In this document: in pieces, positions 1 through 36,320 of the stretch
Layout: every line of letters starts with the position of its first letter
Numbering within the stretch: the stretch's first letter is position 1
Origin: a virus
Strand: one strand, 5' to 3'
DNA length: 36,320 nucleotides
Virus record (IMG/VR): IMGVR_UViG_3300037339_000440
Location: 1 to 36,320 of that record
Program-made: the position numbers and the translations under genes
The notes under the pieces: generated by a model
Told to the model about the DNA's origin: nothing
Database searches by the model: none
What the model saw: only the letters and a program-made list of their open reading frames with translations

Positions 1-109
1 CCTTGGCCACATAATCTTCACCCACTGGGGCAAAGACTTTGGATGGCTTACCAAAGGGCCTTAAATATTGAATGACAGTGACTTCATCCGGCCTGGGTTC
101 TAATTCCAT
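1..109 (-). CDS. hypothetical protein, N-terminal part, runs off the window
   Basis: Partial gene; only the first 36 codons are inside the window. It starts MELEPRPDEVTVIQYLRPFG and continues in frame to base 1. The start ATG at 109-107 follows a GGAAGTG Shine-Dalgarno at good distance, and that site overlaps the stop of the preceding small gene, as is usual in this compact genome. I do not recognise the protein. It is the last visible member of the P3 transcription unit that also carries the replication protein and the RusA-type resolvase. Confidence 0.7.
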   Translation of the reverse strand, partial: MELEPRPDEVTVIQYLRPFGKPSKVFAPVGEDYVAK

Positions 110-112
110 TTT

Positions 113-310
113 TCACTTCCATGGTTCTATAATATATTTTCCCTTTGCAATGCCAGCACCTGGCCCAGCCATTGCCTGCCTATGACCAGACATAAAACAT
201 ATTTTGGGCAAGGCAGCTGCATCTGACCAGCAGCCTGGGCCAGGTGCTGGCATTGCACTGGATTTCCTATTCCCTGGGTTTGTCCTGGCAATGATGACGG
301 CTTTTTCCAT
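113..310 (-). CDS. small hypothetical protein (65 aa) containing a perfect inverted repeat
   Basis: The start ATG overlaps the last base of the RusA-like gene stop (TAATG) behind AGGTGA, and its stop abuts the Shine-Dalgarno of the next gene, which argues for a real gene. Almost the whole middle of the frame is made of a perfect 22-bp inverted repeat (147-168 and 235-256), read as the similar peptides AMPAPGPG and AMAGPGAG. No domain is recognisable. The reading frame may be a host for an inserted palindromic element, or the frame may be incidental and the structure the real function. The peptide composition is odd, so I am only moderately sure it is translated. Confidence 0.5.
   Translation of the reverse strand: MEKAVIIARTNPGNRKSSAMPAPGPGCWSDAAALPKICFMSGHRQAMAGPGAGIAKGKYIIEPWK
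147..256. repeat. perfect 22-bp inverted repeat with 66-nt spacer
   Basis: Bases 147-168 are exactly the reverse complement of 235-256. As RNA or single-stranded DNA this would form a 22-bp uninterrupted stem with a 66-nt apical region. It is not followed by a T-run on either strand, so it is not a standard terminator. It lies wholly inside the 65-codon gene at 113-310. Confidence 0.9.
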
Positions 311-663
311 TATTTCACCTGGCTGATTTCAATTTCAGTCCTGGGATTCAATCTGTCAATGTGCTGGAAAAATTCAGTGTGAAGCCATTTGGGTGAATCC
401 CTGAAGATCAGGCCGGTGTCTTTCATGGCATCAATCAACAGTTTGCAGCCACCAGCCAGATTATCTTCATCCAGAAGTCTTCCCCTGAATGATGTAATGG
501 CCATTTTAATCCCAAATTCACCCCTTGGCTTCCGCCATCCAGTTTCCTGCAGGGCTGCTATTAAAGCCCAGGTGATTCTTTGTTTGGTTTGTTTGGCTTT
601 CCAATGGTTCATGGTGATGACTTCATTATTGGAAGGGATATTGTAAAAGATGGTGATTTTCAC
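310..663 (-). CDS. RusA-like Holliday junction resolvase
   Basis: Predicted endonuclease that resolves branched DNA during replication and recombination, before packaging. From the GTG start proposed here it is 117 aa, close to the usual ~120 aa of RusA. The family signature is visible: DEDNLAGGCKLLIDA at residues 65-79 (acidic pair D65/D67, then N68, K74 and D78), followed by a third acidic residue D89 in FRDSPKW. I chose the GTG at 663-661 because it overlaps the upstream stop as GTGA and sits behind AGGAAA; an upstream ATG at 777 would overlap the preceding gene by 118 bases. It is translationally coupled to its neighbours in the P3 unit. Confidence 0.85.
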   Translation of the reverse strand: MKITIFYNIPSNNEVITMNHWKAKQTKQRITWALIAALQETGWRKPRGEFGIKMAITSFRGRLLDEDNLAGGCKLLIDAMKDTGLIFRDSPKWLHTEFFQHIDRLNPRTEIEISQVK

Positions 664-881
664 TTTCCTGATTTCCTGTGTAAATATTTTTTCATTGTGG
701 CCATCAAAGGTGCAGCAGTGGGCCACCTGTATTTCATCCTGTAGAAATGTCTTATTTCCCATGGCCCTATGTCCCATGAATCAAACACTGGTTTAGTCGG
801 AAGATAGGTCTTTTTCTTGAAATTTATCCTGAAGGTGTTGAATCCCCACCAGATCAGCTGCCACCTGTTTCCCAGCTTCAT
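660..881 (-). CDS. small hypothetical protein (73 aa), Trp-rich and basic
   Basis: Starts MKLGNRWQLIWWGFNTFRIN and ends HRKSGK. The chosen ATG at 881-879 overlaps the upstream stop as ATGA and is preceded by AGGAAG at 5-nt spacing; a longer TTG version would overlap the 59-aa gene upstream almost entirely. It has many Trp and Lys residues and no recognised domain. It lies between a 59-aa gene and the resolvase, with overlaps on both sides, which suggests coupled translation and a DNA-metabolism context. Confidence 0.65.
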   Translation of the reverse strand: MKLGNRWQLIWWGFNTFRINFKKKTYLPTKPVFDSWDIGPWEIRHFYRMKYRWPTAAPLMATMKKYLHRKSGK

Positions 882-1057
882 TTTTTCTTCCTGTCCAATT
901 TTACCACCACTTTGAAACATGGGGCTGGCCCATTCAAGGTGGATGTCCAATATGCCATAGTGACTGAAAGCACTTTCCCATCCATCAATTGCTGGCCAGT
1001 CTTATAGAATTGTGGGGTGTAAGTATAAAAAATCCTTTTCTTTCTGAATGGCCACAT
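878..1057 (-). CDS. small hypothetical protein (59 aa)
   Basis: A short gene of 59 codons, starting MWPFRKKRIFYTYTPQFYKT and ending KVVVKLDRKKK. The start shares one base with the stop of the gene before it (TAATG) and the stop overlaps the next start (ATGA), so it fills exactly the gap between the two neighbours. No domain is recognised; it is basic and aromatic-rich, which would suit nucleic-acid contact, but that is only a guess. Confidence 0.65.
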   Translation of the reverse strand: MWPFRKKRIFYTYTPQFYKTGQQLMDGKVLSVTMAYWTSTLNGPAPCFKVVVKLDRKKK

Positions 1058-1500
1058 TATTTCTTGCCTTCAGTCAGCATCTTAAATCCAGTATCTTTCA
1101 AATAATTATACAAGGTCTGCTTTCCATCCCAAATATAGGGAAGGAAAACCTGCAGGAATTCCAGCTGCTGCATTTCAATCAAGGTCATCTGAATTTCCAC
1201 CCAGTCCTGAATCAGTTTCCAGGCTGTTCTGCCTGCCTGGTCTTCAAGCCTTTTTAAGGTTTCTTCCCTTGGCCTTTTCATTTTATCCAGCAGGGCCTTA
1301 TAAATAGCCTTGGCATCCCCTGGCAGTCTGATAATCGTCATGCCAGGGCCTTTGGGATTTGGAATTGAAAAATGAATGGCTTCCAAAAGGCCTTCCTTGT
1401 ATTCCTTGGAAATCCCAATGGCCCCACCCCTGATCAAGGCCCCTTCAATTCTGTTGATGGTTCTTTCCACTGGCACACTACTGGTATAATTTTTTATCAT
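1057..1500 (-). CDS. conserved phage protein (147 aa), replication neighbourhood
   Basis: From the ATG at 1500 the protein begins MIKNYTSSVPVERTINRIE, with GGAIGISKEY, then IRLPGD near residue 60 and QAGRTAWKLIQDWVEIQM, ending in a FLPYIWDGKQTLY segment. I recognise this layout as a family seen in many phages (a short protein with an SVPVE start, a central LPxD strand and a QAxRxAWRxLKDWxEAQ helix), usually next to replication genes, but its function is not known to me. The start is chosen because ATGA overlaps the upstream stop. It is coupled to the replication protein. Confidence 0.8.
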   Translation of the reverse strand: MIKNYTSSVPVERTINRIEGALIRGGAIGISKEYKEGLLEAIHFSIPNPKGPGMTIIRLPGDAKAIYKALLDKMKRPREETLKRLEDQAGRTAWKLIQDWVEIQMTLIEMQQLEFLQVFLPYIWDGKQTLYNYLKDTGFKMLTEGKK

Positions 1501-2414
1501 TTGTCTGCCCATTCCAAGGCCCACTTTTCTTTATTCATCAGGGCCTTCAAAAATTTATCCATCCTTACTTGGGCTTCATTTTTCATGTAGTCTGCAAAAT
1601 CTTCTTTTCCTGATTTTTTTGCTTCTTCAATCTTGGGGCCATATTCTTTTTCCAAGGCTTTGAAGAAATTGTCTGCAGCTTTTTTGGATGGCCCAGCTGG
1701 CTGGGTCTGCCCCACCATCCTTTCTTTTTTCTGCTGGGCTTCATACTTCCTGGCATTGGTGAACCAATTCAGCAGCTGCAAATGCACATTAGATTTCTTG
1801 GTCAGTGGATGATCATTCCACCAGGCCACCTTTTTCCTGACCTGTTCAATATGGTCTATTTCAGGGAATTCCTGAATCAGGCTTGCCAGCCAAGATGCAT
1901 GAATTTTGAATCCCTTGGCCTTGATGGGTCTTAGGATTTCCATGATGACTTCAAGGATATCAATGATTTTAGTGGTCAGGGGGGCTGGGGGCAAAGCCCC
2001 TTCTTTCTTCTTTTCTATATTCTTTTCTATATTCTTTTCTTCTAGTGGGCTATCTGTAAACAGTTTACCCATTTTTGGGGCTTTATTGTAAACAGCTTTC
2101 TTGATTGACTGATCAAAAGTGGGCTGATAATTCTGCCAGCCAGTTATGAAAGCTATGATTTCATCCCCTTCCCCTTTTGCTGTTTTAAGCCTTGTGGATT
2201 TGATGCATTTTGCCATAGCTGACTTCACCACATCCACTGGGGTCTGCAGTTTCTTTGCTAGGCCTTCAATATCCACATACTTGAATTGGCCCCATGGTTT
2301 CCTGATACTGGCAAGGCAAACAAAATTCAGCCAGACAGACCTTTCAGCTGGGGTCAATTCTTCCTGGCAAGTAGAATTCAGCCAAATGTGGGGCCACCAT
2401 TTAATCCACTGCAT
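1497..2414 (-). CDS. replication protein with DnaD/replisome-organiser-like N-terminus
   Basis: 305 aa from the ATG at 2414, which sits six bases behind AAGGAAA; earlier in-frame ATGs lie deep in the upstream RHH gene. The N-terminus (MQWIKWWPHIWLNS, then LTPAERSVWLNFVCLAS and YVDIEGLAKKLQTP) is typical of the winged-helix domain of phage replisome organisers. The middle carries a 12-base tandem repeat coding NIEKNIEKKK at 2011-2040, and the C-terminal half is charged and helical, with WWNDHPLTKKSNVHLQLLNW around the expected DnaD-like helical region. I infer origin recognition or helicase loading. No helicase or polymerase is in the window, so the phage probably uses the host replisome or genes beyond the edge. 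Confidence 0.65.
   Translation of the reverse strand: MQWIKWWPHIWLNSTCQEELTPAERSVWLNFVCLASIRKPWGQFKYVDIEGLAKKLQTPVDVVKSAMAKCIKSTRLKTAKGEGDEIIAFITGWQNYQPTFDQSIKKAVYNKAPKMGKLFTDSPLEEKNIEKNIEKKKEGALPPAPLTTKIIDILEVIMEILRPIKAKGFKIHASWLASLIQEFPEIDHIEQVRKKVAWWNDHPLTKKSNVHLQLLNWFTNARKYEAQQKKERMVGQTQPAGPSKKAADNFFKALEKEYGPKIEEAKKSGKEDFADYMKNEAQVRMDKFLKALMNKEKWALEWADK
2011..2040. repeat. short tandem repeat inside the replication gene
   Basis: Two adjacent copies of a 12-base unit (ttttctatattc) read NIEKNIEK in the replication protein. Many lambdoid and firmicute phages place their origin inside the initiator gene, so the repeat could be a pair of iterons, but two copies are weak evidence and it may just be a linker. 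Confidence 0.4.
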
Positions 2415-2649
2415 GGGGGCTTTCCTTTTTATATTCATCCAGCCATCCATCCACCTGTTTTTTATTTAAGATTTTTCTTTCCAAACAGCTGGCCCAATAT
2501 TCCTGAAGGGCTTCTAAGATAACATCAGAAACATTCACTTTCCTTTTTTCTGCCAGCTTGCTGATTTTGAAATGCATCCAGGGCCTGACCCTAACTGACA
2601 TCACATTACTGGGGCCAAAATAGAAGGAAATTCTTTTTCTTTTTTTCAT
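2401..2649 (-). CDS. ribbon-helix-helix (CopG/Arc-like) DNA-binding protein
   Basis: 82 aa, first gene behind promoter P3, with AAAGGAACCAG in front of the ATG. Residues 17-50 read MSVRVRPWMHFKISKLAEKR followed by KVNVSDVILEALQEYWA: a short beta strand with alternating residues (SVRVRP) then two helices with the NVSDVI turn, the usual RHH arrangement. RHH proteins dimerise and bind operators through the strand, so autoregulation of P3 is plausible. It overlaps the start of the replication gene by 14 bases. I see no toxin partner, so an antitoxin role is unlikely. Confidence 0.6.
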   Translation of the reverse strand: MKKRKRISFYFGPSNVMSVRVRPWMHFKISKLAEKRKVNVSDVILEALQEYWASCLERKILNKKQVDGWLDEYKKESPHAVD

Positions 2650-2671
2650 CTGGTTCCTTTCTTATGGCTTA

Positions 2672-2699
2672 ATTGTAAACATTGGAAAGGAATTGTCAA
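2672..2699 (-). promoter_or_regulatory. promoter P3 (sigma70-type)
   Basis: On the minus strand TTGACA (2699-2694), a 16-base spacer, then TACAAT (2677-2672). It lies just after terminator 2711-2796 and 23 bases upstream of the RHH gene start, so it opens the replication unit. Confidence 0.75.
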
Positions 2700-2700
2700 G

Positions 2701-2796
2701 GAAAATAAAAGGGAAGGCTGGCCAAGATTTCCAAAGCACAAGGAAGGTGTCTTTGGTGTCACCATTAACAAGGGATTTTGTCGGCCAAGCCTTCCC
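2701..2796 (-). terminator. intrinsic terminator ending the P2 unit
   Basis: Read on the minus strand, the 5' arm 2796-2783 pairs with the 3' arm 2723-2711 (GGCCAGCCTTCCC) with a single bulged T, and is followed by TTTTATTTTC (2710-2701). The 59-base apical region is long and holds a smaller repeat (ggtgtctttggtgtc), so folding may be branched. Position between the stop of the P2 unit and promoter P3 supports termination. Confidence 0.65.
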
Positions 2797-2806
2797 ATCA
2801 TTTCAC

Positions 2807-3025
2807 CTAAATAATTGGGATGATAGGAAACTTTTCAAATATCCAAATAGTGATTTGGGCAGCCCTGACTGCCTTCCACCTTTGATCATACCATTTGCTA
2901 TAGGCCATCACCCTGCCATTGCCAGCCTTCAATCTGAATCTATATCCAGGACTGAAGGCCCCAGTGTTTTTATCCTCCCTAAAAAATTTAGTGATTTGGA
3001 TTTTGGGTTTGTTATGCTTTTTCAT
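2807..3025 (-). CDS. small protein resembling DUF1508/YegP
   Basis: 72 aa. The core GYRFRLKAGNGRVMAYSKWY at residues 27-46 matches the beta-strand pattern of the DUF1508/YegP family (FRLKAxNGxVIAxSxxY) followed by a helix starting RWKAVRAAQ. That family is small, of unclear function, and common in bacteria and phages. The gene starts one base after the stop of the coiled-coil gene and is the last gene before the terminator. The similarity rests on the short motif only. Confidence 0.5.
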   Translation of the reverse strand: MKKHNKPKIQITKFFREDKNTGAFSPGYRFRLKAGNGRVMAYSKWYDQRWKAVRAAQITIWIFEKFPIIPII

Positions 3026-3026
3026 T

Positions 3027-3698
3027 TCAGCCCTGTCTGACTGCCAGGATATTTTCAGAGAAGACCCTGACCCCAGGGATTATGCAGTCACCCTTTAGCA
3101 ATGAAACCTGTTTGCCAATGGCAGATAAATTAGGCATCAGAAATTCCCTGGGCAGTAGATCAGGATTTGTGATTTCATACTTCCAGATCACCCTGGCACT
3201 GATGCCTTCAGTGGCTGGCCTGGATGGTACCAGGGGTTTGGCTTCCATCAAAACCTGGTCTTTAATGGCTGCCTTGGCCAGGACATTCAGGGCCTTCCCT
3301 TCATCACCCCTGTCTGCTGCCTTCAATGCTTCAGCCTGGGCCTTCTGCTGCTGTTTGATTCTTTCAGCTTCTAGCCTGTCCCTTTCATCTTGGGCTTCCC
3401 TTCTCTTTCTTTCCCTTTCCATCAGATAATCAGCAGTGGCTTTCCTGACCAGCCTTTCAGGTTCAGAATACATATCCATGTATTTCCTCTTTTTGGAAAG
3501 GCATGACTGGTGATGTTCATGGGCTTCTTTAATCAATGGGTCAAAGGTATCACAAATTTCCTTGGTGATGGTTCTAAGATTTAGCAAAAAAACATTTGCT
3601 GCCTGAAGCTGCTGATCATCAATAATGGTCAGATAATCCTTGGCCTGCTGGGTCATCACCAAAGCCCTGCTTTGAAATTTTTCTTCATGATCTGTCAT
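3027..3698 (-). CDS. conserved coiled-coil phage protein in the recombination cluster
   Basis: 223 aa. Residues ~15-60 are helical (QAKDYLTIIDDQQLQAANVF), residues ~70-130 form a long charged coiled coil (MERERKRREAQDERDRLEAE), and the C-terminus has a conserved-looking folded part with ISARVIWKYEI, LPREFLMPNL and DCIIPGVRVFSE. I have seen this arrangement beside RecT/Rad52-type genes in many siphophages, where it is annotated as hypothetical. It overlaps the nuclease gene upstream by four bases (ATGA), so it probably acts with the recombination pair. No enzymatic motif is visible. Confidence 0.75.
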   Translation of the reverse strand: MTDHEEKFQSRALVMTQQAKDYLTIIDDQQLQAANVFLLNLRTITKEICDTFDPLIKEAHEHHQSCLSKKRKYMDMYSEPERLVRKATADYLMERERKRREAQDERDRLEAERIKQQQKAQAEALKAADRGDEGKALNVLAKAAIKDQVLMEAKPLVPSRPATEGISARVIWKYEITNPDLLPREFLMPNLSAIGKQVSLLKGDCIIPGVRVFSENILAVRQG

Positions 3699-4732
3699 TT
3701 TAATTCCCCTTCCAGCTTCTTGAAGCTGGTTCTGAAATATTCCACCTTTTTGGCATAGGCCTTCTTGATGCTGTCTATTTCATCCTTAACTTCAATTGGA
3801 AGATCATATTTGGTGGTGAAATATCCCTTGGATTCAATCAGCCAATTCCCCACTACTGTTTTTCTTCCTTTGAAAAAGTCTTTGATTTCCTCATCCAAGT
3901 CTTCATACTCTGAAGCCAGCGGTTTCAATTCATATCGCCTTTCCAGCTTTTCAGTCCATAGGGCAATAGATTCAATATCCATGATGAAATCATAGCCAGG
4001 GCCAAAATCTTTGCCCACAAAACAAAAAGACCTTTCAAATTCACAGCCGTCACAAAGGTCTTTTCTGACTGGTTCTGCAATCCTTCCAGCATCACAATCA
4101 GCATTGATTCTTTCAGCCCTTTGCAGCAGGGATTCAGCATATTCCAAGTCCAGTGGGGCAATCCAGAAGAAGAAATCCCCAGCAGTTTTTTCAAAGAAGA
4201 ACCAGGCCCCCCATTCACTGTTGTCCTGCAATTCATAGGTCTGCAGCTGGCCAGGATATTTTCTTAGGAAAATATATTTGCTGTCCAGCATTCCATGCCA
4301 GTCACCTGTTTCTTCCTTCATGGCCTTGATCATCCTGAAGGTGCCAGGGCTGCAGGTCTTGGTTTCCAGTGGGATAGGGATATTCCTTAATATGGGCACC
4401 CCTATCTTGGCATCAATGTGGCCGCTGATTCTGTATTTGGTTTGGGTGAATTGCCTGCCCTGTTCAATGATCTTCAGGCCTGCATCCTCTATCAATCTAA
4501 GGTTTGGCTTTTCCAGGGCTGTCCCAATTCTGAAAATCTTCAGCAGGGGAAGGGGTGGCAGCTGCATTAATTCAGGTTTCTGGTGGGCCAGATCATGCCA
4601 GGTATCACAGGCCAGCCCCAATTCACTGGCCCTGTTTGCAGTCCTGGCATAATTCCTGGCAGTGCTGATGATGTGGCCATCCACCTGGGCCTTCAGGGAA
4701 TCTTCAATTATGGTCAAGTCTCGTCTATTCAT
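3695..4732 (-). CDS. PD-(D/E)XK exonuclease, Cas4/RecB-like with Fe-S cysteines
   Basis: 345 aa. Nuclease motifs are visible in order: GHIDAK (D107), PLETKT (E123, K125) and the QxxxY helix QLQTY (162-166). One cysteine at C42 and a C-terminal set C227-x2-C230-x6-C237 match the four-cysteine iron-sulphur arrangement of Cas4 and AddB nucleases. In phages such proteins resect double-strand ends so that an annealing protein can load. It overlaps the upstream gene by four bases and the downstream coiled-coil gene by four bases, forming one coupled cluster. The C-terminal 100 residues are helical and charged. Nothing links it to CRISPR here. Confidence 0.8.
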   Translation of the reverse strand: MNRRDLTIIEDSLKAQVDGHIISTARNYARTANRASELGLACDTWHDLAHQKPELMQLPPLPLLKIFRIGTALEKPNLRLIEDAGLKIIEQGRQFTQTKYRISGHIDAKIGVPILRNIPIPLETKTCSPGTFRMIKAMKEETGDWHGMLDSKYIFLRKYPGQLQTYELQDNSEWGAWFFFEKTAGDFFFWIAPLDLEYAESLLQRAERINADCDAGRIAEPVRKDLCDGCEFERSFCFVGKDFGPGYDFIMDIESIALWTEKLERRYELKPLASEYEDLDEEIKDFFKGRKTVVGNWLIESKGYFTTKYDLPIEVKDEIDSIKKAYAKKVEYFRTSFKKLEGELK

Positions 4733-5685
4733 TTCTTGGCCCCTTCTTTGGCTGCTGGCTGCTGCTGGCCATTGGCTGCAGGAAACATCTTGGCATATTC
4801 ATCAGGAAAATTGGATTTGAAAATTCCCCTGATTCTGCCAAGGGTAGTTTCAATCCATCTGGCTGTCTTGATATCCCTGACATCTTCTCTGAAGACTTCC
4901 TGCTTTTGGGCATCCAGCCATTTGCTGGCTTCCTTGATGAAAACCTTGGCCCCTTCTTCAGAACCATTGCCCAAGATCAGGGCAATTTTGTGAATCAGGT
5001 TTCTGTTGTCCAGGGCTTCCTTGGGCAATTCAGCTTCAGCCTTTTTCCTGTCCTTTCCATATTCCACTTTTTCAATCTTGGTGATATTCAGGCCAGCCTG
5101 CTTCAATTCATCTTCAGTAATATTGGAAAGGCCCAGGCACCTGCTGATCAGTCTTCTGTAAAGGTTTGTCACTGATTTCTTTTTGACATCAGTGATATCC
5201 ACGTTTTCCAGCTGCTTCCAAACTTGGCCAACTTTGCCAAAGAAATCATCCCTGCTGCTGCAGGTTCCAATGTCTTCAATCCATCTGCCCAGCTTCCTGC
5301 TGAAGGCTTTGCCCTTTGCTGTGAAGACATAGTATTTCCCACCATCGTCCTGAAACCAGTCCAGGTGGGGGTCATCAAAAAGGGTGATATCAATACCCCA
5401 GGCAATACCAATTTTCTGCATCCCTGATTCACTGGGGCTGATGCCGTCACCCTGCAGCAGCCAGTCCTTTTCATTTGTCAGCCTCAAAGAAATGATTCTG
5501 ATTTTCTTGAAAAATTCCACTGACTTTTCAGTGGCTGCCACCATTTTTTCAAGGCTGGCCGCATCATTGGAAATGTCCATGATTTCCATTTCCCTTTCCC
5601 TCACCATTGGTTCTTCACTGGAAGAAGTAGGGGTGAAAACATCCTTGACCCTTCCAATGAATCCTTTCTGTTTTTCTTCAGTCAT
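4729..5685 (-). CDS. putative single-strand annealing protein (Rad52-like) of the recombination cluster
   Basis: 318 aa. The central part WLLQGDGISPSESGMQKIGI (75-94), then KYYVFTAKGKAF (117-128), GTCSSRDDFFGKVG (140-153) and KKKSVTNLYRRLISRCLGLS (168-187) resembles a phage family I recall next to exonucleases, with an SGxxKI helix after a glycine loop and a conserved CSSRDxFF stretch. Its place directly upstream of a Cas4/RecB-like nuclease fits an annealing partner. The disordered ends (residues 1-40; PAANGQQQPAAKEGAKK) are typical of DNA-binding phage proteins. It has a strong AAGGAG Shine-Dalgarno, one of the few GAG-containing sites. The family assignment is from pattern memory and position. 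Confidence 0.55.
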   Translation of the reverse strand: MTEEKQKGFIGRVKDVFTPTSSSEEPMVREREMEIMDISNDAASLEKMVAATEKSVEFFKKIRIISLRLTNEKDWLLQGDGISPSESGMQKIGIAWGIDITLFDDPHLDWFQDDGGKYYVFTAKGKAFSRKLGRWIEDIGTCSSRDDFFGKVGQVWKQLENVDITDVKKKSVTNLYRRLISRCLGLSNITEDELKQAGLNITKIEKVEYGKDRKKAEAELPKEALDNRNLIHKIALILGNGSEEGAKVFIKEASKWLDAQKQEVFREDVRDIKTARWIETTLGRIRGIFKSNFPDEYAKMFPAANGQQQPAAKEGAKK

Positions 5686-5790
5686 TCTTTCTTACTCCTT
5701 AAAAATAAATTGACAAACCCACAATGGGGCTGTATAAACAAAGTATTAGTTTCCTTTTCCTTTCAGTTTATCTTATTCCAAAGCCAGCAC
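5686..5790 (-). other. intergenic region between the regulator and recombination genes
   Basis: 105 bases without a convincing gene. It holds an 8-bp hairpin (5781-5788 with 5794-5801) whose loop contains the TAG stop of the regulator gene, and a purine-rich AAAGGAAAAGGAAAC stretch. A TTG-initiated frame of about 19 codons ends in an ATGA overlap with the next gene; it may be a leader peptide or chance. The hairpin lacks a good T-run, so it could attenuate rather than terminate. Confidence 0.45.
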
Positions 5791-6102
5791 CTAGCTGGCT
5801 TCCTTATTTTCCTTTGTTTCAAGCTGGCTGATTTTTTCATTTATATCCAGCATCTGCTTCTTCAAATTAGCAATCTGGATTTTGTTTGGTTCAAAAAGGT
5901 TCAAGATTTCTGCCACCAGCATTGCCTTTGTATCCGATGGTTTCCACAAATCCCTTTGCCAGCTTTGCAGTGTACTATAAGCAAGGCCGGATAATTTGGC
6001 CAGCCTATATTTTGTCATCCCCTTCAGCTGAAGGGTTTTCTTCAAATTTTGACCTGTAAGGGCTTCTTTGATTTCAACCATACTGGGAGTCATCTTTTTC
6101 AT
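5791..6102 (-). CDS. XRE-type helix-turn-helix regulator
   Basis: 103 aa. Residues 19-70 form a lambda-repressor-like HTH: NLKKTLQLKGMTKYRLAKLS followed by GLAYSTLQSWQRD, where the recognition helix is STLQSWQR. The C-terminal 35 residues (NKIQIANLKKQMLDINEKIS) form a short coiled coil, probably for dimerisation. There is no protease or sensor domain, so it is Cro-like or a small repressor rather than a CI-LexA type. It is the first gene after promoter P2, whose spacer carries a box repeated at P1, so it likely regulates itself and P1. Start supported by AGGAAGG before the ATG. Confidence 0.8.
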   Translation of the reverse strand: MKKMTPSMVEIKEALTGQNLKKTLQLKGMTKYRLAKLSGLAYSTLQSWQRDLWKPSDTKAMLVAEILNLFEPNKIQIANLKKQMLDINEKISQLETKENKEAS

Positions 6103-6124
6103 AATAATCCTTCCTAGGGCCTGA

Positions 6125-6162
6125 ATACCTATATATTATCTATAGAGTATTGGCTATGTCAA
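6125..6162 (-). promoter_or_regulatory. promoter P2 with embedded operator boxes
   Basis: Minus strand: TTGACA (6162-6157), then GATAAT at 16-base spacing (6140-6135) or TAATAT at 18. The spacer contains the box AATACTCTATA (6151-6141) and the downstream edge carries ATAGGTAT (6132-6125). Both boxes occur also at P1. A protein bound in the spacer would block polymerase, so autorepression by the XRE protein just downstream is the natural reading. Confidence 0.7.
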
Positions 6163-6175
6163 GGAATTTTTTAAC

Positions 6176-6212
6176 AAAAAAAAGGCCCAGCACCTGATTG
6201 ATGCTGGGCCTT
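6176..6212 (-). terminator. strong intrinsic terminator ending the P1 unit
   Basis: Perfect 11-bp stem (6212-6202 with 6192-6182, AAGGCCCAGCA on the minus strand), 9-base loop, followed by eight T residues (6183-6176) on the minus strand. It lies just after the DUF932 gene stop and before promoter P2. Confidence 0.95.
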
Positions 6213-6221
6213 GGCCCATGA

Positions 6222-7730
6222 TCATTCTTTTTCTGCTTCTTCTTTCCTGGCCTGGTCTACTGCAGCCCTTAAATTTAGGCTTCCAGAATAGCCACCCTTC
6301 AAGGGCTTCAAAGGCCTGGGGGCCTTCTTGGTTTCCTTGATTTCCTTAATCAGCTGGGGCTTCTGGAATTTCTCTTTGGAAATCCTTTTCTTCCTGGGCT
6401 TCTTTGGGGGGTCTGCACAGACTGTACCAGGCTTATCCAAAAGATGCCCCACAGCATCAGCTGCAGCCCTGATGGCTTCCCTGGGAAGATTGACCAGGGG
6501 GCTTCTGGAAGGGCTTTCCTGGGGCATCCTGGCCCCAATTTCAGGGGCTTCCTGGGTCTTGGGCTGCTGATTCATCATTTTCAGGTATTGTTTTTCATCA
6601 TCAGTGGGGGGCAGCTTGGTTTCTTTGGTCTTGGCCTGCAAGGCTTCCCATTCCTTGTTTTCTTTGGCAGTCATCTGCAGGGCCAATTCAGCCTTGGCCT
6701 TGATTACTGCATCCATGGCCTTGTCCATTGGGATTCCCAATTCCAGGGTCAATTTCCTTGCAGCAGTTTCCAGTACTGAATCCGGCTTTGGAAGGGCCAG
6801 TGCCTCTCCCAAAGGCAGTGCAGGGGTCTTGCCATTCTTCTTGGCCCTTGTGATGGCCAAGGTTTCCTTGACCCTTTGCTTCACCTGGACATTGGCTTCC
6901 CTGGCTTTCTGCTGTTCTGATTTTTTGTCTGCCAGGAATTTTTCATGGGCTTCTGAACGGATGGCACCAAAATCAAATTGCTGCACATCAGTGCAAAGCT
7001 GATTCAGGATGATGGGGGCTTCATAATCCACAAACCTGACAAGATTTTGGGACAGCTGGGGCAGCCTGACTGGGTGGGCATCTTTCATCATTTCTGTCAG
7101 GGCACCATGGAAGCCATGCATGGTTCTGGTGTATTTTGAACCTTCATCAAAATACAATTCCTTGAATTCCCCAAATCTTGCAGGTGGCATGATGGGATAA
7201 GGCCTGGCCATGCCAGCCAGCAGCAATGAAGCCACCTGACTGTCTGCCAAAGAAATGTTTTTCAGGCCATCCTGCCACTGCTTCAGCAGATCAAACTGGC
7301 CTTCCAGGGTCTGCAGGGCTTCCACAGCCATGACACAGATTTCATCAAAATACAGGGCACCCGTGTGCTTCCTGAAGATGACAAAATCACCCCTGAAAAT
7401 CAGATTGCTGCAAACAGTGATGTGCCTGCCAATGCAAACTCCCACTGCCAGGGTCTTAGCTATGGAATTTCTGAAGCCCAATTCAAAATTCCCTTCACCA
7501 TTCCCTTGGTTCTGAATTTCCCAGGTGGCAAACATTTCAGAACCCTTCCTGATTGAATAGGCTTTTCTGCCTATCTGCCAGCCCAGCTGCTGGGTGGCCA
7601 GCTGGACGGCATCAATGACCTGACCATGGCTTAATGGGTGCCATGTATCAGTCCAGGCTGGGGCTGGTTCCTGCCTTGCAGCTTCTTCACCCATCCACCT
7701 GGGATTCACCTGTGTGAACCTGTTTGACAT
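6222..7730 (-). CDS. DUF932-domain protein with long basic C-terminus
   Basis: 502 aa. The N-terminal ~270 residues resemble the DUF932 (phage/plasmid TIGR03299-type) family: a start with WHPLSHGQVIDAV, then GNFELGFRNSIAKTLAVGVC, a CSNLIFRGDF strand and a helix-rich end. The C-terminal ~230 residues are low-complexity, rich in Lys, Pro, Ala and Glu (PKKPRKKRISKEKF), and look disordered and nucleic-acid binding. DUF932 proteins are common on plasmids and phages and have been linked to early takeover, but no activity is certain. It has GGAAGGTGT before its ATG and is the last gene before the terminator. The leader is RNA element B. Confidence 0.7.
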   Translation of the reverse strand: MSNRFTQVNPRWMGEEAARQEPAPAWTDTWHPLSHGQVIDAVQLATQQLGWQIGRKAYSIRKGSEMFATWEIQNQGNGEGNFELGFRNSIAKTLAVGVCIGRHITVCSNLIFRGDFVIFRKHTGALYFDEICVMAVEALQTLEGQFDLLKQWQDGLKNISLADSQVASLLLAGMARPYPIMPPARFGEFKELYFDEGSKYTRTMHGFHGALTEMMKDAHPVRLPQLSQNLVRFVDYEAPIILNQLCTDVQQFDFGAIRSEAHEKFLADKKSEQQKAREANVQVKQRVKETLAITRAKKNGKTPALPLGEALALPKPDSVLETAARKLTLELGIPMDKAMDAVIKAKAELALQMTAKENKEWEALQAKTKETKLPPTDDEKQYLKMMNQQPKTQEAPEIGARMPQESPSRSPLVNLPREAIRAAADAVGHLLDKPGTVCADPPKKPRKKRISKEKFQKPQLIKEIKETKKAPRPLKPLKGGYSGSLNLRAAVDQARKEEAEKE

Positions 7731-7755
7731 AATACACCTTCCTTTTAATCAGCTT

Positions 7756-7824
7756 GGCCAAGGCTTTGGACTTGGCCTGCAGCTTTAGACTGGCCATTGC
7801 TGGCCAGCCCCATCAGCTTTCAGC
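7756..7824 (-). ncRNA. intercistronic structured RNA element, copy B
   Basis: Lies in the 89-base gap before the DUF932 gene. On the minus strand: GCTGAAAGCTGATGGGG box, hairpin 1 (7807-7802 with 7795-7790, 6 bp), linker TAAAGCTGCA, hairpin 2 (7777-7771 with 7762-7756, 7 bp, loop TCCAAAGC). The box, linker and hairpin 2 loop are identical in copy A, while both stems differ in sequence and stay paired. No reading frame is shared by the two copies. Confidence 0.65.
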
Positions 7825-7978
7825 TTTTCACCTTCCTTTCCATCCTGACTTTCTGGATGGCTTTTTCCACTTCCTTTTGAATGGCCCTTCTTTCTCTCCA
7901 AGTCAGCTTGGCTGTCTTTTCCCCAGCTGCAATCAGGGCTGCTTTTTTGAATGCCTTTTCCAGTCTTCTTCTTTTCAT
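7820..7978 (-). CDS. small basic helical protein (52 aa)
   Basis: Starts MKRRRLEKAFKKAALIAAGE and ends RMERKVKS. It is very Lys/Arg-rich and predicted to be all helix, so nucleic-acid or membrane association is possible. The chosen ATG lies one base after the upstream stop, behind AGGGATG; a longer version from 8053 would lie inside the preceding gene. No family is recognised. Early expression from P1 fits a small takeover or regulatory protein, but that is inference. Confidence 0.55.
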   Translation of the reverse strand: MKRRRLEKAFKKAALIAAGEKTAKLTWRERRAIQKEVEKAIQKVRMERKVKS

Positions 7979-7979
7979 C

Positions 7980-8264
7980 TTAATACATCCCTGGGAAGTC
8001 CACACTGATCTGCCCAGCTTCTTCACAGCTGCTTTCAGCTGCATCCAAGGCATCTATGATTTCTTCAAGCTGACTGATGGCTTCATCCAGCTGATCAGCC
8101 TTGGATGATTGCTGAAGATTTTCTGGCAGATTGTCTTTCCAGTTTTCCAATTCAGTTTTCAATTCTTCCACCCCATCCTTGGCAGAAGAAAGGGCTTCTT
8201 CAGCAGTGGAAAGACTGGCCAATGCATCCCCAAGCCTAGTGGCCCTTGATTTGTATTTGGCCAT
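7980..8264 (-). CDS. acidic coiled-coil protein (94 aa)
   Basis: From the ATG at 8264: MAKYKSRATRLGDALASLST, then a long run of Ala, Glu, Ser, Leu and Asp in heptads (LDEAISQLEEIIDALDAAES). The body is predicted to be one acidic coiled coil, followed by a short tail with a cysteine pair of single residues. An alternative TTG two codons earlier would overlap the upstream stop. The role is unknown; it sits mid-operon in the P1 unit between two small unknowns. Confidence 0.65.
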   Translation of the reverse strand: MAKYKSRATRLGDALASLSTAEEALSSAKDGVEELKTELENWKDNLPENLQQSSKADQLDEAISQLEEIIDALDAAESSCEEAGQISVDFPGMY

Positions 8265-8266
8265 AA

Positions 8267-8626
8267 TCAATCCCTGGGGTCTACAAGGCTGATGACCTTG
8301 TGGGCAAGCCAGGTGTATTCCTGGCCATCCTGCAGCTTTACATTCCTTGGGTCTTGTCCCACCATCTTGAATTCATCCAGCATCTTTTTCAGCCCACAGG
8401 GGCCTTCCCCACCATAGCCCGCTGAAAAACCATCTGTCTTCAGGACAGTTTCAAGGCCCTTGGCATCCTTATAATGAAAGGATGTCACCAGGTGCAATTC
8501 CTTTACCTGTTTGATCAGCACCATATAGGGCCAGGGAAGACCCAGCTTGGCCATCCAGTCTTTGATAAACTGGATGGAAAGCCTTGTGATGCCCTGTGGC
8601 ATCTTGTCATTGAAAACCTTTAACAT
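8267..8626 (-). CDS. hypothetical protein (119 aa)
   Basis: Starts MLKVFNDKMPQGITRLSIQF. The protein looks globular with alternating strands and helices (KELHLVTSFHYKDA, SLVDPRD at the end) and a glycine-rich GFSAGYGGEGPCG loop around residues 67-79. I recognise no family. It has the same 20-base translation start region as the 166-aa gene (8621-8640 and 9391-9410), with AAGGAAGG. RNA element A lies directly upstream. Confidence 0.7.
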   Translation of the reverse strand: MLKVFNDKMPQGITRLSIQFIKDWMAKLGLPWPYMVLIKQVKELHLVTSFHYKDAKGLETVLKTDGFSAGYGGEGPCGLKKMLDEFKMVGQDPRNVKLQDGQEYTWLAHKVISLVDPRD

Positions 8627-8640
8627 TTGACACCTTCCTT
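8621..8640 (-). repeat. duplicated translation-initiation sequence (copy 2)
   Basis: The 20 bases 8621-8640 are identical to 9391-9410 and include start codon, spacer and AAGGAAGG ribosome-binding site of two unrelated small genes. A third, partly matching site precedes the gene starting at 7730. Confidence 0.85.
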
Positions 8641-8657
8641 TTAGAAAAGATTTGCTG

Positions 8658-8725
8658 GCTGCTGGCTTTGGACAGCAGCTGCAGCTTTAGCAGGGCCTGA
8701 TGGCCCTGCCCATCAGCTTTCAGCC
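8658..8725 (-). ncRNA. intercistronic structured RNA element, copy A
   Basis: Lies in the 86-base gap before the gene at 8267-8626. On the minus strand: GGCTGAAAGCTGATGG box (overlapping the end of the zinc-finger gene), hairpin 1 (8709-8702 with 8697-8690, 8 bp, loop ATCA), linker TAAAGCTGCA, hairpin 2 (8679-8673 with 8664-8658, 7 bp, loop TCCAAAGC). Compare copy B at 7756-7824. Confidence 0.65.
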
Positions 8726-8895
8726 TTTTCATTTGCTTCCCAAGGACAAAATCTTCTCAATTTTCCAGTCCTGGGGTTAATAGTTTTTCCATTCACCAAA
8801 TGGGATTCAAATTCCTTTTGTGAATGAAAATTCTGCCTGCACCATGAACAGTGGCCGATAATCCTGTTGGCCTTTGTTTCATCCTTCTTTTCCAT
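8713..8895 (-). CDS. small zinc-finger-like protein (60 aa)
   Basis: CSWCRQNFHSQKEFESHLV at residues 16-34 gives C16-x2-C19-x12-H32, the first three ligands of a C2H2-type finger; the fourth may be C50 in RRFCPWE rather than a second histidine. A single such finger in a 60-residue phage protein suggests DNA or protein binding. It starts one base after the upstream stop behind GGGGAA. Its stop codon lies inside the conserved box of RNA element A. Confidence 0.6.
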   Translation of the reverse strand: MEKKDETKANRIIGHCSWCRQNFHSQKEFESHLVNGKTINPRTGKLRRFCPWEANEKAES

Positions 8896-9396
8896 TCAGA
8901 TTTCCCCTTCAGCCAAGGCATAAAGGCTGTGCTTCATTCTTTCTTCCTGGTTCTGTTTGGCATACTTGGCATATTCAAGACCAGTCATTTTGTGAAAGCC
9001 CACACCCATCACCTTGAAGATTTGATCATTCCAGAAGATCACATCACCAGCACTGACTGAAGGCATTTCCTGGGGCTGAAAATCATTCTGGCCATAATAA
9101 AAAACAGCATCCAGAATGGAAGACAATTTTTTGTCTTCAGGAAGAAGGGCAATCTTGGCCATTCTTTCAGTGGGGATTAAAACTTCCCTGAATCTTTCCA
9201 AATGATCATAGGCCAGAAGGTGGATAGTGATGATCATTTCCTTCACTTCCATCATCTGCAGCTGTACTTTTGCAAAGGGCCATGTGCCCCCATGCTTGGG
9301 GTCTGCTGCCCTTTTGGTGGCAGCCTTCCTGGCTTCCTTTGCAGTCCTTTCATGTTTCACCACAGAAAAAAGCTGTTTGTCCCTTTCAGATAACAT
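8896..9396 (-). CDS. hypothetical protein (166 aa)
   Basis: Starts MLSERDKQLFSVVKHERTAK, with an Ala/Lys-rich helical N-terminus, a middle IITIHLLAYDHLERF and a C-terminal part SVSAGDVIFWNDQIFKVMGV that looks like a small beta barrel followed by a helix. No family recognised. The start is well supported by AAGGAAGG, which lies in a 20-base segment duplicated in front of the 8626 gene. Member of the P1 operon. Confidence 0.7.
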   Translation of the reverse strand: MLSERDKQLFSVVKHERTAKEARKAATKRAADPKHGGTWPFAKVQLQMMEVKEMIITIHLLAYDHLERFREVLIPTERMAKIALLPEDKKLSSILDAVFYYGQNDFQPQEMPSVSAGDVIFWNDQIFKVMGVGFHKMTGLEYAKYAKQNQEERMKHSLYALAEGEI

Positions 9397-9410
9397 TTGA
9401 CACCTTCCTT
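9391..9410 (-). repeat. duplicated translation-initiation sequence (copy 1)
   Basis: Identical to 8621-8640; includes AAGGAAGG, spacer and ATG for the 166-aa gene. Confidence 0.85.
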
Positions 9411-9717
9411 AAAAAGATTCATCCCAGCCTGTAGCTGGAATGTTTATAAAACTGATGGGCCTAAGTCCACCAGCTTTATAAAAGGATGCACACAGGCTGC
9501 ATCCCTGAAGGTGTTTCAATTTCTTTTTATCCTGACATCCGGCAAAGGCTTCTTCCTGGTGTTCTGCCATTTGTGCTGGGCAGCCATCCTGTGGCTTCCA
9601 TGCTATTGGCCCCAGGCCACCTGACCTTCGCCAAGCCAGCTGATTGATGACCTTTCTTGGGCTGCCAGCTGGGGTCTTGACCTGCCATCCCTGCTGCCCT
9701 GTCTGGCTACCCTTCAA
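9409..9717 (-). CDS. small Cys-containing hypothetical protein (102 aa), TTG start
   Basis: First frame after promoter P1. It would start at TTG, about eight bases behind GGGAAGG, and ends exactly at the ribosome site of the next gene, filling the gap. The C-terminal half has CxxC-like spacing (GCSLCASFYKAGG) and a helical KKKLKHLQ segment. The N-terminal half is low in recognisable structure. No ATG is available near the N-terminus, so the start, and even coding, are not certain; the exact fit between promoter and next gene is the main argument. Confidence 0.5.
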   Translation of the reverse strand: MKGSQTGQQGWQVKTPAGSPRKVINQLAWRRSGGLGPIAWKPQDGCPAQMAEHQEEAFAGCQDKKKLKHLQGCSLCASFYKAGGLRPISFINIPATGWDESF

Positions 9718-9915
9718 AGAACTTGCCTTCCCTAACTGGGAAGATACCTATCTTAAACCAGGCAAATACAATTGTCAAGTCTATATAGAGTATTTTGCCT
9801 TGTAAGTTATTGATTATAAATGGATAAAAAATCTTTGTTTTCTACCCTGTTTTTTGGGATGGAAAATAGGGAATTTCAGCCATTTTCCAGGCAGAAAAAA
9901 CTGATGGAAAAGGGC
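9718..9915 (-). other. AT-rich regulatory gap between tail/lipoprotein unit and P1 unit
   Basis: 198 bases with no gene. It contains promoter P1 at its low end, an 8-bp inverted repeat (9860-9867 with 9882-9889) shortly after the lipoprotein stop and a T-rich run further on (minus strand near 9825-9832), which may weakly terminate the late transcript. It is much richer in A and T than the flanking genes. Confidence 0.6.
9744..9794 (-). promoter_or_regulatory. promoter P1 with operator-like boxes
   Basis: Minus strand: TTGACA (9778-9773), exact 17-base spacer, TAAGAT (9755-9750). Just upstream of the -35 is the 11-base box AATACTCTATA (9794-9784), identical to one in P2. Overlapping the -10 and start point is ATAGGTAT (9751-9744), also in P2, here embedded in the palindrome AAGATAGGTATCTT. 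These are candidate binding sites for the XRE regulator. Confidence 0.8.
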
Positions 9916-11280
9916 TTATTTCTTCCTGAATTTGGCCACTGATTTCCAGGCAGATTCAGCTGGGGCCTTGGGCACTTTGAATCCTGGGGCCACCTTCACT
10001 GCAGCTGGGGCCAGGGCCATTGGTGCTGCAGCATAACCAGCAAACATGGCTTCTCTTTCATCCCTTCCCACATTCAATGCATCATCCAAATTTGGTGTGG
10101 GCTGATTCACCATGGGGGCTGCTGAAAGAAATTCAACACCCCTTCCACCAAGCTGCTTCATGGTCTGTGTGATGTATTTCATTTGGGATGGGCTGGGCCT
10201 TTTGGCTTCATCAGGCCAATTGATTCCTTTCCTTCCCTGGGCTTCCAAATAAAAATCAGGCCCGTCAGCCACTGGATAGGCACCAGCAGGCATCAGATAA
10301 TCATGCATGGCCCCACCCTTCCACCAGTCCACTGAATGTTCTGAACAGACACAGTGAACACCAGCCAGCCCTTTCTGGTTCAATATCCCTGGGTCAGAAA
10401 TCAAAGTCCAGAATTCCCCACTGTCCCAATATTCCACTTGGATTCTTTCAACAGGCACACCAGCAGCCTTCAGCTTTTCAATAGCCTGTTTATGCCAGAT
10501 AAAATTTCCACCTTCATTGGCTGTTTCCCAAATAATCCAGCCAGCAAATTCCTGGGTTCTGGCCACCATGGTTTCCATGTATTGGAAAGTCAGGGCCATG
10601 GTGGCTGGGTCATCATAGAACCTGGCAGCCTGGTCAGTGGTGCCATTGACATTCAGTTTTCCATTGAAGGGGTTTATTTCCCAGGTACTGCCAGCATAGA
10701 AGCTGCAATTATCCACCAGGGCAATGATGGTGGTCAGTTTTCTTTCAGCTGCCAGCTTCAGCCTTGCCAAAAGCTGGGCATAATAGGCTTTATTGGGCTT
10801 GGTCAAATCCCACTTCCCATCAGCCTGCCTTTCAAAGGGCAGCAGATAGTGGCCATCCCATTCAGGGCAGCTTATGAAGGCAAATTCCCTGACTGCATTG
10901 CAGGTCTTGACCATATCATTATAAAGGGTCTTTAGTTTTTCATTGGGCAGCCAGTCTTCAGTCAGCACCAGTCCTGAATAATAAGTATAATTGACAGCCA
11001 GAAGGAAATGGATGTCCGGCCATGGGAATTGGCAGACTGGGATTTCCTCTGGTTTCTTGTGCAGGCTGCAGATCACTGAAGGCTTCTGACCTTCCACATC
11101 CAAATACTGGGCCAAGTGTGTACTGGGGCAGTATTCATTGGCTAACCTTGCTTCAGCTGGCGGCAGATCAGGAAAGGCATTGCAGACTTTCAGCCAAACT
11201 TTTGGCTGGGGTGGTTTTGGTGGGCAGGCTACCAGGGCCAGACAAAGCAGACAAATCATCACACCAAGAATATTTTTCAT
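9916..11280 (-). CDS. predicted lipoprotein with TIM-barrel glycoside hydrolase-like domain
   Basis: 454 aa. The N-terminus is a lipoprotein signal (MKNILGVMICLLCLALVAC, lipobox LVAC, lipid cysteine C19). The body alternates strands and helices like a TIM barrel, with FAGWIIWETANEGG at 245-258 matching the N-E end of strand 4 in GH5-type (clan GH-A) glycosidases; N255 and E256 would be the catalytic pair. E346 in DGPDFYLEAQGR is a candidate nucleophile. Ten cysteines suggest export and disulphides. It follows the tail fibre gene, with AAGGAAGG before its ATG. It could hydrolyse host surface polysaccharide, alter the surface of the infected cell, or block superinfection; all are inference. The C-terminal 60 residues are Ala/Pro-rich. 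Confidence 0.65.
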   Translation of the reverse strand: MKNILGVMICLLCLALVACPPKPPQPKVWLKVCNAFPDLPPAEARLANEYCPSTHLAQYLDVEGQKPSVICSLHKKPEEIPVCQFPWPDIHFLLAVNYTYYSGLVLTEDWLPNEKLKTLYNDMVKTCNAVREFAFISCPEWDGHYLLPFERQADGKWDLTKPNKAYYAQLLARLKLAAERKLTTIIALVDNCSFYAGSTWEINPFNGKLNVNGTTDQAARFYDDPATMALTFQYMETMVARTQEFAGWIIWETANEGGNFIWHKQAIEKLKAAGVPVERIQVEYWDSGEFWTLISDPGILNQKGLAGVHCVCSEHSVDWWKGGAMHDYLMPAGAYPVADGPDFYLEAQGRKGINWPDEAKRPSPSQMKYITQTMKQLGGRGVEFLSAAPMVNQPTPNLDDALNVGRDEREAMFAGYAAAPMALAPAAVKVAPGFKVPKAPAESAWKSVAKFRKK

Positions 11281-11297
11281 AGCATCCTTCCTTTATA

Positions 11298-13121
11298 TTA
11301 TAGATTTAATAAATTAACGCCCTTATAAACCAAGCCCGATATATCCAAAGTGCCTGCCCCAGTGGCAGCAGCACCAATTTCTACATCGCCTATAGAATTG
11401 GCTGGCTGTTCACCAAATGCTCTGAAAATAGCATCATTGGTTAATCCAGAAACAGAAGGAAGAAAAAAACCACCAGCCAAGGCATTTTTTCTTAAATAAA
11501 GATAAGCCACCCCTGCAGCAGAACCAGAATCATTGATGGCACCATAAACATATACACTTAGAATCCCTTTGGGGATTTTTCCTTCAGAATTTGCTTCAAG
11601 ATTTAGGCCTATAGGGCCAAAAGTAGAATAACCAGCTGTATTATTATAGACCCTATCATTTATGGAAGTTTCAAAGGAAATTATTTCTTGTCTAGGTTGA
11701 TAGTTTCCTTCACCCAGGACTGGGGCAAAGGCCAGCATGGCTTGGCTGATATAAATGATGGATGTGCCAGCTGCAGTAGCTGCAAGATCAGCAAATATAT
11801 TGAACCAGAATTGGCTGGCCCCAGTGGGCACTGCCTTTGTCACTTCCAGCCATTCATAGGTGCCCCCACCTGTGTGATAGGATGAATATGTCCAGGTGGC
11901 CCCATCATAAAGGCCTATCCTTGCATGGCTGGCCAAGGATGTTTTCAGCCACATCCCCACAGTGACAGTCCTTCCGGCAAATCTTCTGAACCATTCAGTG
12001 TATGCAGCACCAGCGGTACTTGGGAAGGCCACAAAATCAGCCAATGTGCTGGGCACAAATTTTAAAGCATAAAAAGAACCATCCTTGGTATTTGTGCCAT
12101 TGTGTTCTCTATAAAGATCAGCAGTAGCGTCTTTTGTCCAGCCATCATGGGCCAGGGCATCAGCTGCAGTGCAGCAGGGTGTGATTTCATAGAAACAGGC
12201 TTCATCAAAAAGCATAGTGCCAGCCGTAGCTGTGTTTTTGTCAATGGTCATGCAGGCATAGGCAGAAGTGGCTTCAAAATAAAATTCATAGAAAACCCAG
12301 CCAGCTGAAGAAATCCCTGCCACAGTGCCCATGACATTCCCAGCACCAGCTGCAGCATCGGTCACCTGGATGACAAATGCTTCATTGCCAGATGTGCCTG
12401 AAAATACACCTATCCTGACCTTATAGATTTTTCCGATGACCAGGACATTGCCCAGGTTCTGATAGGCCCTATTTGGGGCAGCCCCTACCCTGGTGATTTG
12501 AAGGCAGTTTCCCACTGAACCACCAGCCACTGATGCCAAGGTGCAATTCACTGCAGTCCAGCCAGTGGTGGCAGTCTGCCATTCCCCATTCTGCAGCAGA
12601 TCAACGCCCACACCAGCAGGGGGTGTGTTCACAGTGACTGAACCACCAGCATAATTGGCCACTTCATTGTCATTGAACCTGCCAGTACAGGCCCCCAGGG
12701 CCAAGACCCCCACTGCATTATTTCCGGCAAAACTTCCACCTGTGATGGTATAGGAAATGATTTTGGCAGTGGCCCCACTGGTGGCACCAGTCAAGGTGGC
12801 ACCAATGGCAGGGGCAGCCACTGACCCAGCATCATAGGCCATGCTTCCCAGGCCCTTGGCTGTGTCTGAATTTGACCAGACCCCAAACCCAGCATTGAGA
12901 AATTGATTGAACAGGGATATTTTTGAATTCTTTGACCATAACTCCACAAGGGCTGCAGCCCCCCTGATATAGGTTCTGTCATAGACATTTTCTGACAAGA
13001 TCATCCCTGGCTGGAAATTGGCTGGGGCTGCTGCAGCTCTCCAATTGTTTTTTATCCTGTTCATTTCCTGATAGGACAGGATTGAACCATTTACAAAATC
13101 GTCACCATCAATTAAGGCCAT
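11298..13121 (-). CDS. tail fibre / receptor-binding-like protein with carbohydrate-binding-like modules
   Basis: 607 aa. The N-terminus (DFVNGSILSYQEMNRIKNNW) looks like a tail-attachment segment. Residues ~100-170 contain the GATLTGATSGATAKIIS pattern common in phage fibre linkers. Two beta-rich modules follow, ~175-310 (LLQNGEWQTATTGWTAVNC) and ~320-470 (DALAHDGWTKDATADLY), both resembling CBM4/9-type jelly rolls. The C-terminal part (LDISGLVYKGVNLLNL) is Gly/Ala/Ser-rich and may trimerise. I infer host glycan recognition. It directly follows the hub gene and precedes the lipoprotein, in the usual place for an adhesin. Confidence 0.65.
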   Translation of the reverse strand: MALIDGDDFVNGSILSYQEMNRIKNNWRAAAAPANFQPGMILSENVYDRTYIRGAAALVELWSKNSKISLFNQFLNAGFGVWSNSDTAKGLGSMAYDAGSVAAPAIGATLTGATSGATAKIISYTITGGSFAGNNAVGVLALGACTGRFNDNEVANYAGGSVTVNTPPAGVGVDLLQNGEWQTATTGWTAVNCTLASVAGGSVGNCLQITRVGAAPNRAYQNLGNVLVIGKIYKVRIGVFSGTSGNEAFVIQVTDAAAGAGNVMGTVAGISSAGWVFYEFYFEATSAYACMTIDKNTATAGTMLFDEACFYEITPCCTAADALAHDGWTKDATADLYREHNGTNTKDGSFYALKFVPSTLADFVAFPSTAGAAYTEWFRRFAGRTVTVGMWLKTSLASHARIGLYDGATWTYSSYHTGGGTYEWLEVTKAVPTGASQFWFNIFADLAATAAGTSIIYISQAMLAFAPVLGEGNYQPRQEIISFETSINDRVYNNTAGYSTFGPIGLNLEANSEGKIPKGILSVYVYGAINDSGSAAGVAYLYLRKNALAGGFFLPSVSGLTNDAIFRAFGEQPANSIGDVEIGAAATGAGTLDISGLVYKGVNLLNL

Positions 13122-13132
13122 GGCACACTTCC

Positions 13133-15913
13133 TTATGTAATAATTTCATTGACCAGTTTTTTCCCTGGTTCACCATTGGCAAACCTTCCAGTGATTTCAT
13201 CACATAGATAGGCCCAAATCTTTTCTTCAAAAGTGGCACCAGTCCAATTGGCTGGCAGCACTGTTTCATCACCCAGCATCAGATATTGATACAGAATCCA
13301 ATTCAGGTCTTGGGCAATGACTGACAATTTCATACTCTGGAAATCCAAAGTCAAGCTGTTGATGTAGCAGAACCTGCCTATTTCCCCAGCCCCAGTGGCA
13401 CTGATTCCAAAGGGGTCTTGAAGCCTGAAATTGGTTAGGACATCCAGCTGGTCAATCCATTGCCAGCCAAGATCAAATTTTATTTCAGGCAGTCCATAAC
13501 CATATTTCTGCAATTCTTCTTCTGCCCTTTTAGCAGCCCAAGTGGCTGATGTAGTCCAATGGAAATCAATGAAATCAGGGGCTTCCAGAACCTGTTCAAA
13601 ATCCTGCTGGCTTGTGGGTCTGTCAGCAGTATTTCCACCATAATAGGCTTCCTGGCCAGGTGAATAATGCCACCTATATCTTATCCTGTTTATGGCTTCA
13701 GTCATTCTGTGATTGAATTCTGGAAATCCCATGGTGTCTATTTGGCTGAAGATAAAAAGGTCTGTGCCAATTATATTCACATCCTTCTTTTCTATGTGAA
13801 ATCTTCCATAATTGTCAAAGACTGAAAGCAGGCCCCAGGTGAACAGCAGCTGTTGTAAATAATTATCGCCATCCTGTTCTCTTTGCAGAATCAGAAAGCA
13901 GCTGGTATCTTCACCTTCATCCACAAACTTGCCAGCCATATCATCAAAGGCATCCAGGTCAATGAAATCAATAGGCACTTCCAGCAAAAGGGCAAGATAA
14001 AAAGCAATGATATAGGAAGGATTCTGGACATATCCATTGGCTGAATCCCAAAGGGCAAAAGAATAGCCTTTGGCATCAAAGGTGATTTTTGAATCATCAT
14101 CATAGACGGAAGAATCCAATGTGAAATATGTTCTGCCACCATCAGCATAGGAAACAGCCCAAAGCAATGGATTAATGACCAAACCATCCTTATAAACATT
14201 AGTGATGGCATAAAGGCTGCCCCTGGCTGCCAGATATTTCCTGGCTACTGTATCCACCAGCACTGCTTCCACTGCCCCACCCTGGCCAGTGGTGGTCAAA
14301 TAGGCATTGCCCAGGACTTCCGGCATAGGCCTGTTTTCATGGTTTTTGTGGATGTTTGGATATTCAGCAGCAGTGCATCTATAACGGGGTACTTTCTGTT
14401 TGAAATATTTTGTGGTGATGTCCCTGCATTTGACTTGGAAATTGGGGCCTTCATGGGTATAATCATCTACCATCAGGACGGCTGCAGTGACCTTGAAGGC
14501 TTCAGCCTGTTCAGCCCAGCCATAATAAATTTCCACCACTTGATTTTTCAGCCAGTATTGGGCCAGCAATCTGCTGAATTCAAGATCAGTATTGGCCATG
14601 GTAAAGTCCATATCACTGCAGGTATATAGCCCAGTCCTTTCTGACACCTGCCTGATTAAGGTGCTGGCTTGAAGAATTCTGCCATCATAAAAAATGGTAG
14701 GGGCAATGATGTCAATGGGTGAATAATATCTAAATATTGAACCAGCCCAGCCCTTCCATTTCCATTTGCTATAAATGACAGGTTTCTTTCTTCCAGGGTC
14801 AGGTATGCCCACAATAAGGGTGATTCTTGTGCCTTGTGTCAATCTTCCATTTGCATCAGATCGCCAGTCACCAGCATAGGCATTGGCAGGCCCACAGAGA
14901 GGATATCCACCACCAAATCCTGCCTTGTCTTTATATAAATAAATTTGATATGTGCCATCGGTCAGGGCTGGCATTTTGCCAGCAGGGATTGTGATTTGGG
15001 TATTTGAATCAATGGTGAAATCATTGTTTGGAATATGGCCGTGAAGCAGAAAATTTCCCTGGCCCTGCAGGCCTTGAAATTCAATATGATATACTTCAGC
15101 ATTCCAGCCACCAGGGGGATGGGAATTGAAGGGATTATATGTAGTGTCTTCTAATTCAGCATCATTTGCATCAAGGGAAAGTCCAGTCAGAACCAGGGCT
15201 GTCCCACCACCTGGAAGCATGGATGTGGGGGCAATGGAATTCACTATTGGATTCAAATAATAAAATTTAAGTCTTTGCAGGGAATGGAAGAATGTGGTTT
15301 CTTCCCCAGCAGCTGGTGCCCCTGCAGGGCTGACATTATAAAGGGCAAGGCCGTTTTTTTCATAGGCCCATTTATTAATCCAGACATCAGGCCCCAAGCC
15401 TGCCTTATATCGGCAGCCATAACCCTTGAAAACTGTTGATGTGAATGGGGCATCCCATTGGGTGGAAGGTAAATAAACTGTATAATCATTGACTATCAGA
15501 AAAGGTATATCACCTATGCCACACCAATAATTGATTCCATCATAATACCATCCGTCAGCCAGAATTGAATTCCAGGCATTGGGTGAATCGGGATGGGTCT
15601 GGCCTTGATTTTTTGGATGGCAATGTGTGGTGGTTGCCCCTACTCGGGTGGATAAAATCTGGTAAACTTCAGCATAATAATCAAACATCAAATTAAGGTT
15701 CACATTATCAATTTCATAATTGTATTTTGGCCTGGCAATTCCACGCCATTCTGTATAGACATTGGGCACAGCATTTGTCCTTCTCCACCCTGCCTTGCAA
15801 TAGTCCGCTTTTCCCTGAAACCAATTGGGCCTTCTATCATCCCAGCCAGCAATACTGGAATAATAAAAACCCATGTGCTGAAATTGAAACCATTCCCTAT
15901 AAGGTATTGCCAT
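13133..15913 (-). CDS. tail hub/tip protein with IPT/TIG domain
   Basis: 926 aa. Residues ~218-330 contain an immunoglobulin-like IPT/TIG segment, recognisable from VNSIAPTSMLPGGGTALVL and a following GLSL. Residues ~380-900 look like a baseplate hub, with repeated strand-rich stretches (FQVKCRDITTKYFKQ, YLQQLLFTWGLLSVFDNYG, INSLTLDFQSMKLSVIAQDL). The N-terminal ~200 residues are Trp/Tyr/Asn-rich and unlike known hub starts. Its size and place after two small tail proteins and before the fibre suggest the central tip structure. No lysozyme or peptidase motif is seen. Confidence 0.65.
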   Translation of the reverse strand: MAIPYREWFQFQHMGFYYSSIAGWDDRRPNWFQGKADYCKAGWRRTNAVPNVYTEWRGIARPKYNYEIDNVNLNLMFDYYAEVYQILSTRVGATTTHCHPKNQGQTHPDSPNAWNSILADGWYYDGINYWCGIGDIPFLIVNDYTVYLPSTQWDAPFTSTVFKGYGCRYKAGLGPDVWINKWAYEKNGLALYNVSPAGAPAAGEETTFFHSLQRLKFYYLNPIVNSIAPTSMLPGGGTALVLTGLSLDANDAELEDTTYNPFNSHPPGGWNAEVYHIEFQGLQGQGNFLLHGHIPNNDFTIDSNTQITIPAGKMPALTDGTYQIYLYKDKAGFGGGYPLCGPANAYAGDWRSDANGRLTQGTRITLIVGIPDPGRKKPVIYSKWKWKGWAGSIFRYYSPIDIIAPTIFYDGRILQASTLIRQVSERTGLYTCSDMDFTMANTDLEFSRLLAQYWLKNQVVEIYYGWAEQAEAFKVTAAVLMVDDYTHEGPNFQVKCRDITTKYFKQKVPRYRCTAAEYPNIHKNHENRPMPEVLGNAYLTTTGQGGAVEAVLVDTVARKYLAARGSLYAITNVYKDGLVINPLLWAVSYADGGRTYFTLDSSVYDDDSKITFDAKGYSFALWDSANGYVQNPSYIIAFYLALLLEVPIDFIDLDAFDDMAGKFVDEGEDTSCFLILQREQDGDNYLQQLLFTWGLLSVFDNYGRFHIEKKDVNIIGTDLFIFSQIDTMGFPEFNHRMTEAINRIRYRWHYSPGQEAYYGGNTADRPTSQQDFEQVLEAPDFIDFHWTTSATWAAKRAEEELQKYGYGLPEIKFDLGWQWIDQLDVLTNFRLQDPFGISATGAGEIGRFCYINSLTLDFQSMKLSVIAQDLNWILYQYLMLGDETVLPANWTGATFEEKIWAYLCDEITGRFANGEPGKKLVNEIIT

Positions 15914-15916
15914 GAT

Positions 15917-16675
15917 CTATCCTGGCCCAAAAGTCCTTGTAGCCCTGAAAAGTGTAAACGTAATGCTGCCTGCATTCAAAGTGGCTTCATTTGAAAGAAG
16001 AACCCCTGTGCCCCAGCCTATCCCTGTGCCCCCGTAATTAAAGATTTCTAAAGGTGTCCCTGGAATATTTTCATAAGCAGTCCATGTAGTGCCATCAAGT
16101 GAATAATGGAAGGCAAAATTATTTCCATATCTCACATCGGCAGTCATGCGGATTCTTAGCCAGACTGGAAGTGTCGTGATGAGATTATTTGCATAGTGGG
16201 CAGAAGCTGCATTTATATCAGAAACAATAATCCCTTCCACCCCTGCACCAGTTTTAACCCTTCTCATTGTAAGCATATAAGCCTGGCCACCAGAAGAAAT
16301 GTCATATCCTATATAAATCCCACCATAGATTCCTATATTGAAAGTCCCTGCAGTTATTTTACAGACGATATCACAAGCCCATCCAGGGCATCCAGTGACG
16401 ATTTTTGGGGCATTATTGATGGCATTCCACAGCCTTGCATTTGTGGCTGGGTTTATTGTGATAACAAGACTGCCCACATTTTCTGTGATTATTCTGTTTG
16501 CGTCTGTATGAAATTCTTTCCATGCCCAGTGTTTGCTGGCATCCAAAAAGGTATCAAGAAAAGCATACTGGGTGGGGTCTGTGACAGGCACAATAGATTG
16601 CCTGGTGCTGTTTATTCTGGAATTTAATTTTCCCATTTCATCCCACAGGGCCTTGATTTCATCCCTGGTATTCAT
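15917..16675 (-). CDS. tail protein with concanavalin-like (LamG/DUF1349-type) fold
   Basis: 252 aa from the ATG at 16675, which overlaps the upstream stop as ATGA and has AGAGGA in front of it. Residues 1-35 form a short coiled coil (TRDEIKALWDEMGKLNSRIN), suggesting trimer formation. The rest is beta-rich, with NAPKIVTGCPGWACDIVCKI, GGQAYMLTMRRVKTG and FHYSLDGTTWTAYENI. The YSxDGxTWT motif is typical of jelly-roll lectin-like domains that read glycans. I infer a tail-tip binding subunit. A GTG or upstream ATG start is possible but would overlap more. Confidence 0.6.
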   Translation of the reverse strand: MNTRDEIKALWDEMGKLNSRINSTRQSIVPVTDPTQYAFLDTFLDASKHWAWKEFHTDANRIITENVGSLVITINPATNARLWNAINNAPKIVTGCPGWACDIVCKITAGTFNIGIYGGIYIGYDISSGGQAYMLTMRRVKTGAGVEGIIVSDINAASAHYANNLITTLPVWLRIRMTADVRYGNNFAFHYSLDGTTWTAYENIPGTPLEIFNYGGTGIGWGTGVLLSNEATLNAGSITFTLFRATRTFGPG

Positions 16676-17445
16676 AGGATGGTTATTCCTCTTGTCAGCA
16701 CTTTGATGTCCATTGTCCATTCCCTTAATTCATGTTCACCATAGACCAGCCTGGTGGCTGAAGGGCTGCCCACCACCTTGCAATAATAAACATGGGGCTG
16801 GGCATCATCAGGAATGAAAACAAACCTTCCGGCTGGGCCACTGATAGCCCTTAAAAATGTATGAAGATCATCAATGGTGGCAGGGTTATTTATATTTTTC
16901 AGCCTGATCTTGAAAATCTGGCCTTCTGACAAATATACATCCCAGTCCTGGCCATAGGTAGTCTGCTGTTCACTGGCAAAGAAAGTGGGGCCATCTTCCC
17001 TTCCTGGCTGTACATGGGCATTGGCAAACCTGGCCCATTGGCCAAGGAAAAATTCACCTATTCTTGGATTATAGGGATTTGCTGCATCGGATAGCAGCAA
17101 TCGCCACCAGGCAAAAGTCTGATCAAATAAACCATAGAAATCCAAGTCTCTCCAATTCAGGTGCTGATCAAAAGTAGGTGCCCCCCAGGCATCAGCTGCA
17201 TTGGCCTGGATATGACAATCAGCTGCATTTGTGAAATTGTGATTGAAGACACAGGCCAGGGTGGCCCTTTGGGCACCAGCTGCAAAATTTAGTTTCACCC
17301 ATTGGGCAGCCTTGGCTGTGAAATAGAATGGCTTGCTGGGTCTAAGATCATATAAATTTTCCTTCACATAAATTGTGTTTTCAGTGCTGACAGAATGAAG
17401 GGTGGCTGCAGTGATCAGATTTGTGGTGGAATAAATGAATCCCAT
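16672..17445 (-). CDS. tail tip protein (distal-tail or minor tail type)
   Basis: 257 aa, directly after the tape measure gene, where siphophages encode the distal tail or first tip protein. Visible segments: AAQWVKLNFAAGAQ, CVFNHNFTNAADCHIQANA, then PRIGEFFLGQWARF and GPAGRFVFIPDD, ending EWTMDIKVLTRG. The IGEFFLG pattern after a loop of aromatic residues is common in phage proteins that dock to the tape measure end. No enzymatic motif is seen. I am confident of a tail role from position, less so of the exact subunit. Confidence 0.65.
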   Translation of the reverse strand: MGFIYSTTNLITAATLHSVSTENTIYVKENLYDLRPSKPFYFTAKAAQWVKLNFAAGAQRATLACVFNHNFTNAADCHIQANAADAWGAPTFDQHLNWRDLDFYGLFDQTFAWWRLLLSDAANPYNPRIGEFFLGQWARFANAHVQPGREDGPTFFASEQQTTYGQDWDVYLSEGQIFKIRLKNINNPATIDDLHTFLRAISGPAGRFVFIPDDAQPHVYYCKVVGSPSATRLVYGEHELREWTMDIKVLTRGITIL

Positions 17446-17446
17446 T

Positions 17447-20431
17447 TCACACCCCCAGTGCTTCAGTCATATCTTTTTTGCCAATGTTTGTTTTTATCCA
17501 GGCCACTAATTCAGGCCCAATTTTTTTCCTGACAGCATCCCTGACCCCCACTTCATCAATCGCCTGGATTTGGAAATTGGCATTAAATATCATAGTCCCA
17601 GCCCTTCCACCTGCAGCTGCACCTTCCATCACAGTCCGTAAATCAGAGGAAGGAAGGATATATTCAGGTGCTGAAGGTGTGCCATGAACAGTCACCAGCT
17701 GGGTCTGTGTTGAAACCATGCCATGCTGGGCACCTTTCAATTTGGACATTTGGCTGTCAATGCTCTGCAGGGCTGCCAGCATAGGCCCAAGAAAATCTTT
17801 TGAATCCCAAATGCCCCTGCTTATGTCTTCCAGTTTTGCCTTTGAATATATGGCATCACTTACAAGTGAATTCATATAATCAGGCATGGCCCCCAAAAGA
17901 AAATCATGGATTTCCTGAATATTCCCATGAATCAATTTCAGCCAATAGGTGACATCTGATTGCTTCCCACCACCACCACCAAAAAGACTTTCAATGGCCT
18001 TGAATCCGGCAAAGATAGCCAAGGCAATACCACCCACTATCAATAAAGCAGGGGCTGCAGCAGCCAGGACGGTGGCTGCAGTGGCAATGGCAGTAGCCAA
18101 GATTACTATGGCTGAAGCAATCCCAGTGGCCAGGGCGACTATGCCAGTGGCTACAGCAGAAGCCAAGGTAGTGATGACAGTGGCAATGGCAGTAGCCACA
18201 CTGGCAATAACAGTGCCAATGCTGGAAACAGATGAAGCCACAGTGGTCATGCTGGTGCCCACTGAAGTGGCTGCTTCTGCAGTCTTTTTCACCAGGGCTT
18301 CTTCAATAAAACTTTTGACCCATTTGGTGGCCATTTCCCCCACCATGGTGAAGAAGGATTCTTTTATATTCCCCCACAGGTCTTTAAAAAAGGCCTTGAA
18401 GTCAATATCCATCTTCATCAGCTTATCCACTGACCAGGTTTCCACAAATTTACTGAAGGTGTCACCAAAGCCCCTGGCTATATCGTTATAAAGGCCATCA
18501 AACATTCCATCCACTTTTTCAACAGTGGTCTTGGTTTTATTTTCCAAGTCAGTGAAATCAATGTCCGGCAATTTAATTCCCATGGCCATAAACTGCATCT
18601 GCTTCAAAGCATAAATGGCATTCCAGATTTCAGGCGTGGCTATTTTGAATTTGTCGTGGATGTACTGGACGGCATCCGTCCAATTATCAAAGCCATATAC
18701 TGCATCAGCAATCGGTGCCTTGAAATCTTTGATCAGGTCTTTAAAGTCCCTGGCTGGGGGCAAATGATTGACAAGATGAAGTCCAAAACTATCCAGGGCT
18801 TCATCAGCCTTTGTCATTCCCTTCCAATAATCTTCAGAGCTGATTTTCCCATCCTTCAGCATCTGATCAAGGTTCTTTCCATACTTCACATATTTTTCAA
18901 TTTCAGGATTTGTGCCAGCTGCCTTGACACCAGCTTCTTCCAGAAATTTATTGAATTCTTCCTGGGCCTTGGCTGCATCTTTGATTGAACCTGCAGCCCC
19001 AGCTGCTTCTGGCTTCACCTTTCCATAAGCACTAGCAGTTTCACCCACTTTGTCAGCATGGGTTTTGGCTTGGTTTCCTGCTTCCAGGTGGGCCTTCACC
19101 ATATCATTCAATGTCTGGCTGCCAAGATCACCAGTCTTTTTATATTGGGCTTCCAGCACTTCAATGGCTGCTTTAAATGTGCCTACCTTGGTGCCTGCAA
19201 GATCAGAAGCAGCACCAATGGCTTCCACCTGCTTTGCATGGGCAGCTGCATGGCCAGTCTGCCACTGAACATCTGTTTCCTTGGCAATCCCCAGCAGATT
19301 GATCAGCTTTGTGGCAGCCCCTTCAATAACAGTATTCAGGCCTGTGATATCACCAATGGCCTTGCCTATCTGCCAGCCCACAAATGCTGCAGCTGCAATG
19401 CCAGGAAGTTTGCCCAGGCCATCCTTCACTGATGCCAAGGGTTTGCCAAGGTCTGCAAAACCCCCCACCAGACCCTTTGCACCTAACACAGCCAGCTTGG
19501 CCATGCTGGCCACCCTGCCCAAAAGCAGGGCCACAGGCCCAAGGATGGCAGCTACACCAGCTGCCTTGATGATGAATTCCTTCTTTTCAGCTGAAAGATT
19601 CTTCCACCATTCTACACCCTGCTTAACATAACCCAGGACATCCTTGAAGGCAGGAATTAAAGACATCCCCAATTCAATGGCTGCTTTGTTTATCTCACCC
19701 TTCAGGATTCTTAATTGATTCGTGGGGCTGTCCATTGTCCTGGCCAGATCACCCTGGGCCATCTTGGTTTGGTCAATGATCAGATTATACCTGGCCATGA
19801 TCTTCTGCTGTTCAGTCAATTCCTGGCCCTGCTTAATCCAGCCCTGGGTCATGGCATATTGCTGAACCATGGTTTCATTAACCACAATGCCAAGGCGTTT
19901 CAATGGTTCAATTTCACCACTGATTCCAGCTTGCAATTTCTGGAAGGCTTCTTCCGGCTTCAAATTATAAAATGAAGCCATATCATAAGTCAGCTGGCTA
20001 AGTCCCTTGGCCATATCAAAGCTGGCTTCCTTGCCCACCCCCATGGATGAAAACATCACATTAAAGGTGCCAATGACTTTCCTGATTTCATAATCATTCA
20101 GGCCCAGCCTTTTGTTAAGGTCTTCAGACCAGGCCCTGGCTGCCTTGGCCATGCCACCCATTGAAACTTCAAAAAGATTTTCAGATTCAATGGCATTCAT
20201 GGCTGTTTTTAGGCAGGCCCCACCAATGGCCATGATGGGGGCAGTGACACCAATGGAAAGGCTTCTGCCTATTCTATCGGATTTGGTGGCAAAATTTCCA
20301 AGGGCATCAGATGCAGTGCCCAGCTTCTTCTGGAATTTGTCAGTGGCTGAATCAACAGCTTTCAGGCCTGCCTGAAATCCAGTAGAATCCAGTACCAGCT
20401 TTGCTATTATTGAACCAGCAAGCCATGACAT
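17447..20431 (-). CDS. tape measure protein
   Basis: 994 aa. N-terminal SIIAKLVLDSTGFQAGLKAV is the usual start of tape measure proteins, followed by long helices and a TP901-type segment (MASFYNLKPEEAFQKLQAGI, then GEIEPLKRLGIVVNETM). Residues ~714-812 are an extended hydrophobic Ala/Val/Ile/Thr run, the part that may enter the membrane during DNA injection. At roughly 0.15 nm per residue, a general rule for siphophages, the tail would be near 150 nm. It follows the chaperone frame by one base. A 20-base direct repeat in the hydrophobic part is at about 18077 and 18180. Confidence 0.95.
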   Translation of the reverse strand: MSWLAGSIIAKLVLDSTGFQAGLKAVDSATDKFQKKLGTASDALGNFATKSDRIGRSLSIGVTAPIMAIGGACLKTAMNAIESENLFEVSMGGMAKAARAWSEDLNKRLGLNDYEIRKVIGTFNVMFSSMGVGKEASFDMAKGLSQLTYDMASFYNLKPEEAFQKLQAGISGEIEPLKRLGIVVNETMVQQYAMTQGWIKQGQELTEQQKIMARYNLIIDQTKMAQGDLARTMDSPTNQLRILKGEINKAAIELGMSLIPAFKDVLGYVKQGVEWWKNLSAEKKEFIIKAAGVAAILGPVALLLGRVASMAKLAVLGAKGLVGGFADLGKPLASVKDGLGKLPGIAAAAFVGWQIGKAIGDITGLNTVIEGAATKLINLLGIAKETDVQWQTGHAAAHAKQVEAIGAASDLAGTKVGTFKAAIEVLEAQYKKTGDLGSQTLNDMVKAHLEAGNQAKTHADKVGETASAYGKVKPEAAGAAGSIKDAAKAQEEFNKFLEEAGVKAAGTNPEIEKYVKYGKNLDQMLKDGKISSEDYWKGMTKADEALDSFGLHLVNHLPPARDFKDLIKDFKAPIADAVYGFDNWTDAVQYIHDKFKIATPEIWNAIYALKQMQFMAMGIKLPDIDFTDLENKTKTTVEKVDGMFDGLYNDIARGFGDTFSKFVETWSVDKLMKMDIDFKAFFKDLWGNIKESFFTMVGEMATKWVKSFIEEALVKKTAEAATSVGTSMTTVASSVSSIGTVIASVATAIATVITTLASAVATGIVALATGIASAIVILATAIATAATVLAAAAPALLIVGGIALAIFAGFKAIESLFGGGGGKQSDVTYWLKLIHGNIQEIHDFLLGAMPDYMNSLVSDAIYSKAKLEDISRGIWDSKDFLGPMLAALQSIDSQMSKLKGAQHGMVSTQTQLVTVHGTPSAPEYILPSSDLRTVMEGAAAGGRAGTMIFNANFQIQAIDEVGVRDAVRKKIGPELVAWIKTNIGKKDMTEALGV

Positions 20432-20432
20432 T

Positions 20433-20705
20433 TTATCTTCCTTCTAAGACCTGGGCAGCCCCTTTATCCAGCAGCTTCAATTCCCACTGCAGCAGATTCA
20501 TCTGGTGGCTGAAGGTGGCATTTTCCACCTGCCCCATTCTGGATGCCTGCCATGCCTGGGCCTTATCCAGCAGCAATTTCTTCCTGGCTTCCTTATGCCA
20601 GAATTCAAAATCCCTTAAATCCAAATTCAGCAATTCAGTGACGGAAAAAAGACCTGGGAAAGTCCCAGCAATTATTGCACAGGTACTTCCCCAGGCTTCA
20701 ATCCG
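20433..20705 (-). CDS. -1 frameshift extension of the tail assembly chaperone (T-domain)
   Basis: 90 codons in the -1 frame relative to the chaperone gene, entered at the slippery site 20711-20705. The frame is open from CGG at 20705 to the TAA at 20435-20433 and reads RIEAWGSTCAIIAGTFPGLF and so on, then LLNLDLRDFEFWHKEARKKL. Fused to residues 1-110 of the upstream protein it gives a 200-aa long form, as gpGT in lambda. The frame has no good start of its own. The extension ends two bases before the tape measure start. Confidence 0.85.
   Translation of the reverse strand, partial: RIEAWGSTCAIIAGTFPGLFSVTELLNLDLRDFEFWHKEARKKLLLDKAQAWQASRMGQVENATFSHQMNLLQWELKLLDKGAAQVLEGR
20645..20668 (-). terminator. 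terminator-like hairpin within the frameshift region
   Basis: Minus strand CTGGGA (20668-20663), loop CTT, TCCCAG (20659-20654), then GTC and six T (20650-20645). It lies just after the stop of the short chaperone frame. Its 3' arm is shared with the longer hairpin 20695-20653, so the two cannot form together. It may attenuate transcription into the tape measure gene, or be a by-product of the frameshift structure. Confidence 0.45.
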
Positions 20706-20711
20706 TTTTTT
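20653..20711 (-). promoter_or_regulatory. programmed -1 ribosomal frameshift site and downstream hairpin
   Basis: Heptamer A AAA AAC at 20711-20705; AAA (20710-20708) and AAC (20707-20705) are codons 109 and 110 of the chaperone frame, so the register is exactly X XXY YYZ. After a 9-base spacer comes an 11-bp stem (20695-20685 with 20663-20653, one G-U pair) with a 21-base loop. This is the standard layout of a stimulated -1 shift. Confidence 0.85.
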
Positions 20712-21034
20712 TCTTCTTTGGCTTCCTCTGTTTTGGGTGGCTTATAGTATTCTGTCATCACAAATTCCACGATGACTTTAAGATCAGTGAAGTCCAGCTG
20801 ACTGATGTCTTCTTTGGGGGCACCAGTCATCAATTCCACCTGATCATAAAGAAGGAAGACTGCATCAAACCCAGGCTTTTCAGTTTCCAGTTTTTTGTAT
20901 TCCTTCTCTATCTCTGCCAGTTTCTGGAAAATTGGCCTGTTCAGTTTGACTTCATAGACTTTGCCATTGATCTCCACTTCCAGTGGATTGTGAAGTGACT
21001 TAGCAGTGGAAACAGAAATTCTTCTGCCACTCAT
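20672..21034 (-). CDS. tail assembly chaperone, short form (G-like)
   Basis: 120 aa. Acidic and helical, with EINGKVYEVKLNRPIFQKLA at 21-40 and DFTDLKVIVEFVMTEYYKPP at 81-100, the usual shape of siphophage tail chaperones located between tail tube and tape measure genes. Codons 109-110 form part of the A AAA AAC slippery site; normal reading ends ten codons later (GLKPGEVPVQ), while a -1 slip adds the 90-aa T-domain. The two products would bind the tape measure protein during tail assembly. Confidence 0.85.
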   Translation of the reverse strand: MSGRRISVSTAKSLHNPLEVEINGKVYEVKLNRPIFQKLAEIEKEYKKLETEKPGFDAVFLLYDQVELMTGAPKEDISQLDFTDLKVIVEFVMTEYYKPPKTEEAKEEKNGLKPGEVPVQ

Positions 21035-21036
21035 GT

Positions 21037-21558
21037 TTACAGCATCCCTATTGTGCCAAAATCACCCACCTGGCCGGATTCCTGGCTGATGAAAATTTTG
21101 AATCCCACCAGAAAAACCCTTTGGTTTGATCTGTCAAACTGCAACTCCCACTTTCTGTATGGATAGGTCTTATAAAGATGAATCCATTCAGAATGGACTG
21201 TGGAAGCCACATTATCACAGACGGGTTTGATCACCATGGCTTTGCTGTGGGTATACATATCACAGCCCACCATGCCCTTCAGGGTCAGGACAGAACCCAC
21301 CAAGGTGCCCAGCAAAACGGCTTCCAGCTGGGCCAGGGTGCTTCTGGTCATGGGCACATCCATTTCCATGGCAGACCCACCAAAGACTGCATCTACTGCA
21401 GCATCCCCAAACCCTTCTTCCTGAACATCATGGATGACATCGGTTTGCTTCAATGTCACTGTGCCCAGGAATGGTGCCAGGGTTAAGGCACCTGATTCAC
21501 CATAGCCCCATTCAATTTCACAGGGGCCAATGTCACCAAAAGGAAATTTTATTCCCAT
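21037..21558 (-). CDS. major tail tube protein
   Basis: 173 aa from the ATG at 21558, eight bases after AAGGAG; a GTG two codons upstream is too close to that site. Beta-rich, with CEIEWGYGESGALTL, GTVTLKQTDVIHDVQEEGFG, the EMDVPMTRSTLAQLEAVLLG segment and KWELQFDRSNQRVFLVGFKI near the end. This pattern (a T-D strand, a central loop, a mid helix) fits the tube fold also shared with the tail terminator. It lies between tail terminator and chaperones, the conserved place for the tube gene. Confidence 0.75.
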   Translation of the reverse strand: MGIKFPFGDIGPCEIEWGYGESGALTLAPFLGTVTLKQTDVIHDVQEEGFGDAAVDAVFGGSAMEMDVPMTRSTLAQLEAVLLGTLVGSVLTLKGMVGCDMYTHSKAMVIKPVCDNVASTVHSEWIHLYKTYPYRKWELQFDRSNQRVFLVGFKIFISQESGQVGDFGTIGML

Positions 21559-21592
21559 TGGCACTACTCCTTAAAATAGATTTCCATGAACA

Positions 21593-22027
21593 TCATGGAT
21601 TTTCCAGCCTAAAAAGATAATTGGTGCTGAATTCAAAAAGCCCCTTTGCATTAGGGTTTGCAATTGGGGCTGGGGCAGCTTCAGCATCAATGATCATGGC
21701 ATAATAATTTTTTCCGCTGACTAAGACTGGCAAGGCCCAGCCTGTTTCACCATGCAGGCATTCAAAGATTTCCCAGGCATCATCCCTGGCTTCAAAATAA
21801 GTGCTGGCCCTATTCCATACTTGGATGTGGGCATCAAGCCTGTCAGGCAGGTCACCAATGACACCAGCTGGCACCCTGTCCATAATTACACAAACCCTGT
21901 TTGGTGAAGCCAGGCCAAGGATATTTTTATCTGGAAGATGGCCAGCAAAATAATCAACACCAAATGTGAAACCTAGGGCAGACCCACAATGGGCCAGGAT
22001 GAATTCTGCAATTTCTTTGATCATCAT
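21593..22027 (-). CDS. tail terminator / minor capsid protein 3-like
   Basis: 144 aa. N-terminal helix MMIKEIAEFILAHC, then GVDYFAGHLPDKN and NRVCVIMDRVPAGV, the strand pair HIQVWNRAS followed by EARDDAWEIFECLHG, and a C-terminal LFEFSTNYLFRLENP. The VQVxxRxxxYxxAxxxxxxIxxxLhG pattern is typical of the siphophage tail-terminator family (phage minor capsid 3). It closes the tail tube and joins it to the head. Position between gp10-like and tube genes agrees. Confidence 0.75.
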   Translation of the reverse strand: MMIKEIAEFILAHCGSALGFTFGVDYFAGHLPDKNILGLASPNRVCVIMDRVPAGVIGDLPDRLDAHIQVWNRASTYFEARDDAWEIFECLHGETGWALPVLVSGKNYYAMIIDAEAAPAPIANPNAKGLFEFSTNYLFRLENP

Positions 22028-22030
22028 TTT

Positions 22031-22429
22031 TTATATCCTGCAGTTTTCAGCGATGATTTCCAAATATTTTTTCCAGAATCTTACCACCTTGTCTTCCAGC
22101 CACTTGGGGCCTGAACCAGGTTCTGACCAGGTATCTGGTGTTTCCCCCACAGTCACCATTTCATGCAGATAAACTGCATAGGGCACGTTATGGCCGACTT
22201 CCAAGACAAAATGGCTGCCGTCCACCACAGCCACTGATTCCCAGGCCCCCCTTAATGTCCCTTCATCATGGGGGCTTTTGGGTTCTATGGTATCACAATC
22301 ATTATGGATTTGATTTCCTGCATCCCACAAGCCCTTCTTGGCTTTGGCAGGAATGGCTTTCTCACAGACTTCATGCAGGCCTTTGATGAAGGCTGATGCA
22401 TCCACAAGAAAGGCACCTTTGTTTGCCAT
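22031..22429 (-). CDS. HK97 gp10-like head-tail protein
   Basis: 132 aa. Shows the gp10/minor capsid 2 pattern: an N-terminal helix (FIKGLHEVCEKAIPAKAKKG), then PKSPHDEGTLRGAWESVAVV at 50-69, VGHNVPYAVYLHEM and the C-terminal WSEPGSGPKWLEDKV. The PhDEGxLRxS and YAxxxHE motifs are the usual landmarks. It starts inside the stop of the previous gene (TAATG). A structural connector role is likely. Confidence 0.8.
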   Translation of the reverse strand: MANKGAFLVDASAFIKGLHEVCEKAIPAKAKKGLWDAGNQIHNDCDTIEPKSPHDEGTLRGAWESVAVVDGSHFVLEVGHNVPYAVYLHEMVTVGETPDTWSEPGSGPKWLEDKVVRFWKKYLEIIAENCRI

Positions 22430-22737
22430 TATAAAAATACTTCCAAAAATCTGATACCCCAGTCAGCTGGCTTGGTGATGGTCTTGATGGGCCAATGGAA
22501 ACCAGGTTCAGCTGAATCAGGTGCCACCTGGATTTTATCATCATGGTCAATAGTTCTGGTGGCCAGCAGGACAGAAAAATCACTGATGACTTCCTCACCT
22601 TTGAAGTCAACGACTTTTCTTGTTTTATAAACTACCTTTCCATTCAGTGGTGTGTGGGTGATTGTCAATGGTTCACCCCATTTGTCAATTACTGTATGAA
22701 CCAGCCAAACATAGTCAGTCAGATAAACTTTGATCAT
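22429..22737 (-). CDS. head-tail joining / minor capsid 1-like protein
   Basis: 102 aa. Starts MIKVYLTDYVWLVHTVIDKW, followed by a beta barrel-like series (ITHTPLNGKVVYKTRKVVDF, SDFSVLLATRTIDHDDKI) that resembles the short stopper/adaptor proteins between connector and tail terminator. ATGA overlap with the minor head gene and TAATG overlap with the gp10-like gene give a coupled set. The exact family is less clear than for its neighbours. Confidence 0.65.
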   Translation of the reverse strand: MIKVYLTDYVWLVHTVIDKWGEPLTITHTPLNGKVVYKTRKVVDFKGEEVISDFSVLLATRTIDHDDKIQVAPDSAEPGFHWPIKTITKPADWGIRFLEVFL

Positions 22738-23642
22738 CTTCCATATTTCCTTGAAACCCTGATGGCTATTTCACTGGTAGGGGTTATATCATGTTCACAG
22801 TTTGGATGAATGGGGGGCTTCTTTTCCAGCTTTGGATATTTGGTGCTTTTGCCAGAAAGGCTGAAGACCCTGCCTTCATATTTTTTGCATTCAGCACAAG
22901 GGCTGTCATGCTGGGAAAACTGCACCAGGTCTTCAGCATATTCTGAACAGGTATTGATGGTAGCCTGGGTCTGGCATTCCCTGATTCTGGTTCTGGCTAC
23001 CATTTCAGCATAATAATCCAGGGTATAATTTCTGCCCTTGACTGTCACCAGCTGGCCAAGCCCAATTTTTCTTTGAAGGATATCCTTGATGACATCGGAA
23101 AGCTGCTTTCTTGACCAGCCTTCCCTGGCTGCTTCCACTGCCCTGCTCTGAATGACTTTGGAAGCCCAGGCAAAATCTTCAGTGTCAAATGCCTGTATCT
23201 GCATGGCAGCCTGGGCAGCAGCCCTGACAGCCTGGATGTATTGTGCAGCTGACATCCTGGCACCATCCCAGGCAGTGTTCAGGTCTTTCATAGTCTGGCT
23301 GTAATAATCCAGAATAGAATAGGCATGGACAGCCTGGGAAAATCCAGGTGCCCTTTCTGCCCCCAAGATTTCTATCTGTACTGAATTCTGCCTGACCTTT
23401 TCCATATAAACAGTATTGAAAGCCTGCTTTCCCCAGTCCTGGGATTCCTTCTTCAACTGCAGCAGAATCCCACCAATTTTTATCTGTGTCTGCATGGCCT
23501 TGTCTTCCCTATAGGGTGATATATCCAGTTTTGTCAAGGCCATCACAATATCATCCTGGGCAGACTTATAGACCTTCACCAACTGGCCCTTCCATTTGGC
23601 AAGGGGCCTGTTTGAAGTCTTATCGGCCAAAGGCTTAATCAT
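22734..23642 (-). CDS. minor head protein (Mu F-like / minor capsid 2 type)
   Basis: 302 aa from the ATG at 23642, which overlaps the upstream stop (TGATG) behind AGAGGA. The C-terminal third has EMVARTRIRECQTQATINT at ~214-232, then HDSPCAECKKYEGRVFSLSG and KKPPIHPNCEHDITP. C250-x2-C253 with H280 and C283 is a zinc-site pattern common in Mu F-type minor head proteins. The N-terminal 200 residues are helical. Members contact the portal and are injected or needed for head maturation. In many phages the gene follows the portal; here it lies after the capsid and the glycan block, an unusual separation. Confidence 0.8.
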   Translation of the reverse strand: MIKPLADKTSNRPLAKWKGQLVKVYKSAQDDIVMALTKLDISPYREDKAMQTQIKIGGILLQLKKESQDWGKQAFNTVYMEKVRQNSVQIEILGAERAPGFSQAVHAYSILDYYSQTMKDLNTAWDGARMSAAQYIQAVRAAAQAAMQIQAFDTEDFAWASKVIQSRAVEAAREGWSRKQLSDVIKDILQRKIGLGQLVTVKGRNYTLDYYAEMVARTRIRECQTQATINTCSEYAEDLVQFSQHDSPCAECKKYEGRVFSLSGKSTKYPKLEKKPPIHPNCEHDITPTSEIAIRVSRKYGR

Positions 23643-24136
23643 CAATAATCCTCTATATCCCAGGTGGTTTCCTTTTGGATTTTGTCATGGACATCAGCAT
23701 CTTCAATCCTGTCCAGGCCGGAAAGGAAGGTCTGCTGGCCTGGTGTGAAGAAGGGGGCCAGGATGGCTGCCACAAATGGGGGCACTGGCAGTTTGTCAAG
23801 CCAGCCTTCCGCATAGATTTCCTTGACCACACCAGCATGGGTGACACCCTGGGCCTGGATTCCTTTGCGTCTATCTTCATCCCCACCATGAAGGTGGATA
23901 CAAAGATAATATGCCATTTCAGCCTGGGCCTTGCAAAGGATGACAAGCTGGGCAGCAGTGGCACTGGCATAATCAGGCACTGAAAAATCAGGGTCATAGA
24001 AAATCCTGTTATAGGCATTCATCAAAGCCTTGTCTTTATCGCCAGAATCCAATGCATCCCAGCAGTCAGTTTCCAGCCTTTCATCGGAAAAATATGTGTC
24101 AGCTGAAGCCAAGTCCACAAACCATCCAATGGCCAT
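23642..24136 (-). CDS. head-tail connector, DnaT-like (putative) fold
   Basis: 164 aa. Begins MAIGWFVDLASADTYFSDER, with a sequence of helices: DCWDALDSGDKDKALMNAYN, then QLVILCKAQAEMAYYLCIHL. The SADTYF and DKDKALxxAYxR pattern matches the phage 'DnaT-like' connector family that attaches to the portal and has little to do with E. coli DnaT. It has AGGAAGG at good distance before the ATG. It is the first structural gene after the glycan/methyltransferase block and begins the connector cluster. Confidence 0.7.
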   Translation of the reverse strand: MAIGWFVDLASADTYFSDERLETDCWDALDSGDKDKALMNAYNRIFYDPDFSVPDYASATAAQLVILCKAQAEMAYYLCIHLHGGDEDRRKGIQAQGVTHAGVVKEIYAEGWLDKLPVPPFVAAILAPFFTPGQQTFLSGLDRIEDADVHDKIQKETTWDIEDY

Positions 24137-24139
24137 GTT

Positions 24140-24808
24140 TCACCTTCCTGCCAGCATCCAATGCCAAAGGAATTTCTTTTTGGCCTGGGTCATCTTTGGC
24201 ATTGTATGCAAAGAATAAATCTTCAGGCCCACAGCAGCAGCTGCAGCCTGGATATCCTCAATTGTCCAATTCACCTGGGGTTCATAGACCAGACCTGGCA
24301 CCACATCCTTGGTGCCTGACTGCAGGCCCTGGCAGAATTGGGCAAGAAACCTGCCAGCTGGCTTCAGTTTATCGGCCACAATCCTGAAATAGTCCATGGT
24401 GATGTCCCTGGTGATGTGCTGGAAGACTGTGAAGGAATAAGCAAAATCAATGCTGGGCAGCCAGATTTCCCAGCCATCCTGATAAGAAAGATTCACATAA
24501 TTGGTGATGCCCTTGGTGGCCTGAAGGAATGCAGCCCTTTGTTTCAGCAGGGTTTCACTTTCCACGTCTATACAATAGACCATACTGATAGCTGGGGCAA
24601 TGACGGCTGTTTCCCTTCCATAACCAGCCCCAATAACCAAGGCTGTCATTCCCTTTTCCAATTTGAAATATTTAGGGATAGTGCCAAGATCAAAACCCCC
24701 ATCATACAGGGCACCAAAATAAAATTTATGGCTTTTGAAATAGGATTCAGGGAAATTCTTATTCCCCACATCATGCAGCTGCTGCCATTCCTTCACATTT
24801 GTTTTCAT
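24140..24808 (-). CDS. class I SAM-dependent methyltransferase
   Basis: 222 aa. Motif I is MTALVIGAGYGRETAVI (54-70), followed by the acidic strand end VYCIDVES (78-84), then IDFAYSFTVFQHITRD and LKPAGRFLAQF. There is no DPPY/NPPY or PCQ motif, so it is not a typical DNA methyltransferase; small-molecule or sugar methylation is more likely. It overlaps the previous methyltransferase gene by four bases and is the last gene of the glycan block. Confidence 0.8.
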   Translation of the reverse strand: MKTNVKEWQQLHDVGNKNFPESYFKSHKFYFGALYDGGFDLGTIPKYFKLEKGMTALVIGAGYGRETAVIAPAISMVYCIDVESETLLKQRAAFLQATKGITNYVNLSYQDGWEIWLPSIDFAYSFTVFQHITRDITMDYFRIVADKLKPAGRFLAQFCQGLQSGTKDVVPGLVYEPQVNWTIEDIQAAAAAVGLKIYSLHTMPKMTQAKKKFLWHWMLAGR

Positions 24809-25362
24809 TGGATTAATACTATCATAGAATTTTTAGTGTCAATAACCTGGTGGGGGAAAACCTTGAAATCATCCCAGCACCATTGGGCCTGATGCAGTGG
24901 GCAGTCAGAACCATAGAAATGAACCTTATAAAAGCAGACCTTCTTTGGTGTGCTGATCAGTAGCTGGGTCTTCCGGCTTGCTACCCTGAATTCAGAAATC
25001 CATTTCAGCCACTTTTCCTTTGGGCCATGTTCAATCACATCAATCAGCAGAATCAGATCATAATGCTGGGCAGCCAGGATGTCTATTTTTATATTGAACA
25101 GATCACCATGGAAGTGGTTTTCATATAGGCTGGTGTGCCAGGGCTGGCTGATAAAATATCTACAGCTTTCCACACAGTGGATTTCAAATTCCTGCTTTGG
25201 GATGGCTTCTGATTTTTCCTCTGCCCTGATAGATAACAGGGCTTCCCTTAATATCAGCCCAAATTTCCCAAAGCCAGGGCCTATATCCAGAATCTTTTTG
25301 GGCTTCAGGGCAGCTGCCACATTCAAGATCACAGGAATATTTTCTGGAAAAGATGTCATCAT
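24805..25362 (-). CDS. class I SAM-dependent methyltransferase (small)
   Basis: 185 aa. Motif I ILDIGPGFGKFG (24-35), then EIHCVESCRYF (60-70) and YDLILLIDVIEHGPKEKW (101-118); DVIEH is a usual post-I marker of the UbiE/methyltransf_11 type. No DNA-methylation motif is visible. Four-base ATGA overlaps on both sides place it firmly in the glycan operon, so methylation of a sugar or lipid-linked intermediate is the working idea. Confidence 0.8.
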   Translation of the reverse strand: MMTSFPENIPVILNVAAALKPKKILDIGPGFGKFGLILREALLSIRAEEKSEAIPKQEFEIHCVESCRYFISQPWHTSLYENHFHGDLFNIKIDILAAQHYDLILLIDVIEHGPKEKWLKWISEFRVASRKTQLLISTPKKVCFYKVHFYGSDCPLHQAQWCWDDFKVFPHQVIDTKNSMIVLIQ

Positions 25363-26234
25363 GCTGCTGTTTCCTTATAAATCTGAAGAATTTTTTGGGC
25401 CACATTCTTGATGTCAAACTGCTGGATGTCTGCAGGTGGCTGGTGAAGGGCTTTGCTTTTGATGTTTCCTTTCAAATCCACATCATATATCCAGCCAGGA
25501 AGGCCCATGGCCCAGCCTTCAATGGTGCTTCTTCCCAGCATGATACCTGCTGTTTGATCACATTCTTTCAGCAGGGTTTCAATATCCCATCTTGGTGGGA
25601 AATAATGTGTGGCCCCAAAAACCAGCTTTGGGTTTTGGGGTGGATGAAGATTCAGGCCACACAGCCAGAATTCAATTTCCCCTGCCCTGGCCTGGGCAGC
25701 CAGATCAGCCATGGTGGGCCTTCTTAGAATGTCCAAGGTGCCCACCATCAGAACCCTGTTTCCTGGGCTGGCATTCCTTGGGCCTGGATAGAACCTGGCA
25801 AAATCCAGCCCATTGTGGATGACCACTGTTTTTTCAGCAGGTATCTTATCCACTGAAATAATTTTTTCCCTGATGTCTTCCCTGATGCAGATGTATTTTT
25901 TAATCCTGGGTGAAGGCACTGGCTGTTCACAAGGCCACTGGCTGTGGATGGTGGCCACTGCATGAAGATGGGGATAAAGGCCCAAAAAGAAACTTGTGGC
26001 CCTGGGTTCATTCAGATGCATGATGTCATATTTATGATGGGGCCCGAAAGCCTTGAATTCAGCCAGCTTGATGCCTGCAGCCTGGGCCTTATTCACCAGG
26101 ATGCCTGGTGTGAAGCCTGGGGCAGCCAGGGTGAATTGATGGCCCAGCCTAACTAATTCCCTGCCCAATTCATAGGAATACATTTCAGCCCCGGTCAGGC
26201 TTCCAAACTGTCTTTGGGCAAAAAGGATTTTCAC
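25359..26234 (-). CDS. GT-B glycosyltransferase (GT4-like)
   Basis: 291 aa, GTG start overlapping the upstream stop (GTGA). N-terminal TGAEMYSYELGRELVRLGHQ (14-33) is the usual glycine/GAE motif of the GT4 acceptor domain; VVIHNGLDFARFYPG (137-151) marks the linker, and GRSTIEGWAMGLPGW (234-248) with E239 is the C-terminal sugar-nucleotide site (E-x-x-A-x-G-x-P). Shorter than typical GT4 proteins (~350-400 aa), with a compact N-domain. It probably transfers a hexose from a nucleotide sugar. Confidence 0.85.
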   Translation of the reverse strand: MKILFAQRQFGSLTGAEMYSYELGRELVRLGHQFTLAAPGFTPGILVNKAQAAGIKLAEFKAFGPHHKYDIMHLNEPRATSFFLGLYPHLHAVATIHSQWPCEQPVPSPRIKKYICIREDIREKIISVDKIPAEKTVVIHNGLDFARFYPGPRNASPGNRVLMVGTLDILRRPTMADLAAQARAGEIEFWLCGLNLHPPQNPKLVFGATHYFPPRWDIETLLKECDQTAGIMLGRSTIEGWAMGLPGWIYDVDLKGNIKSKALHQPPADIQQFDIKNVAQKILQIYKETAA

Positions 26235-26959
26235 TGGGGCTTCCTTCTGGCTTCATATTTTCTTAAATAAAGATCATGGTGGGCATCCTGCAGATGCTGC
26301 CAGTCTGTAAGCACTGAAACAGTCTGCCTGTGTCTATGCCACACCAGGACATTCAGCAGCAGCACTGTCTGCCAGCCAGCCAGCCTTGCCCTATCACAAA
26401 GGTCATCATCTTCACCCAGGCATGGGCTGAAGTCTTCATCCAGCAGGCCCACCTGGGCCAGCATATCAGCCCTAAGAAGCACACAGCTGAAGGGCACACA
26501 GCCATTGTGCTTTGAAATGAATTTGAAGGGTGAAGAATTGATGGTCTTTTCAGGGTCTTTCAATTCACCATAAAATTTCCTATAATTTTGAATGGCCCCA
26601 GTATCCGTCATTACCCCAATAATTCCTGCCTTTGGGTTTAGATCAGAAAATTCAATCATCTTATCCAGCCAGCCAGGTGTTACCACTACATCATTATTCA
26701 GCAGCACAATATGGCTGGCAGTAGAAAGCCTAAGACCCTGATTGATGGCTTTTGAAAACCCCCTGTTTTCTTCAAAGGCAAAATAGGTGTATTTCAGATC
26801 ACTTCCGTCCAGCCAATTCCAGACCTTTGACCTTTGCTTTGGCAGGCTGCCATTATCCACCCAAATGATTCTGAAATCCTTGGTGCAGGCCTTCAGGGAT
26901 TTGAAGCAGGCCAAGGTGCTGTCTGCAAAATTCCAAGTGGGCACTATGATATCAGTCAT
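26231..26959 (-). CDS. GT2 family glycosyltransferase (rhamnosyltransferase-like)
   Basis: 242 aa. MTDIIVPTWNFADSTLACFK begins the Rossmann part; IIWVDNGS (31-38), ENRGFSKAINQGL (64-76), and LLNNDVVVTPGW (86-97) carry the metal-binding NND in place of DxD. GEDDDLCDRARLAGW (182-196) is the acceptor/catalytic ED. This is the common WbbL-like layout. It overlaps the preceding GT gene by eight bases. Confidence 0.9.
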   Translation of the reverse strand: MTDIIVPTWNFADSTLACFKSLKACTKDFRIIWVDNGSLPKQRSKVWNWLDGSDLKYTYFAFEENRGFSKAINQGLRLSTASHIVLLNNDVVVTPGWLDKMIEFSDLNPKAGIIGVMTDTGAIQNYRKFYGELKDPEKTINSSPFKFISKHNGCVPFSCVLLRADMLAQVGLLDEDFSPCLGEDDDLCDRARLAGWQTVLLLNVLVWHRHRQTVSVLTDWQHLQDAHHDLYLRKYEARRKPQ

Positions 26960-27626
26960 TTATTCCCCAAATCTTCCCAGCCAGCTGCCTTTCCTTCCTG
27001 ATTTGGAAATCCCTTTCCTTGAATGCCCTGGCTTCTTTGTGGGTAAAGTCCATTTGATTCTTCTGGAAGCCTGGATGATAGTGCAGGATTTTGGCTGTCT
27101 GGCACTGATAGAATTTCCCCAGTTTATTGGCAGCATCAAAAACTTCCTGGCTGGCAAAATGAAAATAGCCTGGAAAGAAAGGCTGTTTGCCTGGGTATCT
27201 GGCCAGGAATTTGGCCCCCATCAGGGCCATGCCACTGGGATGGAAATTTGGCTGGGTCTGGACAAACCCCACCACACCATCATCATCAGGAAAATGCTGA
27301 ATCATGGCCAGGGCTGCAGATTCAATTGACCCTGGCAGAAACCTGATGTCATCCACACCATAAAGAAGGGCATCCGGCACCTGTGGGGTCAATAAATTCC
27401 TGCACCAGACTGAACCCATGTGCTTTTCTGAACCCCATTTCCTGATCACACCATTTGTCTTCAGCTTTTCAAATCCATCCCAGTCATCATCAAAGATCAC
27501 ATCAATGAAGATAGGGATGCCTGCAGCTGGGACTGGTGCCATTACCACTTCTGGCACACTGGCCAGCATCCTCTGCAGCTTGGCCAGCCTGTGTCTGGTG
27601 GGTACCACCAGGTCAATCCTTTTCAT
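26952..27626 (-). CDS. GT-A glycosyltransferase-like protein (GT2-related)
   Basis: 224 aa. IDLVVPTRHRLAKLQRMLAS (4-23) is the N-terminal GT-A strand-helix, GSVWCRNLL (71-79) the substrate helix and LLYGVDDIRFLPGS (87-100) the metal site (VDD). Further on VVGFVQTQPNFHP and GAKFLARYPGKQPF. The C-terminus is basic (FKERDFQIRKERQ), perhaps for membrane or acceptor contact. Four-base overlap with its upstream neighbour. Divergent from common GT2 families. Confidence 0.75.
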   Translation of the reverse strand: MKRIDLVVPTRHRLAKLQRMLASVPEVVMAPVPAAGIPIFIDVIFDDDWDGFEKLKTNGVIRKWGSEKHMGSVWCRNLLTPQVPDALLYGVDDIRFLPGSIESAALAMIQHFPDDDGVVGFVQTQPNFHPSGMALMGAKFLARYPGKQPFFPGYFHFASQEVFDAANKLGKFYQCQTAKILHYHPGFQKNQMDFTHKEARAFKERDFQIRKERQLAGKIWGIND

Positions 27627-28288
27627 GTTTGAAACCTTGTTTGTGGGCCATAGATCACCCTTATCTTATGGCCAGGGGCCTTCAAAACGGCCTTGGCCCT
27701 TAATCTTCTTGACGCCTGGAAATGTTCAATCACTGGCTTGCCTTCATATCTCATAAGATCAAAAATCTGTGAATATCCAGCAGGCAGCAAAAAGACCTTC
27801 CATTCTGGATGCTGGGACAACAGCAGCTGCAATATTTTCTGTTCCCAAACCCCAGGCATGGCCTTCACCAAATTAATCCAGGCAGCCATCAGCTGCATGG
27901 TCTGATCACAGTTTCTTAGAAAAACTGTATTGGTCAATAATTCCCTTTTCCTGAAATAATGAACCCCAATGATGAAGTCCTTATATTCCACAGCCCCTGC
28001 CAGATTATCCAGCAGCTGGGGATATTGCTGCACAATACCATCCACATCAATCCAGACCAGATTCTTTCCTTGGTGCTGGGCCAGCGTCTGCTGCATGAAA
28101 GCAGGCTTATATCTGACATTGGCCAGCCAGCTTCCTTCACCCTTGATATTCAGCACATAATAATCCAGGCCAAACCTTTCACAGCTGGCCATCATCTTCA
28201 CAGCATCAGGCTTATAGCCATTGGCTTCAGTGAAAAATGAAACCACCAGCCAGGGCCTTCCAGTCTGTTTTTCATAGATTTCATTCAT
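27623..28288 (-). CDS. GT-A fold glycosyltransferase with DxD motif
   Basis: 221 aa. WLVVSFFTEANGYKPDAVKM opens the fold, GSWLANVRYKPAFMQ (52-66) is the acceptor-side helix, LVWIDVDGIVQQYP (77-90) holds the DxD metal site (81-83). The style (SFxT..Y...A..M..SC..FG, WIDVDxIV) resembles nucleotide-diphospho-sugar transferases of the PF03407 type. Coupled to neighbours by ATGA. Sugar and acceptor cannot be told from sequence. Confidence 0.75.
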   Translation of the reverse strand: MNEIYEKQTGRPWLVVSFFTEANGYKPDAVKMMASCERFGLDYYVLNIKGEGSWLANVRYKPAFMQQTLAQHQGKNLVWIDVDGIVQQYPQLLDNLAGAVEYKDFIIGVHYFRKRELLTNTVFLRNCDQTMQLMAAWINLVKAMPGVWEQKILQLLLSQHPEWKVFLLPAGYSQIFDLMRYEGKPVIEHFQASRRLRAKAVLKAPGHKIRVIYGPQTRFQT

Positions 28289-28635
28289 GGCTTTGTCTCC
28301 ACCAGCCCACCCTTTGTCCTTCTTTCAATATCTTCTTCATCTAGTGGGGCTGAATAGATTTCAAGGGCTAGGGTTTCTTCCAGGGCCAGGAATTTGTGGA
28401 AGACACCAGGCTGCACCATGGCTGATTCACCATCTTCAATTACTACATGGTCAATGCTGGTATCCTGCCAAATGGAAATCTGCAGGCAACCGGATATGAT
28501 GTGGAAATGATTAATCTTTGATCTGTGTCTGTGTTCACTGCAGAATCCACCTTTTTTTATTTTCAGAATATGGACGGAAACATGGCCATTGGAAAAAACT
28601 GTGTCTGTATCACCCCAAACCTTACCTGCTTTCAT
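28285..28635 (-). CDS. cupin protein (sugar-metabolism type)
   Basis: 116 aa from the ATG at 28635, which overlaps the upstream stop as ATGA; earlier starts (GTG 28677, ATG 28650) lie within the zinc-ribbon gene. Single cupin: KKGGFCSEHRHRSKINHFHI contains the first metal motif (HRHR..H.H), and AMVQPGVFHKFLAL the second (P-G-x-x-H). The fold is like the cupin half of mannose-6-phosphate isomerase/GDP-mannose pyrophosphorylase. In a glycan cluster a sugar isomerase or epimerase role is natural, but a regulatory cupin cannot be excluded. Confidence 0.75.
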   Translation of the reverse strand: MKAGKVWGDTDTVFSNGHVSVHILKIKKGGFCSEHRHRSKINHFHIISGCLQISIWQDTSIDHVVIEDGESAMVQPGVFHKFLALEETLALEIYSAPLDEEDIERRTKGGLVETKP

Positions 28636-28865
28636 GTTCTTTGTTTCCATCCTTTCTGCCAGCCACACCTGACACACTTGATGGCAGATTCCCAGCCTTG
28701 CTTATGCATCCAGCAAGGTGCCCTTTTGATATACATGGCACTGCCACACTTCTGGCAAACTTCTTCCACAAATTTCAGGCCCACATCAGGCTTCTTGGCT
28801 GGTGGGGCTGCTGGCTTGGGCTTGGCTGGCATCTGCAGCTGGCCTGTCTGAAGTATTTGGCCCAT
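28632..28865 (-). CDS. small zinc-ribbon protein (77 aa)
   Basis: Pro/Ala/Lys-rich N-terminal tail (MPAKPKPAAPPAKKPD at 12-27) then VCQKCG (C37, C40), a cysteine at 51 and KCVRCG (C64, C67): a zinc ribbon. The ATG follows AAAGGAAA at somewhat long spacing and lies 80 bases inside the preceding gene in another frame; a later ATG at 28832 would reduce the overlap to 47 bases. The downstream cupin start overlaps its stop as ATGA, which supports translation. Confidence 0.65.
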   Translation of the reverse strand: MGQILQTGQLQMPAKPKPAAPPAKKPDVGLKFVEEVCQKCGSAMYIKRAPCWMHKQGWESAIKCVRCGWQKGWKQRT

Positions 28866-29697
28866 GGTTCAATATTTCCTTTATGTTTCCAAATTCAAAA
28901 CACCTAAGTGCTGAATCTGGATTCAGATTGATGACTTTTCTTCCTGCCTTCCTTATCATGGGGGCCAGCCTTTCCAGGCCTGATTTAAATGAAAATAATG
29001 TATGTGCCCCTTGTCTGGATGGATAGCCTGAATGAAAATGGGTGGCTGTACCCTGGTGCTTCATATCATAGCCCAGCAGATAAATTGGGCCTGCCCCCAG
29101 CACCAAGGCCAGCTGCAAGGCACCATATCCAGAATGATTGCCATGGTATATCCCAGCCTTTAAGCTGTATGGGATTCCATCAGTGGGAAGTCCCACCACA
29201 TAATAAATGCCATGATGATAGGAATTATTGCTGACTTCCAGCCAAACCTTCAGGCCTTTGAAGGCCATGAATTTTTCCAGGCTGCCAGGAAGCTGGCCCC
29301 TGACCAGCCAGTTATAGAATCTATTGTCCATGGAAAACATGATATCTGCAAAAGGGCAAACTTCAAAGGCCCTGTTGATGACAATTATTTTCTCACCCTT
29401 CAGCTGGCTGAAATCAAAACCTCTAAGGCTGGGGCCACCACCTATGATGAAACACCTGTGGCCTGCCCAGGCACCATCAGCCAGAATAGTGCTGATGTGT
29501 TTTTTGCTGCCATGGCCGATAGGCCAAGTCCCAGCCTGGCCCCTTCCCCTTAAAGCTGCATCCTGCACTGATTTCATGCTGGTGGAAATTATTCTTCCGT
29601 CAGGAAGGATTTGTGCAGCCCAAGGTTTTTTATCCAAGACCAATTGCGTTGACAAGATTTTCTTGAATTGCATTTCCAGGGCTTCCTGTTCTGCCAT
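28786..29697 (-). CDS. DUF115-like Rossmann protein (glycosyltransferase-associated)
   Basis: 303 aa. CFIIGGGPSLRGFDFSQLKG (82-101), IIVINRAFEVCPFADIMFSM (104-123) and GPIYLLGYDMKH form the pattern of the DUF115/MAF-like family, found in motility-associated and surface-glycan glycosyltransferases and in many phages. The N-terminal 80 residues are an extra segment of unknown role; the C-terminal 25 are low complexity (PAADASQAQASSPT). It is the first gene after the capsid terminator and heads the glycan block. Start behind GGTGAAG. Confidence 0.7.
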   Translation of the reverse strand: MAEQEALEMQFKKILSTQLVLDKKPWAAQILPDGRIISTSMKSVQDAALRGRGQAGTWPIGHGSKKHISTILADGAWAGHRCFIIGGGPSLRGFDFSQLKGEKIIVINRAFEVCPFADIMFSMDNRFYNWLVRGQLPGSLEKFMAFKGLKVWLEVSNNSYHHGIYYVVGLPTDGIPYSLKAGIYHGNHSGYGALQLALVLGAGPIYLLGYDMKHQGTATHFHSGYPSRQGAHTLFSFKSGLERLAPMIRKAGRKVINLNPDSALRCFEFGNIKEILNHGPNTSDRPAADASQAQASSPTSQEA

Positions 29698-29706
29698 GGC
29701 TTCACC

Positions 29707-29747
29707 AGGAAAAAGAAGGGAAGGCCAGTTTCTTAGGCTGGCCTTCC
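29707..29747 (-). terminator. intrinsic terminator after the capsid gene
   Basis: Perfect 10-bp stem (29747-29738 with 29728-29719, GGAAGGCCAG on the minus strand), 9-base loop, followed on the minus strand by CTTCTTTTTCC. It lies between the capsid stop and the start of the glycan block, only about 10 bases before the next start codon. Confidence 0.8.
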
Positions 29748-29759
29748 TTCATCAGCATT

Positions 29760-29771
29760 CAGCTTTCAGCC
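29760..29771 (-). other. third copy of the GGCTGAAAGCTG box
   Basis: The 12 bases match the conserved box of RNA elements A and (11 of 12) B, and again stand just upstream of a stable hairpin, here the terminator after the capsid gene. Linker and second hairpin are missing. Confidence 0.5.
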
Positions 29772-29784
29772 AGATCAGCAGGAC

Positions 29785-30846
29785 TTATTCACAAGCCCCA
29801 TTGATGCCTGATGGGGGTGTCCCATCAATGCATTCCAGCTGCTCGATGTCACCAATGCATCCACCATACCTCATCCACCCTGCTGTGGTGTCTGTGTATG
29901 AAAGGATGTCAAAGTCAGAAAATAAGGTCAAGTCCATTCTGTATCCAGCTTTCAATGTGGATTTTGGAAGGATGACCCAAATCCTGTTGTTATTGGTCAA
30001 CATCATGCTGGTGATTTGTCTGAATTTGAAGTCAATCTGCCTTTCACTTCCAGCATAGGCCTGCAGGGCCACACTTAGGGCCTGCCTAACGATTCCTCTC
30101 ATGTGCAGGGGTGTCAGGACAATGAATTCAGTGTTGTCTGCTGAAACACCATAGCCTTTATTCTGCACATTATTCAGGATGGTTTCAGCTGCTGTGTTCA
30201 GGGCACAAGCGATGGCCCGAGCATAGGCAGTGCAATCATCACAGGGGGTGGTCAAGCTGATGCAGGCTGATTTGAAATTGGCCACTGCTTCAATCAGGGC
30301 ATAAAAAACACTGGCCCTGAATTGATAGGCCTTGTTTCTAAACTGGATGGCATTGTCTTCAATCGTCCACCAGTCCTTATCTTCAAACAGCATCCGATGC
30401 CAGCCCAAAGCCCCTGCATAATAATCAAAGAAGCAGGAATGTCTATCACCAGACATTGCATAAACTTTGGCTTTTTCCCCCACCATAACCCTTCTGAAAG
30501 TCAGGCCGGATTGAACACCATAGACTGTAAACCCATCCCTGCCACTGCCTGAAAAATCCCTGACATCAAATATCTGCTCATAACCATTATCATAAGCAGG
30601 AAGGATGTGATATTTCTCGATGATAGGCAGCATGGAAGGTGGGAAATCAGCTGTGGTGGCAAAGGCCTGCATCTTCCTGATTTCTTCCCTGACCTTGGTG
30701 AAGGCCTGAATCCCAGCAAATTGGGCAGGCACAAACTGATCAGGAAGGGCACAGAAATATTGCAGGGCACCTGCAATCTGTTTCCTCTGTTCAGGGTCTT
30801 TGTAATTGAACTTTTCCCAGTTAAGGTTAAAGATTTTGCTTCTCAT
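29785..30846 (-). CDS. major capsid protein (HK97-fold, inferred)
   Basis: 353 aa. Follows the protease/scaffold and decoration genes, the standard place. Length is typical for HK97-fold capsids without a delta domain. Segments consistent with that fold: the N-arm (NLNWEKFNYKDPEQRKQIAG), FTKVREEIRKMQAFATTADF (spine helix region around 48-67), and the C-terminal ITSMMLTNNNRIWVILPKST with LTLFSDFDIL (P-domain). No signal that it is a different structural protein. AAGGAAAAA precedes the ATG. Gene followed by terminator. Confidence 0.8.
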   Translation of the reverse strand: MRSKIFNLNWEKFNYKDPEQRKQIAGALQYFCALPDQFVPAQFAGIQAFTKVREEIRKMQAFATTADFPPSMLPIIEKYHILPAYDNGYEQIFDVRDFSGSGRDGFTVYGVQSGLTFRRVMVGEKAKVYAMSGDRHSCFFDYYAGALGWHRMLFEDKDWWTIEDNAIQFRNKAYQFRASVFYALIEAVANFKSACISLTTPCDDCTAYARAIACALNTAAETILNNVQNKGYGVSADNTEFIVLTPLHMRGIVRQALSVALQAYAGSERQIDFKFRQITSMMLTNNNRIWVILPKSTLKAGYRMDLTLFSDFDILSYTDTTAGWMRYGGCIGDIEQLECIDGTPPSGINGACE

Positions 30847-30863
30847 GGTTTTTCCTTTAGGCC

Positions 30864-31292
30864 TTACAGGTTCAGGCTGGCCTTGTCGCCTTTTAGGTCA
30901 ATTTCAGCAGTAGCATCATCAGCTGCAGCAGGTTCAGTGAAAATCCCTATCCAGAAAAGCCCTGAAGCATAGACTGGGGTGACGCATTCCTCTTGAATCC
31001 CTGACCAGTAAACCCTATCCCCTGGTAGTGCAGCCTGCCCTGACCCTTGCTGCTTGCAGACAATGATTTTCTCTGCATGATAGATCAGGACACCTTCATC
31101 ACCTGCATCCAGGTGTTGATTTTCAATGGCTGCACATCCATTGGCATCCACGATGGGTTCACCAATGATGACCACGCCTGCAGTGTTTTGCACCATGAGC
31201 AGGTCACCAGTTTCTATCCCACCTGGGCTTGAAACAGTGAACCGGAAACTTCTCCAGTCACCCATTGGGGTGGCTGTTCTTAATGTTTGCAT
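30864..31292 (-). CDS. DUF2190-like capsid decoration protein
   Basis: 142 aa. ETGDLLMVQNTAGVVIIGEP (27-46), NQHLDAGDEGVLIYHAEKII and GDRVYWSGIQEECVTPVYAS then FWIGIFTEPAAADDATAEID follow the DUF2190 layout: V-x-x-G-D-x-V, a GV-x-x-v hairpin and VYWd, then iGia..a.dg...v.v.l. Such proteins decorate or cement the outer capsid. Located between scaffold and capsid genes. The Shine-Dalgarno is CAGGAG, one of few GAG-containing sites. Confidence 0.8.
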   Translation of the reverse strand: MQTLRTATPMGDWRSFRFTVSSPGGIETGDLLMVQNTAGVVIIGEPIVDANGCAAIENQHLDAGDEGVLIYHAEKIIVCKQQGSGQAALPGDRVYWSGIQEECVTPVYASGLFWIGIFTEPAAADDATAEIDLKGDKASLNL

Positions 31293-31352
31293 CTAGAATA
31301 CTCCTGTTTTGAATTTCTTCCACCCAAAAGGGGGATTTCTGGCAGAAGGCCC

Positions 31353-31946
31353 TTAGATTTGGGGAATGAAAGGATTTGTTTTTGGGTCTAGATATTTGTT
31401 TTCAGGTGGCACCTGACTATTCTGGTCTGCACCTGCCCCAGTGTTTCCAGTTTTGTCAGCTTCACCCTTATTCTCTTGACCCTGGCCTTGGCCCTGTTTC
31501 ACACCAAAGATTTCAGCTGTCTTTTTGTATTCATCAATTTCAGCATCCAGATGGGTGTTTAATTCAGCTTCCAGTTTGTCTGCTTCTTTGGGTTCAAATT
31601 TCCCTATCCTGGCATTGATGAATTTGACCTGGCTTTCATCCAGTTTCCTGTCTTTGGCCAGCTTGGTGACGATTTCAGGCACCTTGACCTTGGCAGCTTC
31701 CTTGGCAGTCTTTACATTGATGGCTTTCAGATCACTAATCTGCTTCTCATAGTCGGCTTTCATTTCATTCAGCTTCTTGTCTGTCCTGGTTCTATGTTCC
31801 CATTCTGCAGTCACTGCCCTGGATTTGTCATCCTTAAAAAATTCCTTCACCATAGGTTCTTCTGTGAGATTGTCCACACTGAATAAATCAGTGGGCTTGA
31901 TCTTGTTCACCTTGATGAATTCCCTAACTTCATCAACTGTTTCCAT
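31353..31946 (-). CDS. scaffold protein from an internal in-frame start
   Basis: In-frame start at Met195 of the protease gene: METVDEVREFIKVNKIKPTD. It is preceded by AAAGGAAG (31960-31954) at 7-base spacing, the normal ribosome site of this genome, although it lies inside a coding region. The 197-aa product is helical, acidic and Lys-rich with a coiled-coil middle (KADYEKQISDLKAINVKT) and a flexible Gly/Gln/Pro tail, as expected of a scaffold removed after assembly. Lambda (C/Nu3) uses the same arrangement. Confidence 0.7.
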   Translation of the reverse strand: METVDEVREFIKVNKIKPTDLFSVDNLTEEPMVKEFFKDDKSRAVTAEWEHRTRTDKKLNEMKADYEKQISDLKAINVKTAKEAAKVKVPEIVTKLAKDRKLDESQVKFINARIGKFEPKEADKLEAELNTHLDAEIDEYKKTAEIFGVKQGQGQGQENKGEADKTGNTGAGADQNSQVPPENKYLDPKTNPFIPQI

Positions 31947-32528
31947 TTTTCCACTTCCTTTGTTAAATTTGGAATGGTATTTCTCAAAACCTTGGACTTG
32001 GGCCAGCAATGTGGCACCAGGAAATCCAGGTCTGTTGACTGAAGAATTGCCCAAAGCAATGCCAGTGACTTCCGACACATCCACTTCATAAACATTCTTG
32101 GATGTTTCCATCAAATCCACATCGGCTTCAATGCTGGCCACATCCAATGGCAGATGTTTGTATTCAGGCCGGATATAAATAATGGCCAGGGCAGACAGCT
32201 TGCCTGCCACTGTCTTTAAAGCCTTGCCCACCAATTCACCAATGGGTGTCCGGCCTTCATGGCTATTATCCAGATTATGGTCATGGAAGATATTGATGCC
32301 CACCATCAGCTTTTCATACAGCTTGGTAATGGCTGATTTAAACCATTGGGAAATGATCTGGCCTTTGCCCAGGGCCTGGGGCCTGGCTTCACCTTCATGG
32401 CCTATGACATAGGCTCTGAAAATGGGGTTTTCATCCTGGGCCTTGATTCTGGCGTAGGCACTGGCAGGCACTAATTCCAAGACTTCAGATGCAGCCATGG
32501 AATGAAGCCTTGCAACTATTCTGGTCAT
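31353..32528 (-). CDS. prohead protease fused to scaffold
   Basis: 391 aa. The N-terminal ~190 residues look like a capsid maturation protease by position and pattern: GINIFHDHNLDNSHEGRTPI (77-96) with H82/H84, GKLSALAIIYIRPEY (109-123) with S112, ADVDL (135-139) and VTGIALGNSSVNRPGFPGA (154-172). I cannot name the catalytic triad with confidence. Residues 195-391 are the scaffold, which can also start independently (see 31353-31946). Overlap-free but only one base after the AT-hook-like gene. Confidence 0.65.
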   Translation of the reverse strand: MTRIVARLHSMAASEVLELVPASAYARIKAQDENPIFRAYVIGHEGEARPQALGKGQIISQWFKSAITKLYEKLMVGINIFHDHNLDNSHEGRTPIGELVGKALKTVAGKLSALAIIYIRPEYKHLPLDVASIEADVDLMETSKNVYEVDVSEVTGIALGNSSVNRPGFPGATLLAQVQGFEKYHSKFNKGSGKMETVDEVREFIKVNKIKPTDLFSVDNLTEEPMVKEFFKDDKSRAVTAEWEHRTRTDKKLNEMKADYEKQISDLKAINVKTAKEAAKVKVPEIVTKLAKDRKLDESQVKFINARIGKFEPKEADKLEAELNTHLDAEIDEYKKTAEIFGVKQGQGQGQENKGEADKTGNTGAGADQNSQVPPENKYLDPKTNPFIPQI

Positions 32529-32861
32529 TTAATCCTTCCTGGGGGGTCTTCCTGGTTTCTTCTTGGCTATCACCTGGGGCTGGGGTGGGCCTTGGGCTGC
32601 CCTTTCCTGCATGATCTTGGCTGTCTTTTCCCTTCTTTCTTTGTCTTCAGGATTTACCAACATGGATGTATTCAGAAAAACCTTTTTATCATAGGCTGGC
32701 CTGTTTGGCTGTTTGAATCCAGGCCTGGGCACAAATTCCTTATTCTTGACATCGCTGACATCGGGTGGTGTCCAATTCCCTTTGGCATCCCTGGGCTGGA
32801 CATCCTTTATTGCCTGCTCTTTGGTGGCTGGCTGATTATCCGTTTTGATTAATGGCATCAT
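32529..32861 (-). CDS. small basic protein with AT-hook-like end
   Basis: 110 aa, low in hydrophobic residues, rich in Pro, Lys, Gln and Asp. The end KKKPGRPPRKD is like an AT-hook (GRP core with flanking Lys/Arg), so DNA contact is possible; the rest looks disordered (KGNWTPPDVSDVKNKEF). The start overlaps the previous stop as ATGA and follows AAAGGGGG. Position between the portal-side genes and the protease suggests a head-assembly or packaged-DNA protein. Confidence 0.6.
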   Translation of the reverse strand: MMPLIKTDNQPATKEQAIKDVQPRDAKGNWTPPDVSDVKNKEFVPRPGFKQPNRPAYDKKVFLNTSMLVNPEDKERREKTAKIMQERAAQGPPQPQVIAKKKPGRPPRKD

Positions 32862-33226
32862 TCCCCCTTTATGGCTTTTTCTAATTCAGTTTTTTCCTCT
32901 GCTTCCTTGGCCTTGTAATAATCATCCGTCAGGCCGACATCTTCAGGCTGTGGAATTAAAGGATTATCCAATGGGTCAAAATAGCTGGCCTGGGCCTGGG
33001 CCTGGGCAGCTTCAAAAGAACCCCCAGCATCCTGGCAGTGTGATTTGGCCCTGGCTTCCGTCCAGTCTGCCTTGGGGTATCTGTAAGCCTGGGCAGTGGT
33101 GGTGTCCTTCCCCTTCAGCCTGCCGATAATTATGACCAAATCCTTTTGCTGGATTCTTCTGAAAGAATCTTCCTGAAAATCAGATGGGGGCCTGATTCTG
33201 CAGGCATGTTCATTAGGATATGGCAT
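32858..33226 (-). CDS. conserved head-region protein (NEHACRIRPP type)
   Basis: 122 aa from the ATG at 33226, 14 bases after the upstream stop and behind AGGGTGAG; a longer start at 33292 would overlap the membrane protein. PYPNEHACRIRPPSDFQEDS, then RRIQQKDLVIIIGRLKGKDT and AYRYPKADWTEARAKSHCQD make up a domain I recall from many phage and prophage proteins, alone or fused to protease domains. It binds an unknown partner; a role at the capsid or portal is inferred from position. Confidence 0.65.
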   Translation of the reverse strand: MPYPNEHACRIRPPSDFQEDSFRRIQQKDLVIIIGRLKGKDTTTAQAYRYPKADWTEARAKSHCQDAGGSFEAAQAQAQASYFDPLDNPLIPQPEDVGLTDDYYKAKEAEEKTELEKAIKGE

Positions 33227-33239
33227 GATTCTCACCCTA

Positions 33240-33632
33240 TTAATAATGCCCTTTATCATCCCTGTCAAGATATATTTTGGTGAACCTGACAAATTCTTCC
33301 ATAGTATGCTGCTGGCTTTCCATGGTTCTGGAAGTGATTTCTTGGATAGTCACCAGCTTGGTCATGCAGGTTTTTATTTCATCAGTGTTGTCTTCTACCC
33401 TTTTATTCCTATCTATGGCCAGCACTGCATGGGGATTATCTATACAGGCCATCTTTAGCTGTTTTGGATCACCCCCATTTTGTTTCCCCTTCCATTTCAG
33501 AAGGAAACCAAGGGCCAATTTCAGGAATAAATATCCTATGCCCCCACCCCCAATGAAGATAATCCACATAGTCTGTTTGTCCATGGTTTTTATCAGGCTG
33601 GTGAAGGCCTGGACTTCCTGTGGGCCTATCAT
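33240..33632 (-). CDS. one-pass membrane protein with coiled coil, after the portal
   Basis: 130 aa. Residues ~22-46 (MWIIFIGGGGIGYLFLKLAL plus GFLLK) form one membrane helix; the rest is soluble and helical (VEDNTDEIKTCMTKLVTIQE). Start shares a base with the portal stop (TAATG). A small one-span protein in a head block could be a holin-like or injection-related protein, or an assembly factor anchored in the membrane; none is proven. It is the best candidate here for a membrane-acting phage protein besides the tape measure. Confidence 0.55.
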   Translation of the reverse strand: MIGPQEVQAFTSLIKTMDKQTMWIIFIGGGGIGYLFLKLALGFLLKWKGKQNGGDPKQLKMACIDNPHAVLAIDRNKRVEDNTDEIKTCMTKLVTIQEITSRTMESQQHTMEEFVRFTKIYLDRDDKGHY

Positions 33633-35005
33633 TACAATCTTTCCTCTGCAGCTTCATTATCAATTGGGCTTTTGGGTGGCTTGGGTTCAATCAATTCTTT
33701 TTCCTTTGTTTCAGTCTGTCTTTTTAATTCCTGTTTTACATCCACACCAGGAATTTTGGATAATATCAATTCATCAGAAATCTTTCCGGCCAGGGACAAT
33801 GGCAGGAATACTTTTTCAATGGCAGCCCAGTTTTGGGCACTGACAAATGGGATTTCCAGCCCCACTGCTTCCGGCTTCAGGGCACTTGATTTTTGGGCGA
33901 TTCCCTTTTTTTCATTATAAAAGGCCATGGCTTTGGCCAGCAATTCCAAATAGGCCCCAGTCCAGATTTTCCTTTCCTTCAATGTGCTGGCATAGGCCAA
34001 ATCCATGAGATTGTCGGCTGTGGCCCTGTTTGAAAGCAGGTCAGGCAGGCCCAGGAAATGGACAGGCACACCAGTGGTGCCGCTGATCATCTTGGCCAGA
34101 TTTGTGATTTCACTGACCAGGGCATCCACCCCCTGCATGGACGGCTGGACATATTTGACTTCATCAGCAGTGGTAGTCAGGGCTTTCTTTATTTTCCAGT
34201 TTGATTCATCAATATCTGCAGCTGCTGCTTTGGCCTTTGCCTTATCACCCTTAAATATTTGTGTGAAGATGGGGGCTGCAAAAAGCCTGTTTATTTCCCT
34301 CAAATCCCTTAGAGCCTGGTCAAGGTCATCAATTTGGGAAAGACACTTCATAACCTTTGGGGCTGCAGTATTTGGCTTGTTTATCCTGCCCCCAAATTTC
34401 TTATAGACAAAGACAGGGGCTTCCAGCACTTCTTCTTTCTGTGTGTCCAATGGCGTCCACTTGGCCCTGATATAGTCCAAATAATCTTGGGGGTTTGTTT
34501 CAATGGTATATTTGGTGGACAACCAGCTGATATAACGGGCTGAAACCATCTTGGCCTTTTCATCCCAAAATAATTTCAGCAGAATCTTCCCTTCAATCTC
34601 TGCTTCCTTGGCAAATTCCTGGCCCACTTCTTCCATCAGATCGTTATAATCAAGAAAATCAATGGCAAACTTCATGGCATCTGATTCTTCCGGCTGGCCC
34701 TGGGGCACTGTCAGCTTTATGCCTTCAGACATAATAAAGGCTGCCCTGATATCTATGATGTTTCCGGTCTGGATAACACCCCAGTCGGCTGTGGCATTGT
34801 ATTTATTCTCGATTTCCAGAACAGCGGATTCATAGTTTTTATATTTATTGGAAATATATTTCCTGCTTTGTTCACTTAGGGAAAGAATATCCTTGGCCAT
34901 TTGGATATTGGCACCTTTGAGGATTTGGATTTCTTTTTGAAGTTTAGCCCCATTCATCAGCTGCTGCCTATTTCTATAAGCCTGCAGAATGTCTTTGATT
35001 GCCAT
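33632..35005 (-). CDS. portal protein
   Basis: 457 aa from the ATG at 35005 (five bases from GGAAGG; an adjacent ATG at 35008 is also possible, while the upstream ATG at 35026 precedes the ribosome site). Visible portal features: SEGIKLTVPQGQPEESDAMK near residues 92-111, KILLKLFWDEKAKMVSARYI, and ISGTTGVPVHFLGLPDLLSN followed by ADNLMDLAYASTLKERKIWT, which is typical of SPP1/HK97-like portals just before the tunnel helix. It lies downstream of terminase in the standard order. Confidence 0.9.
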   Translation of the reverse strand: MAIKDILQAYRNRQQLMNGAKLQKEIQILKGANIQMAKDILSLSEQSRKYISNKYKNYESAVLEIENKYNATADWGVIQTGNIIDIRAAFIMSEGIKLTVPQGQPEESDAMKFAIDFLDYNDLMEEVGQEFAKEAEIEGKILLKLFWDEKAKMVSARYISWLSTKYTIETNPQDYLDYIRAKWTPLDTQKEEVLEAPVFVYKKFGGRINKPNTAAPKVMKCLSQIDDLDQALRDLREINRLFAAPIFTQIFKGDKAKAKAAAADIDESNWKIKKALTTTADEVKYVQPSMQGVDALVSEITNLAKMISGTTGVPVHFLGLPDLLSNRATADNLMDLAYASTLKERKIWTGAYLELLAKAMAFYNEKKGIAQKSSALKPEAVGLEIPFVSAQNWAAIEKVFLPLSLAGKISDELILSKIPGVDVKQELKRQTETKEKELIEPKPPKSPIDNEAAEERL

Positions 35006-35046
35006 CATTGCCTTCCTTTCATACAATACAGCCCATTTTCATTTTG

Positions 35047-36312
35047 TCAATAGACTGGATTTTTTGACCATCCAATAAATACGTCACCAGCATTGGCTTC
35101 CAGGTAGCCTTTAACGCCATATCTTCCTGCATCAGGGCAGTGGTCTTGGAATTTCACAGGTTCATCCGTCACCAGGTTTGTCCTTTTGTCCACCTTCCAT
35201 TTATAGGCTGGCCATTCCTTATTGAAATTGGCATTGCCTGCCATGCTGTGATGTTTGAATCTTTTAACTGCATCAATGCCATCCAGAACCTTGTTATTTC
35301 CGGCTTGAATGTTAAAGCCTGCATCCTCAAATTCTTTTATCCTGTCAGGCTCTGCAGGGTCTGCATAAATGGTATATTTCTTTTTATCATAATCGGATAT
35401 TCTCTCATTGGCCAAATCTATCAGCTGGGGATTTGTCAGGTGGGTTTCATAAATCAATTCAGTCCAATAAATATCCTGGTCTTTGATGGCTGCCCTCACC
35501 ATGGCAGTGGGCCTGTTGAATCCGAAATCAAGGCCATAGACAATCCCATCCATTCCTGAATCAGATGGCCATGCAGATGGGAAGTCCAATGGCCCAAAGA
35601 TGGTTTCCCTGGCTACTGCCCAGTCACCCAGGCCATAGATAGTCCAATAGGCTTCATCGGTTTCCTTCAGGGCTTCTATTTCTTTGATGTATTCATCGGA
35701 TAGGAAAGGATTGTCCTTATAGGTGGACTTGATCACCTTGATGCCTTCAGCCAGCAGCTGCTTCTTAATCCAGCCTGTTTCATCAGATGGGTTCAGTGAC
35801 AGGAAAATCTGGTTTGGCTGCTTTGATGTAGTAGGGGCAGACATCCTTAATTTCAGAATCCTGAAATCATCATAAGTGAATTCATTGGCTTCTTCCATGT
35901 GGATATAATTGAATTCAGCAGACTTTATTTTTTCAGGGTCATCCAGGCCGGAAAAATACCACCTGTTTCCAAGGGCAGGATAAAAGAAATATGCCTCTGA
36001 TTTATTGTGGACGATTTTATTATAAAGCCCATGGGCCTGCAGCATTTCAATAGCCATTTTATAGGTAGTAATTCTTAGGGCAGGCATGGTCTTTCTTAGG
36101 GTCAAGAAGGTCTTGGCCCTTTCACTGAAAAACCTGACAATGAAAAGCTGGGTGATGGAATAGGACTTGGAAGACCTGGCCCCCCCGATGTTCGCTATTA
36201 CAGAATTTCTGGCTGCAGCATTCTGTTCAAAAACAGAAGTGGCCTGCCATTCAATTTCATGGGTTAGGTGCTTTGCCCTGCTTTCTATTTGCATCTTTGT
36301 TTGGGTGGCCAT
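35047..36312 (-). CDS. terminase large subunit
   Basis: 421 aa, the packaging motor. Walker A-like GGARSSKS at 43-50, Walker B NYIHMEEANEF at 135-145, coupling segment FLSLNPSDETG at 170-180. Nuclease part: GLDFGFNRPTA (D262), YADPAEPDRI (D318) and FQDHCPDAGRYG (D394), the RNase H-like trio. Length is typical of the Terminase_3/PBSX type. The start is only eight bases from the window end, so I cannot see a full ribosome site (AAGGG is visible), but the N-terminus looks complete. No small subunit lies in this window. Confidence 0.95.
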   Translation of the reverse strand: MATQTKMQIESRAKHLTHEIEWQATSVFEQNAAARNSVIANIGGARSSKSYSITQLFIVRFFSERAKTFLTLRKTMPALRITTYKMAIEMLQAHGLYNKIVHNKSEAYFFYPALGNRWYFSGLDDPEKIKSAEFNYIHMEEANEFTYDDFRILKLRMSAPTTSKQPNQIFLSLNPSDETGWIKKQLLAEGIKVIKSTYKDNPFLSDEYIKEIEALKETDEAYWTIYGLGDWAVARETIFGPLDFPSAWPSDSGMDGIVYGLDFGFNRPTAMVRAAIKDQDIYWTELIYETHLTNPQLIDLANERISDYDKKKYTIYADPAEPDRIKEFEDAGFNIQAGNNKVLDGIDAVKRFKHHSMAGNANFNKEWPAYKWKVDKRTNLVTDEPVKFQDHCPDAGRYGVKGYLEANAGDVFIGWSKNPVY

Positions 36313-36320
36313 CCCTTGTC

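Follow-up and report, generated by a model that had tools for sequence, protein, structure and literature searches.

Why is a compact run of phage genes interrupted by two gaps that share an RNA-like design, and what might this design do to the message that carries it? The window, by which we mean the whole 36,320-nt stretch of DNA analysed here, comes from the record of a tailed phage (genes for the terminase large subunit and tape measure are present). On its minus strand, a chain of small genes that nearly touch is broken by gap 1 (8712-8627, 86 bases) and gap 2 (7819-7731, 89 bases). In both, the minus strand carries GCTGAAAGCTGATGGG, a hairpin, TAAAGCTGCA and a second hairpin with the loop TCCAAAGC, letter for letter as noted in a preliminary description of the locus; the second-hairpin stems are GCTGCTG/CAGCAGC in one copy and GGCCAAG/CTTGGCC in the other. 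The layout, the identical loops, the compensatory stems and the gap sizes given in that description were all confirmed from the sequence. It had also held that only RNA structure is conserved. No reading frame is indeed shared, and a coding explanation was rejected: the ORFs that cross the elements (8607-8732, 7687-7797 and 7785-7901) have no frame in common, and it is the stems that covary instead. The box is, however, partly coding: in copy 1 the 60-aa ORF upstream ends inside it, with its final codons and its stop (8715-8713), and in copy 2 it contains the stop codon of the upstream ORF.

A scan of the whole window against Rfam identified both elements as full-length matches (model positions 1-58) to RF02684, Twister-P5. 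Their scores of 56.4 and 52.7 bits lie above the gathering score of 37.6, and a chance match can be excluded because both exceed the threshold of one and the same family, at E-values of 2.6e-9 and 2.3e-8. Neither Rfam nor the core pattern described below yielded a third copy in the window, and two weak snoRNA matches there (sR52 and sR30) were discarded as far below their own gathering scores. Judged from their sequences, the elements are thus members of an already described type of self-cleaving ribozyme and not, as had been suggested, a new class of cis-acting RNA.

RNA folding gives the two copies a common four-stem structure, with the essential stems P1, P2 and P4 and termini paired in P5 all present in the minimum-energy fold (z = -2.75 and -3.22; 2/200 and 1/200 shuffles fold as well). 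The two hairpins recognized previously, P1 and P4, are both real, but P5 had been overlooked. The sequences of P1, P4 and P5 are not the same in the two copies, yet each stem remains paired in both, P5 changing compensatorily from GCUG/CAGC to AGCU/AGCU. The identical box, linker and loop correspond to the conserved twister core, namely L1, the cleavage site with L2, and L4. Two pseudoknots complete the fold in both copies: T1, between L1 and L4 (U7-A50, G8-C49, G9-C48), and T2, in which GC at 37-38 in L2 faces GC at 53-54 in L4. The resemblance to Twister-P5 therefore extends over the consensus core, P2, the P1 hairpin, P4, T1/T2 and the P5 termini; T1 pair 7-50 is U-A here and G-C in the family consensus, and all else falls within family variation. 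Core pieces were equated with the published twister structures reviewed in PMC5408937, the residue-by-residue numbering being our own reading. On this numbering, the catalytic guanine of L1 (model position 5) is G8714 and G7814, the conserved adenine 3' of the scissile bond is A8688 and A7786, and the cut is predicted to fall after U30, within the U-AA step (Table 1).

Table 1. Ribozymes, genes and putative signals of the minus-strand unit (window coordinates)
Feature	Position	Strand	Basis or remark
Promoter-like site TTGACA-17-TAAGAT, upstream of unit	9750..9778	-	consensus scan, sequence
166-aa ORF, upstream of ribozyme 1	8896..9396	-	ORF list
60-aa ORF, stop codon within P2/L1 of ribozyme 1	8713..8895	-	ORF list
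Twister-P5 ribozyme copy 1	8654..8724	-	RF02684, 56.4 bits over 8718-8661; fold
Copy 1 stems	P5 8724-8721 with 8657-8654; P2 8718-8715 with 8686-8683; P4 8679-8673 with 8664-8658		
Copy 1 P1 hairpin and loops	L1 8714-8710; P1 hairpin 8709-8690; L4 8672-8665		
Predicted cleavage site copy 1, between U8689 and A8688	8688..8689	-	between Rfam model positions 30 and 31; U-A step of solved twisters (PMC5408937)
119-aa ORF, first gene past ribozyme 1	8267..8626	-	ORF list; weak PHROG 19231 match
93-aa ORF, PHROG 4068 (unknown function)	7980..8261	-	ORF list and family match
Short ORF, stop 7822-7820 directly before ribozyme 2 core	7820..7966	-	sequence, ORF list
Twister-P5 ribozyme copy 2	7751..7825	-	RF02684, 52.7 bits over 7818-7759; fold
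Copy 2 stems	P5 7825-7822 with 7754-7751; P2 7818-7815 with 7784-7781; P4 7777-7771 with 7762-7756		
Copy 2 P1 hairpin and loops	L1 7814-7810; P1 hairpin 7809-7788; L4 7770-7763		
Predicted cleavage site copy 2, between U7787 and A7786	7786..7787	-	between Rfam model positions 30 and 31; U-A step of solved twisters (PMC5408937)
DUF932-like gene, 502 aa, first gene past ribozyme 2	6222..7730	-	PF06067, 24.8 bits (cut-off 23)
Strong intrinsic-terminator-like hairpin closing unit, 13 pairs then TTTTTT	6182..6212	-	scan, sequence

The assignment bears on the functions offered earlier for what does prove to be a cis-acting structured RNA with compensatory stems; of these, a processing site is now the best supported. 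A Shine-Dalgarno site follows closely on each element, so that a protein bound there could prevent initiation, as would suit a non-catalytic structure serving as a protein-binding translational operator or as an RNase processing site. However, the match to a described ribozyme spans the entire model and takes in the catalytically required residues, which makes a non-catalytic role very improbable.

Relatives were collected by scanning with a strict degenerate DNA pattern of the twister core, which found 12 loci in 11 other viral contigs (from uncultured viruses, and possibly partial); as the pattern is strict, the sample favours near-consensus copies. Twister-P5 scored above its gathering threshold in 11/11 of these contigs, with the matches confined to a single strand per contig and usually clustered, although contigs with a single ribozyme also exist. 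A looser pattern returned mostly chance matches (of 11 records added, four had a model match and three exceeded the cut-off) and was set aside. Among deposited phages, megablast with 7000-9400 gave no match and BLASTN with two ribozymes only chance matches, BLASTN being insensitive to such RNAs. In the bacterial phylum containing a Chthonomonadales MAG, 1/201 genomes carried twister-P5.

Including the two of the window, 49 full-length copies were placed in register by rule, and covariation was computed on the 39 distinct sequences of equal length. All 49 copies have the catalytic G and, after the cut, AA. T1, which lies outside the Rfam pairing model, is paired in 100% of cells across the 39 distinct copies, with two-sided changes at all three pairs; pair 7-50 is G-C in 25, U-A in nine, C-G in four and A-U in one, and its covariation is not circular because positions 7 and 50 were left free in the search pattern. 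T2 varies little among copies and accordingly contributes little covariation. For the whole structure (P2, T1 and P4), the covariation score was 0.467 as compared with 0.103 in shuffles, of which 0/500 scored as high, and it dropped to 0.09 or less when the partners were slid. The further copies and the covariation that the preliminary description had looked to for support are thus both at hand.

The densest array (locus L045, in G010) packs nine matches into about 5 kb, comprising seven above the cut-off, one full-length copy just below it at 36.4 bits, and one that is truncated; L046 (in G008) has seven above the cut-off and one remnant. The decayed or truncated remnants (L045 1239-1271, 22.4 bits; L046 10614-10659, 21.2 bits, both numbered in array orientation; record coordinates G010 46451-46483 and G008 4259-4304, minus strand) have intact copies alongside them in their arrays and still have a start codon close behind.

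Placement relative to genes is regular when scored by simple ORF rules rather than a full gene caller, with a few exceptions among the ribozymes. In 42/49 copies, an ORF of 40 aa or more terminates from -16 to +4 relative to the first ribozyme base, mostly at -4 to -1, as compared with 9% at random positions in the same loci. On the other side, 43/49 copies have a start codon with a Shine-Dalgarno match 8-46 bases past the last P4 model base (random, 14%). Gaps with ribozymes measure 68-150 bases between called genes, whereas for the other same-strand gaps the median is near 20, many fall between -4 and 20, and 4-base overlaps are frequent. In several arrays one ORF both follows one ribozyme and precedes the next, so that single genes are bracketed. 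The window, with two ribozymes on its coding strand, shares the clustered arrangement with most of the other contigs, where the clusters also occupy one strand.

The ribozymes could also be passive or selfish passengers, or repeats that aid the recombination of cassettes, with cleavage having no regulatory use. Such an origin could explain why the gene content between ribozymes varies among phages, why their presence near a given gene is patchy, and why decayed remnants (21-22 bits) exist. We nevertheless think it unlikely, since none of the 49 full-length copies has lost its catalytic residues or pseudoknot pairing, even though the stems drift, and since positioning relative to stop and start codons is strict. 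Against cassette exchange in particular, sequence identity between the copies of one phage is confined to the core, which would probably be too short for easy homologous recombination.

Our preferred reading, to which we assign a probability of about 0.8, is that twister-P5 self-cleavage splits a polycistronic phage message in the gaps of the transcription unit. The sequences establish class membership, catalytic residues, covariation and intergenic position, whereas activity in vivo, its timing and its effect on stability are what we infer. On the nascent RNA, each ribozyme would fold P2, P1 and P4 with T1/T2 and would break its own chain at UAA, 3' of the U, so that the upstream product carries a 2',3'-cyclic phosphate and the downstream product a 5'-hydroxyl. 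Three mRNAs would result, encoding the 166-aa and 60-aa proteins, the 119-aa and 93-aa proteins with the short gene, and the DUF932-like protein. The piece upstream of a cut would keep its stop codon and terminate one U past the stable P1 hairpin, and the piece downstream would begin near the P4 hairpin, before its own Shine-Dalgarno site. Since structured ends that lack a 5'-monophosphate and a 3'-hydroxyl should be poor substrates for common bacterial nucleases, the pieces could gain separate stability and translation. With the stop codon in contact with P2, folding should be impeded for a short time by a ribosome that terminates there. The P1 hairpin is stable across copies (median -14.7 kcal/mol), and a mini-twister cuts without P1 (PMC5408937); a stem that is stable here though dispensable there fits, but does not prove, a role in protecting the new end.

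The same cuts might instead have a circular outcome. Ribozyme self-cleavage gives 5'-hydroxyl and 2',3'-cyclic phosphate ends, and the paired ribozymes would excise a fragment of ~0.9 kb with exactly such ends, as expected of two ribozymes per transcript, which an RtcB-type ligase could join into a circular mRNA; the bracketing of single genes by arrays in other phages would also suit this outcome. However, 0/15 virus records with a twister, fragments in some cases, contained an RtcB gene (though a host RtcB could substitute), and contigs with a single ribozyme exist. For clustered hammerheads, moreover, circular and spliced products were sought and none was found (PMC3088659). We regard circularization as quite unlikely.

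Separation of the message by cutting has a precedent in prophages, where hammerhead ribozymes cluster around genes; Perreault et al. (2011; PMC3088659) suggested that these hammerheads process long transcripts, and reported cleavage in vitro and, for one set, also in E. coli. There, as here, several self-cleaving ribozymes surround single genes or short blocks of phage operons; in contrast to the hammerheads, the elements described here belong to another ribozyme class, number up to nine matches within about 5 kb and, in most cases, sit right between a stop codon and the next Shine-Dalgarno site. Twister and hammerhead RNAs are also known to occur near each other and near particular genes, and a 2016 review considered the biological functions of both ribozymes largely speculative (PMC5408937). 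The elements described here thus add new members to a known ribozyme class, and hammerheads already show this kind of arrangement. Dense twister-P5 arrays as such may be little described, as a literature search, made outside the original twister papers (Roth 2014; Weinberg 2015), found no report of twister arrays in phages. The glmS ribozyme is likewise a self-cleaving RNA that lies upstream of a gene and alters the fate of its mRNA, but it depends on a metabolite cofactor and its fold is unrelated, whereas nothing suggests a ligand for the twister-P5 elements here.

Arrays in which every catalytic residue is kept, and whose members mostly lie between a stop codon and the next Shine-Dalgarno site, point to intercistronic mRNA cutting as a role of these ribozymes in phages, and they supply concrete constructs with which to test it. 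We see an even chance for the broader proposal that dense twister-P5 arrays are routine punctuation in a set of uncultured tailed phages, with hammerheads doing the same job in others. The order of stop codon, ribozyme, Shine-Dalgarno site and start codon would then be repeated along an operon, and nearly every gene or gene pair would have its own mRNA with a protective hairpin at both ends.

In the window, the unit from about 9743 to 6182 on the minus strand looks complete, with a promoter-like site, genes, ribozymes and a terminator-like hairpin, and it could plausibly be an early operon. Its completeness is only suggestive, because promoter-like sites in the region are no more numerous than expected by chance; a further one lies at 6162-6135, past the terminator-like hairpin. 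Family searches returned no match for the 166-aa ORF, a weak, below-cut-off match of the 60-aa ORF to a phage zinc-binding domain (PF24071), and no relatives of the 119-aa gene. Between the upstream promoter-like site and the first clear gene, a 102-aa ORF with a TTG start (9409-9717, minus strand) overlaps a terminator-like hairpin (9442-9420), and this stretch may represent an attenuator-bearing leader and not a gene. Elsewhere in the window, a phage-borne exonuclease with a Cas4 domain is encoded at 3695-4732 on the minus strand (PHROG 1990, E 1.6e-18), next to a second exonuclease-like gene at 3027-3698 (PHROG 10477).

In two other phages, a homologue of the DUF932-like protein (44% and 37% identity over ~300 residues) is encoded immediately behind a twister-P5, and one further contig has a DUF932 gene directly before the ribozyme. 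The ribozyme is not required with this gene, since ten other contigs have a DUF932-like homologue and lack twister-P5. In one of the ten (L081), two type II hammerheads (2905-2977 and 5354-5479, plus strand) flank the homologue. The TAA of a 149-aa ORF immediately precedes the second, after which come a Shine-Dalgarno site and ATG; two bases upstream of the first there is also a TAA, though the ORF there is very short. Although this is one case, a different ribozyme class in a like slot suggests that the feature being retained is self-cleavage as such. In another viral contig (L084), a RAGATH-18 RNA (RF03064, 67.3 bits) lies at 4477-4545 on the plus strand, ~2 kb past a DUF932-like gene. Finally, an ArdC-type anti-restriction gene (5142-6214, plus strand; PF08401, PF18818) stands right behind the single twister-P5 of L054, and a hammerhead has been described right before ardA, another anti-restriction gene (Perreault et al.; PMC3088659).
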